A program made the position numbers and the translations under genes. Shown here in pieces: positions 1-64,000 of a DNA stretch of 64,000 nt. Each line of letters begins with the position of its first letter. The stretch's first letter is position 1. Under the pieces are notes generated by a model. It was not told the DNA's origin. It saw only the letters and a list, made by a program, of their open reading frames with translations, and did no database searches. Source of the DNA: Fimbriimonadales bacterium (lineage in GTDB: Bacteria > Armatimonadota > Fimbriimonadia > Fimbriimonadales > Fimbriimonadaceae); the NCBI GenBank assembly GCA_026418055.1, contig JAOACB010000002.1, forward strand, positions 62,001-126,000, in the 5' to 3' direction.

Positions 1-333
1 CACCAGAGTGCGGTCGCCCTCTCGGGTGGCCAGCAACAACGCCTGTGCATCGCCCGAACGTTGGCCGTCGAACCTCAGGTGATCCTGATGGACGAGCCCT
101 GCTCCGCGCTCGACCCGATCGCCACGAGCAGGATCGAGGAGCTCATCCTCGAGCTCTCGCAAAGCTACACCATCGTGATCGTCACCCACAACATGCAACA
201 GGCGCAACGGATCAGCGATTTCACGGGCTTCTTCATGCTGGGGGAGCTGGTCGAGTTCGACTCCACCGAAAACCTGTTCATGTCCCCGAAGAAGAAACAG
301 ACCGAGGACTACATCACGGGCCGCTTCGGCTAG
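1..333 (+). CDS. pstB: Phosphate ABC transporter ATP-binding protein PstB (C-terminal part)
   Basis: This is the last 110 codons of an ABC ATPase that is cut by the window edge. Visible motifs in order are the ABC signature [13 protein letters not shown], Walker B with its catalytic Glu ([13 protein letters not shown]) and the switch histidine in VIVTHNM. The ending [18 protein letters not shown] is typical of PstB, which powers high-affinity phosphate uptake at the inner membrane with PstSCA. The rest of the pst operon should lie upstream. Its TAG stop shares bases with the stop of the convergent methyltransferase gene. Family assignment is secure; the substrate follows from the PstB-like C-terminus. 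Confidence 0.92.
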
Positions 334-1100
334 GCAGGCTTTCGAGCCCGCAACAACCCGCTGCAGAACTCCGGGCCCACTCCGCAGGAGGACGAGAGCG
401 GCAACTTGTCGGGATCGTAGAACCTCTGCGGCGAGACTTCGACCTCGCAGAACCCGGCCTCCAGCAGAAGTTCGCGCCAAACCTCGGGAGCCGCCGCGCC
501 AGCGAAACAGGCGCTCCAGAGACTCGGATCCGACGCGTGCTCGGCCGACGCGCCGCCGACCCGAAGGATGTCCGAGGCAACCAACCTGCCTCCCGGTCGA
601 AGCACTCTGAACACTTCGCGGACCAACGCCCGCTTGTTCGGGGCCAGATTGAGCACGCAGTTGGAGATCACCACCCCCACGCACGCATCCCTCAAGGGGA
701 TGGACTCTATGTCCCCGACGAGAAACCGAACGTTGGCCGCCCCGTGCATCAACCGGTTGCGCTCGGCGAGTTTGGCCATCTCGGCCGATCCGTCGAGGCC
801 CAGCACCAGCCCGGAAGCCCCCACCATTCTTTGCGAGAGGAGGGCATCCAGTCCGGCGCCGCTACCCAGATCCAGCACCGCTTCCCCCTCGCGCAGTTGC
901 GCCGCCGCAATCGGGTTGCCGCAACCCAGCGACTGTCGAACGAGGCCCGGGATACCCTCGTTGGGATCGTAGTTGCCGACAACGATGGGACCGCATCCGC
1001 AGCAACCGGCGGCGTCAACTCCCCGAGCGAGCCTCGAGGCCAAGTCGCCGTAGGCGGTCCTCACCGATGCCTTGATCGATTTCGTCTCGCTGTCTGACAC
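330..1100 (-). CDS. arsM: Arsenite S-adenosylmethionine methyltransferase (ArsM-like)
   Basis: This is a 256-residue SAM-dependent methyltransferase with motif [10 protein letters not shown] near residue 77. Cysteines sit where ArsM enzymes bind As(III): an early CCGCG cluster (residues 33-36), the Cys of VISNCVLNL and the Cys of WSACFAGA. Known ArsM enzymes methylate arsenite to methylarsenicals in the cytoplasm. I chose the GTG at 1100 because the protein then begins [20 protein letters not shown], matching family N-termini, and a GGAG lies 6 bases upstream. Longer in-frame starts reach 1244 but add unlikely sequence. It sits tail-to-tail with pstB, and arsenate enters cells through phosphate transporters, so the pairing makes sense, but no arsR, arsB or arsC is visible here. 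Confidence 0.85.
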
Positions 1101-1113
1101 TGGAGTCTCCAGT
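1099..1113. repeat. Inverted repeat over the arsM start codon
   Basis: ACTGGA-GTC-TCCAGT is a perfect 6-base inverted repeat that includes the GTG start and the GGAG ribosome-binding site of the methyltransferase on the minus strand. In RNA it could form a small hairpin hiding the start; in DNA it could be an operator half-site pair. Six base pairs with a 3-base loop is weak, so this is only a candidate. The remaining bases up to 1397 hold the -10-like site for the rightward gene and nothing else I recognise. Confidence 0.35.
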
Positions 1114-1385
1114 CCGAGGCACTCCTTCGTCGCCGCACGGATGCTCGCCGCAGGGGAACCCTGGCGACGACAACCAACCGCATCTGCGCTCGACGCGACC
1201 CTGCCGAAATTGCGGCGGTGGGCGGATTCGGACGCTTCTCCCACCCCACGCTACGCAGCCTTGAGGCAACCGCGTTCCCTGCCTTTGGAACAATCCGAAA
1301 CCGGGGCTCTGCCACGCAACGGCCTGCGCGCACGGCCGAGAGGTTGTGGCTGTCCAAACCCGTCATCGGATCCGGAAAACACCCC

Positions 1386-1391
1386 CATAAT
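1386..1391 (+). promoter_or_regulatory. -10-like element CATAAT before the deacetylase-like gene
   Basis: CATAAT ends 6 bases before the ATG at 1398. A transcript starting about 7 bases downstream of a -10 would begin at or just before the start codon, i.e. leaderless. No convincing -35 is visible. The motif recurs at the same distance before other genes in the window. Confidence 0.5.
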
Positions 1392-1397
1392 GAAGCA

Positions 1398-2186
1398 ATG
1401 GTCAGCGTCGGTGCCTCGTCGCGGGTGTTGCCCGAGGGCAAGCGCTTCGCCGTCAGCCTCTGCTACGACGGTGGTAGCCCCAGCCACCTGGAGTCCGTCG
1501 CGCCATGCCTCGAGGCGCTGGGCTTGCAGGCAACCTTCTACGCGCCGAGCACAGCCATTTTGGACAATCCGACCGCGTGGCGCAGCTTGGCGGATTTCGG
1601 TCACGAGATCGGTCTGGCACCGTACCACGACTGGGTGGCGGACGATGGCACGCTGGAGGCTCCTTCCGAATCGCTCGTCGCCTGCGCCGAGGACGACCTC
1701 CGGTTGCTGAACGAGCTGTTTGGCGCGCGGAAACGATCGCTCGGCCTGCCGCTCCCCCTCGAAGGGTCCGCCAAACTCAGAAGAGAGCGCGCGGAGGCCC
1801 TCGCGGGCCTACTGCCCGCGGAACTGCTGGGGATTGCGAACGGCTTGCGAACCGGCATCGAGGGCACCAACGACCTTCGGCGGATCGATCCCTTCGGTCT
1901 GCGCACCCTGCCGGCACTGAGTCAGACCGCCGACTCCCTCCGAGGCGTCTTGGAGCGCGACAGGGCCAAGCCTTGCTGGCACATCCTCACGTTCCACGGT
2001 GTGGGATGCGGCGACCCCGCTGTCGACGCCGTCGAGCACGCGGCTTTCTGCCTTTGGCTCGCGGAGAATCGGACCACGATCGAGGTGGCGACGGTCTCCG
2101 AACTCTGCGCCAGAGTCGCGCGGGCAGAGAACGGCGTCGCCGCCGCTGGCGACTCGGAGAGGGCGAGGACGGTGCGCAAGCCGTGA
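1398..2186 (+). CDS. Polysaccharide deacetylase-like protein with altered catalytic motif
   Basis: This 262-residue protein looks like a NodB-homology (carbohydrate esterase 4) domain: FAVSLCYDGG near the N-terminus corresponds to the usual TFDDG motif, ATFYAPS and FGHEIG follow, and WHILTFHGVG near the C-terminus matches the last family motif. The usual second metal-site motif H(S/T)xxH is not seen in standard form, so activity on acetylated glycans is uncertain. No signal peptide is evident, suggesting a cytoplasmic protein. The ATG at 1398 follows a CATAAT element. The stop overlaps the GTG of acpS by GTGA, so the two are probably translated together. Confidence 0.65.
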   Translation: MVSVGASSRVLPEGKRFAVSLCYDGGSPSHLESVAPCLEALGLQATFYAPSTAILDNPTAWRSLADFGHEIGLAPYHDWVADDGTLEAPSESLVACAEDDLRLLNELFGARKRSLGLPLPLEGSAKLRRERAEALAGLLPAELLGIANGLRTGIEGTNDLRRIDPFGLRTLPALSQTADSLRGVLERDRAKPCWHILTFHGVGCGDPAVDAVEHAAFCLWLAENRTTIEVATVSELCARVARAENGVAAAGDSERARTVRKP

Positions 2187-2527
2187 TCGAAGCCATCGGC
2201 GTCGACATGGTCAGCGTTCCCCGCATCGAGCGCGCCATGAGGAACCCGCGCTTCGTCCCAAGGGTCCTTTCGCCGGTCGAAACGGAGGGTCGGATGGTGA
2301 CCCCCGCGTTCGTTGCCGGACGGTGGGCCGCCAAGGAGGCCGTGGCAAAGTGCCTCGGCGCGCCGATTCCTTGGCACGACGTCGAGATAGTCTCGAACGC
2401 AGGAGAGGCTCCGAGAGTCCGAGTGAACCCTGTCCGACTACCGCCCGGAAGGACCGTTCTCCTCAGCATCAGCCACGAGCGCGAAGCGGCCATCGCGGTT
2501 GCGATCCTTGTCTCCGCTACGCCCTGA
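2183..2527 (+). CDS. acpS: Holo-[acyl-carrier-protein] synthase
   Basis: This 114-residue AcpS transfers 4'-phosphopantetheine from CoA to a serine of apo-acyl carrier protein, activating fatty-acid synthesis. The Mg-binding signature is visible: an early Asp in IGVDMVSVPRIERAM and the Glu of GRWAAKEAVAKCLG, followed by the LLSISHE stretch near the end. Length is normal for the family. The GTG start at 2183 shares GTGA with the upstream stop, which implies translational coupling to the deacetylase-like gene. Confidence 0.92.
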   Translation: MIEAIGVDMVSVPRIERAMRNPRFVPRVLSPVETEGRMVTPAFVAGRWAAKEAVAKCLGAPIPWHDVEIVSNAGEAPRVRVNPVRLPPGRTVLLSISHEREAAIAVAILVSATP

Positions 2528-2545
2528 CCGAGGTTTCGCATCGTG

Positions 2546-2551
2546 TAGAAT
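2546..2551 (+). promoter_or_regulatory. -10-like element TAGAAT before the GAF kinase gene
   Basis: TAGAAT ends 8 bases before the ATG at 2560 and lies just after the acpS stop. The spacing predicts an mRNA beginning within one or two bases of the start codon. No clear -35 is seen. Confidence 0.5.
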
Positions 2552-2559
2552 CAGGCGCC

Positions 2560-3852
2560 ATGGCTTCCCCGGACCCGCTGATCCGTGCCGTCCACCTTGC
2601 CGCGCGGAAGCTGGCGGGGACCGGCGCCTTCGATTCCCTCATCCGTGACGTCCTCGGGCTTTGCGTGGAAGCCGTGGGCGCGGAGGGAGGGAGCCTGTAT
2701 CTGTACGAGCCATCCACCCGGTCTCTGGTTTTCCGACACGTGCTGCCGGAGAGTGTCGCCAGCCGCCTCCAAGGGAGCCGCATCCCAGCCGACCACGGCA
2801 TCGCCGGCAAGGTCTTCCAAACGCGCACCGCGATCCTCACCAGCATCGCATCGGACGACGCGGCGTCGCTCGACCTTTCGGAAGCCACCGGCGTTCCCGT
2901 TCGAACGATGGCGACGGTGCCGCTCAGCATCGGCGACGATGAGCCCGTCGGCGTGGTGCAGGTGGTCAACAAGCAGGACGGCGAATTCACGGAGAACGAC
3001 CTTGCGGTTCTGGACACCGTCGCCGCGGTCAGCACGATGGCCTACGTCAACGGCCTTCTGATGGAGCAACAGTCGCGCGCCTCCTCGCTTTTGGGGATGG
3101 GAAAGGTGAGCCACGACATCGGCAACCTCGCCGCCAGCTTGTACGCGAACATCGCGTTCAGCGAGATGGCCATGCAGGGACTGCGCGACCAGCTCGCGGA
3201 GAGCGGCGCCGACGAAACGCTCATCCTGTATGTGGAGTCCTTGGACACGATGTTCCAGGACCTCCGGCAGTCCATCGATCGCATCGTCGGCTACTCGAGG
3301 CTGATCAGCGACCTGTCGGCCGGCAAGGCTCTCCGGCCGAACATGCAGCTCGGTTCGCTCGCGCGCACGATCCAGACCAGCGCCGCCTACCTTGAAACCG
3401 AAGGGCGCCGAAGCCACGTGGCCCTGGTCTACGAGATTCAGGAGGACGCTCCGGCCACGATGCACGACGAGCTGTTCGTTTTCCGGATCGTCCAGAACCT
3501 CGTGGGCAACGCCATCAAGGCCGTTCGGGAGACGATTCCGGACGAGTGGCTGGAGCGGGTCGGTGAAGGCGAAGAGGGAATTTTCGGCGAGGTCGCGGTG
3601 CGCTACCGTTTCGAGGACAAGGAGCATTGGGTGGAGGTCCAGGACGCGGGCCCAGGAATGACCCGCGAGACCGCCGACCGAATCCTGGCCGGCAACGCCC
3701 GAAGCCAGTGGGACAAGGGCTCGGGCTCGGGATGGGGCATGAAGATCGTGCTCGAGCTCGCCGCAACGCACGGAGCGACGGTGACGATCGACAGCGAGGT
3801 GGGACGAGGAACGACTTTCCGGGTCGCCTTCCCGCACCGTCCGTCGCCCTGA
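2560..3852 (+). CDS. GAF-domain sensor histidine kinase (orphan)
   Basis: This 430-residue soluble kinase has one GAF domain (about residues 10-165, with GSLYLYE and VGVVQVVNK). A dimerisation helix follows with an unusual H-box, KVSHDIGNLAAS, in place of the common HELRTPL. The C-terminal ATPase domain has an N-box (RIVQNLVGNAIKAV), a G1 box (VQDAGPGM) and a G2 box (GSGWGMKIVLEL). No transmembrane segment is seen, so it probably senses a cytoplasmic ligand or a partner. No response regulator gene is adjacent. It resembles the kinase at 35027 in domain order and in its H-box. Confidence 0.85.
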   Translation: MASPDPLIRAVHLAARKLAGTGAFDSLIRDVLGLCVEAVGAEGGSLYLYEPSTRSLVFRHVLPESVASRLQGSRIPADHGIAGKVFQTRTAILTSIASDDAASLDLSEATGVPVRTMATVPLSIGDDEPVGVVQVVNKQDGEFTENDLAVLDTVAAVSTMAYVNGLLMEQQSRASSLLGMGKVSHDIGNLAASLYANIAFSEMAMQGLRDQLAESGADETLILYVESLDTMFQDLRQSIDRIVGYSRLISDLSAGKALRPNMQLGSLARTIQTSAAYLETEGRRSHVALVYEIQEDAPATMHDELFVFRIVQNLVGNAIKAVRETIPDEWLERVGEGEEGIFGEVAVRYRFEDKEHWVEVQDAGPGMTRETADRILAGNARSQWDKGSGSGWGMKIVLELAATHGATVTIDSEVGRGTTFRVAFPHRPSP

Positions 3853-3882
3853 GGCCCGGGGAACGAAGGCGCCCAACGGTGA

Positions 3883-3888
3883 CATAAT
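3883..3888 (+). promoter_or_regulatory. -10-like element CATAAT before the LCP gene
   Basis: CATAAT ends only 3 bases before the TTG at 3892 and 9 bases before an in-frame GTG at 3898. If it is a real -10, the GTG is the better start because a transcript could then include it. Confidence 0.4.
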
Positions 3889-3891
3889 TCG

Positions 3892-4857
3892 TTGCAGGTG
3901 TCCTCTTCCGCTTCGCTCGCCTCCCGCCTGCTTCGCATCGCCGGCGCCTTGGTGCATCTCTCGCTGTGCGCCCTGGCGCTGCTGGTGGGCACCGCTCTGG
4001 GCTATTTCGCCCAAGGCCCCTTGGGAACGGCGGCTGTGGTCCGCGTGCTGCGAAGCCGAGACCCCTCCACGGCCTTCGAGGATCGATCCGAGATCACCCT
4101 GCTCGTCCTCGGATGCGACGAGGACCGATCCGCGGGCGGAGCGCGGGTTCTGAGGAATCAAGCGCGAAGCGACATGATCCTCGTCGCCAAGGTCTTTTTC
4201 AAGGACAGGAAGGTGGAGGGCGTGTCGATCCCGAGGGATCTGGAAGTGCAGCTTCCCGGTTACCGCCCGCAGAAGATCAACGCCTACCATGCGATCGGCG
4301 GCAAGGAGCTGGCGAAGCGGGCCGTCGAGCACGTCCTGGGAGTGCCGATCGACCGTGTGCTCGTGTTGGACTACCGCGCCTTCCAGGACATGGTGGACCT
4401 GGTGGGAGGCGTACGGATCAACGTGGAGAAGAGAATGCGTTGGAGGGACCGGGCGGGAGACTTGAACATCGACCTCCAGCCGGGAGAGCAGCTGTTGAGC
4501 GGCTACCAAGCGATGGGCTACGTCCGGTTCCGGCACAGCGATTCGGACTTCCTGAGGCAGGGTCGGCAGAGGCAGTTTCTGTTGGCTTTCAAGGAAGCCG
4601 CCCTGCGTGATCCGCTGAAGCTGAATGCCCTCGCGGAGAAAGCCGTCGAGGCCACGGGCGGCGGACTGACGGCGGAGGAGATCCTGGCCATGGCGATGTT
4701 CGCGCGCAACCTATCGAAGGAGGACGTGCGCTTGGGTGCGGTGCCGGTTCTCCCCGGCAGGGGAACGAACCTCAGGCTCGACGTGCAAGAGTTGCCGAAA
4801 GTCCTGGAGGATCACCGCTTGCTAACGAGCTCGCACCGCAGGGAGAACCAGCCTTGA
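3892..4857 (+). CDS. LytR-CpsA-Psr (LCP) family cell-wall glycopolymer ligase
   Basis: This 321-residue protein has an N-terminal membrane helix (about residues 12-38) and an extracytoplasmic LCP domain. Family landmarks are LLVLGCDED, the Arg/Asp pair in NQARSDMILVA, VSIPRDLEVQLPG, INAYHAIGG, LVGGVRINVEK and YVRFRHSDSDFLRQGRQRQF. LCP enzymes attach glycopolymers to peptidoglycan or related acceptors from lipid-linked donors. The TTG at 3892 gives the longest sensible protein; the GTG at 3898 is also possible given the CATAAT just upstream. The stop overlaps the next start by TTGA, so it is coupled to the pseudopilin-like gene. Confidence 0.88.
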   Translation: MQVSSSASLASRLLRIAGALVHLSLCALALLVGTALGYFAQGPLGTAAVVRVLRSRDPSTAFEDRSEITLLVLGCDEDRSAGGARVLRNQARSDMILVAKVFFKDRKVEGVSIPRDLEVQLPGYRPQKINAYHAIGGKELAKRAVEHVLGVPIDRVLVLDYRAFQDMVDLVGGVRINVEKRMRWRDRAGDLNIDLQPGEQLLSGYQAMGYVRFRHSDSDFLRQGRQRQFLLAFKEAALRDPLKLNALAEKAVEATGGGLTAEEILAMAMFARNLSKEDVRLGAVPVLPGRGTNLRLDVQELPKVLEDHRLLTSSHRRENQP

Positions 4858-5711
4858 ACACACCTTTCGACGAGCCGCGGCAGGAAGCCGCACCCGAGGA
4901 GGCGGTTGAGGAAAGGCAAGGCAGCGCCTACCTCACCAAGAAGGATCTGCGTGCGATCGGCGTCGTTCTAGCCGTTCTGTTCGTGCTCATGACGCCGATC
5001 TACATCGTGCTGAAGCGCCAGGCGCAGAAGGCCGAGTGCGCGATGAACTGCAAGTCGATCCAGGGGGCCATGCTGCTGTACATGGAGGTGTGGGACAACC
5101 AGTTTCCTCCCGCCTACGCGAGCGGTCCGAGGGGCGAGGTGCTGCTCTTCGACGGCAAGCCGTTCACTTGGGCTTCCACCATCAACGAGTACATGAGCAA
5201 ACGCGCGAAGTTCCGGTGCCCGGCGGCCTCGGCGGAGGAACTGGTGATCGCCGCCCATCCCTACGAGTCGGACCAGCAGGTCCCGATGAGCTACGGCATG
5301 TACCTGCCCCGATCCACCGCCGCCCTGTCGTCGATCAGCGATCCTGCCCGATCCGTTCTGATCGCGGAAACGTCGAACAGAGGGGCACGGGGCACCTACG
5401 ATCCTCATCCCTTGCTCGGCCTGGATGGCAAGCCCGCGCCGTACGACGGCTTCGCCGTGGGCTGGGACACGGGCAATCGCATCGATTGGTACAACACCAC
5501 CCAGTCTTCGGACATGCCGAAAGCCGTCACTCGGCTCGCGTTCTACAACACCGCCTCGGGAGACTTTCAGGCGCGCGGAGCCTCGAGGCACGACGGCGGA
5601 ATCCACGTCCTGTTCGTCGATGGCCACATCGAGACGGTCCCGCCGACGGCAGCAGCCGCGCGCTACCTGGACGTCGGCGGCGACCTCACGGGGCTTTGGT
5701 CGACGCGCTGA
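4854..5711 (+). CDS. Pseudopilin-like membrane-anchored protein lacking a prepilin cleavage motif
   Basis: This 285-residue protein has an acidic N-terminal stretch, one membrane helix (about residues 33-54) and a large outer domain. The outer domain resembles Armatimonadota/Planctomycete pseudopilins of the DUF1559 style: CAMNCKSIQGAMLLYMEVWDNQFPPAY after the helix and HVLFVDGHIETVP near the end. Unlike the other three pilin-like proteins here it has no GFTLxE leader, so it is probably a permanent type II membrane protein and not a processed pilin. It starts at a TTG sharing TTGA with the LCP gene. Function is unknown; a role with the LCP enzyme is inferred only from coupling. Confidence 0.72.
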   Translation: MNTPFDEPRQEAAPEEAVEERQGSAYLTKKDLRAIGVVLAVLFVLMTPIYIVLKRQAQKAECAMNCKSIQGAMLLYMEVWDNQFPPAYASGPRGEVLLFDGKPFTWASTINEYMSKRAKFRCPAASAEELVIAAHPYESDQQVPMSYGMYLPRSTAALSSISDPARSVLIAETSNRGARGTYDPHPLLGLDGKPAPYDGFAVGWDTGNRIDWYNTTQSSDMPKAVTRLAFYNTASGDFQARGASRHDGGIHVLFVDGHIETVPPTAAAARYLDVGGDLTGLWSTR

Positions 5712-5715
5712 AGCC

Positions 5716-6612
5716 TCAGAGCGGACGGGTCGAAGCCAAGCCGTCGAGGGTGTCGGCGAGGCGATCCTCCTCCTCAGCCAACTCGAACCCTCCGACCAGG
5801 TACCACGCCTCCCGGAGCTCGACGCTCGTTCCCGGTTCCAGCGTTGTCAGCGGTCCCAAGCTCTCCACCTCCAGCATGTCCTCTCGGGTGAAGGTCTCGA
5901 AGTTGCAACCGAAGTCCGGGTAGCGCGCGCCTTGCTCGAAGGGGAAACGCTTCAGGAACAGGGCACCGTGGTTCGCGTAGGCGGCGTACCCTTGCGAGAC
6001 CTGCGCGCCAACCTTCTGCGGCGGCAAGGCGTCCTGTCGCAGGCGGATCACCCGGCGACCCCATGTCCATCGAGGATCCTGCATGTTGGTGTAGCCCCAC
6101 AGAACGAGCGGCCGGGCAGGCAGGAAGTCCTCGCTGTGCGGAACGAACGGCGCTTGGGGAAACAGGCAGACCCCGCCGGGCCCCATCACGGTCAGACACC
6201 ACGGCGCGAGCTCCACGGCCTTCGATCCTCGGTTGTGGATGACGTGGAGCAATCCGAAACCGTCCAGCTCTGGCCTGGCGGTCAGGCGAATCTCTTTCTG
6301 GATGCCCCAGCGGTCGGGGTCGGAGCGGAAGACGGCGGCATCGCCGTCCTGCGCGACTTCCACCGGCTCGTTCTCCGGCACATAGGTTCTTTCCCAATCC
6401 TCCGGAGCGATCCAAAGGCGATGGCCGCCGTACGAGCGATACTCCGATCCTCCTTTGAGCCCCTTGGTCTCGGGAGCGACATGCATGAAGTTCGGGCCGC
6501 CGACGAAACCGTAGCGAATGACCCTGGGGCCGACGTCGAGCGTCACGAACGCCTCCGTGTTTCCGGAAACGAGTCTGGCGCAACGCCAGCCTTCGAAAAG
6601 AACCTCCTCCAT
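5716..6612 (-). CDS. Galactose-mutarotase-like protein (DUF4380-like)
   Basis: This 298-residue protein looks like a beta-sandwich of the galactose mutarotase superfamily: TLDVGPRVIRYGF near the N-terminus, SYGGHRLWIAPEDWERTY, LLHVIHNRGSKAVELAPW in the middle and LREAWYLVGGFELAEEE near the end. It resembles DUF4380 proteins, whose activity is unknown. No signal peptide is seen. I chose the ATG at 6612 (MEEVLFEGW) since a TACAAT element ends 7 bases upstream; an in-frame ATG at 6621 lies within that element. It converges with the pseudopilin-like gene, with 4 bases between stops. Confidence 0.65.
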   Translation of the reverse strand: MEEVLFEGWRCARLVSGNTEAFVTLDVGPRVIRYGFVGGPNFMHVAPETKGLKGGSEYRSYGGHRLWIAPEDWERTYVPENEPVEVAQDGDAAVFRSDPDRWGIQKEIRLTARPELDGFGLLHVIHNRGSKAVELAPWCLTVMGPGGVCLFPQAPFVPHSEDFLPARPLVLWGYTNMQDPRWTWGRRVIRLRQDALPPQKVGAQVSQGYAAYANHGALFLKRFPFEQGARYPDFGCNFETFTREDMLEVESLGPLTTLEPGTSVELREAWYLVGGFELAEEEDRLADTLDGLASTRPL

Positions 6613-6619
6613 GGGCACC

Positions 6620-6625
6620 ATTGTA
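6620..6625 (-). promoter_or_regulatory. -10-like element TACAAT before the mutarotase-like gene
   Basis: On the minus strand TACAAT lies 7 bases before the ATG at 6612. It overlaps an upstream in-frame ATG, which argues for the shorter start. The gene also follows the barrel-protein gene by only about 40 bases, so this may be an internal promoter. Confidence 0.4.
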
Positions 6626-6649
6626 GCCCGCGGCAGTCGGCCTCGGCTT

Positions 6650-9600
6650 TCAGAAGCGCAACTGGTAATCCAAGCGGATGGTCCAGTTGTCGCGACCGCC
6701 TCGCTCGAAGTTGTGCTCGTAGCTGACATTCCCCACGAAGACGCTGAGCGCCTGGTTGGGGCCGGGGCGCTGGTCGAACTTCAGGTGGTATCGGTGCGCT
6801 GTCTGTCGGCGCCCATTCACGTCGGCCTCCTCCAGCCCATAGAACAGCTCGATCGGCGAGCCGCTCTTCTGCCGGAGGGTGACGTGCAGGCCACCCACGC
6901 GGGTCATGGCTCGGGTCTGCGCGTTGTACAGCTCCTCGAAGCTGCCGCCGACGGAGGTGTCGTCGTTGGTTCTCACGTTCAGCTTCCAGCGCTCCGAGCG
7001 CGCCGCTTGGATGACCGAGCCCAGCAATGCGTCCCCACGGGTCACCTCTGGGTTCTGAACCGTTTGGTGGCTGAGCTCCACCCCCTTCATCGGTCGGGCC
7101 GTCAGGCTGATGTTCTGAATCTGCACGTCTTCCGCTGTCGCGGGAAGCGAGCGCTCCTTCAGGTACAAGGAGCCGACGAGCCAGCGCTTGGGATCCTGAT
7201 CCGTGGAGAACCCAATCGAGCGATCGACGGCCCTGTAGCCGGAGCTGTGCATCTGGCTGCGATACTGCAGAGCGAACGTGTTCGAGCCCCACTTGCCGTC
7301 CATCGCGAACAGGCGGTTCTCCCGCAGCCAGACCGTGCGATCGGATGCGGTGTCGAAACCGAACGACATCTTCACATCCTGGAGAGGACCGAGGCGCATC
7401 GGCCTGGCCGTGGACAGCTGGACGTTGCTGGTGGCTTGGACGCGGCCTTCGTCCCACGCGCTGGCTTGGTAAGAGGCCGCTCCGATCGCCACGTTCCCCA
7501 GTTGCGCGCCGCTCGCGCCCGGGCTGGAGGCCAGCAACAGGTTCTCTTTGGTCACGCCAAGCTCGCCGACCGCTTGCCGATCGTAGCCGTAGCTCAGGCG
7601 AAGGCCGTTGCCGAGATCCCACCAAAAGCCCACGTTCCGCTTCCGCTCGTCCCGCTCGCTGCCACGCCGATCCACGGCGACTTCGGCGACCTGCACGCCC
7701 GTGCGGGGCCCGAGGGCGGTGCGAACCGTGTGCGACGAGACCTTTTCGTTCGTACCGTCATCGAACCTCGTGCGAGCCTGCTCCGTCGCGACCTCCGTCC
7801 TAGCATCGAGCCGGGCTTGGTAGGCCACGATCTCCTTCTCGTAGCCGATCAGTCCGGCGTTGAGGTAGTCCGTCGTTTCCCGGAGGTAGCGCACCACGCC
7901 GAACCTTCCAAGGTCCTTGACCAGGGTTAAGCGCTCCACCGCCGCCCGGAACAGGTCCGCCGAATGGAGCTCATCCTGGTGGCGGGTGTTGCTCTTGAGA
8001 TAGTCGAGCTTCGTCTTGGCGTCGGGGTTGTAGGCCAGAAACAGGTTGCGAACGTCCCGCCTTTGATCGAGCGCCTCGGAGGACGCGCTCAAATCGAACA
8101 GCTCCACCGACAGGCTGGGTAGGAGCTTCCATTTCAGCTGGAAGTCGCGCTCGTTGAAGCCTTGCAGCGAGGCCAACAGCTCCCTTTCCGAGTCGATTAG
8201 GGCCCTAGCCGCGCCGAACTTCTCGTCCACGCTCCTCGAGCCATAAGAGATCTCCACACCCTTGTCCTGGTAGCTCAGACGGGCTCGCGCGAGCCCGGCC
8301 CCGGAGAGGTCGATGCTCGTCGTGTCCACGTTCGCTCGGCGCTCGCCCCCGAGGTTCAGCGCGAGGGACACGTCCTCACGGCGCAACCCCGCAACGGTGC
8401 CGAGGCGCTCGCGCTCGAAGGTCATCAGGTTGCCGATCTCGGAGAAGCGGTCTCCCAAGTTCTGGCGCCGGATGCTCAGGTTCATCCTAGGGTTGGAGAC
8501 TCCGATCGATTGGAGCCAGCCTCCATCCCGCTGGCCATCGAGCCGTACCTCGTCGAACCGCACCGTCCAGCCCTTTCCCGGCTGCCAGGTGAGCCGAGTC
8601 AGCTCGCGGCTCAGGCGGTCGCCCCTGGCGAACCAACCAATCTCGTCCGGCTTGACCGCGAGCCCCGGCTGATACGCGTCTGCGATGCGTCTCACGGCGT
8701 CTTCCACCTCGCTCTGAGCGAGAGACCCGAGCCGCCCGAAGCGGGCCGTGGCGCCGATCTGCGCGTGGCTCAGGGACCACGTCTTGCCCGCTGCGTCCAA
8801 AGTCGTCGATCGGTACTCTCCCTTGCCCGACGCCACGAGCGATTGGCGGAACTGCAGCGGTTGCTGGGTGCCTCCGAAGACGGTGGCATCCAAGGCCAGG
8901 TTCCTTCGCCGCAGGCCCTGCTCTCGGGCCCACTGCGCCTTCTCTGGCTCGAAGAGGCTGTTGAAGCGGGTAAAGGCGGCATCGATCTCCTGCTCTTGCA
9001 GGCTGAAACGGACCTTGCCGGCGTCGATCGCGATGGAGTCGCGTCTGATTCCCGCGCCCGTACCCGCGAAGTCTTCGATGAGGCTCTGTTGGTAGTCGAG
9101 CTTCGCCAGCCCCGCCCGCCAGGCTGCGGAGAACCGCTCCCTTTGGAGGCCCGCTTCCGCGGCCAACTGCTGACGGTCCTGCTCCGCCAAGTCTTGGAAC
9201 CTGCGGAACTTCGGGTCGATTCTCCTCGACTCGTAGCCCAGGGACAAGTCCTTCGATTGGAAACCGTAGGATGTCCACGTGAGCTTCCCGTCGTCGTTCC
9301 CCACCTGACGGAACGACTGCGAGACGGCGCCTGTTCCAAAACCGATATCCTTGAACGAGAAGCCGATGCGGGTCAGCCCACGCTCCTTCTGAAGCTGGGC
9401 CACCTGCTCGGCCGTGAACCCGGCATCCTGAAGGGCACCGAAGTGGCTGAAGGACTGCTCCACATCCTGGTAGTCCACCTCCAGGCTACCCTTGCCCCAT
9501 CCGAGCTTCAAGTTCTGCACTACGGCCTGCCCGGTCTCAGCGGGTGCGGTTGAGAGCCGTTCCTGCTGGAGCTCGGAGGCAGCGGCCGTCTTCCGCCGCT

Positions 9601-10162
9601 CCCCCACGATGAACGCCCCGCTCAGCGAGCCGCTGGAGCCGAACTTCAGCGCGTTGTTCCAGCCGTAGACGTTCGACGTGAACACCCCCGCCTGCGTCCG
9701 CTCGGTCAGGCCCATACCGAGCGTCAGGTTCATCGCGCCCGGCACCAAAGAGTAGCGGAAAGCCCCGAGGCCCGCGAACTGCTGCGCCGGAGGGCGATAG
9801 TTCGGTTCGTACCGATACGATGCCCTCAGAACCGAGCCGGGCTTCACGGCCCGCATCAGGTAAACGACTCCGGCAGGATAGTCGATTTGGTAGTCCGTTC
9901 CGCGCTCCAGGGCTTGGCCGTTGAGCGTCACGCTCTCCGAACCGGGAAGCACCCCTCCTCGCAGGAGCGGAACCGACGGAAGGCTGCCCTCCACCACGAT
10001 GACGTCGATGCTGGGCTTGCCGCCAAGAACCGGTTTGGCGTCGGCAGCCGGGCTCTGCAACTGGTTGAAGGACGACAGGCCGGGCACCTCCTGGCCGGAC
10101 CCCATCCCTGGCACCGTCAGGAGGCTGAGCGCGATCACCCAGCTACCCGTGCGCTTCGTCAT
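6650..10162 (-). CDS. Large outer-membrane beta-barrel protein with internal helical repeats
   Basis: This is a 1,170-residue secreted protein I do not recognise as a named family. It has a signal peptide (MTKRTGSWVIALSLLT then a small-residue cleavage region near GMGSGQ), a short N-terminal beta domain with ERGTDYQIDYPAGVVYL, then many alternating amphipathic strands, ending in WTIRLDYQLRF. The terminal Phe is the classical sorting signal for barrel assembly by BamA. Between strands about residues 235-685 lies a repeated unit (separate entry). The ATG at 10162 was preferred to the in-frame ATG at 10174 because a TACAAT element overlaps the latter. It may be a large surface barrel; transport or structural roles cannot be told apart. 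Confidence 0.75.
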   Translation of the reverse strand: MTKRTGSWVIALSLLTVPGMGSGQEVPGLSSFNQLQSPAADAKPVLGGKPSIDVIVVEGSLPSVPLLRGGVLPGSESVTLNGQALERGTDYQIDYPAGVVYLMRAVKPGSVLRASYRYEPNYRPPAQQFAGLGAFRYSLVPGAMNLTLGMGLTERTQAGVFTSNVYGWNNALKFGSSGSLSGAFIVGERRKTAAASELQQERLSTAPAETGQAVVQNLKLGWGKGSLEVDYQDVEQSFSHFGALQDAGFTAEQVAQLQKERGLTRIGFSFKDIGFGTGAVSQSFRQVGNDDGKLTWTSYGFQSKDLSLGYESRRIDPKFRRFQDLAEQDRQQLAAEAGLQRERFSAAWRAGLAKLDYQQSLIEDFAGTGAGIRRDSIAIDAGKVRFSLQEQEIDAAFTRFNSLFEPEKAQWAREQGLRRRNLALDATVFGGTQQPLQFRQSLVASGKGEYRSTTLDAAGKTWSLSHAQIGATARFGRLGSLAQSEVEDAVRRIADAYQPGLAVKPDEIGWFARGDRLSRELTRLTWQPGKGWTVRFDEVRLDGQRDGGWLQSIGVSNPRMNLSIRRQNLGDRFSEIGNLMTFERERLGTVAGLRREDVSLALNLGGERRANVDTTSIDLSGAGLARARLSYQDKGVEISYGSRSVDEKFGAARALIDSERELLASLQGFNERDFQLKWKLLPSLSVELFDLSASSEALDQRRDVRNLFLAYNPDAKTKLDYLKSNTRHQDELHSADLFRAAVERLTLVKDLGRFGVVRYLRETTDYLNAGLIGYEKEIVAYQARLDARTEVATEQARTRFDDGTNEKVSSHTVRTALGPRTGVQVAEVAVDRRGSERDERKRNVGFWWDLGNGLRLSYGYDRQAVGELGVTKENLLLASSPGASGAQLGNVAIGAASYQASAWDEGRVQATSNVQLSTARPMRLGPLQDVKMSFGFDTASDRTVWLRENRLFAMDGKWGSNTFALQYRSQMHSSGYRAVDRSIGFSTDQDPKRWLVGSLYLKERSLPATAEDVQIQNISLTARPMKGVELSHQTVQNPEVTRGDALLGSVIQAARSERWKLNVRTNDDTSVGGSFEELYNAQTRAMTRVGGLHVTLRQKSGSPIELFYGLEEADVNGRRQTAHRYHLKFDQRPGPNQALSVFVGNVSYEHNFERGGRDNWTIRLDYQLRF
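8126..9466 (-). repeat. Six-copy ~35-residue protein repeat within the barrel gene
   Basis: The encoded protein carries about six copies of a unit of the form [FR]xxFxxLxxxERxxLAxxxGLxREx, each placed between beta strands. Clear copies contain KFRRFQDLAEQDRQQLAAE (then AGLQRE), FTRFNSLFEPEKAQWAREQG (then LRRRNL), RFSEIGNLMTFERERLGTV (then AGLRRED) and KFGAARALIDSERELLASL (then QGFNERD). Two weaker copies contain HFGALQDAGFTAEQVAQLQK and RFGRLGSLAQSEVEDAVRRI. The unit predicts a charged helix followed by a turn back into a strand. I know of no described domain with this pattern. Confidence 0.7.
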
Positions 10163-10172
10163 CCCTCGCTTC

Positions 10173-10178
10173 ATTGTA
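10173..10178 (-). promoter_or_regulatory. -10-like element TACAAT before the barrel gene
   Basis: Minus-strand TACAAT lies 10 bases before the ATG at 10162 and overlaps an earlier in-frame ATG. The distance implies a leader of only a few bases. The 99 bases from here back to rqcH hold only a weak 7-base inverted repeat (10213-10219 with 10239-10245). Confidence 0.5.
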
Positions 10179-10273
10179 GCCCCTTCCCGAGCCGATCGTT
10201 ACCCATCCTGGGAACCGAACAGGCCTTGGACCACTCCCTTCGGTTGGACGCTCCTCCGCCGCCCCGGTTTCGC

Positions 10274-11896
10274 TCACCCCCTAGGTTTCTCTCGCTCCAC
10301 GTGCAGGGTCTTCTCGTGCGTGTATAGGGCCGTTCCAGGAGGAGAACCCTTGGGCTTGCGAACGTACTTCCTCAGCGTGTAGTCGACCGGCACGAGACCA
10401 CTGTGGCGGCTCGCGCTATGCTCCACGGCCAGCCGCGCGGCCCAAAGCAGCTGCTGCTTGCTGATCCGCTCAGGCCGGTTCTGGGTGGGGATCACCACAT
10501 GGGCCGAGGTCGACCCACGGACGTGCAGCCACAGATCGTTCGGTTTGGCCAGGCGTGTGGTGACGTAGTCGTTGGCTTCGGCATTCAGCCCGACGTATGC
10601 CACGACTCCACCGGGACCCACCGCCTCGCGAACCTTCTTGCCCTCGAAAGGGCGCTCTTCCGTCCTCTTCTGTGCGGTCACCGAGGCCGCGAGCCAACGT
10701 CTCCCGATGGCGCGCTCCTGAACCGCCTCCACATCCGCCATGCGTTCGGCGTGGCAAAGCTCATCGATGGCTTGCTCCAGCTCCGAGACCTCCGTCTCGA
10801 GAGCCGCGATGTGCTTTCGGAGCTGATCCGACGCCTCCTTCAGCCGACGGGCTTTGGAGAACATCCGCTCGGCGGTACCGAGCCATCCGGCGTCCGGATC
10901 GATTTGGATACGTCTGGGTTCGCCGTCCGGACCGAGAACCTCCACTTCCGACGCGCCAGGCTCCAGAAGAGGCCCGTAGGCCAGCAGCAGGCTCGCGTCC
11001 TCCTGCAGGCGTGCGGCTCCCTCGGCCTCTTGGAGCGCCCCTCTGGCCCCTTGGAGTCCCGCCCTTCGGGCTTCCAGAGCCCTCCGCAACTGGCCCAGGA
11101 TCGCCGAAGCCTGCCTATCGAGCGTCCACTGGGAGACGACGGCACCGAAGTGCTGATCCAGCGCGACGCTGATCGAGCTCCGCCCGAAGGACTCCCAGCC
11201 CAGACAGGAGACGTCCACGGGATAGGCTCCGCGTCCGGGCGAAAGGAACCCTGCGCGGCCGTGCGCCACAACGCTCCGGACCTCCGCCAACGCGCTGTCA
11301 GGGCCTCCGGGATGCGCTCGGAGCCAGCGGACAAGGAACGGAGAGCCCCCATCCGAGGCCGCAACCGCCTCGATGGTGCGTGCCTCCAGCAGGCTCGGCC
11401 TGGGTTCGAACGGAGGCGGGCTGTAGGGGTGTCCAGGCACCACGGGCCGTCGGCTCTTCGACCGGCCGACGACCTTGGCCGCCGCTAGGATCTTGTCGGA
11501 CTCGTCCAGCAACATCAAGTTGCTGTGCTTCCCCATCGCCTCCAAGAGCAGCGTTCGGGAGCCCTTTCGGCCAGAGAATCGCAGTCGAAGGACCCGGTCG
11601 CACCCCGCCTGTTCCACCCCCTCGAGTCTGGCCCCGGCTAGATGGGCTCGAACCGCTTGGAGGAATCCTAGCGGTTGCGGCTGGTTCACGGGTTTTCGGA
11701 AGGTGAAGTGAACCCGGGCAAACTCGGGGTGCCAGCTGAGCAAGAGCCATGCCTCGCGGGCTTGGTAGAGGCTCAGCACCAGCGAGTGATCGTCCGGCTG
11801 GGATGCCTGCTGGACTCTCGCTCCGATCCAGTCGGCCAGCTCGTTCCTGACCGTCGCCAGGGTCAGACTGTCGAACGGGATGCGGTCCCTCAGCAA
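10274..11896 (-). CDS. rqcH: Ribosome quality control protein RqcH (Rqc2/NEMF, NFACT family)
   Basis: This 540-residue protein has the NFACT-N domain at its start, a helical/coiled-coil middle rich in Leu and Glu (about residues 270-400) and the C-terminal NFACT-R domain (DLWLHVRGSTSAHVVIP, then VDYTLRKYVRKPKGSPPGT). The Asp-Arg pair required in RqcH for alanine tailing is present in AGCDRVLRLRF. RqcH binds stalled 50S subunits carrying peptidyl-tRNA and adds C-terminal alanine tails that target nascent chains for degradation. The TTG start at 11896 overlaps the end of pepF by 7 bases, so the two genes are co-transcribed and probably coupled. Confidence 0.9.
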   Translation of the reverse strand: MLRDRIPFDSLTLATVRNELADWIGARVQQASQPDDHSLVLSLYQAREAWLLLSWHPEFARVHFTFRKPVNQPQPLGFLQAVRAHLAGARLEGVEQAGCDRVLRLRFSGRKGSRTLLLEAMGKHSNLMLLDESDKILAAAKVVGRSKSRRPVVPGHPYSPPPFEPRPSLLEARTIEAVAASDGGSPFLVRWLRAHPGGPDSALAEVRSVVAHGRAGFLSPGRGAYPVDVSCLGWESFGRSSISVALDQHFGAVVSQWTLDRQASAILGQLRRALEARRAGLQGARGALQEAEGAARLQEDASLLLAYGPLLEPGASEVEVLGPDGEPRRIQIDPDAGWLGTAERMFSKARRLKEASDQLRKHIAALETEVSELEQAIDELCHAERMADVEAVQERAIGRRWLAASVTAQKRTEERPFEGKKVREAVGPGGVVAYVGLNAEANDYVTTRLAKPNDLWLHVRGSTSAHVVIPTQNRPERISKQQLLWAARLAVEHSASRHSGLVPVDYTLRKYVRKPKGSPPGTALYTHEKTLHVEREKPRG

Positions 11897-13683
11897 GGCT
11901 CCAGTTCGCTCACCAAGCGCTCGAACTCCGCGACCTCCCTTTCGATGACCGACAGGCTCGACTCCCAGAACGCGCGGTTCCGAAGATCGATGCCGAATCG
12001 CTCGGCCAGCTCCATCGCGGGAGCCATGCCGGTGGAGGAGAGCAACTCGTCATAGCCCGCTCGGAAGGCCTCTGGGTCGTCGCAGTACCTGCGGTAGAGC
12101 CCGAGACCGAACAGATGGCCGAAGAGGTAGGGAAAGTTGTAGAAGGAGCGAGACGCGCTGTAGTAGTGGGGCTTGACCGCCCACATGTAGGGATGCCTGG
12201 CGTCGGCGTCCAGCCCCTCTCCGTACGTTTCCTCTTGGCAACTCAGCATCAGCTCGCAGAGCTCGGAGGCGTTCCATTCGCGCGCCTCGCGACCACGGAA
12301 CACCTCCTGTTCGAAGAGAACGCGGCTGGAGATGTCCACGACCGTCTGGCATGCCCCCTGCAGCGACGCCTCGAGCAGGGAAAGCCGCTGCGGACCCTCG
12401 GCCGTTCCCATCGCAGCCTGACGCACCAGAGTCTCGCAGAAGATGCTCGCCGTCTCGGCGAGGGTCATCGGGGTGTTGCGAAGCAACGGGTCGCGTTCCG
12501 ACAGGCACACGTTGTGGTACGCATGGCCCAGTTCGTGCGCCAAGGTGGATACCGAACCGAACGACGGCTTGAAATTCATGAGGATCCGCGACTCATCCGC
12601 TCGCAGCGAGGCGCAGAACGCGCCGTCGCGCTTGCCCAGCCGGGGCTCCGCATCGACCCACCTCTCCTCAAAGGCTCTGCGCGCCATCTCCTCCATCCGC
12701 GAGCCGTACTCCGCGAACCGGCCGAGGATGAAGCGCTCGGCCTCGGAGAAGGACCACTCCCGTTCCTCCCCAACGGGAGCGAACAGGTCGTACCACGCGA
12801 GGCGATCCAACCCCAGTGCCCTGGCCTTGGCCCGAAGGTAGCGCCGAAACATTGGAAAGCTGTCCCGCGCAGCGCCCATCATCGCGTCCAACACGGACTG
12901 ATCGATTCCCGCGGCGAACAGCGATTCCTCCAGCGGATCCGTCCATCCCCGGCGCCTTGCCACAACAAGCACCTCGCCCTTGATGCCGTTCAGGCAAGCC
13001 GCCATCGTGGTCTCCACGTTGCGCCATGCCCTCAGCTCGGCCTCGTACGCGGCCCGACGGAGAGAGCGGTCCGGCGAGAAGGCCAGGTTCCTGACTTGGC
13101 TCATGCTGAGGCGCCGGGCTCCGGTCGCCAGCTCGACCTCGACCTCCAAGGTGGAGGTCACGTTGCCGTGGAGCTTCCCCCAAGCGATGCCAGCGCTCGG
13201 TTGCAACTCGGCGTAAAGGTCCTCCTCAGGCTCCGACATGAGTCTCTCGGCGAGGACGCTCAAACGCGAGAGGTGGTGCCGATACTCCTTCAGATAGTCC
13301 GACGCCCCCGAGAGCGCGGCGATATCGGCTCCTTTCAGCCAAGCGGTGAGGCGGACCATCAGCTTCGTCAGCTTCGCCTGCGTCTTGCTGAGCTCGCTGA
13401 GCACGGCTTGCGCCTGCGGGTTTCTCGAGTCCGCGGCCACATGGAGGCTGACGTAAACTCCCACGGTTCTCGAACTCTCGAGATAGGCGTTCGTCTCCCG
13501 CAACACCGCCTCCAGCCGATCGGGAGCGCAGTGCCCGGCGCGTCCAACCTTTTCGGCGTCGTACAGACCGCAGAGCGCGTCCAGGTGCTCGAGCATCGCC
13601 CGCTTCGCCTCAACGAACTCCGCTGAGTCCAGAGACGGAAAGACGGACTCCAAGTTCCAACGTGGTGCGGCGGCGGGTTCCAT
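11890..13683 (-). CDS. pepF: Oligoendopeptidase F (M3 family zinc peptidase)
   Basis: This 597-residue cytoplasmic metallopeptidase has the M3 zinc site HELGH at residues 383-387 (TLAHELGHAYHNV), with the third ligand expected in the downstream ETASIFCETLV region. PepF/M3B enzymes cut peptides of roughly 7-17 residues in the cytoplasm. Length and the helical N-terminal lobe match the family. The ATG at 13683 begins MEPAAAPRWNLESVFPSL, where WNLESVFPSL is the usual family opening. It is transcribed with rqcH and is divergent from an Lrp-type regulator, with a palindrome in the shared 101-base region. Confidence 0.92.
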   Translation of the reverse strand: MEPAAAPRWNLESVFPSLDSAEFVEAKRAMLEHLDALCGLYDAEKVGRAGHCAPDRLEAVLRETNAYLESSRTVGVYVSLHVAADSRNPQAQAVLSELSKTQAKLTKLMVRLTAWLKGADIAALSGASDYLKEYRHHLSRLSVLAERLMSEPEEDLYAELQPSAGIAWGKLHGNVTSTLEVEVELATGARRLSMSQVRNLAFSPDRSLRRAAYEAELRAWRNVETTMAACLNGIKGEVLVVARRRGWTDPLEESLFAAGIDQSVLDAMMGAARDSFPMFRRYLRAKARALGLDRLAWYDLFAPVGEEREWSFSEAERFILGRFAEYGSRMEEMARRAFEERWVDAEPRLGKRDGAFCASLRADESRILMNFKPSFGSVSTLAHELGHAYHNVCLSERDPLLRNTPMTLAETASIFCETLVRQAAMGTAEGPQRLSLLEASLQGACQTVVDISSRVLFEQEVFRGREAREWNASELCELMLSCQEETYGEGLDADARHPYMWAVKPHYYSASRSFYNFPYLFGHLFGLGLYRRYCDDPEAFRAGYDELLSSTGMAPAMELAERFGIDLRNRAFWESSLSVIEREVAEFERLVSELEPC

Positions 13684-13745
13684 GGTCGCTGGGGTGGCCG
13701 GCGCGTTGGCCCCTCTGCAGGGCTGTGGCGCAGACCCACCGTTCG

Positions 13746-13759
13746 GGATAAGCTTATCC
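13746..13759. promoter_or_regulatory. 14-base perfect palindrome (candidate Lrp-type operator)
   Basis: GGATAAGCTTATCC is a perfect palindrome in the 101-base gap between divergent pepF and the Lrp-type gene. Its right half contains TATCCT, usable as a -10 for the rightward operon. AsnC/Lrp regulators commonly autoregulate through such sites, so this is the best operator candidate. Binding is inferred from position and symmetry only. Confidence 0.6.
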
Positions 13760-13784
13760 TACGCCCCGTCGGCTGGGAACGACC

Positions 13785-14252
13785 ATGCGAGCCTTCCTCA
13801 ACAAGACCGACCGCGAAATTCTGCGGATCCTCCAGAAGAACGGCCGCATCAGCAACGCGGACTTAGCGCGCCTGGTTGGTCTCTCGCAACCCTCCACCCT
13901 AGCGAAGGTCCGCAACCTGCAGAAGAACGGCATCATCCGTCAGTTCACCGCCCTTTGCAACGCGCAGGCCTTGGGCTTCGACGTCGTCGCCCTCACCATG
14001 GTGAGCCTGTCGTTGCACCACGAGCGGCCGATCGAGCGGTTCCGACGGGCCGTGACGGAGTTCCCCGAGGTGCTGGAGTGCTACCACACCACGGGAGAGT
14101 TCGACTTCCTCCTGAAAGTGGTTGTCGACAGCATCCACAGCTACGAGCGCTTCATCAGCGAGAAGCTCAGCCGCATCCACGGCATCCGCAAGATCAACAC
14201 CTCGTTCGTCCTGAACACGACGAAGCACACCACCGAGCTACCGATCCCATGA
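13785..14252 (+). CDS. Lrp/AsnC family transcriptional regulator
   Basis: This 155-residue protein has an N-terminal winged helix-turn-helix (LNKTDREILRILQKNGRISN, recognition helix around VGLSQPSTLAKVRNLQKNGII) and a C-terminal RAM ligand-binding domain (CYHTTGEFDFLLKVVV). Length is standard for the family. Lrp-type proteins form octamers or dimers and respond to amino acids or related metabolites. It heads an operon: the stop overlaps the sugar-kinase ATG by ATGA. Control of this operon and of pepF is likely; the effector is not deducible. Confidence 0.92.
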   Translation: MRAFLNKTDREILRILQKNGRISNADLARLVGLSQPSTLAKVRNLQKNGIIRQFTALCNAQALGFDVVALTMVSLSLHHERPIERFRRAVTEFPEVLECYHTTGEFDFLLKVVVDSIHSYERFISEKLSRIHGIRKINTSFVLNTTKHTTELPIP

Positions 14253-15343
14253 GCCATAGACCCAGCGCCCCGGTGGTGGCGGCAGGCCACCTCTGCGTCG
14301 ACCTGAGCCCGACCCTTCCCCCAGTCGAGCCCGCGAACCTGGTTCGAGAGGGCGTGCTGACTGAGGTCGGTCCGCTCAGAGTCTCGGTGGGCGGGGCCGC
14401 AGCCAACACCGGCCAGGCACTGTGGAAGCTCGGATTCGGCGTGCGCATCGTGGCGAAGGTGGGCGACGATCCTATGGCGCTGCTCGCGATCGAGCGCCTG
14501 CGGCGAACGGATCCGAGCTTGGTGCGGTGGCTCGCGCGCGACCCAGTGTCCCACACGTCGTACACGGTGGTGCTCAATCCGCCTGGCCGGGACCGAAGCT
14601 TTCTGCACTGCCCCGGAGCCAACGCCACCTTCGGACCCGAGGACGTCCCCGACGATGCCCTCGAGGGAGCCCGCCACCTCCACTTCGGATATCCCCCGCT
14701 GATGGCGAGGATGGCGGGAGAAGGCGGGGCGAGGGTGGTGGAGCTCTTCGAGAGGGCGCATCGGCTCGGACTCACCACGTCTCTGGACATGTCCTACCCG
14801 GATCCGCACGGCGCCGCCGGCAATGTCGACTGGGAGGGGTACCTGCGACGGGTGCTTCCCCACACGGACGTCTTCGTTCCGAGTCTCGACGAGATCGCCA
14901 TCATGCTGCGATGCGGAGAGCGGCAGCCCAGCTTCTCGCAGGTCGAGGCCTTGGTCGAACGACTTCTGGACCTGGGCACCTCCGTGGTCTTCCTCAAGCT
15001 CGGATCCTACGGAGCGTTCGGTCGCACGAGACAGGGCGAGCGCCTCGACCGCCTGATCGGCAAGCACGGGCTGGATCCCGGCTCTTGGGTTGGTCGCCAA
15101 AGATACCAACCGTGTTTCGAGGCGCGGCCGGTCGCAACGACGGGCAGCGGCGACACCGCCATCGCAGGCTTTCTAGGCGGCATCCTGGCGGGCTTGGGAT
15201 TCGACGAGGCCGTTACGGCGGGAGTCGCGGCGGGCTCCTCGCGGGTGGAAAAGGAGGACCTCGTGGACGGAGTCCCACCGTGGCCAAAGCTCCTGAGTCG
15301 GCTCGCGGAGTGGCCCACGTCCGCCCTGAGGCTCGACCCGTGA
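14249..15343 (+). CDS. PfkB family carbohydrate kinase
   Basis: This 364-residue ribokinase-fold enzyme has the family signature 1 region (VGGAAANTGQALWKLGF) and signature 2 (ATTGSGDTAIAGFLGGIL), where the Asp of GSGD is the catalytic base. It phosphorylates a sugar or sugar alcohol using ATP in the cytoplasm. An insertion between the two signatures (about residues 255-290) is longer than in ribokinase. It overlaps the regulator by ATGA and the next dehydrogenase by GTGA, so kinase and dehydrogenase are likely consecutive steps. The substrate could be a hexitol or ketose; the sequence does not decide. Confidence 0.88.
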   Translation: MSHRPSAPVVAAGHLCVDLSPTLPPVEPANLVREGVLTEVGPLRVSVGGAAANTGQALWKLGFGVRIVAKVGDDPMALLAIERLRRTDPSLVRWLARDPVSHTSYTVVLNPPGRDRSFLHCPGANATFGPEDVPDDALEGARHLHFGYPPLMARMAGEGGARVVELFERAHRLGLTTSLDMSYPDPHGAAGNVDWEGYLRRVLPHTDVFVPSLDEIAIMLRCGERQPSFSQVEALVERLLDLGTSVVFLKLGSYGAFGRTRQGERLDRLIGKHGLDPGSWVGRQRYQPCFEARPVATTGSGDTAIAGFLGGILAGLGFDEAVTAGVAAGSSRVEKEDLVDGVPPWPKLLSRLAEWPTSALRLDP

Positions 15344-16414
15344 AGCTTGTGGTGTTCGGCGCCGGCAACATCGGCCGGGGCTTCCTCGGCCAGCTTTTCC
15401 ACGAGGCCGGATGGAGCATCGTGTTCGTCGAGGCCAATACGCAGCTGGTGGCCAAGCTGCGAGAGCACCGAACCTATCCGGTGCGGCTGGTGGACAACGA
15501 ACGCGAGGCCACCCACTGGGTCGGGCCCGTCGGCGCCCTGCCTCTGTCCGAGACCGAGCAAGTCGTGCGCGAGATCGCCTCAGCGGATCTGGCGGCCACA
15601 GCGGTGGGACCTCGGAACGTCCTTGGCTTGGCGAGGCTACTGGCCGAAGCGGCTCTCGCTCGCGATCGGCCGCTGAACGTGGTTCTTGCGGAGAACCTGT
15701 GGCAGGCCGCGGAGGCGATGCGCGAGGCCGTTCGGGATGAGGCGGAAGAGGCGCTGGGGCTTCTGGGGTTGGTCGAGAGCAGCATCGGTCGCATGGTGCC
15801 GGTTCGTTCGCCGGAGGCGGGTGAGCATCCTTTGCTGGTCGTGGCCGAACCCTACGCCGAACTCCCCGTGGATGCCGAAGCGTTCCTCGGACCGATCCCC
15901 TCGCTGCCGTTCTTGCTCCCAGCCGCGCCGTTCGAGGGCTACGTCGCCCGGAAGCTGTTCGTCCACAACGCCGGCCATGCCTGCTGCGCTTACCTGGGAG
16001 CCCGCCACGGCGCCGAGGCGATCTGGGAGGCGATCGGACTGTCCGAGGTCCGCTCCACGGTCGAGGGGGCCATGGCGGAATCCGCCAGAGCCATCCATCG
16101 GCGCTACGGCCTTGCCCTTCCGGACCTCGAGGCCCATGCGCGAGACCTGCTCCAGCGTTTCGGCAACCGCGCCCTCAACGATTCGGTTCGGCGCGTGGCC
16201 GCCAATCCGATCCGGAAGCTCGGCGCGCAGGAGAGGTTCCTCGGAGCGATCCGCTTGTGCCTGGAACAAGGGGTGGACCCAATCTGCCTGGCGGAGGGCG
16301 CCAGGGCCGCCTTCTGGTACCGGAGCGCGAAGGAGCCCGACTGCGCCACAATGCGGACGACGGTGGCCGAAGTTGGCCCGGCGCGAGCGCTGGCGCTCCT
16401 TTCGGGAGCATCCC

Positions 16415-18528
<2,114 letters not shown>

Positions 18529-18614
18529 TCAACCTCTTACGATCGAATGGCATTTTGGGCCGGAACGCAACGGGCAGGCCCCCCACGCCTCTGGGAAACC
18601 CAGAAAAAGGAAAG

Positions 18615-18648
18615 GTTCTTAGGCAAACGCCCGGGGCACCCTTAGAAC
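18615..18648. repeat. Imperfect inverted repeat in the metY-pgk divergent region
   Basis: GTTCTTAGG (18615-18623) faces CCTTAGAAC (18640-18648), a 9-base inverted repeat with one mismatch around a GC-rich centre. A second short hairpin, CTGGGTTTCCCAG, is at 18592-18604 on the minus strand. These are the only structured elements I see in the 248 bases between the genes. They could be an operator or part of a leader RNA for metY. Confidence 0.35.
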
Positions 18649-18770
18649 GTTAGAAGCCGAGCCCTTCTCCCGTGCATCCTAGGGTGGCTGGAGAGGGCCT
18701 GTCGTCCCAGGGGAAACCCTCTGCACCGCTCCTGACGGCAAGGGTAACCTGCCTGCCGGAAGGTGTCGGT

Positions 18771-19946
18771 ATGAGCTTCAACAAGAAGACCGTCAAGGAC
18801 ATCGACCTGAAGGGCAAGAGGGCCTTCGTTCGATGCGACTTCAACGTTCCCCTCAAGGATGGCGCCATCACGGACGACCGACGGATCCGCGCGGCTCTGC
18901 CAACCATCCAGCACATCCTCGACCAAGGAGGCAGCGCAATCCTTGCGAGCCACCTCGGAAGGCCGAAGGGCGTGACTCCCGAGTTCACGCTCGCACCCGT
19001 CGCCAAGCGCCTCGCCGAGCTGCTCGCGCGGCCCGTGGAGCTTCTCGCAGACTGCGTCGGGCCCGAAGTCGAAGCGGCTTGCGCCAAGCTGCAGCCGGGC
19101 CAGGTCGTTCTTTTGGAGAACGTCCGATTCCACCCGGAGGAGGAGAAGAACGACCCCGAGTTCGCCGCTCGGCTCGCCAAGCTCGCTGACGTGTACGTGA
19201 ACGACGCATTCGGCACGGCGCACCGGGCCCACGCCTCGACCGAAGGGATCGCGCGCATCCTGCCGGGCGTCGCAGGGTTTCTGATCGAGAAGGAGCTGGA
19301 TTACCTCGGCCGGGCCGTCGAGAATCCCGCCCGACCTTTCGTCGCCGTGCTCGGCGGCGCCAAGGTCAAGGACAAGATCGGCGTCATCGAGAACCTGCTC
19401 CCCAAGGTGGACAAGCTCGTGATCGGTGGCGGCATGGCCTTCACGTTCCTCAAGGCGAGGGGTTGCAGCATCGGCGGATCCTTGCTCGACGAAGGCAACA
19501 TCGCGTTCGCCGAGGGTCTTCTGAAGAGCCATGGGGACAAGCTGATGCTGCCCGTCGACGTGCTGATCGCGGACAAGGTGGATCCCAGCGCCCAGACGCA
19601 GGTGGTCGCCGCGGACGCCATCCCGGACGGCTGGATCGGAGTCGACATCGGCCCGAAGACGATCGAGGCGTTCGGTGAGACCGTGCGCACGGCCGGCACG
19701 GTGGTGTGGAACGGCCCGATGGGGGTGTTCGAGATGGAGCCGTTCAGCGCGGGAACCAAGGCGCTCGCCGAGGCGATGGCGGCCTGCGGCGGAACCACGG
19801 TGGTGGGCGGCGGAGACTCCGCCGCAGCCGCCGAACAGTTCGGCGTGGCCGAGAAGGTGAGCCACGTGAGCACCGGCGGAGGCGCGAGCCTGGAGTTTCT
19901 CGAGGGCCGCGTTCTGCCCGGCATCGCGATCCTTTCCGATCGCTGA
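18771..19946 (+). CDS. pgk: Phosphoglycerate kinase
   Basis: This 391-residue glycolytic enzyme interconverts 1,3-bisphosphoglycerate + ADP and 3-phosphoglycerate + ATP. It opens with [24 protein letters not shown], then has HLGRPKG for substrate binding, [14 protein letters not shown] and the nucleotide-binding WNGPMGVFE and GGGDSAAA near the C-terminus. Length is standard. The ATG at 18771 has GGAAGG 7 bases upstream. Usually pgk sits with gap and tpi; neither is adjacent here. A GC-rich hairpin follows the stop. Confidence 0.96.
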
Positions 19947-19965
19947 TTCACCGCCGAACCGACCC

Positions 19966-19994
19966 CGCCGCCGGGGAGGCCTCCCCCGGCGGCG
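19966..19994 (+). terminator. GC-rich hairpin after pgk
   Basis: An 11-base perfect stem (CGCCGCCGGGG with CCCCGGCGGCG) and 7-base loop lie 20 bases after the pgk stop. The run after it (TTCCGTTT) is only mildly T-rich, so it is a probable but not textbook intrinsic terminator. Confidence 0.6.
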
Positions 19995-20034
19995 TTCCGT
20001 TTCGCCCGCATCCCACGGGTAAAACCGGGGAACT

Positions 20035-21849
20035 ATGGAGCACGCGTCCTCGTTCTCCCGACAAGCTCCGGTCCACCGCCTGCAGGCGCCGTTGCCGAAG
20101 ATCGGAATCCGACCGGTCATCGATGGACGCTATGGCGGGGTGCGGGAGTCGCTCGAGCAACCGGTCTTGGCGATGGCTCGCGCAGCCGCCGACCTGCTGA
20201 GCCGCGAGCTTCGTCACCCCTGCGGCCTGCCCGTGGAATGCGTCGTGTTTCCGAAATGCATCGGCGGGCTCGCGGAAGCCGCCGAATGCGACGCCCTGTT
20301 CGCCCGCGAGGCCGTCGGTGCGACGCTGACGGTCACCCCCTGCTGGTGCTACGGCAGCGAGACGATGGACACCGACCCGTTGCGGCCCAAAGCGGTCTGG
20401 GGATTCAACGGAACGGAACGGCCTGGAGCCGTCTACCTCGCCGCGGTGCTGGCAGCCCACGCCCAGAAGGGATTGCCGGCTTTCGGCATCTACGGCAAGG
20501 ACGTCCAGGATGCCGGAGACACAGCGATCCCACCGGACGTCGCCGAGAGGCTCCTGCGGTTCGGAAGGGCGGCGGTCGCCGTGGCGACCATGCGCGGAAC
20601 GAACTACCTGTCGGCAGGGGGAGTCTCCATGGGAATCGCGGGGTCGCTGGTGGACCACGGCTTTTTCCAGCGCTACCTCGGCATGCGCGTGATGACGGTG
20701 GACATGGTCGAGTTCGTCCGCCGCATCGAACGGGGGATCTTCGATCCAGAGGAGTTCGAGCGCGCCATGGCTTGGGTTCGCCAATGGTGCAGGGAGGGCC
20801 GCGACCCCAACCCCGAAGGCAAAAGGCGCGACCAAAGCCAGAAGCAAGCGGACTGGGAGTACAGCGTGAAGTGCGCGCTCGTCATGCGGGACCTCATGGT
20901 TGGCAACCCCAAGCTGGAAGAGCTCGGCTACCCCGAGGAGGCAAGGGGACACAACGCCATCGCGGGCGGGTTCCAAGGGCAGCGCCAGTGGACGGACCAC
21001 TTGCCGAACGGCGACTTCCTCGAAGCGATCCTCAACACGTCGTTCGACTGGAACGGGATCCGCCAGCCGTACATCGTCGCAACGGAGAACGATGCGTTGA
21101 ACGGAGTCGGCATGCTGTTCGGCCACCTGCTGACCGGTTCGGCCCAGCTCTTCTCCGATGTCCGAACCTACTGGTCGCCGGAAGCCGTCCGCAGGGTCAC
21201 TGGCTTGGTGCCGACGGGGCCCGCAGAAGGGGGCTTCATCCACCTCATCAACAGCGGGCCCTCTGCGCTCGATTGGACGGGAGAACAAACCGTCGACGGG
21301 AAGCCTGCCGTCAAACCTTGGTGGCTCGTTGAGCCGAGCGAAGCGGAGCGCTGCCTGGAGGCGACGCTGTGGTGCCCCGCGAACCTGGGCTACTTCCGTG
21401 GCGGGGGCTTTTCGACGGACTTCCAGACCAAGGCGCCGATGCCCGTCACGATGTCCCGCCTCAACCTGGTCTCCGGCCTAGGACCCGTGCTGCAGATCGC
21501 CGAGGGGTGGGTCGTCGACATTCCGGAGGAGATCCATCGGAAGCTCGACGAAAGAACCGACCCCACGTGGCCAACCACCTGGTTCGTGCCACGGATCACG
21601 GGCAACGGTCCGTTCCGCGACGTGTACACCGTGATGGCGAATTGGGGAGCGAACCATGGATCCATCTGCTTCGGACACGTCGGAGCCGACCTGATCACGC
21701 TGGCCTCGATGCTGCGGATCCCCGTGGACATGCACAACGTCGACGAGCAGGCGCTGTTCCGGCCAGCGGTCTGGTCGCGCTTCGGCGCGTTGGATCCGCA
21801 GGGAGCCGACTACCGGGCCTGCTCCGTCTTCGGGCCGTTGTACGGCTAG
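20035..21849 (+). CDS. fucI: L-fucose isomerase family protein
   Basis: This 604-residue protein matches the length and layout of L-fucose isomerase, which converts L-fucose to L-fuculose using Mn2+. Conserved stretches include [47 protein letters not shown] and the metal-site region [12 protein letters not shown] (Glu and Asp ligands), with a His ligand expected near the C-terminal [17 protein letters not shown]-arabinose and other aldoses are alternative substrates. No fuculokinase, aldolase or transporter is adjacent, so the gene stands alone between two hairpins. Confidence 0.88.
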
Positions 21850-21859
21850 TAGCGGAGGT

Positions 21860-21889
21860 GAGCCCCGGCCGACGGGCCGGCCGGGGCTC
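21860..21889. terminator. Hairpin between convergent fucI and sepF
   Basis: GAGCCCCGGCC pairs perfectly with GGCCGGGGCTC around an 8-base loop, 10 bases after the fucI stop and 11 bases before the sepF stop. It could stop transcription from both sides. There is no T-run on either strand. Confidence 0.6.
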
Positions 21890-21900
21890 CACCCTGCGGA

Positions 21901-22302
21901 TCAATTGCGGAAAGACTGCGAACGCGTGCTCGGAGGAGCGATCTCGACGTAGGCCGTCGGGGGAACCACGAGGTAGATGTGCTCCCCGATCTCCTCCCAA
22001 GTTCCCTCTTGGGCGTAATTGACCCCTGCCATGAAGTCCACGATCTTCTGGCGGAGGACAGGATCCGTTCCGCTCAGGTTCAGGATCTGTTGCTCGCCAC
22101 GCTTCAGGCCGTTGGCTGCCGCGAGCGCATCCTCGAAGCAGAACACCTGGCGACGCACGGTGACGTTGTAGCGGTAGACAGGACGAAGGGCCGATGCGTT
22201 CCCCGCGGCGGGCTGATCGTCAGGCTCGGGATCTTCCAACCCTCGGCCACCAAAAAGGCGCTGGAAAAAGCCCGGACGCTCTTGGATTTCCATCTCTTCC
22301 AT
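21901..22302 (-). CDS. sepF: Cell division protein SepF
   Basis: This 133-residue protein has a short amphipathic N-terminus (RPGFFQRLFGG, likely the membrane-binding helix) and the SepF beta-alpha core: QQILNLSGTDPVLRQKIVDF followed by MAGVNYAQEGTWEEIGEHIYLVVPP. SepF polymerises into rings or arcs, binds the FtsZ C-terminus and tethers it to the membrane during septation. The ATG at 22302 is preceded by GGAGG at 10 bases. The yggS-sepF order is conserved in Gram-positives and cyanobacteria (ylmE-ylmF), which supports both calls. Confidence 0.85.
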   Translation of the reverse strand: MEEMEIQERPGFFQRLFGGRGLEDPEPDDQPAAGNASALRPVYRYNVTVRRQVFCFEDALAAANGLKRGEQQILNLSGTDPVLRQKIVDFMAGVNYAQEGTWEEIGEHIYLVVPPTAYVEIAPPSTRSQSFRN

Positions 22303-22327
22303 GATTCCCGTTCCTCCGTGACTGGAC

Positions 22328-22996
22328 TCAATGAGCGGGCCGATCCCCAAAGATCGCCGTCCCCACCCGCACGTGGGTCGCTCCCTCTTGGATCGCCACG
22401 TCGAAGTCCGAGCTCATGCCCATGCTGAGCCACCTGCAACCGAAACGCTCTGCGAGCTTGCGAAGCCTTGCGAAGTACGGACGCATCGCCTCGGGCTCGC
22501 CGAGGTTCGGCCCGATGGTCATCAAGCCCCGGACACGAACTGACCTGCATTGTGAGGCCAAATCCCAGAACTCGTCAAGGTCCTCTGGCAAGACTCCTGC
22601 TTTTTGCGGCTCTTTCGCAACGTTCACTTCGATCAGAGCGTCGACGGGCTCGGTGAGCTTGGAAAGCTCCCGAAGCTGGCTCTCGGACTCGAGCGTGTGG
22701 ATCACCCGAAACGCGCTCGCGACCCTGCGCGCCTTGTTCGACTGGAGCTTGCCGATGAAGTGCCATTCGATGTCCGAGGGCAGTCGGGCGATCTTGGGGA
22801 GCGCCTCCTGGAAGCGGCTCTCGCCGAACACCCGGCACCCCGCCTCGAAGGCCTCCTGAATGCGCTCGATCGGCACCGATTTCGTGACGGCGACCAAAGT
22901 GATCTCCTCAGGAGCCCTTCCTACAGAGCGCGCCGCCTCCGCGATTCGCTCGCGGACCCGTTCAAAGGCTACGAAAACCTCGGAGCTTCGGCTCAG
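22328..22996 (-). CDS. yggS: YggS/PROSC family PLP homeostasis protein, probable CTG start
   Basis: This 222-residue TIM-barrel protein binds PLP and buffers vitamin B6 pools. Seen: ITLVAVTKSVP with the PLP lysine, VFGESRFQEALPKI, WHFIGKLQSNKAR, IEVNVAKEPQKAG and LSMGMSSDFDVAIQEGATHVRVG. No ATG, GTG or TTG exists in frame at a sensible position. A CTG at 22996 forms CTGA with the upstream stop, and GGAGG lies exactly 6 bases before it, so CTG is the likely start; this gives a normal family length. It is coupled to the large secreted-protein gene and lies 25 bases before sepF. Confidence 0.88.
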   Translation of the reverse strand: MSRSSEVFVAFERVRERIAEAARSVGRAPEEITLVAVTKSVPIERIQEAFEAGCRVFGESRFQEALPKIARLPSDIEWHFIGKLQSNKARRVASAFRVIHTLESESQLRELSKLTEPVDALIEVNVAKEPQKAGVLPEDLDEFWDLASQCRSVRVRGLMTIGPNLGEPEAMRPYFARLRKLAERFGCRWLSMGMSSDFDVAIQEGATHVRVGTAIFGDRPAH

Positions 22997-25521
22997 GGTC
23001 GGCCTCCGTCCAACACCATGGTCTGCTCGGGCTCCAAGCGAACATCCATCATGCCGCTGGCGCCCTGCCATCGAACGGGAAAGCTGCCTCCTCCGATCCG
23101 ATCCACGACCGTCTTCGGTCGGAGCGGGAAGCCCGAGCGCTGCAGCTGGAGCGTGGCCGTCACGGCCTCGGAGGCGGGGTTGAACACGGTGAGGAATCGC
23201 CCGCCGAAGCGCTCGAGCCACAGCCGGGCGTCGCTGGATCGCGCGAACGTGATGGGCTCCCAACCCGCGTTGCAGAGCGCGGCGATCGTCGGAACGCGGT
23301 TTCGGAACAGCTCCCTGTCTCGCTCCACCAGATCAGGCCGATCCCAGTACACGCGCGTCGCGGCGTCCGGGCTGAACATGCTGGGAAGGATGCCGTAGAA
23401 GGCGCATCGATCCACGTACCGGCGCATCCATGCGGCCGGAAAGGCGTCGAAGTCCGTGTTCAGCAACAAGAGGTACGGCTTCGAGCCGCTGAACACGCGT
23501 CGGAACAGCATCACGCTGTCGGAATCCGGCTCGTACCGACCTTCCCAAGCCCAGTTCGTCTCCACCCCCATCACGTCCAACAGCCTGCAGAACAAAGGGT
23601 GCGCGAGCGGCACGGCGTTGGCGAACAAGAGGTAGCCCCTCCGCCGCAAATCTGCCGAGACGCTGGCGGCGAAGTCGTAGGAGTGGTACCAAAGGGGAAC
23701 CACCGCTGAACCGTCTCGATCGAACGTCGCCGGGAAGGGGCAGAGCCTCCGGTGGTCGGGGCTGTAGTCCAGACGTTCGCCCCAGCCCTCGAGGGAATCG
23801 AGGTACTGGCCGTCCAATCCCCTGTCGCCCATCCGCGGGGTTGGATGCCACCGCTCGGCGTCCTGAGGGTTGTAGTTGAGCCACGCTTTGGTAGGGTCGT
23901 CGGCGGATCCGCCGAGGCGCGGACTGGCGTTCAGCAGGAAGACCGCGCCGTCGCACCATGGCTCGGATCGAAACTCCACTTGGAGCCGCCCATCCTTGTC
24001 CCGCGCGGCGCACCGAAGCGCAGCCTTTGCCTGCGCCGCGAGGGGACCGCTACCTCTGGCGAGCCTCCCGAGCTGTTCGATCGCGCTGTCGTAGGTTCGA
24101 GGAAGCGCAGGCTCCATGGGCATCCAGAACGACATCGGCTCGGTGTAGCGGAAGCTCAGCACCCCCAGGCCGTCGTCGGCCTCCACGGAGTTGTCGCCCT
24201 CGTGGAACGCGACGCCAAAGTCCTGCACCCCCCGCACCTCGGACGGGCTCTTGAAGGGCATCCAGATTCCCGTGCGATCGACGCGTCGGTTTCTGAGCTC
24301 TGGGTGCAGCCCGTAGAACCAGTCCGTTGCCGCCCGAAAGCCCCAAGAGGCCCGTTCTCCGGAAAGGCGGCCACAGTCGAAGCGCAGCGAGACACGGCGT
24401 CCGGGCGGGAACGCGACATCCCATGCGAGCGCGAGGACTCTCGCTTTCGGATTGAAGAACAGTCGGAAGGCCACCGGAGACTCGAAGCCTTCGGCAAGCA
24501 GGTGGGCGCCTCTCTCCCCTTGGACGCAAGTGTAAGGATAGCGGGAGATCAGACCGTTCGAGCCGTAGGGCACGGGAACGGCGTTCGTGGCCTCGGTCCC
24601 CTCCGCAACGAAGCGAGACGCGCGCGGATGATCCCACCAGACCGGCCTCCGCTCCACGACCGGCAGGAGGAAGTAGAGCGTCCCGACGAGGTCGCCCTGC
24701 GCTCGGTTGGTGCACACGGCCTCACCCCTCCAGGCCGATCTTCCCGGTGTCAGCTCCGCGGCCAAGCTCAGCCGGCCATCGCTCGACCCCGCGCGCAACA
24801 GGAACCCCCTGCCAGACCGCGCGATGCGTCCAGCGAGCGCCTCCATCCGCCTTCCTCCGTTCTCGAACGGCCTCCAGTAGAAGCCGCCCGGAGTGGTGGC
24901 CTTCTGCCCTGCGACCTCCACGAGCAGTCCAGCGCCGTCGAATCCCAGGGACAGGCCGGCACCCGAGGCGCGCAAAGCCGCCTTGCCTGCGGCGCCAACG
25001 TGCCACTCGGTTCCCTGAAAGTCGAACAGATCGTTGTCCGAGAGCTCGCGAGCGCTGAAGTCGTCGAACCACACGGTTCCGGCGTGTCTGCGGAACAGGG
25101 CGTAGACGGTGACCGAGCGGAACGGTTTGCCCGAGGCCACGACCACCCTTCGCCTTTGCCAGCCGTGGGTGCCCACGTCGAACGGCGCGTTCGTGCCCCA
25201 AAGGGGGCTGCCGTCTTGGTGGATGGCGTCCACATAGATGCTGTAGTCCGCGTCGGGCGCGCCGCCCACTCCCGAAGCCTTGCTCCAGCCAGAGACCTCG
25301 ACCGGCTTGGCGACCGTTTGGTCCAGCAACAGAGTCACGGAGGCTCCGAACACCCGGCCGTCGCGATCCGACGAGCACCGGATGCTTTGGGTGCCGCTCC
25401 GCGTCACTTCGCGATCGACGACGAAACCGCTTTCGAACGGCAACCACGAGGAGCCTTGCTCGAAGCCTGGATCCGGCAGAAGCTCCCCGCTGGTGAACAG
25501 GAGCGCGAGCAACGGCAGCAT
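22993..25521 (-). CDS. Large secreted carbohydrate-active-like protein of unknown function
   Basis: This 842-residue protein has a hydrophobic N-terminus (MLPLLALLFTSGELLPDPG) consistent with secretion. The first part reads like a carbohydrate-binding jelly roll (LLPDPGFEQGSSWLPF, VWFDDFSARELSD), a pattern common in bacterial CBM-like domains. The central and C-terminal parts include DGQYLDSLEGWGERLDY and VVPLWYHSYDF, reminiscent of glycoside-hydrolase-like barrels, then a beta domain ending MMDVRLEPEQTMVLDG. I cannot assign a family or substrate. A TATGCT element ends 6 bases before the ATG. It overlaps yggS by 4 bases, an unexpected operon partner. Confidence 0.6.
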   Translation of the reverse strand: MLPLLALLFTSGELLPDPGFEQGSSWLPFESGFVVDREVTRSGTQSIRCSSDRDGRVFGASVTLLLDQTVAKPVEVSGWSKASGVGGAPDADYSIYVDAIHQDGSPLWGTNAPFDVGTHGWQRRRVVVASGKPFRSVTVYALFRRHAGTVWFDDFSARELSDNDLFDFQGTEWHVGAAGKAALRASGAGLSLGFDGAGLLVEVAGQKATTPGGFYWRPFENGGRRMEALAGRIARSGRGFLLRAGSSDGRLSLAAELTPGRSAWRGEAVCTNRAQGDLVGTLYFLLPVVERRPVWWDHPRASRFVAEGTEATNAVPVPYGSNGLISRYPYTCVQGERGAHLLAEGFESPVAFRLFFNPKARVLALAWDVAFPPGRRVSLRFDCGRLSGERASWGFRAATDWFYGLHPELRNRRVDRTGIWMPFKSPSEVRGVQDFGVAFHEGDNSVEADDGLGVLSFRYTEPMSFWMPMEPALPRTYDSAIEQLGRLARGSGPLAAQAKAALRCAARDKDGRLQVEFRSEPWCDGAVFLLNASPRLGGSADDPTKAWLNYNPQDAERWHPTPRMGDRGLDGQYLDSLEGWGERLDYSPDHRRLCPFPATFDRDGSAVVPLWYHSYDFAASVSADLRRRGYLLFANAVPLAHPLFCRLLDVMGVETNWAWEGRYEPDSDSVMLFRRVFSGSKPYLLLLNTDFDAFPAAWMRRYVDRCAFYGILPSMFSPDAATRVYWDRPDLVERDRELFRNRVPTIAALCNAGWEPITFARSSDARLWLERFGGRFLTVFNPASEAVTATLQLQRSGFPLRPKTVVDRIGGGSFPVRWQGASGMMDVRLEPEQTMVLDGGRP
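23003..23007 (-). promoter_or_regulatory. Ribosome-binding site GGAGG deciding the CTG start of yggS
   Basis: Minus-strand GGAGG is followed by a 6-base spacer (CCGACC) and CTG at 22996. It lies in the last codons of the upstream gene. The spacing is optimal and no conventional start codon competes nearby. Confidence 0.65.
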
Positions 25522-25527
25522 GCTTCC

Positions 25528-25533
25528 AGCATA
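25528..25533 (-). promoter_or_regulatory. -10-like element TATGCT before the secreted-protein gene
   Basis: Minus-strand TATGCT lies 6 bases before the ATG at 25521, the same spacing as the TAnAAT sites elsewhere in the window. It sits in the 27-base gap after smc. Confidence 0.35.
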
Positions 25534-25548
25534 GCGCGTTGGAGCAGG

Positions 25549-28500
25549 CTACGGAGCATCCGAGGCCTCTGCGAGCGCGGCTACGTTCACGGGCACGATG
25601 GTCGACACGCCGTCGTGCCCCTGCATGGTCACACCGATCCAGTTGTCCGCAGCCAGGATCGTCACATGGTTGTGCGTGATCAGGATGAACTGGGTGCTGT
25701 CCTGAAGCTCGCGCAGAAGATCAATGAACCGCTCCACGTTCCTCCCGTCCAGGGGAGCGTCGATTTCGTCCAGAACCACGATCGGGCTCGGCTTGACCTT
25801 CAGCAGCGCGAACAGGAACGCCGCCGCGCACAGCGCGCGCTCTCCGCCGGACAGCAGCTCCAGCCGCTGGCGCTTCTTCCCCGGCAACGTGACCTCGATG
25901 TCGACGCCCGTCTCCAAGAGGTTTCCCGGGGCCGTCAACCTCAGGCACCCCTCGCCTCCGCTGAAGAGCTTGAGGAAGGTCTCGGCGAAGGCGGCCTCCA
26001 GTCGCTCGAAGGTTGCCGCGAACCGATCCTGAGTGAGTCGGTCTAGCTCGCGAATGCCGGATTCGATCTGGCGGATCCCATCCTCGATGTCGGCAACCTG
26101 AGCACCGAGATCCTCGGCCCGCGCCGTCAACCGATCGAAGGCCTCGATCGCCCCCAGGTTGACGTCCCCCATGGCCCGAAGCTCGCGGCGCAGCCTAAAG
26201 ACGAGGCTCGGCGCATCCTCCGGAACTTCGACTCCCTGACCCATAGCGATTGCCTCGTCCTCCGTGAGCGAGTAGTCCTCGAGGAGCCGTTGCAGCGCCG
26301 CGGCCCTCCTTCCCTCCCAGCGCGCCCTGGCCAGCTCGGAATGGTGCGCGCCCTCCGCACCAGCCTGCGCGCCTTCCCGGGCCGACCTCGCCGCCTCGCG
26401 CAACCCTTCAGCCTCCTCCAGAAGCTTCTGCCGGCGAGCCGAGGTTTCGGCGAGCTCAATTTGGACTCTCTCCGCCTCCGCCAGAGCGGCCTCCTTGGCC
26501 TCGAGAGCCTTGCTCCGCTCCTCGAGAGCCTTGTCCCGCTCGGGCCCGATCGCATCGAAGCGCCTCTCGCGGGCCAGCTGGCTGTCGGTGAGCGCCTCCA
26601 CCCTCCGCTTGGCCACCCGAAGACGCTCCTTGGCTTCGTCGATCCTCATCGCCGCGTCGCGAAGCAACCTTTGAGCGGCCTCCGCGTCGGCAGCCTTGGC
26701 CGCCAGGGAGGCTACCGCCTCGTCGCGCCGCCTCTCCAGTTCCTCGAGGTCGACCGGCTCGGGAAGCTCGGACGGCGCGGACCGCAGGCGCTCGGCCTCT
26801 CGGACAAGCCTCTCACGCTCCCGCTCGGCCGAGTGCATCTCCGAAGCCAATTGGTCTAGAAACGACTTCGCCTCGCGCCGCTCCTCCAGCCCACCCTCGA
26901 GTTCTCGTTGGAGCTCGGAGATCCTTTCCCGAACGCTTTCGGCTTTCGCTCTCACGGCGGCCATCGCGTTCTGGATCTCGGACTCTTGCCTAGCGAGGCG
27001 CTCCAAGTTGCGCAACGTGTCCGCCAGCTCCGCCTTCCTTTGAACCATGCCGAACGACGACCTCGCCGCCGTCCCGCCGGTCACCGCTCCGCTGCTGTGC
27101 ACCACCTCCCCGTCCAGCGTCACGAGCCTGCTCCAGCCGCTGGTCCGCGCCAGCTTCAGGGCGTCATCCAGCGTCTCCACAACGAGAATGCGGCCCAACA
27201 GCGAATCCACCACCGGGCGCAGCTCCGGATCGCACCGGACGAGCTCCGAGGCCCTGCCCAACACCCCTGGGTGTTTGGCGAGGCGCATCAGTTCGGCCGA
27301 CGGCGAAACAGCCCTCACGAGGGACAGAGGCTGAAAGGTGACTCGTCCGGCCCGATGGGCCTTCAACCATTCGATCGCGCGCTTGGCTTCGGCCTCGGAC
27401 GGTACGATCAGGTCGTTCGCGGCTCCACCGAGCGCGGTATCGATCGCCGTCGCATACCTCTTCTCGACTTCGACTGCCTCTGCCACCGGCCGGAACGCCT
27501 TCGGCAGGTGGCCGGCCTCCGAGGCGAGCAACACCGCGCGGGTCCCCTGTTGCAACCCCTCGTGGCTGTCGATCGTTGCCTCGATGCCGCGCCTGCGGCC
27601 CTCCAGCGCGGCTTGTTCAGCCAGCAAGTTCCGAAGTTTCGCGGCCTCGCGGTCTTCCTCCTTGGCGAGCTGCCCTAGCTCGTGGCGCAGGCGCTGGATC
27701 TCATGCTCCAACTGCCGGGCTTCGTCGGCCATTTGCTGGTGGCGCGATCTGGCTTCCTCGACCCCGGCGGCCAATTCCGGCAAGGTGGCATCGATGCCGG
27801 CCACTTCGCGATCAAGCTCGCGCAGCCTCTCCTTGCGATGCCGGATCTCAGCCAGCAGCTTCTGCCGCTGGGCGTTCCTCCGCCGGCCCTCCTCCAGCTC
27901 CCTCTCTAACCCCGCCAAAAGGGACTGCAGACGGCTCGTCTCGCCGTCCACGCCGGCGAGCTCAGCCTGCAAGGATCGGAGGGCCTCGTTCTCCCGCTCC
28001 ATCGCCTCGCCCGCCAGTTCCAACTCTTGGCGCGCTTCCGCGATCCGTTCCTGCTGGGCGTCCGCCTCTCCCTGCAGACTGGCCTCCAGCTCCTCCAAGC
28101 TCTGCAGCCGCTGGTCGCAGAGCCTGATCGCAGCCTCGGCCCGCTCTGCGGAGGTGGAAGCCGCCTGCGCTCGCTGGCGCAACCGCTCGGCACGCTCCTC
28201 CAGCTCGCGGACCGCCTTGGCTTTCCGGTCGGAGGCTTCCTCGAGTTCGGCTGCTCGCCTTGCTTCAGATTCCGCCAGCTTCAGCGCCTTGGATCGGGTC
28301 TCCTCCAGACCCCTGATCTCGTTCGTTGCGACGGCCAGCTCTCGGGCGAGCAGGCCGCACTCGACCTGCCTCAGACTCTCCAACAGCGCCTTGTACCTTC
28401 GAGCGGCCTCCGCCTCGGCCCTCAGAGGCTCCCTCTGACTCTCGATCTCGCGCAGGATGTCCCTGGTTCTGGAAAGGTGCTCTTGGGCCGAAGCCAAGCG

Positions 28501-29037
28501 GCGCTGAGACTCCGTCTTCCTCGTTCGATACCTCTGCACGCCAGCGGCCTCGTCGATCCAAGCCCGCCGCTCCTCCGGCGAGGCTGCCAAAGCTTGGTCG
28601 ATCTCCTTCTGGCCCACGATGGCGTAGCCCGCTCTCCCCAGTCCGCTGTCTGCGAACAAGTCGAGCAGGTCCTTCAGGCGGCATGGCCGCCGATTGATCA
28701 GGTATTCCGACTGGCCGGCTCGATCCAGGCGTCGCGTGACGGCAACCTCGGGCGTCGCCACTGGCAAGGCTCCGTCCTCGTTGTCGAACAGCAGCGTGAC
28801 TTCGCAGAACCCCACCGGCCTGCGCTTCGAGGACCCGCTGAAGATCACGTCCTGGCTGGTTTGGGCTCGCAGCTGGCGCGCGTTCGCCTCGCCCAGGCAC
28901 CACAGGATCGCGTCGACAAGGTTCGACTTGCCGGAACCGTTCGGGCCAACGATGGCGATGAGGTTCCCCGAAAGGTCGATGTCGGTCCGGTCTGCGAAGG
29001 TCTTGAACCCGAAAATGCGGACGCGTTTGAGGCGCAT
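25549..29037 (-). CDS. smc: Chromosome segregation protein SMC
   Basis: This 1,162-residue ATPase organises chromosomes with ScpA and ScpB. It has the N-terminal Walker A (GPNGSGKS, residues 31-38), two long coiled coils (about 165-500 and 680-1000) and a hinge between them (around RPVAEAVEVEKRYATAIDTA and GGAANDLIVPSEAEAKRAIEWL). The C-terminal ABC signature LLSGGERAL and Walker B PIVVLDEIDAPLDG follow. The ATG at 29037 begins MRLKRVRIFGFKTFAD, the family start. A TATAAT element lies 23 bases upstream. Scp genes are not in the window. Confidence 0.96.
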   Translation of the reverse strand: MRLKRVRIFGFKTFADRTDIDLSGNLIAIVGPNGSGKSNLVDAILWCLGEANARQLRAQTSQDVIFSGSSKRRPVGFCEVTLLFDNEDGALPVATPEVAVTRRLDRAGQSEYLINRRPCRLKDLLDLFADSGLGRAGYAIVGQKEIDQALAASPEERRAWIDEAAGVQRYRTRKTESQRRLASAQEHLSRTRDILREIESQREPLRAEAEAARRYKALLESLRQVECGLLARELAVATNEIRGLEETRSKALKLAESEARRAAELEEASDRKAKAVRELEERAERLRQRAQAASTSAERAEAAIRLCDQRLQSLEELEASLQGEADAQQERIAEARQELELAGEAMERENEALRSLQAELAGVDGETSRLQSLLAGLERELEEGRRRNAQRQKLLAEIRHRKERLRELDREVAGIDATLPELAAGVEEARSRHQQMADEARQLEHEIQRLRHELGQLAKEEDREAAKLRNLLAEQAALEGRRRGIEATIDSHEGLQQGTRAVLLASEAGHLPKAFRPVAEAVEVEKRYATAIDTALGGAANDLIVPSEAEAKRAIEWLKAHRAGRVTFQPLSLVRAVSPSAELMRLAKHPGVLGRASELVRCDPELRPVVDSLLGRILVVETLDDALKLARTSGWSRLVTLDGEVVHSSGAVTGGTAARSSFGMVQRKAELADTLRNLERLARQESEIQNAMAAVRAKAESVRERISELQRELEGGLEERREAKSFLDQLASEMHSAERERERLVREAERLRSAPSELPEPVDLEELERRRDEAVASLAAKAADAEAAQRLLRDAAMRIDEAKERLRVAKRRVEALTDSQLARERRFDAIGPERDKALEERSKALEAKEAALAEAERVQIELAETSARRQKLLEEAEGLREAARSAREGAQAGAEGAHHSELARARWEGRRAAALQRLLEDYSLTEDEAIAMGQGVEVPEDAPSLVFRLRRELRAMGDVNLGAIEAFDRLTARAEDLGAQVADIEDGIRQIESGIRELDRLTQDRFAATFERLEAAFAETFLKLFSGGEGCLRLTAPGNLLETGVDIEVTLPGKKRQRLELLSGGERALCAAAFLFALLKVKPSPIVVLDEIDAPLDGRNVERFIDLLRELQDSTQFILITHNHVTILAADNWIGVTMQGHDGVSTIVPVNVAALAEASDAP

Positions 29038-29060
29038 GGACTGCGGACGGAGGCGTACCC

Positions 29061-29066
29061 ATTATA
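29061..29066 (-). promoter_or_regulatory. -10-like element TATAAT before smc
   Basis: Minus-strand TATAAT, the exact sigma-70-type consensus, ends 23 bases before the smc ATG, giving a leader of about 16 bases. A divergent TAGAAT for the GH172 gene is 31 bases away. Confidence 0.55.
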
Positions 29067-29097
29067 GCCGCTCCTTCCGCCGAGCCCGTCCACGGCG

Positions 29098-29103
29098 TAG
29101 AAT
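29098..29103 (+). promoter_or_regulatory. -10-like element TAGAAT before the GH172 gene
   Basis: TAGAAT ends 9 bases before the ATG at 29113, predicting a leader of at most a few bases. Smc and this gene share a 75-base divergent region with one -10-like site for each direction. Confidence 0.5.
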
Positions 29104-29112
29104 CGGTTCGCG

Positions 29113-30192
29113 ATGATCGGACGAACCAGCCTCGGCCAACTGCCTTTCCTTCGTGAGTACGAGTCCCACCGCGCCTCCTCCTACGACCGGACCGGATGCA
29201 ACAACGACTGGTGGACGATCGCCCCGGGGGAGACCCGGGTGCTGCTGCAGGAGGACCGCCCCGGTTGCGTCCGGCACATCTGGATGACCATGGGCTCGTC
29301 GAAGGAGCACCTGCGCACGACGCTGCTGCGCATGTATTGGGACGGCGAGAGCGAGCCCAGCGTGCGAGCCCCGATCGGCGACTTCTTCGGGATGGGGCAC
29401 TGCGAGATGCGCAACTTCGTGTCCCTGCCGCTGCAGATGAGCCCAGAGGACGGGAGAGGCTTCAACTGCTGGTTCCCGATGCCGTTCGACCAAGCTCGCA
29501 TCGAGGTGGAGAACGAATCCGATCAGGAGTTCAACCTTTACTTCTACATCGACTACGAGCTCTACGGCCATCGGCACGGCCCGGAGGTCGCCCGGTTCCA
29601 CGCTCAGTGGAGGCGCGAGGCATGCACGGAAGGCTGGCTTCGGGAGCGTCTCGGACCCGACAACGTCGCGAGGATCTGGGCGGAGCGGCCCAACTTGAGC
29701 GACCTCGACAACTACCTCATCCTAGAGGCAGAGGGTTCGGGCATTTACGTGGGATGCAACCTCAACGTCGACTGTTTCCAGCGCCAAGGGAACGATTGGT
29801 ACGGCGAAGGAGACGACATGATCGTCATCGATGGCGAGCCGTGGCCGCCGAGGTTGCACGGCACGGGAACCGAGGACTACTTCTGCACCGCCTTCGGTCC
29901 CCGCACCGTGTATTCGGCGCCGTACCACGGCATCACCCTCTACTCCGGCACTCCCGATTGGCCTTGGAAGGGCAAGAACTCCATGTACCGTTTCCACATC
30001 GAGGATCCCATCCGATTCCACCGCAGCATCCGGGTGAGCATCGAGCACGGATCATCGAACAAGCTGTCGAACGACTACAGCTCCACCGCCTACTGGTACC
30101 AGATCGAGCCACACCGACCGTTCGAACGGTTGTTGCCTGCATCGGCGAGGTTGCCCAGGCCCAGCGAGCCCCAGTTTCCGCCGACGGCGTGA
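29113..30192 (+). CDS. DUF2961 / glycoside hydrolase family 172 protein
   Basis: This 359-residue protein matches DUF2961, which includes GH172 enzymes acting on fructo- and arabinofuranosyl linkages. Seen: RASSYDRTGCNNDWWTI, GCVRHIWMTM, the fold landmark APIGDFFGMGH, FNCWFPMPF, and the strongly conserved LHGTGTEDYFCTAF whose Glu is a catalytic candidate. No signal peptide is seen, so the enzyme is probably cytoplasmic. Family members form trimers or hexamers of jelly rolls. It stands alone, and its stop TGA directly abuts the stop of the convergent P-type ATPase gene. Confidence 0.88.
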   Translation: MIGRTSLGQLPFLREYESHRASSYDRTGCNNDWWTIAPGETRVLLQEDRPGCVRHIWMTMGSSKEHLRTTLLRMYWDGESEPSVRAPIGDFFGMGHCEMRNFVSLPLQMSPEDGRGFNCWFPMPFDQARIEVENESDQEFNLYFYIDYELYGHRHGPEVARFHAQWRREACTEGWLRERLGPDNVARIWAERPNLSDLDNYLILEAEGSGIYVGCNLNVDCFQRQGNDWYGEGDDMIVIDGEPWPPRLHGTGTEDYFCTAFGPRTVYSAPYHGITLYSGTPDWPWKGKNSMYRFHIEDPIRFHRSIRVSIEHGSSNKLSNDYSSTAYWYQIEPHRPFERLLPASARLPRPSEPQFPPTA

Positions 30193-32979
30193 TCATCCCG
30201 CCATCGCCGAGGAGCGACGAGCGCGGATCGACTTCTCCAGTCCGACGATCGGCAGGACCGTCGCTCCCGCAACCGCGCTGATCAGCCATTCCTTCCAGCC
30301 GAGCGACACCGTGCCGAACACCTGGTTCATCCAAGGCAGGTGCACAAAGCCCAGCTGCAGCACGAGGAGCACGCCGATGCCGACGAGCGCCCACGGGTTG
30401 CTCAGCCAACCGATGCGCCAGATCGGATGGATCAGCGACCGGCACTGCAGCATGTAGAAGATCTGGAAGAACACCACGGCGTTGGTAGCCATCGTTCTCG
30501 CCTGAGACACTGCGAACGGCTCGGTCTCCGGTCCCTTGTAGGCGGACCAGAAGCCGTACTGGTACGTGGCGACTGCTCCCAGCGCGATCAGACCGGCAAC
30601 GAACAACGTCCTGTAGATGACGAACGCGCTCATCAGCGGAGCACCCTTCCTCCGCGGCGGCCGCTCCATCAACCCCGGCTCCTTCGCCTCGACGGCGAAC
30701 GGCAGGCCGAGCGACAGCGAAGCGACCATGTTCACCCAGAGCAGCTGCGTGGGCAGCATCGGCAGCAGCAGCGTCTTCGTCACCGGGTCGAATGGGAAGA
30801 ACGCCACGGCGGTCATCAGGATGAGCGCCAGACCGAGGTTCGTGGGCAGAAGGAACACCAGCGACTTGATCAGGTTGTCGAAGACGCGCCGCCCTTCCTC
30901 CACCATGCGCTCGATCGTCGCGAAGTTGTCGTCGGTGAGCACGACGTCCGCGGCCTCCTTGCTCACGGACGTTCCCGTGATGCCCATCGCCAAACCGATG
31001 TCGGCCTGCTTGAGCGCGGGGGCGTCGTTCACGCCATCGCCCGTCATCGCGACCACATGGCCACGGGCTTGCAGGGCCTTCACCAACCGGAGCTTCTGCT
31101 CCGGTGCGACGCGCGCGAACACGTTGGTTCGGTCGGTGGCTTCCACGAGCTCGGAGTCCTTCATCTCCGCGAGCTCCTTGCCTGTGATCGCCCTCTCCCC
31201 TTCGGCCGCGATACCGATTTCACGCCCGATGGCCTCGGCAGTCAGCCGATGGTCTCCCGTGATCATCTTCACTCGGATGCCGGCCTGCTGGCAGATCCGA
31301 ACCGCCTCGATTGCCTCGGGCCTCGGCGGGTCGATCATCCCTACCAATCCCAGCAGCCTCAGGTCCTTGACCGCCTCGTGGCAGAGGGCCGTCTCCTCCG
31401 CGGCCCGAGACCCCAGAAGCAGCACTCTCAGGCCCTTTTTGGCCAGTTCCGCCGCCGCGCGCTCCACGGCCGAACGATCGATCGGCTGACCGTCCGAATC
31501 AAGGCTGCAGTGCGGCAAGAGCGCCTCGGGCGCCCCCTTGACGTACAGCGTGCGGTTGCCCAAAGGATCCTCATTCAGCGAGGCCATGTACTGGTGCCGC
31601 GAGTCGAACGGCAACTCCGCGAGCCTCCGCACCTCCCGCCGCAAGCGGTCGACATCGATTCCGCCCCGATAGGCCGCCGCGACCAAAGCCAGCTCGGTCG
31701 GGTCTCCCGACGTCTCGAGGCGCTCCCCAGCCACATGGATGGCGGCATCGTTGCAGAGAGCGGCGGCCACCAGCATCGCCTCCAACGGCTCAGCGGCGGG
31801 GGTCGCTGGCTTGCCGTCCCGGCTCACACGCCCCATCGGCCAGTACCCCTGGCCCTCGAAGGAGTATTCGACGCCACCGACCAGCGCAGTCGTGACGGAC
31901 ATCTCGTTCCTCGTGAGCGTTCCCGTCTTGTCGGAGCAAATCACGTCGGTGCTACCGAGCGTCTCCACCGCCGGTAGCTTGCGCACGATGGCCCGCTGCC
32001 TAGCCATGCGTTGCACTCCGACGGCCAGCAGGATCGTCACCAAAGCCGGCAAGCCTTCCGGAATGGCACCCACTGCCAAAGCGATGGCGAAGATCGCTGT
32101 CTCCCGAACCGCCTCGAAGGGACTCACTCCCGTCGTCGCAATGGTGCGCCAAGAACCCACGATGAGCATCAGGAGCGCAACCGCCAAGATGCCCAAGGCG
32201 ATCCTCTTGCCGATCACCTCGAGCGCGGCCGTCAACGGAGTTTGCGTCTCCGTCGCCGTCTGGATCAGGTTAGAGATGCGACCGAGCTCCGTGCTCGCGC
32301 CCGTGGCCACGACGACACCCTTGCCGGTTCCTTGCGTCACCAGCGTGCCCCCGAAAGCCATGTTCGACCGGTCCGCCAGAGGAGTGCCCTCCTCCAAAGG
32401 ATCCAAAGTCTTGGCGACGGGGACCGACTCGCCGGTGAGCGGGGCCTCGTCGATCTGAAGGCCCGACACCTCGAAGAGGCGCAGATCCGCCGGCACGCGG
32501 TCTCCGCTGACGACCTGCACGACGTCGCCTGGCACAAGCTCGCGTACGGGAATGCTCTGCAATCGGCCGTCGCGCCAAACCTGAGCGAACTCGGGGATCA
32601 TCTCGGCCAACGCGGCGATGGCCTTGTTCGCGCGGAACTCCTGGATGAAGCCGACGATGGTGTTGACCAGCACCACGCCCAGGATGACGCTGCCGTTCTT
32701 CAGACCATCCTCGGGATCGGCGACGATCGCGAGAAAGCCCGCGCCGATGAGAACCCATACGAGCGGGTTGTTGATCTGGGCCCAAATTAGGGCGAGCACC
32801 GAGGGGCCGCCCCCAGTATCCACGGAGTTCGGTCCGTAGCGCTTGAGGCGCTCCCGAGCGACTTCCGACCTCAGCCCCTCGGGGCTCGACTGCAACTGGC
32901 GCTGCGTCTGTTCCGCCGGCAACGCGTGCCAGGCGGTCTCAGCCAGCGCCGCTCCTTCCTCCCTTCCCTGCAGGGTCAT
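30193..32979 (-). CDS. P-type cation-transporting ATPase (Ca2+ / P2A-like)
   Basis: This 928-residue membrane pump has an N-terminal cation-ATPase domain, the actuator motif LTGES (residues 181-185), the M4 metal site GAIPEGLP (about 304-311), the phosphorylated Asp350 in CSDKTGTLT and the hinge motif MTGDGVNDAPALKQADIG. Ten membrane helices are expected. The PEGLP motif points to Ca2+ or Mn2+ transport, as in SERCA/PMR1. I chose the ATG at 32979 because an upstream extension to 33096 runs into htpX. The start is 2 bases after the htpX stop, so the two form an operon. Confidence 0.93.
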   Translation of the reverse strand: MTLQGREEGAALAETAWHALPAEQTQRQLQSSPEGLRSEVARERLKRYGPNSVDTGGGPSVLALIWAQINNPLVWVLIGAGFLAIVADPEDGLKNGSVILGVVLVNTIVGFIQEFRANKAIAALAEMIPEFAQVWRDGRLQSIPVRELVPGDVVQVVSGDRVPADLRLFEVSGLQIDEAPLTGESVPVAKTLDPLEEGTPLADRSNMAFGGTLVTQGTGKGVVVATGASTELGRISNLIQTATETQTPLTAALEVIGKRIALGILAVALLMLIVGSWRTIATTGVSPFEAVRETAIFAIALAVGAIPEGLPALVTILLAVGVQRMARQRAIVRKLPAVETLGSTDVICSDKTGTLTRNEMSVTTALVGGVEYSFEGQGYWPMGRVSRDGKPATPAAEPLEAMLVAAALCNDAAIHVAGERLETSGDPTELALVAAAYRGGIDVDRLRREVRRLAELPFDSRHQYMASLNEDPLGNRTLYVKGAPEALLPHCSLDSDGQPIDRSAVERAAAELAKKGLRVLLLGSRAAEETALCHEAVKDLRLLGLVGMIDPPRPEAIEAVRICQQAGIRVKMITGDHRLTAEAIGREIGIAAEGERAITGKELAEMKDSELVEATDRTNVFARVAPEQKLRLVKALQARGHVVAMTGDGVNDAPALKQADIGLAMGITGTSVSKEAADVVLTDDNFATIERMVEEGRRVFDNLIKSLVFLLPTNLGLALILMTAVAFFPFDPVTKTLLLPMLPTQLLWVNMVASLSLGLPFAVEAKEPGLMERPPRRKGAPLMSAFVIYRTLFVAGLIALGAVATYQYGFWSAYKGPETEPFAVSQARTMATNAVVFFQIFYMLQCRSLIHPIWRIGWLSNPWALVGIGVLLVLQLGFVHLPWMNQVFGTVSLGWKEWLISAVAGATVLPIVGLEKSIRARRSSAMAG

Positions 32980-32981
32980 CT

Positions 32982-33830
32982 TCAACGTCCTCCCTCGAGA
33001 GCCATCAGCCTGCGCACCCGGTCCTCCGTAAGGGGGTGGGTTCGGAAGAGCGACGCCACCATGCCCCCAATCCCCGCGAGAGGGCTCACGATGCACAGAT
33101 GCGCCGCCTGCGGCGGCATCGAACCGGGCAGAGCCTCCACCGATCGCTCCAGCTTCAGCAGCGCGTTGGCCAAACCGCGAGGGCTGCCTGCGATCTGAGC
33201 TCCCAAGCGGTCGGCCTCGTATTCCCGGGCACGGCTGATGGCCAGCTGGAGGATCGTGGCGGCCAGAGGGGCCACCAAAGCCATCAGCAACAACGCCAAC
33301 GGGTTGGGCGAATCCTCATCGCTCTGCCCGAAGATGGCAGCGAATTGAGCGATGTTCGCGATCATCACGATCGCGCCCACCACCGTGGCCACCACGGTCA
33401 TCGTCAGGGTGTCGCGGTGTTTGATGTGCGCGAGCTCGTGCGCGATCACGCCCTCGACCTCTGGGCGATCGAGGATGCGCAGCAGACCCTCGTTCACCGC
33501 CACCGCCGCGTGCTTCGGGTCGCGCCCCGTCGCGAACGCGTTCGGGCTGGGATCCGGCACCACGTACAGCGACGGCGTGGGGATGCCCGCCCGCCGGCTG
33601 AGGCGATCCACCATGGCGTACAGCTCCGGGGCCTCCGAGGGGGAGACCGGCCGGGCCCTGGTCATCGAGATCACCATCCGGTCGCTGAACCAGTAGGTGG
33701 CGAAGTTCATCGCTAGGGCGATCAAGAACGCGATCGCCGCTCCCGTCGGCCCGCCTATCCAGGAACCCAGCCCAACGAACAGGGCCGTGAGGGCGGCGAG
33801 CAATGCGACCACCTTCAAAGTGTTCATCAT
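32982..33830 (-). CDS. htpX: Membrane zinc metalloprotease HtpX
   Basis: This 282-residue M48 protease has two N-terminal membrane helices (about residues 5-50), the zinc site HELAHIKHRD and two further helices after it (about 140-200), followed by the third-ligand region SRAREYEADRLG. HtpX degrades misfolded membrane proteins together with FtsH. The ATG at 33830 has GGAGGTGAAG upstream as a ribosome-binding site; a longer start to 33884 adds sequence foreign to the family. It leads into the P-type ATPase gene. A terminator for the upstream gene lies between them and the SIS gene. Confidence 0.93.
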   Translation of the reverse strand: MMNTLKVVALLAALTALFVGLGSWIGGPTGAAIAFLIALAMNFATYWFSDRMVISMTRARPVSPSEAPELYAMVDRLSRRAGIPTPSLYVVPDPSPNAFATGRDPKHAAVAVNEGLLRILDRPEVEGVIAHELAHIKHRDTLTMTVVATVVGAIVMIANIAQFAAIFGQSDEDSPNPLALLLMALVAPLAATILQLAISRAREYEADRLGAQIAGSPRGLANALLKLERSVEALPGSMPPQAAHLCIVSPLAGIGGMVASLFRTHPLTEDRVRRLMALEGGR

Positions 33831-33874
33831 CGTTTCTTCTTCACCTCCCGTCGAAGGGGTGGAGCCAACCAAAA

Positions 33875-33903
33875 AGACCCTCACCGTGCATCGGTGAAGG
33901 TCT
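33875..33903 (-). terminator. Intrinsic terminator after the SIS-domain gene
   Basis: On the minus strand AGACCTTCACCG and CGGTGAGGGTCT form a 12-base stem with one mismatch and a 5-base loop, followed at once by TTTTT. This is the only hairpin in the window with a proper T-run. It isolates the SIS gene from htpX; the rest of the gap from 33904 to 34039 holds nothing I recognise. Confidence 0.8.
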
Positions 33904-34039
33904 CGCTCTCTACGACGGGACCGGCCTTTCCGGCGTATTGACGATCCCGCCTCCTGAGATCCAGGCGCTACTCCCCTTCGATCTCTCGTGTTGCTCCGTC
34001 AGTATGCAACGCTGGGACGGGCCGTTCGGTTCCTTCGGC

Positions 34040-34990
34040 CTACAGCGTGCGCGTGACTTTCTGCAGGACCCGCGGGTCGTCCGGGTCCAGGCCCCTCGCC
34101 CTGGCCGCGAGCAGCGCGAGCCACTGGCCGTAGAACACGTCCCAAAGCGGCACGACAGGATCCGGCGCGGGTGGCCGCGGAGCCTGAACGACCATGCAAC
34201 CTTGCTGGACCAAGGTTTCGTCCGATTCGCCGAACACGATCGCGGCGGATCCATGCGAGGCCACTGCTCGAGGGCCGTGTTGGAAGTCCGCCATGGAGTA
34301 GCTCTTGCAACTGAGCAACGCGCACTCCATGAGCTTGAGCGCCGCCTCCTGAGCTGTCGCGAAACTGTATCCGCGCGACAGAGTGAACAGCGTTTGGGCT
34401 CGCAACAACGGTCCGAGGCTGGCCCGCGCGGCCTCCAGCGTCTCGTCGGTCCACGCCTCGGTGGGCAGAGACCGTGATGGATCGTCGAGGCCTCCGCCGA
34501 GCGCCCGAACGATCTCGTGCATCGCGAGCAGGGAGGCGGTGTACGTCTTCGTCGCCGCGACCGAGCGCTCCTCGCCGACGCCGAGCAACAGAGTGTGCTC
34601 CGCCGCCTCCGTGATGCGGGATCCAGGGGTGTTCGTCACGGCGAGCGTCGCGTGGCCATCCGCTCGGATCGCAGCGAGCACCTCGCTCACGTCCGGAGCA
34701 GCCCCGCTTTGGGAAATGCCGATCGCGAGACAGTTTCGATACCGGATCTTCTTGCCGAACCTCGTCCACACCGAGGGGGCCGCGAGGGACACGGGAATAC
34801 CGAGATTGACCTCGATGAGGTATCGCCCGTACAGCGCGGCGTTGTCCGAGGAACCGCGCGCGGCGAGGACCACCATGTCGAAGCTCCGACCCCCAAGGTA
34901 CGACGCCAGCTCCCCAAGGTAGCGGCGCGACGCGGATTCCAAGATCCTCGGCTGCTCGCGAACCTCGCGCTCCATCCAATCTCCGAGCAT
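34040..34990 (-). CDS. SIS-domain aminosugar-phosphate isomerase/deaminase (GlmS C-half / NagB-II type)
   Basis: This 316-residue protein consists of two SIS domains, as in the isomerase half of GlmS. Seen: VVLAARGSSDNAALYGRYLIE, the phosphate-binding ISQSGAAPDV, the GlmS-type helix VAATKTYTASL and second-domain FTLSRGYSFATAQEAALKLME. It lacks the glutaminase domain, so it probably deaminates or isomerises glucosamine-6-phosphate or a related sugar phosphate (NagB-II, AgaS). The ATG at 34990 is used; an in-frame ATG 5 codons later is possible. It is divergent from the GAF kinase gene. Confidence 0.85.
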   Translation of the reverse strand: MLGDWMEREVREQPRILESASRRYLGELASYLGGRSFDMVVLAARGSSDNAALYGRYLIEVNLGIPVSLAAPSVWTRFGKKIRYRNCLAIGISQSGAAPDVSEVLAAIRADGHATLAVTNTPGSRITEAAEHTLLLGVGEERSVAATKTYTASLLAMHEIVRALGGGLDDPSRSLPTEAWTDETLEAARASLGPLLRAQTLFTLSRGYSFATAQEAALKLMECALLSCKSYSMADFQHGPRAVASHGSAAIVFGESDETLVQQGCMVVQAPRPPAPDPVVPLWDVFYGQWLALLAARARGLDPDDPRVLQKVTRTL

Positions 34991-35013
34991 GGGGCCAGCT
35001 TACTCCCAAGAGG

Positions 35014-35019
35014 CATAAT
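35014..35019 (+). promoter_or_regulatory. -10-like element CATAAT before the second GAF kinase
   Basis: CATAAT ends 7 bases before the ATG at 35027 and overlaps an earlier in-frame ATG at 35018. The transcript would start at about the ATG, so a leaderless mRNA is predicted. Confidence 0.5.
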
Positions 35020-35026
35020 GCTTCCG

Positions 35027-36745
35027 ATGGCCAGCACCCAGGACTGGCGCTGTCTTCTGGAAGAGCTTCACTCCATCGAGGACACGTGGGTGGCGCTGCG
35101 TCGCTTGGTGGAGGCCTCGCTGGATCTTTCCGGGGCGGACCACGCCATGCTGGCGTTGGTGGACGACGACGCGGGGGTGCTGCGCCTGACGCACGGGGTC
35201 GGGCCCGAGTGGTCCGACCGCCTGATCGGCTTGGAGCTGGACGTCGAGTCTCCCAACGAGGGCATCGTCACGCTCGTCGCCAGGACGGGGCGAGCCCATC
35301 TGGCGCGGGACGTGAAGCGGGACCGGTCGTACCTCCGGCTGTTCCCCTCCACTGCCAGCGAGTACGCGCTCCCTCTCGTGGACCAGTTCGGGCGAGTGCG
35401 CGGAGTCCTGAACCTGGAATCCCAGCATCCCGGAGCTTTCCACGATGCGTCCCGAGAGGCTGCGAAGCTGCTCGCCCTGCTGGCGGTGCGCACTCTGGAA
35501 AGGCAGGATTTGGCCCGGCGGGAGGAGGCGCTGGTCCAAATTGGCAGCGCCCTGGATGCCGCGCAGTCGGAGGAGGAGCTCGTGCAGAAGGTGCTCGCGG
35601 TTGCGGACAGTCTTCTGCAGATGCACTCGTTCAGCGTGTTTCTCCGGGAGCCAGGCAGCGAGGTTCTTCGGCTGAGGGGATCCATCGGAGGATTGAAGGA
35701 TCTGATCGGAGTGGCTTCCTACCGATGTGGCGAGGGACTCACCGGCTTCGTCGCGGAAACGGGGCAGCCGGTGTTGCTCGACCACCCTCAGGATCATCCG
35801 AACTGGAAGGGGCTGCACCTGGAGATGCCACCCTCCGAGGTGGCGAGCTACCTCGCCGTTCCGGTGCTGAACAAGGGAAATTGCCAGGGCGTGTTGCGAG
35901 CCATCCGCAGGAGGTCGGACAATCCGCTGCTCCAGATCCGCTTCACCACCCACGATCTGCGTGTGGTGCAGACGATCGCCGAGCAGCTGGCCGCAGGGCT
36001 TGAGAACCTGCGCAACTGGACGAGGGTCGTGCAGGCCGAGCGCATGGCGGCCTGGGGAGAACTCAGCGCCAAGAGTTCGCACATGATCGGCAACCGCGTG
36101 TTCGCGCTGCGTGGGGACGTGAACGAGCTTCGCCACCTGCTGTCCACTCCGAGTCCGAGCGTGGATTCGCTGCTCGACGTGGCGGATGGTCTGCAACGCA
36201 ACGTGGAGCGGATCGAAGAGATCCTCCAGGACTTCCGGGACTTCCTCACCGCGACCACCCTGCAGAAGGCCCCTGCGAGCGTGGCGGCGCTGGTGCGGGA
36301 GACGGTGGACGAGGTGGTGCCGCCCTCGAGCCGCGTTCGAGTGGAGGTTGCTGTGCCAGAGCCGTTGCCAGACGTCCTGCTCGACGAGCGAAAGGTTCGC
36401 CGCGCTCTATCGGAGCTCATCGAGAATGCGCTCAACCACATGCCGTCCGGAGAGCTGCGCATCGAAGCGTCGCTCGACCACACCCCTACGGGCCGAAGGA
36501 CCCTGAAGATCGTGGTCGCGGACACCGGACCCGGAGTGCCGACTGAGCTGAAGCGCGCGATCTTCGAGCCGTTCCGCAGCACCAGGGTCAAGGGGATGGG
36601 TCTGGGGCTGTCGATCGTCCAAGGCATTGTGGAGGCGCACGGCGGCCAAGTGTTCGAGGACGGGGTTCCAGGGCGGGGCGCCCGCTTCGTCATGATGCTC
36701 CCGGTCGCCGCGGTCCACAATGGAGAGAGCCATGGCGATTCTTGA
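35027..36745 (+). CDS. Double-GAF sensor histidine kinase (orphan)
   Basis: This 572-residue soluble kinase has two GAF domains (about residues 20-160 and 170-330) and a dimerisation helix with H-box AKSSHMIGNRVFALRGD. The ATPase domain shows an N-box (RALSELIENALNHM), a G1 box (VADTGPGVP), an F box (IFEPFRST) and a G2 box (GMGLGLSIV). No membrane segment or response regulator is evident. The HxIGN H-box is shared with the kinase at 2560. The end overlaps the next gene by 14 bases, suggesting co-transcription through murB. Confidence 0.87.
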   Translation: MASTQDWRCLLEELHSIEDTWVALRRLVEASLDLSGADHAMLALVDDDAGVLRLTHGVGPEWSDRLIGLELDVESPNEGIVTLVARTGRAHLARDVKRDRSYLRLFPSTASEYALPLVDQFGRVRGVLNLESQHPGAFHDASREAAKLLALLAVRTLERQDLARREEALVQIGSALDAAQSEEELVQKVLAVADSLLQMHSFSVFLREPGSEVLRLRGSIGGLKDLIGVASYRCGEGLTGFVAETGQPVLLDHPQDHPNWKGLHLEMPPSEVASYLAVPVLNKGNCQGVLRAIRRRSDNPLLQIRFTTHDLRVVQTIAEQLAAGLENLRNWTRVVQAERMAAWGELSAKSSHMIGNRVFALRGDVNELRHLLSTPSPSVDSLLDVADGLQRNVERIEEILQDFRDFLTATTLQKAPASVAALVRETVDEVVPPSSRVRVEVAVPEPLPDVLLDERKVRRALSELIENALNHMPSGELRIEASLDHTPTGRRTLKIVVADTGPGVPTELKRAIFEPFRSTRVKGMGLGLSIVQGIVEAHGGQVFEDGVPGRGARFVMMLPVAAVHNGESHGDS

Positions 36746-37781
36746 GCTTCTTGCCATCGGATGGATCGCTCAGAGCGGCGCGACGATCACTCCGCCGGGC
36801 CTCGGTCTTCAATTCGATGTGCCGAAGGATTGGAAGGTGGTTCAGCGCCGGGGCACGATGCAGCTGGCCCTTCCTGCCTCTTTCCGAGGAGCGAGGGTGG
36901 ACATCTTTTCCGCCAGCTTCAAGAAAGAGGCCGAAACGTGGCTGGCGGTAGAGGCCGCCATCGCGAACCAGCTCAAGAGAGAGGTCGTGCGCCAGTGGCA
37001 GGAGGAGCTCCTAGGGGTTCCCTTGCTCATGACCGAACTGAGGTGGCGGCAGGGGGAGTCGCAACAAGCCGCTCTCTCGGGCTTGCTGTATGCTTGGACG
37101 CCGCGCAAGCTCCATTTCCGCCTGCAGGCGCCGGAGGAGTCGTTCGCTGAGGCCGTCGTGGCCTGGAGGAACGTCCTGTCGACCTTCCGCACCGTGGACG
37201 GGCGCCTTCCGGCTCCGGAGGACCCTGACAAGCCGTGGGACCCGGCGGAAGCGCAGAAGCCCTCGGTTCCGCTCGCCCGCACCGTGCTGGAGCCCCGCAG
37301 ATCCGGCACCACCCGCTTGGAGCTGGCCCCGCGATCGCTGGAGACCGTAGTAGCCGGTCGGCCGGTGGAGTTGCGCCTTCCAGAGGACTGGGCTGCGGAT
37401 CGAGCGGGCGACTTCGAGTGGACGCTGAAGCATCCGAAGCTGCCCTTCGCCGTCAAGGTCGGCCTGTACTCCACCCTGGACTCTCCCGCACCGGAGAGAA
37501 CGCTCGTGCGGGTCTCGGCGGAATCCCTGCGCGGATTTCGAGAGGTGACGAGACGCGAGGAGCCGCCGGCGTCTCCGAACCGGGCCGGAGCGACGTTGCG
37601 ACGCGTTTGGCGAACGGGGCAGGGGCCCGCCGGCCCCGTTTGGTCGCTGGAGGCGGTCGGCTCGAAGGATCGCTTCTACTGGCTGGTCTCCGTGAGCCGC
37701 GAGGGAACGCTGGGGAACGAGGAGAGGCGGATCGTGGAGTCCCTGCTCCAAGCGATGAGCCTCGAGCCTGTGTCGCCATGA
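36732..37781 (+). CDS. Hypothetical protein with two similar beta domains
   Basis: I do not recognise this 349-residue protein. A short hydrophobic start (MAILELLAIGWIAQSG) could be a weak signal peptide. It appears to contain two similar halves, each beginning with a phrase like LGLQFDVPKDWKV or VELRLPEDWAA and ending in a helix such as WRNVLSTF or IVESLLQAM; this resembles PsbP/DUF1795-type folds. GGAGAG lies before the ATG at 36732. It overlaps the kinase gene upstream and tsaB downstream (ATGA), so it is expressed with them, but no function follows. Confidence 0.7.
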   Translation: MAILELLAIGWIAQSGATITPPGLGLQFDVPKDWKVVQRRGTMQLALPASFRGARVDIFSASFKKEAETWLAVEAAIANQLKREVVRQWQEELLGVPLLMTELRWRQGESQQAALSGLLYAWTPRKLHFRLQAPEESFAEAVVAWRNVLSTFRTVDGRLPAPEDPDKPWDPAEAQKPSVPLARTVLEPRRSGTTRLELAPRSLETVVAGRPVELRLPEDWAADRAGDFEWTLKHPKLPFAVKVGLYSTLDSPAPERTLVRVSAESLRGFREVTRREEPPASPNRAGATLRRVWRTGQGPAGPVWSLEAVGSKDRFYWLVSVSREGTLGNEERRIVESLLQAMSLEPVSP

Positions 37782-38350
37782 TCCTTTGCGTCAGCACCTC
37801 GAGCCCATTGGCCTCTGTCGCCGCGCTGGACGGGGGCAGGGTGCTGGGTTCCATGGAGGCCATGGCCCCTCGAGGCAGCGGCGGCGCCGTGCTGCAGATG
37901 ACCGACCGCTTGCTCCAGGAACTCGGCTTGGAGCTGGGCGCGTTCGAGCTGTTCGTCGCCGATGTCGGACCAGGGGGCTTCACGGGCGTGCGCGTTGGAG
38001 TTGCCCTGGCGCGCGCCTGGGCCTGGATCCTGGGAAACCCCGTGGGCTCTGTGTCAGCCTTCGACCTCGTTGACCCTATCGCAGATGTCGCGGTTCCCGT
38101 ACGAAAAGGGCTGTACATCCTGAGGCGCGCGAGCGGGCGAACCGAAGGCGTGGCGGCTCCGCCGCGCGGATGTTTCGGTTACGGCCCTCACTTCGAGCAT
38201 CAGGCCTACCCGCGCGCCGCCAACCTGCTTCGCACGCTGGACCGGGTCGAGCGCGTCAATCCCCACCGCTTGCTGCCGGCCTACCACTCCTTGCCGAACA
38301 TCTCCGAGCCCAGCCGGCCTTTTGGACCGACAGGGGTGGCGCGTGCTTGA
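37778..38350 (+). CDS. tsaB: tRNA threonylcarbamoyladenosine biosynthesis protein TsaB
   Basis: This 190-residue protein shows the ASKHA-fold opening of TsaB (MILCVSTSSPLASVAAL) and the characteristic VADVGPGGFTGVRVGVALARAWA. TsaB partners TsaD and TsaE in making the t6A37 modification of ANN-decoding tRNAs. It is somewhat shorter than typical TsaB (about 220-230 residues), with a compact C-terminal half. It begins with ATGA overlap to the hypothetical gene and overlaps murB by 8 bases. TsaD and TsaE are not in the window. Confidence 0.85.
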   Translation: MILCVSTSSPLASVAALDGGRVLGSMEAMAPRGSGGAVLQMTDRLLQELGLELGAFELFVADVGPGGFTGVRVGVALARAWAWILGNPVGSVSAFDLVDPIADVAVPVRKGLYILRRASGRTEGVAAPPRGCFGYGPHFEHQAYPRAANLLRTLDRVERVNPHRLLPAYHSLPNISEPSRPFGPTGVARA

Positions 38351-39272
38351 CACGTTGGCTCACGTACCGCTCGCTCCGTTCACGACGCTTCGGGCGGGAG
38401 GACCGGCGGAGCGCCTCATCGTCGTCCACACCGCGTCCGAGCTCGCCGAAGCGGCGAAGCTCTCCCAGCTGGTGGGCGAGCCGCTCACGGTTCTGGGACA
38501 CGGCAGCAACGTGCTTCCGTCTGACGCGGGAGTGCCGGGGACCGTGCTGGTCAACCGCAGCAAGGAACTCTGCATCGAACCGGACGGAACGGTCACGGCC
38601 GACAGCGGCATCGCCCTTCAAGACCTCTTCCTGAAGACGGTGCAGCACGGACTGACAGGCCTGGAGTTCGCCGTCGGGATACCCGGCACCCTTGGGGGCG
38701 CCTTGGCGAGCAACGCCGGCGCCTACCGCAGCTCGATCGGATCGCACGTCACCGCCGTGGAGGTCGTCGAGGGCGGACGGGTGCGATGGGAATCCGCCGA
38801 CTTCCTGCGCTTCAGCTACCGGCACTCGATCCTGAGGGAGGAGCAGGGTCGCAGGATCGTCGTGACGAGGGTGCGCCTTCGGCTGCAGCCCGGGGACTCG
38901 TGGCGCGCCCTGTGCGACGCGCGAGAATTCCAACGGCAACGGATCCTGAAGCAACCGCCTCCAGCCAGCGCGGGCAGCTTCTTCAAGAACGTGCAGGACC
39001 CCGATCTGGCTCGCAACCTTCCGAACCTTCCGCTGGCCCTGCGCGAGGCGGGGGTAGTGCCTGCGGGTTTCCTCTTGGAGGCGGTCGGGATGCGAGGATT
39101 CCGCCATGGCGGCGCCATGTTCAGCCACCGACACGCGAACTTCGTCCTGAATGTCGCGCGCGCCACAGCGGGCGAGATCCGCGAGCTGACGGAGATCGCC
39201 AAGCAGAGGGTTCTCGAGCGATTTGGCAAGCGTCTCGAGGAGGAGGTTCTCCTCATCGGACGCTGGGCTTGA
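38343..39272 (+). CDS. murB: UDP-N-acetylenolpyruvoylglucosamine reductase MurB
   Basis: This 309-residue FAD enzyme reduces UDP-GlcNAc-enolpyruvate to UDP-MurNAc in the cytoplasm. FAD-binding and catalytic stretches are clear: TTLRAGGPAERL, VLGHGSNVLPSDAG, GIPGTLGGALASNAGAY, FSYRHSIL, and SAGSFFKN with the proton-donor Ser. The layout is the shorter type II MurB. I prefer the GTG at 38343, which has AGGGG 6 bases upstream; a TTG at 38322 is an alternative. It ends the tsaB operon. Confidence 0.93.
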   Translation: MLDTLAHVPLAPFTTLRAGGPAERLIVVHTASELAEAAKLSQLVGEPLTVLGHGSNVLPSDAGVPGTVLVNRSKELCIEPDGTVTADSGIALQDLFLKTVQHGLTGLEFAVGIPGTLGGALASNAGAYRSSIGSHVTAVEVVEGGRVRWESADFLRFSYRHSILREEQGRRIVVTRVRLRLQPGDSWRALCDAREFQRQRILKQPPPASAGSFFKNVQDPDLARNLPNLPLALREAGVVPAGFLLEAVGMRGFRHGGAMFSHRHANFVLNVARATAGEIRELTEIAKQRVLERFGKRLEEEVLLIGRWA

Positions 39273-39311
39273 GCGGTTGCCGCCGTCCCGCCCTGAGGCA
39301 CCCTTTGCAGG

Positions 39312-39317
39312 CATAAT
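39312..39317 (+). promoter_or_regulatory. -10-like element CATAAT before the E1 gene
   Basis: CATAAT ends 29 bases before the ATG at 39347, within the 74-base gap after murB, predicting a leader of about 22 bases. No -35 is obvious. Confidence 0.45.
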
Positions 39318-39346
39318 GGGAACCCGGCGTCCAGCCTCTCGAACCT

Positions 39347-41299
39347 ATGGGCCACCCGAACTTCGACCAGCTTGCTCTCTTGCGCACGATGCTGATCAGC
39401 CGCGAGGCCGACCGAAGAGAAGGCATCCTGCTGAGGCAAGGCAAGGGGTGGTTCCAAATCGGCTCGATGGGACACGAGGCGATCGCGGCCTTGGCGCTTG
39501 CCTTCCGCGAGGACGACTGGTTCTTCCCCTACTACCGCGATCGCGCGCTGATGCTGGCGAGGGGCTACTCGCTGTGGGACATGGCTCTCGACTTCTTCGC
39601 CAAAGCGGAGTGCAGCTCCGGCGGGACGCAGATGCCGTGTCACTTCAGCTCGAGGCGCCTGAAGATCTTCAGCGTAGCCACACCCACGGCCTCGTCGCTC
39701 CTTCCGGCCTGTGGAGCGGCATGGGGGATGCGCCTCGACGGCAAGGACACCGTATGCCAGGCGAGCTTGGGAGACGCCGCCTCCCGCCAGGGGGAGTTCT
39801 TCGAGGCGCTCGCATTCGCGGTGCAGGAAAGGCTGCCCGTCGTGTTTTGCGTGATGGACAACGGTTACGGCATCTCCACGCCGACACAGCGTCTGGTGCC
39901 CAGCAAGCTCGGCCTTCTTGCACCCGAGTTCTGTCGGCGGGTGGACGGCCGAGACCCGGCCGCGGTTCTCGCCGCCGGCTCGGAAGCCGTGCGGAAGGCA
40001 AGGTCGGGAGAGGGGCCTTCCCTGCTCTGGTTCGAGTTGGACCGGCTGGCCAGCCACACCAGCTCGGACGACCACCGGCTGTACCGGGATCCCCAAGAGA
40101 TCGAGGCGATGCTCGCGCGTGATCCGCTCCGGAACTATGAGCGCAGCCTGCTCCAGCGGGGTTTGCTCTCCGAGTCCGAGCTTCGGGACCTGCAAGCCGA
40201 TGTCGCGGAAGAGGTGGCCTCGACGTACCAGAGGGCCGAGCGCGAGGCCGATCCCTGTCCGGACTGCGCACCGAGAATGTTCGGTCCTTTGCCGGTCGCC
40301 GAAATCCCGCCGTTCCGAGCGGAGGGCAGGGCGACCATGGTGTCGGCGATCAACCGAGCCTTGGACGAGGCTTTGGCTCGCGACCCGAAAGTGTTGCTGT
40401 TCGGCGAGGACATCGAGGATCCAAAGGGTGGCGTCTTCGGGATCACGAAGGGCCTCTCCACCAAGTATCCGGGCCGCGTCAGGAACTCGCCGCTGGCTGA
40501 AGCCACCATCGTAGGGGTCGGCGTGGGCTTGGCCGCCTATGGGTACAGGCCGGTTTTCGAGCTGCAGTTCATCGACTTCCTTTCTCCGGGTTGGAACCAA
40601 CTGACCACGAACCTTTCGACTCTTCGGTGGCGCACGCGCGGCGAGTGGACCTGCCCTGTGACCCTGTACGCCCCCAGCGGCGCGTACCTGCCCGGCGGCG
40701 GCCCATGGCACAGCCAGTCCTTCGAGAGCCACCTCGCTGGCATCCCGGGCATCCACGTGGCCATGCCGTCGAACGTGGCGGACGCCGCCGGTCTCGCCTG
40801 GACTGCCATCCACGCCGAGGACCCTGTGGTGCTCCTGATCCCCAAGCACGTCTTCCGCAAGCCGGAGGTGGACCCGCCGATGGCTCCCGTTTCGCTCGGA
40901 TCTGCCCGGAGGCTGAGGGAGGGGTCGGGCTGCACGATCGTCACCTGGGGAAACTGCACCGAGATCGCGCTCGAAGCGGCGTCGCGGCTGGAGCAGGAGA
41001 TCGATGTCGAGATCCTCGATCTGCGTTCGATAGCGCCCTGGGACCGGGGGGAGGTCGTTCGGAGCGTGGCCCGAACAGGCCGCTTGGTGGTGGTCCACGA
41101 GGATCCTCGCACCTGTGGCTTCGGCGATACGGTCGTATCGTCCATCGTCTCCGACCCGGCCGCCTGGGATCTGCTTGCTGGCCCGCCGATCGTGGTCGCC
41201 CGAAAGGATGTTCCGATCGGCTTTCACCCGAACTTGGAGTACGGTTGCCTGCCCACGGTCGAGCAGGTTGTCGAGGCCGTTCGCAAGACCCTCCGCTAG
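39347..41299 (+). CDS. 2-oxoacid dehydrogenase E1, fused alpha and beta subunits
   Basis: This 650-residue thiamine-diphosphate enzyme joins E1-alpha (about residues 1-310) and E1-beta (about 335-650). The alpha part has the TPP/Mg motif LGDAASRQGEFFEAL to VVFCVMDNGYGIST; the beta part has LLFGEDIEDPKGGVFGIT, SPLAEATIVGVGVGLAAYG, the PGGGPWHSQSFE active-site loop and C-terminal LDLRSIAPWDR. It resembles branched-chain (2-oxoisovalerate) E1 more than pyruvate E1. No E2 or E3 gene is nearby, so the partner subunits must be encoded elsewhere. Confidence 0.9.
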   Translation: MGHPNFDQLALLRTMLISREADRREGILLRQGKGWFQIGSMGHEAIAALALAFREDDWFFPYYRDRALMLARGYSLWDMALDFFAKAECSSGGTQMPCHFSSRRLKIFSVATPTASSLLPACGAAWGMRLDGKDTVCQASLGDAASRQGEFFEALAFAVQERLPVVFCVMDNGYGISTPTQRLVPSKLGLLAPEFCRRVDGRDPAAVLAAGSEAVRKARSGEGPSLLWFELDRLASHTSSDDHRLYRDPQEIEAMLARDPLRNYERSLLQRGLLSESELRDLQADVAEEVASTYQRAEREADPCPDCAPRMFGPLPVAEIPPFRAEGRATMVSAINRALDEALARDPKVLLFGEDIEDPKGGVFGITKGLSTKYPGRVRNSPLAEATIVGVGVGLAAYGYRPVFELQFIDFLSPGWNQLTTNLSTLRWRTRGEWTCPVTLYAPSGAYLPGGGPWHSQSFESHLAGIPGIHVAMPSNVADAAGLAWTAIHAEDPVVLLIPKHVFRKPEVDPPMAPVSLGSARRLREGSGCTIVTWGNCTEIALEAASRLEQEIDVEILDLRSIAPWDRGEVVRSVARTGRLVVVHEDPRTCGFGDTVVSSIVSDPAAWDLLAGPPIVVARKDVPIGFHPNLEYGCLPTVEQVVEAVRKTLR

Positions 41300-41353
41300 G
41301 CAATCCCGTCCCCAGGAGGAGGGAGCGGGCCACAATCTCCCTCGGAGACCGAG

Positions 41354-41869
41354 GTGGTGAGCGATCGGGGCGACTTGGAGTTGAGGTTGGCCAATGGCCG
41401 GCGATGCACGCTTGCCGAGCTCTGCCGAGAAGGACCGTTGGCGCTGGTGTTCCTCCGCCACCTCGGTTGCATCTTCTGTCGGGAGAACGTCTGTCGTTTG
41501 GCCCGCGAGGCGCCCCACGATCGCATCTTCCTCGTAGCGATGGCCGACACGGAACAGGCCAGGGAGTTCCTACGGCGCTTCCCAACGCCGCACCAAATGG
41601 TGTGCGACCCTGAACGCAGGCTGTTCGAGGCCTTCGGTTTGGAGCGGGGAACCCTGGGTCAGCTGTTCGGCCCCAAGGTCTGGTTGCGCGGCGCGAAGGC
41701 GATGGCCGCGGGCCATCGGCAAGGCAGGGTCCAAGGAGATCCCTTCCAGCTTCCGGGGTCCTTCGTGCTCGACAGGCAGGCGAACGTGGTCTGGAGCCAC
41801 TTGGCCAAACATGCCGCCGACACCGCCGAGCCTGCCACCCTCTGCGCCCTCCTGAAGGCTCACGCCTGA
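41354..41869 (+). CDS. AhpC/TSA-like thioredoxin-fold redox protein (PRXL2/SelL-like)
   Basis: This 171-residue protein has a thioredoxin-like fold with the motif FLRHLGCIFCRENV, where CxxC follows the first strand as in the PRXL2 (AhpC/TSA antioxidant) and SelL families. LPGSFVLDRQANVVW follows near the C-terminus. It is probably a cytoplasmic thiol oxidoreductase or peroxidase-like protein; the substrate is unknown. It starts at GTG 41354, with GGAG 6 bases upstream. Its stop lies 1 base from that of the convergent epimerase gene. Confidence 0.75.
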   Translation: MVSDRGDLELRLANGRRCTLAELCREGPLALVFLRHLGCIFCRENVCRLAREAPHDRIFLVAMADTEQAREFLRRFPTPHQMVCDPERRLFEAFGLERGTLGQLFGPKVWLRGAKAMAAGHRQGRVQGDPFQLPGSFVLDRQANVVWSHLAKHAADTAEPATLCALLKAHA

Positions 41870-41870
41870 C

Positions 41871-42767
41871 TCAGGGCAAACAGGAGCGGACGGCCTCTTC
41901 CAAGTCCCCGTGACGGAACGAGAAACCCGATGCCAGAGCCTTTCTCGGCACCGCCCGCTGTCCTCGGAGCACGAGGTCGGCCGGAGTTCCCGTTAGAGCT
42001 CCAAACAGGCGGATGCCGGCGGCGGGTGCGGGCGGAAGCAGAGGTCGGCCCACGCAGCGCGCGACGGCGGCCATCAGCTCCCGGTTTGAGCACGGCGTTG
42101 GTCCCACGACGTTCAGGAGCCCCTCCACCTCGGCGCGCAAGCACCAGGCGATCATGGCCGCAGCGTCCTCGAGGTGGATCCAGCTGACCCCCTGCCGCCC
42201 GGTTCCCGCCGGACTGGTCAGTCCGAGCCGGGCCATGCGGAACAGCACCGGCATGGCACCTCCGTCCTTTCCGAGCACGAATCCGATTCTTCCGACAACG
42301 ACCCGCGTCGAGGGAAGGTCTCTCGGCACGGCCGCCTCCCACTGCACGCAGGTATCCACGAGAAAGTCCCCCGTTCGTCCGATCGGTGACTGCTCGTCGA
42401 TCTCCTGGGAACGCCGATCGCCGTAGATCCCGACGGCGGAGGCGTTGAACCAAACCCGCGGCGGAGAGGCGGTCCTGCGGACGGCCTCACCGAGCAACTG
42501 GGTAGGGAGAACGCGGCTCCGCAGAATCTCCCGCCGGTTCTCCTGGGTCCAGCGAACCGAGATGGACTTGCCGCTGAGGTTCACCAGCCCGGCGGCGCCC
42601 TCCAGGACCTCGGTCCACGGGCCCAGCGTCTCGCCGTCCCACACCACTCTTCCCTCTCCGCCAGTTCGAGAGAGCACGACGGTGTCGAAGCCCTGTTCCT
42701 GCAGGTGCCGCACGAGCGCCCTGCCGATGAAGCCCGAACCTCCGGCGATCACAACCCTCTCGCTCAC
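41871..42767 (-). CDS. TIGR01777/SDR39U1-type NAD(P)-binding epimerase-like protein
   Basis: This 298-residue extended short-chain dehydrogenase has the nucleotide motif VVIAGGSGFIGRALVRHL, the family phrase GLVNLSGKSISVRWTQENR, FNASAVGIYGDR with the catalytic Tyr, and the C-terminal GQRAVPRKALASGFSF. Members are called sugar nucleotide epimerases but have no settled function. The GTG start at 42767 shares GTGA with ubiX, so translation is coupled. No membrane segment is seen. Confidence 0.87.
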   Translation of the reverse strand: MSERVVIAGGSGFIGRALVRHLQEQGFDTVVLSRTGGEGRVVWDGETLGPWTEVLEGAAGLVNLSGKSISVRWTQENRREILRSRVLPTQLLGEAVRRTASPPRVWFNASAVGIYGDRRSQEIDEQSPIGRTGDFLVDTCVQWEAAVPRDLPSTRVVVGRIGFVLGKDGGAMPVLFRMARLGLTSPAGTGRQGVSWIHLEDAAAMIAWCLRAEVEGLLNVVGPTPCSNRELMAAVARCVGRPLLPPAPAAGIRLFGALTGTPADLVLRGQRAVPRKALASGFSFRHGDLEEAVRSCLP

Positions 42768-43360
42768 GCCTCCTCCACCATCCACTGTTTCACCAGTCTC
42801 TGCTCGAACCCGAGAGCCTGCATCACCCTGGCCACCACGGTGTCGGCGAGCTCCTCCAAGGTGGTGGGTCGGCCGTACCACGCGGGGCAAGCCGGCACCA
42901 CCCTCGCTCCAGCCTCCGCGAGGGTCGTCAGGTTCCGCAGCATGATGGCGTTCATGGGCATCTCCCTGGGAACCACCACCAAGCGGCGGCCCTCCTTGAG
43001 GCACACGTCCGCGCAGCGCGTCAGGAGATCGTCGCTGATGCCATGGGCGATTCTGCCAACCGTTCCCATCGAGCACGGAAGGATCGCCATGCCGTCGTGC
43101 AGGTAGCTCCCAGAAGCCGGGGGAGTGAAGTAGTCCCTCTCACCCAAGAGCTCGATCGATGGGAAGTCTCCGCCCAGCCACGAGCGAGTGTGGAACGACG
43201 CCCGATCTAGGTCCACGCCGAGCTCCGTCCTGGCCACCTGAATCGCCTGCTCGCTGAGGATCAGGTGCACCCTCTCGCACAGCGGGGCGACCTGCCGGAG
43301 AAAACGCTGCGCGTAGATCGCTCCGCTCGCACCCGTAACGCCCACGACGATCCTGGCCAT
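42764..43360 (-). CDS. ubiX: Flavin prenyltransferase UbiX
   Basis: This 198-residue flavoprotein makes prenylated FMN, the cofactor of UbiD-type decarboxylases. It shows IVVGVTGASGAIYAQRFL at the start, ILPCSMGTVGRIAHGISDDLLTR in the middle and RLVVVPREMPMNAIMLRNL, all family landmarks for FMN and dimethylallyl phosphate binding. The ATG at 43360 is the family start. It is coupled to the epimerase gene. No ubiD or menaquinone gene is adjacent. Confidence 0.92.
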   Translation of the reverse strand: MARIVVGVTGASGAIYAQRFLRQVAPLCERVHLILSEQAIQVARTELGVDLDRASFHTRSWLGGDFPSIELLGERDYFTPPASGSYLHDGMAILPCSMGTVGRIAHGISDDLLTRCADVCLKEGRRLVVVPREMPMNAIMLRNLTTLAEAGARVVPACPAWYGRPTTLEELADTVVARVMQALGFEQRLVKQWMVEEA

Positions 43361-43451
43361 CGCACGGAGTCTACGCCGGATCGCACGGGATCGTTCCTTC
43401 CGGCACCCGGGTTGCTTGGGCGATCGATCCTGACCGGAGAGGCCCATCAGG

Positions 43452-43457
43452 TACAAT
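43452..43457 (+). promoter_or_regulatory. Promoter -10 element TACAAT before gyrA
   Basis: TACAAT lies 58 bases before the gyrA TTG. A TTGACA-like CTGACC sits 16 bases upstream (43430-43435), the best -35 partner in the window. The predicted leader is about 50 bases, longer than for other genes here. Confidence 0.5.
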
Positions 43458-43515
43458 GGGGCTCCTACCCCAACGCCCAGCAGCTCCGGATGGGCGGCAC
43501 AACGGAAGGAGTCCT

Positions 43516-46002
<2,487 letters not shown>

Positions 46003-46006
46003 GCGC

Positions 46007-46603
46007 TTGACCGACCGGGACCCGCCGGAAATTCCGCCGCAAGCTGTCATCATCGCGGGTCCAAACGGTTCCGGCAAGTCCACGTGCTCCGTGGCGTTGC
46101 TGACCCAGTTCGTGGAGTTCGTCAACGCCGACCTGATCGCGCAGGAGATCACAGGCCACACGCGGGCTGGGGCGGATATCGGAGCTGGCAGACTCTTCCT
46201 TCGCCAAGTAGAGCGCCTTGCGGGCCAGCGCCGCGACTTCGCCATCGAGACCACGCTCGCGACGCGGTCCCTTGCGGAGCGGGTGGTCGAGTGGAGGAGC
46301 ATCGGGTACCGCGTGCACCTCGTCTTCCTCTGGTTGCCGAGCGCCGAGCTTGCGGTCCAGCGCGTGGCGTTCCGCGTGCTCTCGGGCGGGCACGATGTGC
46401 CCGAAAGGACCATCCGCCGGCGATTCGCGGCTGGACTGCGGAATCTGTTCCGCATCTACATCCCGATCGTGGACACTTGGAGGGTGTACGATAATTCGCG
46501 CGGGGCGGATCCTGTGCTGATCGCCTCGGGCGTGCGCGGCGGCAGCGTCAAGGTCGCGGTCCCCGAGGCTTGGGAGTCCCTCGTGCAGGAGTACGGCTCG
46601 TGA
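46007..46603 (+). CDS. Zeta-toxin-like P-loop kinase
   Basis: This 198-residue protein has Walker A IIAGPNGSGKSTCSV (about residues 14-28), VNADLIAQEI, the substrate-site phrase FAIETTLATRSLAERV, and a C-terminal DTWRVYDNS. These are features of the zeta toxin/UDP-GlcNAc kinase family, whose toxins phosphorylate UDP-N-acetylglucosamine and block wall synthesis; chromosomal relatives may act on other substrates. A TTG at 46007 lies 4 bases after gyrA. It overlaps the small downstream gene by GTGA. No epsilon-type antitoxin precedes it. Confidence 0.82.
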   Translation: MTDRDPPEIPPQAVIIAGPNGSGKSTCSVALLTQFVEFVNADLIAQEITGHTRAGADIGAGRLFLRQVERLAGQRRDFAIETTLATRSLAERVVEWRSIGYRVHLVFLWLPSAELAVQRVAFRVLSGGHDVPERTIRRRFAAGLRNLFRIYIPIVDTWRVYDNSRGADPVLIASGVRGGSVKVAVPEAWESLVQEYGS

Positions 46604-46812
46604 GCCAACCCGAACGAAAGAAGCTCGCCAACCGCTTCGAGCAGGACGACGAGGTGAGTCGCGCCGTGCGCGAGGCGGTGCACCGAGCTTTAGCCGAGCA
46701 CAAGCGGAAGAGCAACTCCATCGCCGTGTGGCGCAACGGCAGGGTGGTCATCCTCCAGTCGCACGAGATACCCGTCGAAGAGCCAACCAAGAAGAGCGAA
46801 TCCCATCAGTAG
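46600..46812 (+). CDS. Small partner protein of the zeta-like kinase (antitoxin candidate)
   Basis: This 70-residue charged protein has a helical N-terminal half (RKKLANRFEQDDEVSRAVRE to AVHRALAEHKRKSNS) and a short beta-like end (IAVWRNGRVVILQSHEIPVEEP). The family is not named to my knowledge. It starts at a GTG sharing GTGA with the kinase stop, so both are made from one mRNA. Position and size suggest a regulator or antitoxin, but in reverse order to classical epsilon-zeta loci. This function is inference only. Confidence 0.65.
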   Translation: MSQPERKKLANRFEQDDEVSRAVREAVHRALAEHKRKSNSIAVWRNGRVVILQSHEIPVEEPTKKSESHQ

Positions 46813-46847
46813 TCCCAGGTCGGCCTCCTTATTGCAATAATGTTGCT

Positions 46848-46853
46848 CATAAT
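46848..46853 (+). promoter_or_regulatory. -10-like element CATAAT before the pseudopilin gene
   Basis: CATAAT ends 6 bases before the ATG at 46860. There is no ribosome-binding site between them, as expected for a leaderless mRNA. Confidence 0.5.
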
Positions 46854-46859
46854 GGTCTT

Positions 46860-47528
46860 ATGCAACGACGTCCGATTCCGGTGGGATTCACCCTCGTCGA
46901 GTTGCTCGTTGTTCTCGCGATCCTGGCCATCCTGGCCGCCATCCTGTTCCCGGTGTTCGCTGGGGCCAAGCTGGCCGCGCAGAAGGCGCGGGACCTTTCC
47001 AACCAGCGTCAACTGGGCATGGCAATCGCGATGTACGCCGCAGACAACGACGACTGCACCCTGGTGGCCGACCATGAGGCCGGCTACGACTGGTTCGAAC
47101 CTCTCAGCCCCTACTTCCGCTCCTCCGATGTGCTGCGCTCTCCGGCCCTCCAAGGCCGGGGCGTGCCCGCGCGAAGCGACTACGTCCTCAACGGATTGGT
47201 GTCGCATGGCTTGTCGCTGACGACGTTCAGCGATCCCTCGAGGCAGATCGCGACGGCGGTCCGGAACCGACGAACCGACGAGATCCACTACCACCCTTGG
47301 CCTTCCGATTCGGACGGCGACTGGGACGATCTAGGGGCGTACGTGGATGAGGAGAGCGGCGAAAACTCAATCCTCGACCGGATCGAGATCCGTGCCTTCG
47401 ATCGAGGCGGCAACTTCGCTTTCATCGACGGTCACGCGAAGTTCCTCGTGTGGGAAGCCACCCTGGGAGACCGTATGCCGGGCATGCACAACGTGGACCG
47501 GATCTGGATCCACATCCATCATCACTGA
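46860..47528 (+). CDS. Pseudopilin with prepilin-type N-terminus
   Basis: This 222-residue protein has a prepilin site between Gly9 and Phe10 (PVGFTLVELL, Glu at +5) and a hydrophobic helix to about residue 31. It continues with SNQRQLGMAIAMYAADNDD, shared with the other pilin-like proteins here, and ends with GGNFAFIDGHAKFLVWEA and a His-rich tail (RIWIHIHHH). It is exported and processed by a prepilin peptidase; the function is unknown. CATAAT sits directly upstream. It converges on and overlaps a GT9 gene by 7 bases. Confidence 0.85.
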   Translation: MQRRPIPVGFTLVELLVVLAILAILAAILFPVFAGAKLAAQKARDLSNQRQLGMAIAMYAADNDDCTLVADHEAGYDWFEPLSPYFRSSDVLRSPALQGRGVPARSDYVLNGLVSHGLSLTTFSDPSRQIATAVRNRRTDEIHYHPWPSDSDGDWDDLGAYVDEESGENSILDRIEIRAFDRGGNFAFIDGHAKFLVWEATLGDRMPGMHNVDRIWIHIHHH

Positions 47529-48409
47529 CGGCTCGCCAAGATCCTCTGGAGGGCCTCTGCGACGCTCTCGGGGGACGCGTCAGGGGGGAGCGTGATGTTC
47601 CGCTCTCCCTGCCAGCCCCACTTCGGTGCCAGTCGAGGGGCGACGAAGGCCAGCGTGGGCACACCCAGGGCCGCCGCCAGATGGACCAGACCGGTGTCGC
47701 CGGCCACGAAGGCCTTGGATGCCGCGAGCCGCGCTAGCGTCGGCTCTAGGTCTGGACCGCCGATCCAGACTCGAGCTCCCTGATCGTGCAGAGCGGCGAA
47801 CTGGCGGCAGTGCTCGAGTTCCGATGGACCTCCCACCAGCTCAACCTGTGCGGCGTCCAACCCTGCGGAGCGAAGGGCTTGCGAAAGCCTCCCCCAGGGA
47901 GGCCGCTTCCAAGCGTGCCGAGCCCCTGGCTGCACGCGCACCAACCCGTCGAACGGTGCCTCCAAAGAAATCGACGGCCGCAACCCCCTGCGGACGGAAC
48001 CCAGAGAGTCCGCCAGCGAGAGCAAAGCATCCGCCTCGAAGCACGCGGGGTCGTGGGGCACGGTATGCGTCAGCAGCCAGGAGCGTGCTTCCGTCGCGTG
48101 CCCGATGCGACGAGGCACCTTGGCGAGCCGCACGAGCAAGGCCGAACGAAAGCTGCGATTGGCCAGGTAAGCGGCCTCGAAGCGGCCCTCGCGGACCGAA
48201 CGCGCCCAACGGAGCTGCCCCCCGACGCTGCTTGGAGGCGGATCCAGCCACCCGCACCTCCTCCCCTGGAACACAGGACGAAGCCAGGGCGATGCACAGA
48301 CTGCCACGTCGGCGTAGGACTCCAGGAGGACGTCCAACAGCGGCAGGGCGAGCACCGCGTCCCCGATGTACCTCGGCTTCAGGAGCAGCAGAGCCTTAGC
48401 TCCAGGCAC
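47522..48409 (-). CDS. Glycosyltransferase family 9 protein (heptosyltransferase-like), second of pair
   Basis: This 295-residue GT-B enzyme of the ADP-heptose transferase family shows ALLLLKPRYIGDAVLALPLL at the N-terminus and the donor-site phrase AFVAGDTGLVHLAAALGVPTLAF near the end. GT9 enzymes build the core of lipopolysaccharide or other surface glycans at the inner face of the inner membrane. The GTG at 48409 is preferred, giving 14 bases of overlap with the upstream gene; in-frame codons extend to 48451. The donor sugar cannot be deduced. Confidence 0.82.
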   Translation of the reverse strand: MPGAKALLLLKPRYIGDAVLALPLLDVLLESYADVAVCASPWLRPVFQGRRCGWLDPPPSSVGGQLRWARSVREGRFEAAYLANRSFRSALLVRLAKVPRRIGHATEARSWLLTHTVPHDPACFEADALLSLADSLGSVRRGLRPSISLEAPFDGLVRVQPGARHAWKRPPWGRLSQALRSAGLDAAQVELVGGPSELEHCRQFAALHDQGARVWIGGPDLEPTLARLAASKAFVAGDTGLVHLAAALGVPTLAFVAPRLAPKWGWQGERNITLPPDASPESVAEALQRILASRQ

Positions 48410-49412
48410 GGACAACGGCCCCCCACACCGCCTCCGGACTGATCTCCTCAACCCTCCCCCCGGCCTCGGGAGTCAGCACCGTGAGCCTGGGAACGCGCGG
48501 CGCCCATAGGCGGTGGATTCCGTGGCGGAAGAGCCCCACGATCGGCGTGTGCGTCGCGGAGGCAAGGTGGAGGACGCCGTTGTCCAAGCTCACGACGAGC
48601 CTCGCCAGCCTGGCGGCTCCAACCACCTCCGGCAGGGTGAGCTTCCCCCGGAGATCGCGCACCAGATCCGACCTGACCCAGCCGTCCTCCTCTTCCCCGC
48701 CCTTCCAGAAGCGCGACTGCTGGGCAGGGGGCGCTCCGAGCAACCCGACGGAGACCCCCTCCCGGCGAAAACGCTCCAGCAGGCTTCTCCAGTTGGCCCC
48801 GCCCCAAAGCTTTTCTGCGCTGGACGCCGCCGTGGCCACGAGCACTTCGGGGATCTCCGCCGATGGCGGATGCTCCGGGACCTCGTACGGCGGTATGGCA
48901 CCCTGGAGACCGCAGGCGCGGCACAGAATCTCGGAGATGTGGCCTTGCACCAGACAGGGATGCCTTGCGCACAGGTCCTCCGCACACCAGTCGGGGTCCA
49001 ACCACAGCCGCCCAGCGGCGTTCTGAGGATGCGGCAGCTCGCCGCGCCCCTCTGCGTCCAAGCACGGTCCGAAGACCAGCGTCGACGAGTGGCAAAGCAG
49101 GGCGGCGAGCGCTTTGGACCAAGAGCCGCTCTCGACGTTCACCACGACGTCGAAGGGACCCAGCGACAGCGCAACCTCGGCGGTTGCACGAGGCGAGTCC
49201 CCCAGGTGGTGCGCCGACCGATCCACGAGCGCCGACGCGGCCTGCAGCTCCGCCGTGCGGGTTCCGCCGAAATACACCAACTCGGAGGGAACCCACTCCT
49301 CGCGGATGAGGCGAAGCAACGGTGTGACGACGACGAAGTTGCCGATGGCGTCGTTGGCGATGACGGCAACCCGCTGGCCCTTTGGAACGGCTTCCCCCGA
49401 AGACCGGAGCAC
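48396..49412 (-). CDS. Glycosyltransferase family 9 protein, first of pair
   Basis: This 338-residue protein is a second GT9-type glycosyltransferase with RVAVIANDAIGNFVVVTPLL at the start and LVVSLDNGVLHLASATHTPIVGLF near the end; the donor-site Asp-Asn-Gly phrase differs from the GDTG form in its neighbour. It has an extra Cys-rich stretch (PDWCAEDLCARHPCLVQGHI, then SEILCRACGL) not usual in heptosyltransferases and possibly metal-binding. It starts at a GTG 7 bases after TACAAT, so the mRNA is likely leaderless. The pair is transcribed together. Confidence 0.8.
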   Translation of the reverse strand: MLRSSGEAVPKGQRVAVIANDAIGNFVVVTPLLRLIREEWVPSELVYFGGTRTAELQAASALVDRSAHHLGDSPRATAEVALSLGPFDVVVNVESGSWSKALAALLCHSSTLVFGPCLDAEGRGELPHPQNAAGRLWLDPDWCAEDLCARHPCLVQGHISEILCRACGLQGAIPPYEVPEHPPSAEIPEVLVATAASSAEKLWGGANWRSLLERFRREGVSVGLLGAPPAQQSRFWKGGEEEDGWVRSDLVRDLRGKLTLPEVVGAARLARLVVSLDNGVLHLASATHTPIVGLFRHGIHRLWAPRVPRLTVLTPEAGGRVEEISPEAVWGAVVRAWS

Positions 49413-49419
49413 AGGGGGG

Positions 49420-49425
49420 ATTGTA
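49420..49425 (-). promoter_or_regulatory. -10-like element TACAAT before the GT9 pair
   Basis: Minus-strand TACAAT lies 7 bases before the GTG at 49412, with no room for a ribosome-binding site in a transcript. It is back-to-back with the murQ-side element 10 bases away. Confidence 0.5.
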
Positions 49426-49435
49426 GCCGATGCGG

Positions 49436-49441
49436 TACAAT
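49436..49441 (+). promoter_or_regulatory. -10-like element TACAAT before murQ
   Basis: TACAAT is followed after 6 bases by GGAGG and then an in-frame ATG at 49456. It lies 158 bases before the conserved murQ start at 49600. This raises the question of which start is used. Confidence 0.45.
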
Positions 49442-49599
49442 CATCTTGGAGGCGGATGGAAGCCTCCCCTCATGATGCGCTCCGCCCCTTCAACGAGGAA
49501 GGTCGCGCGCCGAGCCGCACCGCGGCCCGCGCCCGAGCAGGCCATTCCCCCAGCCCACAGCGGCTACTCTCGGAGCGCTACCGACTGCACGGCGCCACT

Positions 49600-50427
49600 A
49601 TGAACACCGAATCCCGCAACCCCCGATCGTACGGCCTCGACAAGATGTCGGCGGAGGAGATCGTCCGCCTGATGAACGAGGAGGAGGTCGTTGTGATGCA
49701 CGTCCTCCAGTCCGTCGAGGCGGATCTGGCGCAGTGCGCGCGGAAAGTCGCGGAGACGTTTCAAAACGGTGGCAGGATCATCTACGTCGGCAGCGGAACG
49801 AGCGGGCGGATCGCGGCGATGGATGCCGCCGAGATGCCCCCCACGTTCGGGCTTGAACCCGGGGTGTTCATCGCCCTTGTCTCCGAAGGACCGGAGGGAG
49901 TGGCCGGGGCCCCGGACAGCGCCGAGGAGGACGAGCACGCCGCGGTGGTCGCCCTAAACCAGCTTCGAGTCGATCGGAACGACATCGTGATCGGACTCAC
50001 CGCGAGCGGACGAACCCCCTTCGCTGTGGCCGCGGTGCGCCACGCCCACCAGAAGGGGATCTGGACGTGCGGCATCGCCAACAACCGCAACAGCAAGCTG
50101 CTGCGCATCGTCGATCTGCCCATCCTCCTCGACACAGGGCCCGAGGTTCTCACCGGCAGCACGCGCCTGAAGGCAGGAACGGCCTTGAAGCTGGCTCTGA
50201 ATCGGATCAGCACGGCGGCGATGGTGCTGAGCGGCAAGGTCATCGAGAACCTGATGGTGGACGTCAGGCCGCTGAACCAGAAGCACCGCGAGCGTTGCGC
50301 GCGCATCGTCCGCGACTTGACCACGGCCACGCTGGATGAGGCCTGGGACCTGTTGGAGCGCAACGAATGGAACGTCCGCCGCGTGCTGGCGATTCTGCGC
50401 CCCGATGCGCTCCAAGCGTCCCGCTAA
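49600..50427 (+). CDS. murQ: N-acetylmuramic acid 6-phosphate etherase MurQ
   Basis: This 275-residue SIS-domain lyase cleaves the lactyl ether of MurNAc-6-P to GlcNAc-6-P and lactate in peptidoglycan recycling. Family phrases are TESRNPRSYGLDKMSAEEIV, IIYVGSGTSGRIAAMDAAEM with the active-site Glu, VIGLTASGRTPFAVAAV and TGSTRLKAGTALKLALN. I used the ATG at 49600, where homology to the family begins. An in-frame ATG at 49456 with GGAGG and TACAAT upstream would add 48 low-complexity residues. No anmK or murNAc kinase is nearby. Confidence 0.92.
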   Translation: MNTESRNPRSYGLDKMSAEEIVRLMNEEEVVVMHVLQSVEADLAQCARKVAETFQNGGRIIYVGSGTSGRIAAMDAAEMPPTFGLEPGVFIALVSEGPEGVAGAPDSAEEDEHAAVVALNQLRVDRNDIVIGLTASGRTPFAVAAVRHAHQKGIWTCGIANNRNSKLLRIVDLPILLDTGPEVLTGSTRLKAGTALKLALNRISTAAMVLSGKVIENLMVDVRPLNQKHRERCARIVRDLTTATLDEAWDLLERNEWNVRRVLAILRPDALQASR

Positions 50428-50495
50428 GATTCCCGGGTCTTCGGGATCGCTACGCTTCCCGGCGCAGGGGCAGGCCCTCCCTCCCGCCGTTCGTT

Positions 50496-50501
50496 CATAA
50501 T
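50496..50501 (+). promoter_or_regulatory. -10-like element CATAAT before the third prepilin-type gene
   Basis: CATAAT lies 48 bases before the ATG at 50550, which has GGAGAG upstream. Here the spacing allows a leader with a normal ribosome-binding site. Confidence 0.4.
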
Positions 50502-50549
50502 CCCGCTCGGAAGTTCGTGGGGCCAGGGACGGCTCATCTTGGAGAGTCT

Positions 50550-51497
50550 ATGCGGAAAGCTTTCACCTTGATCGAGCTCTTGGTGGTGATCGCCATCATC
50601 GCCATCCTCGCCGCGATTCTGTTCCCCGTCTTCGCACAGGCCAAGGTCTCCGCGAAGAAGGCGGCAGCCATCAGCAACCAGAAGCAGATCGGTCTCGCAC
50701 TGATCATGTACGCGACCGACTACGACGACACCTATCCCAGGAACGACGGTTGCGTGCTGAACTCCTCGCTCAACCCGCGGCTCAACGACGGGGTGCTGCG
50801 CTGCGGCGGCGCGAACGGCTTCGCCCACCGCATGAACCACTTCAGCTGGCAGAAATGGGTCATGCCGTACATCCGCAACGTGGACATTCTGGAGCACCAG
50901 CTCCGACAAAAGGACTCCACGCAGTGGAACACCAACGGACAGATCGTCGGTGGCTTCGTGTTGAACTCCTCCGTCACGGGCTCGCTGGACACGTACAACC
51001 GGGCGCCGGACTTTCCGCGCCAGTTCCGCAACAGCTGGCTCGGCGGCACGACCACGGCGACTCCTCCGAGCACCATGGTGCTCCTTGAGTTCCCGGGGGC
51101 CGGAGTGCCGATCCTGCCCGGCGGCAGCGTCGACAGCCAGGGAGTCGGTCCGGTGGTGACGGTCTACCCGCCGGCCATCCGCGAGTTCTGGCGGTACAAG
51201 CTCATGAAGGGCACGGTGACCGACTGCGTGAACGGCACGTCGGGGACGGAGCCCGATCCTTCGAAGATCGCTGCGGGCGGCATCATCGTCGGTTTGGCGG
51301 ACGGCAGCGCGCGCTTCGTGAGCGCCGGTCAGTTCCTCGCTCAGACGCCTCCCAAGATCGAGTATCTCGGCGTGACCGGCGGACCGAGCGCGGGATGGAC
51401 GTTCCAGGACGACTGCCGGTACATCACGGCCGGCAACCTGGGATTCGTCCAGCCGAACACCTCGATCAACTATCCGCTGTGGGGTCTCGGCCAGTGA
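50550..51497 (+). CDS. Pseudopilin with prepilin-type N-terminus
   Basis: This 315-residue protein has a very short leader, with cleavage expected between Ala4 and Phe5 (MRKAFTLIELL, Glu at +5), and a long hydrophobic helix ending at AAILFPVFAQAK. After the helix it has SNQKQIGLALIMYATDYDDTYP and near the end GGIIVGLADGSARFVSAGQF, the DG block of the DUF1559-like group. GGAGAG precedes the ATG. Its stop overlaps the next lipoprotein gene by GTGA, so the two products may work together at the cell surface. Confidence 0.87.
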   Translation: MRKAFTLIELLVVIAIIAILAAILFPVFAQAKVSAKKAAAISNQKQIGLALIMYATDYDDTYPRNDGCVLNSSLNPRLNDGVLRCGGANGFAHRMNHFSWQKWVMPYIRNVDILEHQLRQKDSTQWNTNGQIVGGFVLNSSVTGSLDTYNRAPDFPRQFRNSWLGGTTTATPPSTMVLLEFPGAGVPILPGGSVDSQGVGPVVTVYPPAIREFWRYKLMKGTVTDCVNGTSGTEPDPSKIAAGGIIVGLADGSARFVSAGQFLAQTPPKIEYLGVTGGPSAGWTFQDDCRYITAGNLGFVQPNTSINYPLWGLGQ

Positions 51498-51721
51498 TCC
51501 GCAGAGCCTGCCTCATGCTGTTGGCGGCCGCGACCGTGGGTTGCTCCGCGGGAACGGGCGTAACGGAAGCCGACGCGCAGAAGATGAAAGAGGAGTTCTC
51601 GACCGAGAACTACGAGAAAGCCATGCGCGAGGCGGGCAAGGCCGACGAGCTGGAAGCTCAGAAGCAGCGGGAGGCTCAGTACCTGCAAGGGACAGGGCAG
51701 CAGGACGCCGAGCAACGCTGA
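51494..51721 (+). CDS. Small lipoprotein
   Basis: This 75-residue protein starts at a GTG sharing GTGA with the pseudopilin stop. It has a lipoprotein signal (IRRACLMLLAAATVGCSAG) with the lipobox Cys at residue 17, then a charged helical stretch (MKEEFSTENYEKAMREAGKA, then DELEAQKQREAQYL). It would be lipidated and anchored in a membrane. No family is recognised. Coupling with the pilin-like gene suggests a joint envelope role. A long palindromic terminator follows. Confidence 0.7.
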   Translation: MIRRACLMLLAAATVGCSAGTGVTEADAQKMKEEFSTENYEKAMREAGKADELEAQKQREAQYLQGTGQQDAEQR

Positions 51722-51738
51722 GGCGCATCCGTAACGGC

Positions 51739-51768
51739 GCGTGGCCCGAGCCGCGGCTCGGGCCACGC
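51739..51768. terminator. 30-base perfect palindromic hairpin between convergent genes
   Basis: GCGTGGCCCGAGCC and GGCTCGGGCCACGC form a perfect inverted repeat centred on GC, followed by TCTTTCT on the plus strand. It lies 17 bases after the lipoprotein stop and 23 bases before the end of the RNase gene. It can serve as an intrinsic terminator rightward. Confidence 0.7.
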
Positions 51769-51791
51769 TCTTTCTGCGGCCTTCGCGATCC

Positions 51792-53564
51792 TCAGCGCAC
51801 CTGGGGAGGCGGCAGCACCACCAAACCCACGGCGAACGAGCGCCGGATGTCCTGCAGCTGCACCTTCGCCCGGTGCCCAACGAACTCCTCGCCGTTGAGC
51901 AGCTCAATGAAGTACCCGACGTCGGTCCAGCCGATCAGGCGGTTCTCCGAAAGAACCGAGCGCCGCACGTTGCACTCCACCACCTCGTTCCTTCGAAAGC
52001 CCATGTGCTTCTGCTCGAGCTCCTCGATGGTGGAGGAAACGATCTCGTACTCCTCATACTCCATGTCGAAGTTAGCGCGGATGTAGATGCCGCGACGGAG
52101 TTCGTGCTCCAGCGTCTCCACGTTCTCGCCATCCATGCCGATGAACGCCTCGACCACCGAGGGGTGGCACTCGATGTAGAACGCGTTGCCGGGCTCGCGC
52201 ACCTTCCTCCACAGCTCGCGCTCGATGTTGAGCGACAAAGTCTGCTTGCTCGGAATGCGTCCGCGCCCGCTGCACATCTCGCAGGTCTCGGTGATCGCCT
52301 CGGTGACGGATTCTCCCGTGCGCTTGCGGGTGATCTCGACGAGCCCCAGCGAGGAGATCCTCCCGACCCGGGTCCGCGAATGGTCGCGCCCCAACCGCTC
52401 GGTGAAATGGGCCAGGACCTGCTTGCGGTCCTCAGCGGACTCCATGTCGATGAAGTCGATGACGATGATCCCACCCATGTCGCGCAGACGCAGCTGTCGG
52501 CAGACTTCTTCGGCTGCCTCGAGGTTCGTCTTCAGGATCGTGTCGTTGAGGGACGTGGAGCCGACCTGCTTGCCGGTGTTGATGTCGATGGCGGTGAGAG
52601 CCTCCATCTCGTCGATCACGAGGTAACCGCCGCTCTTGAGCCACACCTTGTGCTGGAGCAATCTCTCCAGGTCCTGCTCGACGTTGTAGGCGTCGAACAG
52701 CGGCGTGTCCTTGTCGTAGAGGTGGATCTTGTCCTTCAAATGGGGAGCCACCAGGCTCGCCATGTAATGCGCCTTCTCGTACTCATCGGGATCGTCGATC
52801 ACCATCCGCTCGATGTCGTCGTCCAACATGTCCCGCACGGTGCGGTAGAGCAGCGTCTCGTCCCGGTGGACGCAAGCCGGCGCCCTCTGCCGCTTGGCAG
52901 AGGCCAACACTTTGCCCCAAAGCTGGCGGAGAAAGGCCACGTCGTCCTTCAGCTCTGTCTCCGTGCGGCCTTCGCACTCCGTCCGCAGGATGATTCCGAA
53001 GCCCTCGGGGACGATCTTCTCCCCGATCTTCCGCAAGCGCTCCCGCTCCGCCCTATCGCCGATCTTGCGGCTGACACCGACGTGCTGGCTCTCCGGCATG
53101 AGGACGACGTAGCGTCCCGGAAGGCTGATGCGGGTGGAGACCCTCACCCCCTTGTTTCCCCGAGGCCCCTTGGTCACTTGGACCATCAGCTCCTGCCCGG
53201 GCTTGATGAGCTCCTTGATCTTGCGCCGACGCAACTCGCTGCGCTTGAGGCTGGCGGGGCTGTTGTCATACGGGTCCTCAGGGAGGATGTCCGCCACGTA
53301 CAGGAAGGCGTTGCGCTCCAAACCGATGTCAACGAAAGCCGCGTCCATGCCTGGCAGCACGTTCTGGACGATGCCTTTGAAGATGCTTCCGACGACCCGG
53401 TTCTCTCGCTCCACGCGATACTCCATCAGCTCGCCGCCCTCCAGAACGGCGATGCGGGTTTCGCGGTTGCTGCAGTTGACGAGGATCTCGACGCCGCTGC
53501 TCCGGGACGGGAGGAGTGCCTTGGAGCCACCGGCGGACTTGGACTTGCTTCGGCTTCTAGCCAT
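51792..53564 (-). CDS. rng: Ribonuclease E/G family endoribonuclease with C-terminal TRAM-like extension
   Basis: This 590-residue protein has an S1 RNA-binding domain (about residues 50-125, NRVVGSIFKGIVQNVLPG), the 5'-sensor/RNase H-like catalytic core with the DxD metal site IIVIDFIDMESAEDR, and the zinc-link CEMCSGRGR. RNase E/G cuts single-stranded AU-rich RNA in mRNA decay and rRNA processing. Beyond the usual end it carries about 60 residues (NEVVECNVRRSVLSENRLIG, then VGYFIELLNGEEFVGHRAKV) resembling a TRAM RNA-binding barrel. The ATG at 53564 is used; one at 53585 adds 7 residues. Confidence 0.9.
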   Translation of the reverse strand: MARSRSKSKSAGGSKALLPSRSSGVEILVNCSNRETRIAVLEGGELMEYRVERENRVVGSIFKGIVQNVLPGMDAAFVDIGLERNAFLYVADILPEDPYDNSPASLKRSELRRRKIKELIKPGQELMVQVTKGPRGNKGVRVSTRISLPGRYVVLMPESQHVGVSRKIGDRAERERLRKIGEKIVPEGFGIILRTECEGRTETELKDDVAFLRQLWGKVLASAKRQRAPACVHRDETLLYRTVRDMLDDDIERMVIDDPDEYEKAHYMASLVAPHLKDKIHLYDKDTPLFDAYNVEQDLERLLQHKVWLKSGGYLVIDEMEALTAIDINTGKQVGSTSLNDTILKTNLEAAEEVCRQLRLRDMGGIIVIDFIDMESAEDRKQVLAHFTERLGRDHSRTRVGRISSLGLVEITRKRTGESVTEAITETCEMCSGRGRIPSKQTLSLNIERELWRKVREPGNAFYIECHPSVVEAFIGMDGENVETLEHELRRGIYIRANFDMEYEEYEIVSSTIEELEQKHMGFRRNEVVECNVRRSVLSENRLIGWTDVGYFIELLNGEEFVGHRAKVQLQDIRRSFAVGLVVLPPPQVR

Positions 53565-53635
53565 GATGTGTTGGAAACTGTGCAAAGGCGCCCGAGAGCG
53601 GTCGCTATCGGGATTCGGGCGCCTTCTTCACGACT

Positions 53636-53641
53636 ATTCTA
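53636..53641 (-). promoter_or_regulatory. -10-like element TAGAAT before the RNase gene
   Basis: Minus-strand TAGAAT lies 71 bases before the ATG at 53564, giving one of the longer predicted leaders (about 64 bases), as is common for autoregulated RNase E/G mRNAs. It is divergent from the zinc-ribbon gene. Confidence 0.4.
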
Positions 53642-53658
53642 CCGGCTCGGCCCGGCGG

Positions 53659-53664
53659 TATCCT
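53659..53664 (+). promoter_or_regulatory. -10-like element TATCCT before the zinc-ribbon gene
   Basis: TATCCT ends 6 bases before the ATG at 53671, the usual spacing for the near-leaderless genes in this window, though the hexamer is a weaker match. Confidence 0.35.
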
Positions 53665-53670
53665 GAAGGC

Positions 53671-54018
53671 ATGCCCATCTACGAGTATCGTTGCGGCTCG
53701 TGTCGCAAGCGGTTCTCCCTCCTGCTGGGCATGACGGCAGAGCCCGACGAGGAAAAGTGCCCTCACTGCGGCTCCGCAGACATCAGCAAACTCGTGAGCC
53801 GTTTTCACCGCTTCCGCAGCGAGGATGATCGAATCGACGAGCTGGCCGACACCCTGGAGTCCATGGGAGAGCCCGACGATCCCAAGGAGATGCGTCGGTT
53901 GGTGCGGGAGATGGGAAAGGCCATGGACGAGGACATGTCGGAAGAGATGGAGGAGCTCTTCGAAGCCGACATGGCGGGTGAGAATGAAGAGGGCAGGTCG
54001 ACCGAAGACGACGCTTGA
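53671..54018 (+). CDS. FmdB-family zinc ribbon protein with acidic tail
   Basis: This 115-residue protein opens with the FmdB/putative regulatory zinc ribbon MPIYEYRCGSCRKRFSLLLG and completes it with CPHCGS, giving a CxxC...CxxC site. A long acidic helical tail follows (DEDMSEEMEELFEADMAGEN), which is longer than in many members. The family is often called regulatory, but no mechanism is established. It is divergent from the RNase gene and precedes thymidine kinase by 24 bases. Confidence 0.8.
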   Translation: MPIYEYRCGSCRKRFSLLLGMTAEPDEEKCPHCGSADISKLVSRFHRFRSEDDRIDELADTLESMGEPDDPKEMRRLVREMGKAMDEDMSEEMEELFEADMAGENEEGRSTEDDA

Positions 54019-54042
54019 ACTTGGCTTGGTGAGGGTGACCGC

Positions 54043-54645
54043 GTGAGGAAGTCGGGCACGCTCACGGTCGTCTGCGGCAGCATGTTCGCGGGAAAAAGCG
54101 AAGAGCTGATCCGGAGGGCGCGTAGGGCCCTCTTCGCCAAGAAGCGCGTTCAAGTCTTCAAGCCCTTGCTCGACGACCGGTACCACGCCACCATGGTGGT
54201 GACGCACATGGGGGTCAGGCACGAGGCTCTCCCTGCGGCCTCGGTGGCGGACCTCGAGTCCAAAATCCTTCCGGACACCGAAGTCATCGTGATCGACGAG
54301 GCGCAGTTCTTCGACTCGACTTTGGTCGACCTTGCGATGGACTTGGCGGACCACGGCAGGGACGTGGTGATCGGCGGATTGGACCAAGACTTCCGGCGCG
54401 TCCCCTTCGGACCGATGCCGCTGCTCCTGGCGGTCGCGGACGAGGTGGTGAAGCTGCGTGCGATCTGCATGCGGTGCGGTGCGCCGGCGAGCCACACCTA
54501 TCGCGCGATCGACGGCAAGCCGGCCCACAAGGATGACCCGGTCATCCTGATCGGTGCGACCGAGAAGTACGAGGCACGTTGTCGCTCTTGCTACCGTCTT
54601 CTGGGCCAGAAGCCGAGGCGCTCCCCCAGCCGCCGTTGGCTCTAG
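54043..54645 (+). CDS. tdk: Thymidine kinase (type II)
   Basis: This 200-residue enzyme phosphorylates thymidine in the salvage pathway. It has the P-loop VVCGSMFAGKSEELIRR, VIVIDEAQFF (Walker B with the catalytic Glu), GLDQDFRRVPFGPMP and a zinc site made by CMRCG and CRSCY; the Tyr of SHTYR lies in the lasso loop. Length is standard. It starts at a GTG at 54043. The end converges with the esterase gene and shares CTAG stop bases. Confidence 0.94.
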   Translation: MRKSGTLTVVCGSMFAGKSEELIRRARRALFAKKRVQVFKPLLDDRYHATMVVTHMGVRHEALPAASVADLESKILPDTEVIVIDEAQFFDSTLVDLAMDLADHGRDVVIGGLDQDFRRVPFGPMPLLLAVADEVVKLRAICMRCGAPASHTYRAIDGKPAHKDDPVILIGATEKYEARCRSCYRLLGQKPRRSPSRRWL

Positions 54646-56597
54646 CGTTGCGACCGACTCGGGCCGCTCGGTCCTGACAGCATCGGCCAGTCGTCCGTGC
54701 GGAACGGCGACAGTGGCAGGCCTTCTGCGCTGTACACGTTCGCCACGGGGTTGGCCGCCCAAGCGTATCGGACTGCCGCCGGCGCCGGCACCTCGCGGGA
54801 GTGGACCGCGATGCGATCCCTGCCCACGATCTCCGCCTGCGCCCATCGCCAAATCCGGTCGGCTCCAGCGATCGCGAAACCCCTGGGCGGCCCGTTGCGA
54901 GACACGAGGAACGAGCCGTGGGTTTGAAATTCGAGAACGGCCTTCGAGCCCACCACCGTCATGCGTCGGTACTCCGGGCTGAGCAACGGGCCCCTCCGAC
55001 CGTAGGCGACACTCAGGGCTGCCAGCGCAAGCCGCCGCCCGACCGTCTGCTTGTCCTTGGGATGGATGTCGTTGGCTTCCCCGGCGTCGATGATCACGGC
55101 GACCGCGGATTTTCCGGCCCTCTTCGCCGCGATGCTCTGAGCCTCCCTCAACTCCGCCCAAGCGTCGTCGCCAGGCGCAGGGCTCCGCTCCAGATAGTTG
55201 GCCAGCTGCACGATCAGGAACGGGAACTTCCCCGATTGAAAGCCGAGGCGCCAGTCGGCGATCATTGCAGGCAGAAGCGAGCGGTATTGGTAGGCCCTCC
55301 CTACGTTGGACTCCCCTTGGTACCAGATCGAACCTTTGATCCCGAAGGGCAACCAAGGGTGGATCATGCCGTTGAACAGAGCCGTTGGGGTGTTGGGGTT
55401 CACGGAGATCGGGCCCGGGAGGCGCAGCGCCTTCGGCAACTCCCCCGAGGGCCTGAAGCGCCACTCCGTTAAAGGCAACGTTCGGTCGCCCAGCTGAACG
55501 TAGAGCTGGTTCAGGTCCGATCTCAAGCCGCCGGGCCCGCCCGTGTCGAGCACCCGAACGGCCACGTCGTTGCGTCCAGTCCTCAAGGCCGAGGCGGGGA
55601 TGCGATACCTTCGCGGCTCCTGCCAACCGTGCTTGCTGCCAACGAGCCGACCGTTCACCCACACCGTGTCCTGATCGTCGATGGCCCCAAGCACCAGCCA
55701 TGCATCCTGTTCCGGACGGCCGTCGCCAAGGTCGAAGGTCGCCCGGAACCACACGATGCCGTCGAACTCCGTCAAACCCGCGGCTTCGTAGGTCGGAGTT
55801 TCGACGCTGCGCCAGGCTCCTCGGTCCGTCGCCTGCCACCCCTCCTTGGTTCCCAGGTCTAGCCGGTCGATCCACTGCTCGAGCTCGTTCGCTCGTCTCT
55901 CCTCGAAGGCCCGAGGGTCCCGGGCGAATCGACTCAGCTCCTCCACAACTGGGCGGAAATCCGGTAGAGCCGTCAAAGCCTGAGCGCTGGTCCAAGCCTC
56001 CGCCACGGTTCCTCCCCAGCACGCCTGAATCAGCCCGATCGGCACCCCCAGCTCGCGCTGGAGGTCGCGGCCGAAGAAGTAGGCGACGGCCGAGAACCCG
56101 CCCCACCCACCTTGGGAAACGGCCTCCGGGCTGCAGACCTGCCATTGGCCCTCCGGCATCGGTTCGGGCCGCAGGCCAAACCGTCGCTCGGTGCGGAACA
56201 GCCGGATCTGGGGGTGGCGCGCGGCGGCGATCTCCGCTTCGGCGTTCTTGCTGATCGCCACGCCCTGTTCCATGTTCGACTGACCCGAGCAGATCCACAC
56301 ATCTCCGAACAGCACGTCGCGGAGCACCACGCGCTGCGGGCCCTCGACCACGACCTCGTAAGGTCCGCCAGCTCGAAACCTTGGCAGCCTGACCAACCAC
56401 TTGCCGGAAGCGTCGGCGCGCGTGGAAACCCTCTTGCCCCCAACCGACACTACAACCTCCGCACCGGGGTGGGTCCAACCCCAGATGGGAGCAGGAAACT
56501 CGCGTTGCAGCACCATGTGGTCGCCAAAGGCTCGACTCACGAAGGGCAACGATGGCGCCTGGAGCGCGGAACCAGCGATCAGCAGACCGAGCAACAC
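54642..56597 (-). CDS. Sialate O-acetylesterase-like SGNH hydrolase (secreted)
   Basis: This 651-residue protein matches bacterial sialate O-acetylesterases: an N-terminal jelly roll (FVSRAFGDHMVLQREFPAP, then IWGWTHPG), the nucleophile Ser in VWICSGQSNMEQG, LIQACWGGTVAEAWTS and, after an inserted beta domain (about residues 260-370), IKGSIWYQGESNVG and a C-terminal catalytic His region near DIHPKDKQ. The hydrophobic start suggests secretion. I chose the GTG at 56597, which begins VLLGLLIAGSALQAP; an in-frame ATG at 56723 would overlap the divergent gene's start. It removes acetyl groups from sugars. Confidence 0.82.
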   Translation of the reverse strand: MLLGLLIAGSALQAPSLPFVSRAFGDHMVLQREFPAPIWGWTHPGAEVVVSVGGKRVSTRADASGKWLVRLPRFRAGGPYEVVVEGPQRVVLRDVLFGDVWICSGQSNMEQGVAISKNAEAEIAAARHPQIRLFRTERRFGLRPEPMPEGQWQVCSPEAVSQGGWGGFSAVAYFFGRDLQRELGVPIGLIQACWGGTVAEAWTSAQALTALPDFRPVVEELSRFARDPRAFEERRANELEQWIDRLDLGTKEGWQATDRGAWRSVETPTYEAAGLTEFDGIVWFRATFDLGDGRPEQDAWLVLGAIDDQDTVWVNGRLVGSKHGWQEPRRYRIPASALRTGRNDVAVRVLDTGGPGGLRSDLNQLYVQLGDRTLPLTEWRFRPSGELPKALRLPGPISVNPNTPTALFNGMIHPWLPFGIKGSIWYQGESNVGRAYQYRSLLPAMIADWRLGFQSGKFPFLIVQLANYLERSPAPGDDAWAELREAQSIAAKRAGKSAVAVIIDAGEANDIHPKDKQTVGRRLALAALSVAYGRRGPLLSPEYRRMTVVGSKAVLEFQTHGSFLVSRNGPPRGFAIAGADRIWRWAQAEIVGRDRIAVHSREVPAPAAVRYAWAANPVANVYSAEGLPLSPFRTDDWPMLSGPSGPSRSQR

Positions 56598-56778
56598 CGG
56601 CTTGGGTACCTCCAGAGCTTGCACTTCTCCGAAAGGCGCCGAAGCTCCTGCCGGGTGTGCGACGGAGCGGCGGGATCCGTCAAAATCGCGGAGGCTCCGT
56701 CCACGGAGACCGCTTCTTTCCATGTCGTCCACCGATGCTCCGCAGCCGAACCCGTCGCCCCGGCGAGGGGACTCCCCG

Positions 56779-57933
56779 ATGGAGGTGGAGACCATGCTCC
56801 AACACGTCGAGGAGCGCGGTCAGCCGTTGGGGGCTTTGGTGCCGCCGCTCTTCCAAAGCGCCATCTACACGTACTCCGACCTGGACCGGTTTGAAGCCGC
56901 GGCGCAGGCCGCCTACCTCGATGATCCGGTGTACAGCCCTTGGGGAAACCCCACGGTGAGCTTGGTCGAGCGAAAGATGGCCGCCTTGGACGGCACTGAG
57001 GCCGCGAAGCTGACGGGCGACGGCATGGCGGCCATCGGCATGGCGCTCTTGGCGAGTCTTGAAAGGGGCTCCCACGTGGTGACCATCGACTCCACCTACT
57101 CCACCACCCTGCGTCTCCTCCGGGAGACGCTGCGGCGATACGGGGTGGAGTTCACGTGCGTCGACGGGCGTGAGCCGGAAAGCGTGTTCGATGCCGTCCG
57201 GCCCGATACGTCAGTGATCTTTCTGGAATCTCCCAGCAGCCTGCTGTTCCGTCTCCAAGACCTCGGTGCGATCGCGGCGTACGCTCGGCAGAAAGGGATC
57301 GTGACGATCATCGACAACACGTACAGCACTCCTCTCCGGCAACGGCCGGCCGAGCATGGCATCGACATCGTCGTCCAGAGCACCTCCAAGTACCTTGGAG
57401 GCCACAGCGATCTGAACGGCGGCGCGATCTGCGCGAGCCAGGAGCGCATCGATCGGCTAGCCCACGGCGAAGTGAAGCTCTTCGGCACCATCATGGCCCC
57501 GTTCGTGGCGTGGCTGCTTCTGCGAGGGATGCGCACCCTGGCCCTTCGTCTGCGGCACGTGGAGGAATCGGCCAACCACGTAGCCGCGTGGCTGCAGGCG
57601 CGCCCGGAGGTTGAAACCGTGCACCACCTCGGGTTGCAGGACTATCCCCAGCGCGAACTGTTCCTCCGCCAGATGCGGGGCTCCACCGGTTTGTTCTCCT
57701 TCGTCCCGCGGCGCCAAGACCGCGCCTGGTGCAAGGCGTTCCTGGAGGCTTTGAAGATCTTCCGCATCGGCGTGAGTTGGGGCGGTCCGTTCAGCTTGGC
57801 GATGCCCGCGCTCGACCCGACGTCTCCATCCGGTTCGCCCGTCCGGATCATCCGACTCTACTGCGGTTTGGAGAGTCAGCGGGACCTGATCGCCGACCTT
57901 CAGCAAGCCCTCGAGATAGCGAACTCCCTATGA
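56779..57933 (+). CDS. Trans-sulfuration PLP enzyme, MetB/MetC-type (first of tandem pair)
   Basis: This 384-residue Cys/Met-metabolism PLP enzyme could be a cystathionine gamma-synthase, beta-lyase or methionine gamma-lyase type. Seen: PPLFQSAIYTYSDLDRF, YSPWGNPTVSLVERKMAALDG, the cofactor Asp in IIDNTYSTPL and the PLP lysine in STSKYLGGHSDLNGG. The ATG at 56779 (MEVETMLQHVEERG) aligns with the start of its neighbour; ATGs at 56722 and 56794 are possible. It overlaps the second copy by ATGA. The upstream 56598-56778 stretch has no gene and no motif I can name. Confidence 0.87.
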   Translation: MEVETMLQHVEERGQPLGALVPPLFQSAIYTYSDLDRFEAAAQAAYLDDPVYSPWGNPTVSLVERKMAALDGTEAAKLTGDGMAAIGMALLASLERGSHVVTIDSTYSTTLRLLRETLRRYGVEFTCVDGREPESVFDAVRPDTSVIFLESPSSLLFRLQDLGAIAAYARQKGIVTIIDNTYSTPLRQRPAEHGIDIVVQSTSKYLGGHSDLNGGAICASQERIDRLAHGEVKLFGTIMAPFVAWLLLRGMRTLALRLRHVEESANHVAAWLQARPEVETVHHLGLQDYPQRELFLRQMRGSTGLFSFVPRRQDRAWCKAFLEALKIFRIGVSWGGPFSLAMPALDPTSPSGSPVRIIRLYCGLESQRDLIADLQQALEIANSL

Positions 57934-59105
57934 ACATGAAATCCGACGACCGCCTCTCGCCCTGCACGCTCATCCAGCACTACATGGAGGAGGATCCCCC
58001 TGAAGGCGCGCCGTCCTTTCCGCTGTTTCAGAACTCCAACTTCCTTTACGCGACCCACGAACGTTTCGTGGATGCGTTCTCGAACCTCTCCGGCCAATCG
58101 CCGTACATCTACAGCCGAGTCGGCAACCCCACGGTCGATCTGTTGGAGAGGAAGATCGCGAAGCTCGAGGGAGCGGAGGCCTGCCGAGCCACGTCGGCCG
58201 GCATCGCGGCGATCTCCGCGGTTCTGATGGACGCCGCCGAGCCCGGAGCGCACATCGTCGCCGAGGAGTTCTGCTATGGGTCGGTGCGACAGATGTGCGA
58301 CGAGGTGCTCTCGAAGATGGGCGTCACGCTCACGCTGGTCGACGGACGCGACACCCAAGCCGTGTTCGACGCCGTTCGGCCCGAGACCAAGCTGATCTAC
58401 CTGGAGTCCCCCTCGTCGATGGTGTTCCATCTTCAAGACATTCGGGCCATCGCGGAGTTCGCGAGGAAACGGGGGATTCGCACGGCGATCGACAACACGT
58501 ACGCCACACCGCTGCACCAGAGGCCGATCGAGCTCGGGGTGGACCTCGTGATCCACAGCTGCTCGAAATACCTGGGCGGTCACAGCGACCTGATCGGTGG
58601 GGCGATCTGTGGCCGGCGGGAGGACATCGATCGCATCAGCAGGGGACAGATCCATCTTTGGGGCAACATCATGGCTCCCTTCCCCGCCTGGCTGGTGCTG
58701 CGAGGAATGCGGACGCTTGGCGTCAGGCTGCGTCAGCACGAGAGCACGGCCTTGGGCCTTGCGTCGTGGCTCGAATCCCGACCGGAAGTGGACCGGGTCC
58801 TTCACCCGGGCTTGGAGTCGAACCCCCAGCGGGAGCTCTTCCTGCGACAGATGCAGGGATCGGGAGGCTTGTTCAGTTTCGTTCCTCGGGTACAGGAGGA
58901 GAAGCCTCTGATCCGGTTCCTGGACGCTCTTCGGCTGTTCCGGAAGGGCGTCAGTTGGGGAGGATTCGAAAGCTTGGCGATCCTCGCCAAGGTGGCCCCT
59001 AGCTGGGAGCCCGCGGGCTTCTGGCTAGTCCGCCTGTTCGCAGGCTTGGAGGACGAGGAGGATCTTCGCACGGACCTCGAGAGGGCGTTGGAAGAGATCC
59101 GCTGA
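57930..59105 (+). CDS. Trans-sulfuration PLP enzyme, MetB/MetC-type (second of tandem pair)
   Basis: This 391-residue paralogue of the preceding gene has the same layout: CTLIQHYMEEDPPEGAPSFP, YIYSRVGNPTVDLLERKIAKL, the cofactor Asp in AIDNTYATPL and the PLP lysine in SCSKYLGGHSDLIGG. The two proteins differ mainly in the substrate-entry loops, so they may take different substrates or form a mixed tetramer. The ATG at 57930 shares ATGA with the first copy. Together with metY they make three related PLP enzymes in the window. Confidence 0.87.
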   Translation: MNMKSDDRLSPCTLIQHYMEEDPPEGAPSFPLFQNSNFLYATHERFVDAFSNLSGQSPYIYSRVGNPTVDLLERKIAKLEGAEACRATSAGIAAISAVLMDAAEPGAHIVAEEFCYGSVRQMCDEVLSKMGVTLTLVDGRDTQAVFDAVRPETKLIYLESPSSMVFHLQDIRAIAEFARKRGIRTAIDNTYATPLHQRPIELGVDLVIHSCSKYLGGHSDLIGGAICGRREDIDRISRGQIHLWGNIMAPFPAWLVLRGMRTLGVRLRQHESTALGLASWLESRPEVDRVLHPGLESNPQRELFLRQMQGSGGLFSFVPRVQEEKPLIRFLDALRLFRKGVSWGGFESLAILAKVAPSWEPAGFWLVRLFAGLEDEEDLRTDLERALEEIR

Positions 59106-59136
59106 GACCTCCCGACTCCCTGGGAGCTCTCTCCGG

Positions 59137-59142
59137 TAGAAT
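59137..59142 (+). promoter_or_regulatory. -10-like element TAGAAT before the first subtilase
   Basis: TAGAAT lies 69 bases before the ATG at 59212 and ahead of a strong hairpin (59158-59183). A transcript from here would carry the hairpin in its 5' leader. Confidence 0.45.
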
Positions 59143-59157
59143 TGCGGGGTGAGGTAG

Positions 59158-59183
59158 GCGGAAAGCCCGAAGGGGCTTTCCGC
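59158..59183 (+). terminator. 11-base hairpin in the subtilase leader (terminator or attenuator)
   Basis: GCGGAAAGCCC and GGGCTTTCCGC pair perfectly around the GAAG loop, followed by TCCCTTTGTTG. It lies 53 bases after the PLP-enzyme stop and 28 bases before the subtilase ATG. It could end the upstream operon or act as an attenuator, since a -10-like site is upstream of it. Confidence 0.6.
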
Positions 59184-59211
59184 TCCCTTTGTTGCTGAGG
59201 TGGTCTCTCCC

Positions 59212-60960
59212 ATGTCGTTGCGGTGGCTTCGTTTGCGTTGCCTTTGCCTGCTTCCCGCCGTCGGGTGCGGCCTCGCCGCGGCCCAGAGTTCTTCTGGTTT
59301 CTCGGATGCCGCGCCATCCGTCCCCGGCCGTGTGTTGGTCCACTTCGCTCCGCTCCGGAGCGTGAGTTCGCTAAACGGCCCGATCCTTCTCGGTGGCCTA
59401 TTGGTAAGGCCGCTCGGCGACCAAGGGGCGTGGATCGTGCGGCCTCCCGCGGGAGCGCGAGAGGAGGCCTACGCCGAACAGCTCCGTCGCCAGCCCGGCA
59501 TCACGGCGGCAGAGCCGGACAGGCTTCACCCGATCCAGGGCGCTCCGAACGATCCGCTTTACCCGCAGCAGTGGCATCTGGCACGGGTGCGCGCCGCCGA
59601 GGCATGGGACCGGTCGCTCGGCTCACCCAGGGTGCTCGTCGCGATCTTGGACACAGGCATCGATCCCGACCACCCGGAACTTGCCTCCAAGGTCGTGGGC
59701 GGCACGAACCTCGTTGGCGGGAACAGCAGTTGGGCTGACGACCATGGCCATGGCACGGCCGTAGCCGGCGTGGTTGCGGCCGCGACCAACAACTCCCTCG
59801 GAGTCGCCTCCCTCGGCGCCGGCTGCGGCATGCTCGCGGTCAAGGTCGCCGACGCCAGAGGCGTCGCGAGCACCAGCAACCTGTACCAAGGCCTGCTCTG
59901 GGCTGCCGACCGCGGAGCCAAGGTGGCGAACCTCAGTTTCCGCGTAAGCGAGAGCTCGTTCGTCGCACTCGGCATGCAGTATTTCGTGTCCAAAGGCGGC
60001 GTGGTGACGGTGTCCGCTGGCAACCAAGGGGATCAAAGCACCGCTCCCGACAACCCTCACTGTTTGACCGTGTCCGCGACGACTTCCGCGGACTCCGTGG
60101 CGACGTGGTCGACGACGGGCTCCATCGTCGACCTTGCTGCCCCAGGGGACCTCATCCTTACGACCCAACGAGGCGGCACCTACGGTTATTGGTCCGGAAC
60201 CTCCTTCTCCGCGCCGCTCGTCGCAGCGGCGGCCGCCCTGGCCTTCGCTCGGAACGGAGGGCTGGAACCCTCGGCGGTCGTCAACGCCCTTCGGCTCGGA
60301 GCGAAGGACTTGGGCGCCTCTGGCTGGGACCCTTCCTTCGGGTACGGTCGTCTGGATGCCGCGGCCGCCCTGGATCTCTTGCCTGGAGGCGAGCCGGACG
60401 ACACGACTCCCCCCAGCGTGGAGTTCGTCGAGCCGACCAGCGGCGCCTCCCTGCGCGGCGTCGTCCAAGTGGCGGTTCGCGCCTCCGACGACCGCCGGGT
60501 TCGCTCGATCCGCTGGCTTTTGGACGGTGTGCACATGGGAACCCGAGAGGGAAGCACGCTTTTGGAGGCCGCTTGGGACACGGCGCAGTCCGCCAACGGC
60601 CTGCACTCCCTCACGGCTGTGGCCGAGGACGATGCTGGCAATCGGAAGGAGGAGACGATCCCTGTGCTGGTGCAGAACGGAGACGTCAGGCCGCCGAGGG
60701 TGCGGATGACGGCACCGCTGGAGGGTGAGGCGTTCGGAGATCGTCTCTCGGTGCGTGGGACCGCTGAGGACGAATCCGGCATCGCCAAGATCGAAGTCTA
60801 CGTCAACGGATCGCTGAAGGGCACTCGGACGAGATCGAGCTTCTCGATGGACTTGTTCACGAAGTCTTGGCGCGCCGGCACGTACCTCGTGTTCCTGAGG
60901 GCCTACGACAGGGCCGGAAACACCGCCGAAAGTCCGGTCCGAAGCGTCCAGAAGCGCTGA
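59212..60960 (+). CDS. Secreted subtilisin-like serine protease (S8) with two Ig-like domains
   Basis: This 582-residue protein has a signal peptide (MSLRWLRLRCLCLLPAVGC then AAA), an inhibitor-like propeptide (VPGRVLVHF to GITAAEPDRLHPI) and the S8 domain (about 125-400) with Asp in VAILDTGIDPDHPEL, His in DDHGHGTAVAGVV and Ser in GTSFSAPLVAAAA. Two C-terminal Ig-like domains follow, each with a PPSVEFVEPTSGASLRG-type opening and a DDAGN- or DRAGN-type ending. It is exported and self-processed. Codon choice is ordinary throughout, unlike the related gene at 61612. Confidence 0.9.
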   Translation: MSLRWLRLRCLCLLPAVGCGLAAAQSSSGFSDAAPSVPGRVLVHFAPLRSVSSLNGPILLGGLLVRPLGDQGAWIVRPPAGAREEAYAEQLRRQPGITAAEPDRLHPIQGAPNDPLYPQQWHLARVRAAEAWDRSLGSPRVLVAILDTGIDPDHPELASKVVGGTNLVGGNSSWADDHGHGTAVAGVVAAATNNSLGVASLGAGCGMLAVKVADARGVASTSNLYQGLLWAADRGAKVANLSFRVSESSFVALGMQYFVSKGGVVTVSAGNQGDQSTAPDNPHCLTVSATTSADSVATWSTTGSIVDLAAPGDLILTTQRGGTYGYWSGTSFSAPLVAAAAALAFARNGGLEPSAVVNALRLGAKDLGASGWDPSFGYGRLDAAAALDLLPGGEPDDTTPPSVEFVEPTSGASLRGVVQVAVRASDDRRVRSIRWLLDGVHMGTREGSTLLEAAWDTAQSANGLHSLTAVAEDDAGNRKEETIPVLVQNGDVRPPRVRMTAPLEGEAFGDRLSVRGTAEDESGIAKIEVYVNGSLKGTRTRSSFSMDLFTKSWRAGTYLVFLRAYDRAGNTAESPVRSVQKR

Positions 60961-61000
60961 CGATGCCTCTGCCTCACCCAAGGACGCCGCCTTGCGTCCC

Positions 61001-61019
61001 CGGGCCTACCCTTGGCCCG
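61001..61019. terminator. Weak hairpin between convergent genes
   Basis: CGGGCC and GGCCCG pair around TACCCTT, 40 bases after the subtilase stop and 6 bases before the end of the minus-strand small gene. It is short and without a T-run. Confidence 0.35.
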
Positions 61020-61024
61020 CGCGG

Positions 61025-61354
61025 CTAGGACGAGTAGTCCATGAAAGGTGGCTCCAAGGCCTCGGCAGCCTTTTTCCGCTCATAGCGGAGCTGGCGTTCG
61101 GAGGCCTCTAGAAAGGCGCTGGCTCTGCGGCGCAACTGAGCCAGCTCGGCGAACAAACCGGAGGACGGTGACTGCCCGAGGACCCCCTGCCAGAAGCGCC
61201 GCTCGTACTCGAACCCTCGCCACGCCTGCCGCCGCGCCAGTCGCCGAAGGCTCTCCGCCTTCTCTTCCGCCGACAGGTTCGACGCCAGAACGCGGCGCAC
61301 CCTGTTGCGCAACAAACCGAGAAACAACAGCTCGAACCGCTGCCTCCTGTTCAT
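61025..61354 (-). CDS. Small hypothetical helical protein
   Basis: This 109-residue, strongly basic and helical protein (RRQRFELLFLGLLRNRVRRV, then RRLARRQAWRGFEYERRFWQ) belongs to no family I recognise. No signal peptide, zinc site or helix-turn-helix is clear. The ATG at 61354 has a perfect AAGGAGG 5 bases upstream, the strongest ribosome-binding site in the window. An inverted repeat lies 24 bases further up. It sits between two secreted proteases on the opposite strand. Confidence 0.6.
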   Translation of the reverse strand: MNRRQRFELLFLGLLRNRVRRVLASNLSAEEKAESLRRLARRQAWRGFEYERRFWQGVLGQSPSSGLFAELAQLRRRASAFLEASERQLRYERKKAAEALEPPFMDYSS

Positions 61355-61378
61355 GCAAACCTCCTTGCTGCGTTCCGG

Positions 61379-61398
61379 AGAGAATGCGGGCATTCTCT
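61379..61398. promoter_or_regulatory. 20-base inverted repeat upstream of the small hypothetical gene
   Basis: AGAGAATGC-GG-GCATTCTCT is a perfect 9+9 inverted repeat with a 2-base centre, better suited to a dimeric DNA-binding protein than an RNA hairpin. It lies 24 bases upstream of the ATG at 61354. The rest of 61399-61611 holds one short hairpin (CCGGGC GTA GCCCGG) and nothing I recognise. Confidence 0.5.
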
Positions 61399-61611
61399 TT
61401 CGATGTGCCTACGAGGTTAGCTGCCGGGCTAGAGCCGAAAGTACTCTCCCAGTAGGGTTCGCCCCAGAAGTTGGTTCCCCCGCTCCGGGCGTAGCCCGGA
61501 TTCGGCTTAATGTCAGTATCCCACAGGCCGCCGTTGGTGTCCGGGACCGTCTCCTAAGAACCCGGCACTTTGCCGAAAGGCCTTCATCGGGCGCTGTGGC
61601 ATGTCCCCGAC

Positions 61612-63927
61612 ATGGAAGCTGCTCGATTCCATCACCACTTCTCTTGCCTGGGGAGGGCTCTCGGGTCCCTGGCGATGGTTGCGGCGTGCACGCTCGCCTG
61701 GACTTCCCAGCGCTGCGTTCCCGGTCGTGTTCTCGTGCGATTCGACACCAGCCTGCAGCGCGGTCTCCTGGGGGTTCCGAACCTCCTTGGAGCGGTTCCC
61801 GTCGCTCGCTTGGGGCACGGCGAGGCCATGGTGCTTGCCGTCCCCCGCGGGGCGAACGAGGCGGCGTTCGCTCGACAGCTGTCCCGCACGCCAGGCGTGC
61901 TGCTGGCCGAGCCGGACTACCTGTTCGAGCTGCAGGCGACCCCCAACGACCCCGAGTTCCCCAGGCAGTGGCACCTGGCCAAGGTCGAAGCACCCGCCGC
62001 CTGGGACTACGGCAAGGGCAGCGCCACCGTCGTCCTCGCCGTCATCGACAGCGGAGTCGACCCCAACCACCCAGACCTCAAGACCAAGCTCCTCGACGGC
62101 TGGAACACCATGGCCAACAACGCCAACTGGGCCGACGACAACGGGCACGGAACCGCCGTCGCAGGAACAGCCGCGGCAGTCACCGACAACGCCCTCGGGG
62201 TCGCCGGTATGGCCTGGAACTGCCGCATCCTGCCCGTCAAGGCGACCGGCAGCGACGGAGTCGCGACCTCCAGCACCCTCTACAACGGCCTCGTCTGGGC
62301 CGCGGACAGGGGGGCCAAGGTCGCCAACCTCAGCTTCAAGGCGACCGCCAACTCCTTCGTCTCCATGGGCATGCAGTACTTCGCCTCCAAGGGAGGAGTC
62401 GTCACCGTCTCCGCAGGGAACGACGCCGCAAGGGCCACCACCCCCGACAACCCCTACTGCCTCACCGTCGCGGCCACCAACGCCTCCGACCAGAAGACCT
62501 CCTGGTCCGCCTTCGGAACCAACCTCGACCTCGCCGCCCCCGGAGACGGCGTCCTCACCACCAACCGCGGAGGAGGATACGGCTTCTGGGCCGGCACCTC
62601 CTTCTCCGCACCCCTGGTCGCAGGGGCCGCCGCGCTCGTCATGGCCGCCAACCCCAGCCTCACCCCGGCCCAGGTCGCGGCCATCCTCAAGGACAGCGCC
62701 GACGACATGGGAAACCCAGGCTGGGACGAAACCTTCGGTGCCGGAAGGCTCAACGCCAGAAAGGCCCTTTATGCCGCGCTGCTGGCTCTCGATGACCAGG
62801 AAGAGCCGACGGTTTCGATCAACTCTCCGGGATCGGGCCCGCTGAGTGGAACCGTGCAGATCCGCGTCGACGCCACGGACAACGTGTTCCTAGCTTCCAT
62901 CGAGCTGTTCGTCAACGGCACGCGGCTCGGATCCTCCAACGCCTCGCCGGCCACGTTCCCATGGGACACCTCCACGGCGCCGAACGGAAACGTGCTGCTC
63001 GTCGCCAAGGCGAAGGACCTGCACGGCAACGAGGGTTACGCGGAGTTGCCCGTCGTCGTGCGCAACGGGGACCGCACGCCTCCCACCGTGTCCTTCGAGA
63101 ACCCGACGAACGGCGCCAACCTGTGGGGGCGGATCAACGTGAGGATCAACGCCCAGGACAACGAGCAGCTGCGGTCGGTGAGGTTCTTCGTGAACAACAC
63201 GCTGATCCGAACCTTCACCACGGCACCCTTCGAGATGAGCTGGAGCTCCGCCTCTGTTCCGGACGGGCGGCACACTCTGCGAGCCGTGGCCGAGGACGCT
63301 GCCGGCAACCGCGCGGAGACCCAGGTCACCGTGAACGTGGTGAACTTTGTCGACAACACGCCTCCCACGGTCGGCTTCGTCTTCCCGCAGAACGGCCAGC
63401 GTCTCAACGGGAGCGTGTTGCTCAACATCAATGCTCAGGACGATCGCCAGGTGCGGCAGGTGCGCCTCTTCGTGAACAACACGCTGGTCCGAACCTTCAC
63501 GGCTCCGCCGTATGCGATGCACTGGAGCACCCGCTCGGTGCCGAACGGCACGTACACCCTCCGCGCAGAGGCCCTCGATGGCCTCGGGAACCGTGCCGAG
63601 GCTTCGGTCACCGTCCTAGTGGACAACGACTCCACGGACTACGCGGACAACGAGGCTCCGGTGGTGTCGTTCCTGAGCCCTGCAAACGGCCAAACCGTGT
63701 CCGGCATCCTGAACATCGAGATCGACGCGCGGGACAACGTGGGAGTGGAGAGCATCCAGTTCTTCGCCGACGGTGTGCTGATCCGCACATTCACCTCAGG
63801 ACCCTATCGCATGCAATGGAGCAGCAGGTCCGTGTGGGACGGTCCTCGGGTGCTTCGAGCCGTTGCCCGCGATAAGAAAGGCAACACCTCGACCGCCGAG
63901 ATCACGATCAACGTGCGGAACCTCTGA
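61612..63927 (+). CDS. Secreted subtilisin-like serine protease (S8) with four Ig-like domains
   Basis: This 771-residue protein has a signal-like helix (LGRALGSLAMVAACTLAW), a propeptide (VPGRVLVRF to GVLLAEPDYLFEL) and the S8 domain (about 125-385) with Asp in AVIDSGVDPNHPD, His in DDNGHGTAVAGTAA and Ser in GTSFSAPLVAGAAAL. Four Ig-like repeats form the tail. The ATG at 61612 fits the signal; a TTG at 61570 is possible. From about 61935 to 62760 the codons end almost only in C (Val GTC, Leu CTC), unlike the rest of the gene, pointing to a recombined or separately acquired protease domain. Confidence 0.9.
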   Translation: MEAARFHHHFSCLGRALGSLAMVAACTLAWTSQRCVPGRVLVRFDTSLQRGLLGVPNLLGAVPVARLGHGEAMVLAVPRGANEAAFARQLSRTPGVLLAEPDYLFELQATPNDPEFPRQWHLAKVEAPAAWDYGKGSATVVLAVIDSGVDPNHPDLKTKLLDGWNTMANNANWADDNGHGTAVAGTAAAVTDNALGVAGMAWNCRILPVKATGSDGVATSSTLYNGLVWAADRGAKVANLSFKATANSFVSMGMQYFASKGGVVTVSAGNDAARATTPDNPYCLTVAATNASDQKTSWSAFGTNLDLAAPGDGVLTTNRGGGYGFWAGTSFSAPLVAGAAALVMAANPSLTPAQVAAILKDSADDMGNPGWDETFGAGRLNARKALYAALLALDDQEEPTVSINSPGSGPLSGTVQIRVDATDNVFLASIELFVNGTRLGSSNASPATFPWDTSTAPNGNVLLVAKAKDLHGNEGYAELPVVVRNGDRTPPTVSFENPTNGANLWGRINVRINAQDNEQLRSVRFFVNNTLIRTFTTAPFEMSWSSASVPDGRHTLRAVAEDAAGNRAETQVTVNVVNFVDNTPPTVGFVFPQNGQRLNGSVLLNINAQDDRQVRQVRLFVNNTLVRTFTAPPYAMHWSTRSVPNGTYTLRAEALDGLGNRAEASVTVLVDNDSTDYADNEAPVVSFLSPANGQTVSGILNIEIDARDNVGVESIQFFADGVLIRTFTSGPYRMQWSSRSVWDGPRVLRAVARDKKGNTSTAEITINVRNL
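62796..63924 (+). repeat. Four tandem Ig-like domain repeats in the second subtilase
   Basis: Four units of about 90 residues share a TPPTVSFENPTNGANLWG-like opening, then INAQDNEQLRSVRFFVNNTL, a short Trp-containing strand (MSWSS, MHWST, MQWSS) and a closing EDAAGNRAE-like phrase. The second, third and fourth are most alike (RTFTTAPFEM, RTFTAPPYAM, RTFTSGPYRM), suggesting recent duplication. Such tails often bind surface glycans or act as spacers. Confidence 0.85.
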
Positions 63928-63956
63928 AGGGAGCCAGCACGCTTCCATGCCCGAGC

Positions 63957-63982
63957 GGGCGGGCCGCCACGGCGGCCCGCCC
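63957..63982 (+). terminator. GC-rich hairpin after the second subtilase
   Basis: GGGCGGGCCGCC and GGCGGCCCGCCC form a perfect 12-base inverted repeat 29 bases after the stop. There is no T-run. It matches the other GC-only hairpins found after genes in this window. Confidence 0.55.
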
Positions 63983-64000
63983 GTGCGCCGTTGGATTCAG

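Follow-up and report, generated by a model that had tools for sequence, protein, structure and literature searches.

Tandem helix-plus-double-hairpin units in a single-copy Armatimonadota family of predicted giant outer-membrane proteins

A 64,000-nucleotide stretch of Fimbriimonadales DNA (the window) encodes a 1174-residue protein (ATG to TGA, 1174 codons plus stop; GC3 0.84) in which six homologous tandem units make up nearly half of the chain. Comparison of its relatives indicates with high confidence that the protein belongs to a single-copy Armatimonadota family built from a signal peptide, an N-terminal module, usually six units of about 77 residues, a C-terminal beta region and a conserved terminal phenylalanine. 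The explanation that we favour as a whole, with a probability of roughly 0.45, is that the protein may be a giant barrel enlarged by unit amplification and acting as an SprA-like conduit with a helical cap. No description of this protein family was found in the literature searched.

The repeat unit and its family

Each unit opens with a helical insert of 29 residues, after which come four beta strands forming two hairpins. The inserts follow the consensus [VI]D-x-x-F-x-R-F-x-x-L-x-x-x-E-R-x-x-L-x-x-E-x-G-L-x-R and lie at precursor residues 238–271, 319–347, 397–425, 475–527, 573–601 and 649–677 (window 9463–8144), with a few extra residues in insert 1 and a longer addition in insert 4. The initial annotation had proposed about six copies of a repeat at 8126–9466; six homologous units are indeed present in the open reading frame (ORF), with their inserts in that interval. 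It had described a 35-residue unit, and the motif does recur, but this stretch is the 29-residue helical front of a longer, roughly 77-residue unit. Across 108 full-length nonredundant members, successive units are spaced by a median of 77 residues (interquartile range 76–82, n = 525).

Homology of the units was assessed with leave-one-unit-out profiles made from the six full units of 28 relatives, in which the scored unit was absent from its own profile and each unit was compared with 560 shuffles. The left-out unit scores 10.9–68.5 bits in 28 of 28 members, and even the lowest real score of every unit lies above all 560 of its shuffles (20.2 versus a shuffle maximum of 12.1 for unit 1; 10.9 versus 9.2 for unit 6). 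A 29-residue profile applied to the query alone leaves inserts 1 and 5 weak, their scores being reached by 11 and 87 of 2,000 shuffles, as might be expected if the inserts were a chance low-complexity pattern and not a true repeat; we give that reading next to no credence, as the full-unit, family-wide procedure separates all real units from shuffles and the 77-residue period holds across the 108 members. Judged by sequence, the six units are homologous and the repeat is real, the family-wide full-unit test being decisive.

The gene is present in 106 of 113 Fimbriimonadia genomes (86 of the 88 of high quality) in essentially one copy per genome, most double matches being contig breaks or fragments, and the two genomes that clearly lack it (G068 and G069) both measure 1.5 Mb. 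Named relatives come from Fimbriimonadaceae and other Armatimonadota, and a family profile search finds relatives across much of the phylum, although the N-terminal module by itself probably accounts for many of the weakest matches. One 41% identical copy stands under the title 'Methanoregulaceae archaeon isolate SJ84' and is almost certainly mislabelled or mis-binned. No viral relatives of the protein were found; a structure search of BFVD returned tail fibres, porins and short matches of about 70–80 residues that probably concern the N-terminal module. Six units occur in 94 of 108 full-length relatives and five in 11, and full-length relatives from other families often have five. Trimmed lengths step with unit number, with medians of 1133 residues for six units and 1048 for five, and 838 residues in one relative with three (L157); units thus appear to be lost or gained roughly as wholes, with protein length following the unit count.

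The unit is confined to this family in the searches that we ran. No Pfam or NCBIfam family covers it, in keeping with the earlier suggestion that it matches no known domain, and Pfam gives no convincing match anywhere in the protein. A search of other proteins with the unit profile, as had been proposed, found nothing above noise outside the family in 21 genomes. Against the PDB, the 29-residue unit has no significant match and the 76-position unit retrieves engrailed and DLX homeodomains, the best (4.7e-5) being a chain with two homeodomain copies and single homeodomains reaching about 0.007–0.15. We attribute this likeness (window 8144–9463) to convergent evolution of a short helix-turn-helix pattern and rejected the homeodomain as a relative, because the unit is otherwise made of beta strands and the protein seems to be secreted.

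Predicted fold and placement of the helices

The protein combines several traits of outer-membrane beta-barrels: a Sec-type signal peptide recognized by eye (MKRGMTKRTGSWVIALSLLTVPGMGSGQ), hairpin-linked amphipathic predicted strands and an aromatic C-terminus. The terminal residue, F1174, is nearly invariant across the family, in agreement with the barrel-type phenylalanine first noted at the end of a protein of about 1,170 residues. AlphaFold2, run with a 48-sequence alignment, gave a model with a mean pLDDT of 85.7, exceeding 90 in most of the repeat region. The model consists almost wholly of beta structure of transmembrane type and places about 55 membrane-type strands of 7–16 residues after a small N-terminal beta module; its pTM of 0.50 leaves the overall shape, closure included, uncertain. 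Neither of the two outcomes named beforehand as contradicting the initial annotation, a known Pfam family over the unit or a predicted fold lacking a barrel, was encountered. A helix or helix-turn-helix follows strands 6, 10, 14, 18, 22 and 26, so that the regular helix between barrel strands proposed in the initial annotation recurs in the model after every fourth strand. With one helix per four strands, the helices always fall on the same face.

In a covariance analysis of 119 sequences (Neff 92) with distant pairs as background, 28 of 55 adjacent strand pairs exceed the 95th percentile of distant pairs; the pair that would close a barrel, the strand at mature residues 87–95 with the last strand, reaches only the 81st. 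Less favourable to a membrane barrel are a short hydrophobic zone in the strands, of about 6 residues, and a modest alternation of faces (1.41 versus 1.10 ± 0.11 in shuffled sequences). VIA-align retrieves mostly TonB receptors, porins and Tom40/VDAC at rmsd values of about 14–19 Å, mostly within residues 766–1147 of the mature model, and the C-terminal part is thus matched as a generic curved sheet. We consider it likely that the protein is a membrane barrel.

The helices are probably extracellular. Turns on the face opposite them are tight (median 2.1 residues) and adjoin hydrophobic and aromatic strand ends, and on the helix side the loops are longer and more variable and the strand ends rich in lysine and arginine. 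Counting strands back from the C-terminal phenylalanine places the helices on the side of the last loop, that is outside, in a count whose parity one miscounted strand would flip and with loop charges that differ from those of the strand ends.

Conservation is unevenly distributed along the chain. Helical inserts average 2.12 bits per position and the N-terminal module 2.21, compared with 1.69–1.70 for strands and 1.45–1.66 for loops, and of the 60 most conserved positions 22 fall in inserts, against 8.6 expected. The inserts had been interpreted as a periplasmic or surface decoration; being better conserved than the strands that they join, they look functional and are more plausibly a working part of the protein.

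Table 1 Features of the protein (positions in the window) and LptD_N-bearing ORFs in related genomes
Feature	Position	Strand	Basis
Whole gene, predicted outer-membrane giant beta-barrel protein, 1174 aa	6650–10174	minus	sequence and AlphaFold2
Signal peptide, residues 1–27	10094–10174	minus	sequence, judged by eye
Small N-terminal beta module, about residues 53–122	9809–10018	minus	TIGR04189 match of residues 74–108; AlphaFold2 strands
Unit 1, residues 236–318, helical insert with extra residues and strands S7–S10	9221–9469	minus	profiles, AlphaFold2
Unit 2, residues 319–396, helical insert and strands S11–S14	8987–9220	minus	profiles, AlphaFold2
Unit 3, residues 397–474, helical insert and strands S15–S18	8753–8986	minus	profiles, AlphaFold2
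Unit 4, residues 475–572, longer helical insert and strands S19–S22	8459–8752	minus	profiles, AlphaFold2
Unit 5, residues 573–648, helical insert and strands S23–S26	8231–8458	minus	profiles, AlphaFold2
Unit 6, residues 649–726, helical insert and strands from S27, strands diverged from those of other units	7997–8230	minus	profiles, AlphaFold2
C-terminal beta region up to the terminal Phe, about 26 predicted strands, without helical units	6653–7996	minus	AlphaFold2
LptD_N-bearing ORFs beside lptF/G	G012:C1:1477224, G061:C1:1209395, G063:C5:21087, G073:C2:117588, G112:C34:3368

Relation to SprA and LptD

SprA, the translocon of type 9 secretion (T9SS), is a 36-strand barrel capped on its extracellular side (PMC10994853). 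In NCBIfam, residues 74–108 of the protein match positions 603–637 of the SprA/Sov model TIGR04189 (E 3.9e-5, 21 bits, cut-off 200); the module is matched in 9 of 28 family members (best 1.9e-6), and none of 291 genomes of the phylum exceeds the model's cut-off. A Foldseek search of the PDB likewise gives as its best bacterial matches the SprA chains 8gl6_A (E 4.7e-7) and 8gl8_A (1.0e-6), followed by LptD. The SprA matches have rmsd values of at least 45 Å and TM scores below 0.17 (45.6 Å and 0.12 at E 4.7e-7), and therefore show no agreement in global fold. ApoB100 ranks as high as SprA, which suggests that matches of this kind may arise with any large amphipathic sheet. The VIA-align list lacks SprA, an absence that is uninformative.

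The resemblance to SprA is thus local. Like SprA and Sov, the protein is predicted to be a very large single-chain outer-membrane beta protein, and the small beta module is common to all of them. Unlike SprA, which has about 2,300 residues and has as its hallmarks 36 strands, an extracellular cap and a lateral opening, it has about 1,170 residues and about 55 strands in the model of pTM 0.50, with tandem helix-plus-double-hairpin units whose profile finds no match in PDB SprA chains. The shared module is a widespread N-terminal one (TIGR04189 positions about 593–690, residues about 74–122 here), with the helical units and barrel lying outside it. It also occurs on a smaller porin-like protein (Porin_4; L145 10189–12390) and is matched by the phage tail models NF052337, TIGR02217 and DUF2460, and is undiagnostic for that reason.

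A second set of proteins in the phylum also carries SprA-like modules. These are encoded by ORFs of about 860–1130 residues (L052–L063) whose module scores exceed that of the protein described here, and no helical units were found in them. In one, a 785-residue stretch (L058 4–2358) contains two modules of about 100 positions each and matches TIGR04189 at E 9.2e-20.

The module match and the Foldseek rank of SprA are what would speak for true membership in the T9SS translocon family. Such membership is nevertheless very improbable, given a score of 21 bits where the equivalog cut-off is 200, a match spanning only about 35 residues and a chain half as long as SprA. Two of the expected partners were likewise not found: the cargo domain TIGR04183 has no match at E 0.001 in this genome (across 21 genomes, scattered weak matches occur in 6 and exceed the cut-off in 3), and PorV (NF033709) has none in this genome and exceeds its cut-off in 0 of 21, with a Bacteroides control also falling below that cut-off.

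LptD was the other large barrel to be considered. Like LptD, the protein is predicted to be a large outer-membrane barrel, and LptD chains are among its best structure matches (7omm_A, E 3.3e-6). LpxC and LptF/G are encoded in all 21 genomes, yet the LptD barrel model PF04453 matches neither this protein nor anything in those genomes, which would leave room for a giant LptD-like exporter of envelope lipid (LPS). The silence of PF04453 is weak evidence, since controls from Bacteroides, Synechococcus and Thermus go unmatched as well, and the LptD_N/OstA domain (PF03968) has no match in the protein at E values up to 10. In five genomes, ORFs of 753–825 residues with an LptD_N match directly adjoin lptF/G (Table 1); they are likely to be the LptD of Armatimonadota, missed by the Pfam barrel model, and are better LptD candidates than the protein described here. 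An LPS-exporting role is accordingly improbable. As the module is undiagnostic, T9SS cargo and PorV were not found in this genome and better LptD candidates lie elsewhere, we class the protein as neither SprA nor LptD.

A putative conduit and the growth of barrels

The reading that we prefer, a unit-amplified barrel serving as a capped conduit, would work as follows. Each unit contributes a short helix or helix-turn-helix and two hairpins to a sheet of about 55 strands in the AlphaFold2 model, and an outer-membrane barrel would have been enlarged by amplification of this unit, with the helices arranged along the extracellular edge of the half that holds the repeats. By analogy with SprA, a capped pore, the barrel could form a very wide outer-membrane conduit for bulky cargo. 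The six conserved, charged helices in a row may fold over its mouth, where they would serve as a cap, a gate or a rim for docking. At the entrance, the N-terminal module may bind a partner or cargo. That the protein works as a helix-capped conduit or translocon, as this analogy suggests, is a tentative proposal. A stronger version is unlikely: in it, the protein would be one closed barrel with about 56 strands, more than the 36 of SprA, grown by amplification of the helix-plus-double-hairpin unit, capped by six extracellular helices and acting as the T9SS-independent translocon of an undescribed secretion route core to Armatimonadota.

Gene order offers no conserved secretion operon and no functional clue from neighbours. 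A LytR-CpsA-Psr protein followed by a DUF1559/prepilin-like protein (window 3892–5711) lies near the gene in 12–13 related loci, and a 337-residue ORF on the same strand (5716–6729), which has no Pfam match and overlaps the 3′ end of the gene, is conserved in 18. Further away in the window are an 842-residue, secreted-looking ORF without Pfam match (22993–25521) that adjoins smc (25549–29037), and a 996-residue ORF without Pfam match (43465–46455) whose unusual composition makes it look like a shadow ORF, antisense to a real plus-strand gene.

The main rival to a wide conduit is a structural or docking role. The protein could be a structural or porin-like outer-membrane protein, whether one big barrel, two fused barrels or an open sheet, that carries no bulky cargo and whose inserts dock to a surface polymer, an S-layer or neighbouring proteins and so stabilise the envelope. 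The gene is a single-copy core gene for which secretion partners were not found, the LytR-CpsA-Psr and prepilin-like genes are conserved nearby and the helices are conserved and charged, all of which a docking role accommodates. It fails to explain why both the SprA-like module and the inserts are so highly conserved, or why the barrel is so large, and we regard it as somewhat unlikely.

The repeat bears on how barrels grow. Outer-membrane barrels have been described as repeat proteins of hairpins or double hairpins (PMC6340704, citing Remmert et al. 2010) whose growth proceeds by amplification of the double hairpin, in an account that deals with barrels of 8–26 strands. The amplified helix-plus-double-hairpin units agree with the growth outlined there, as both involve tandem amplification of four strands; unlike the barrels of that model as presented, the protein described here carries a conserved helical insert, retains obvious homology among six copies and varies in copy number between lineages. 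The idea of double-hairpin growth has, according to the same account, so far been drawn for the most part from weak resemblance within small barrels, and the tandem units, in five or six copies depending on lineage, offer a readable natural example of the process. If the predicted strands form one barrel, its strand number would exceed that of SprA. As a near-universal, single-copy and unannotated envelope protein of a whole class, the protein probably has a basic role in the outer membrane of Armatimonadota.
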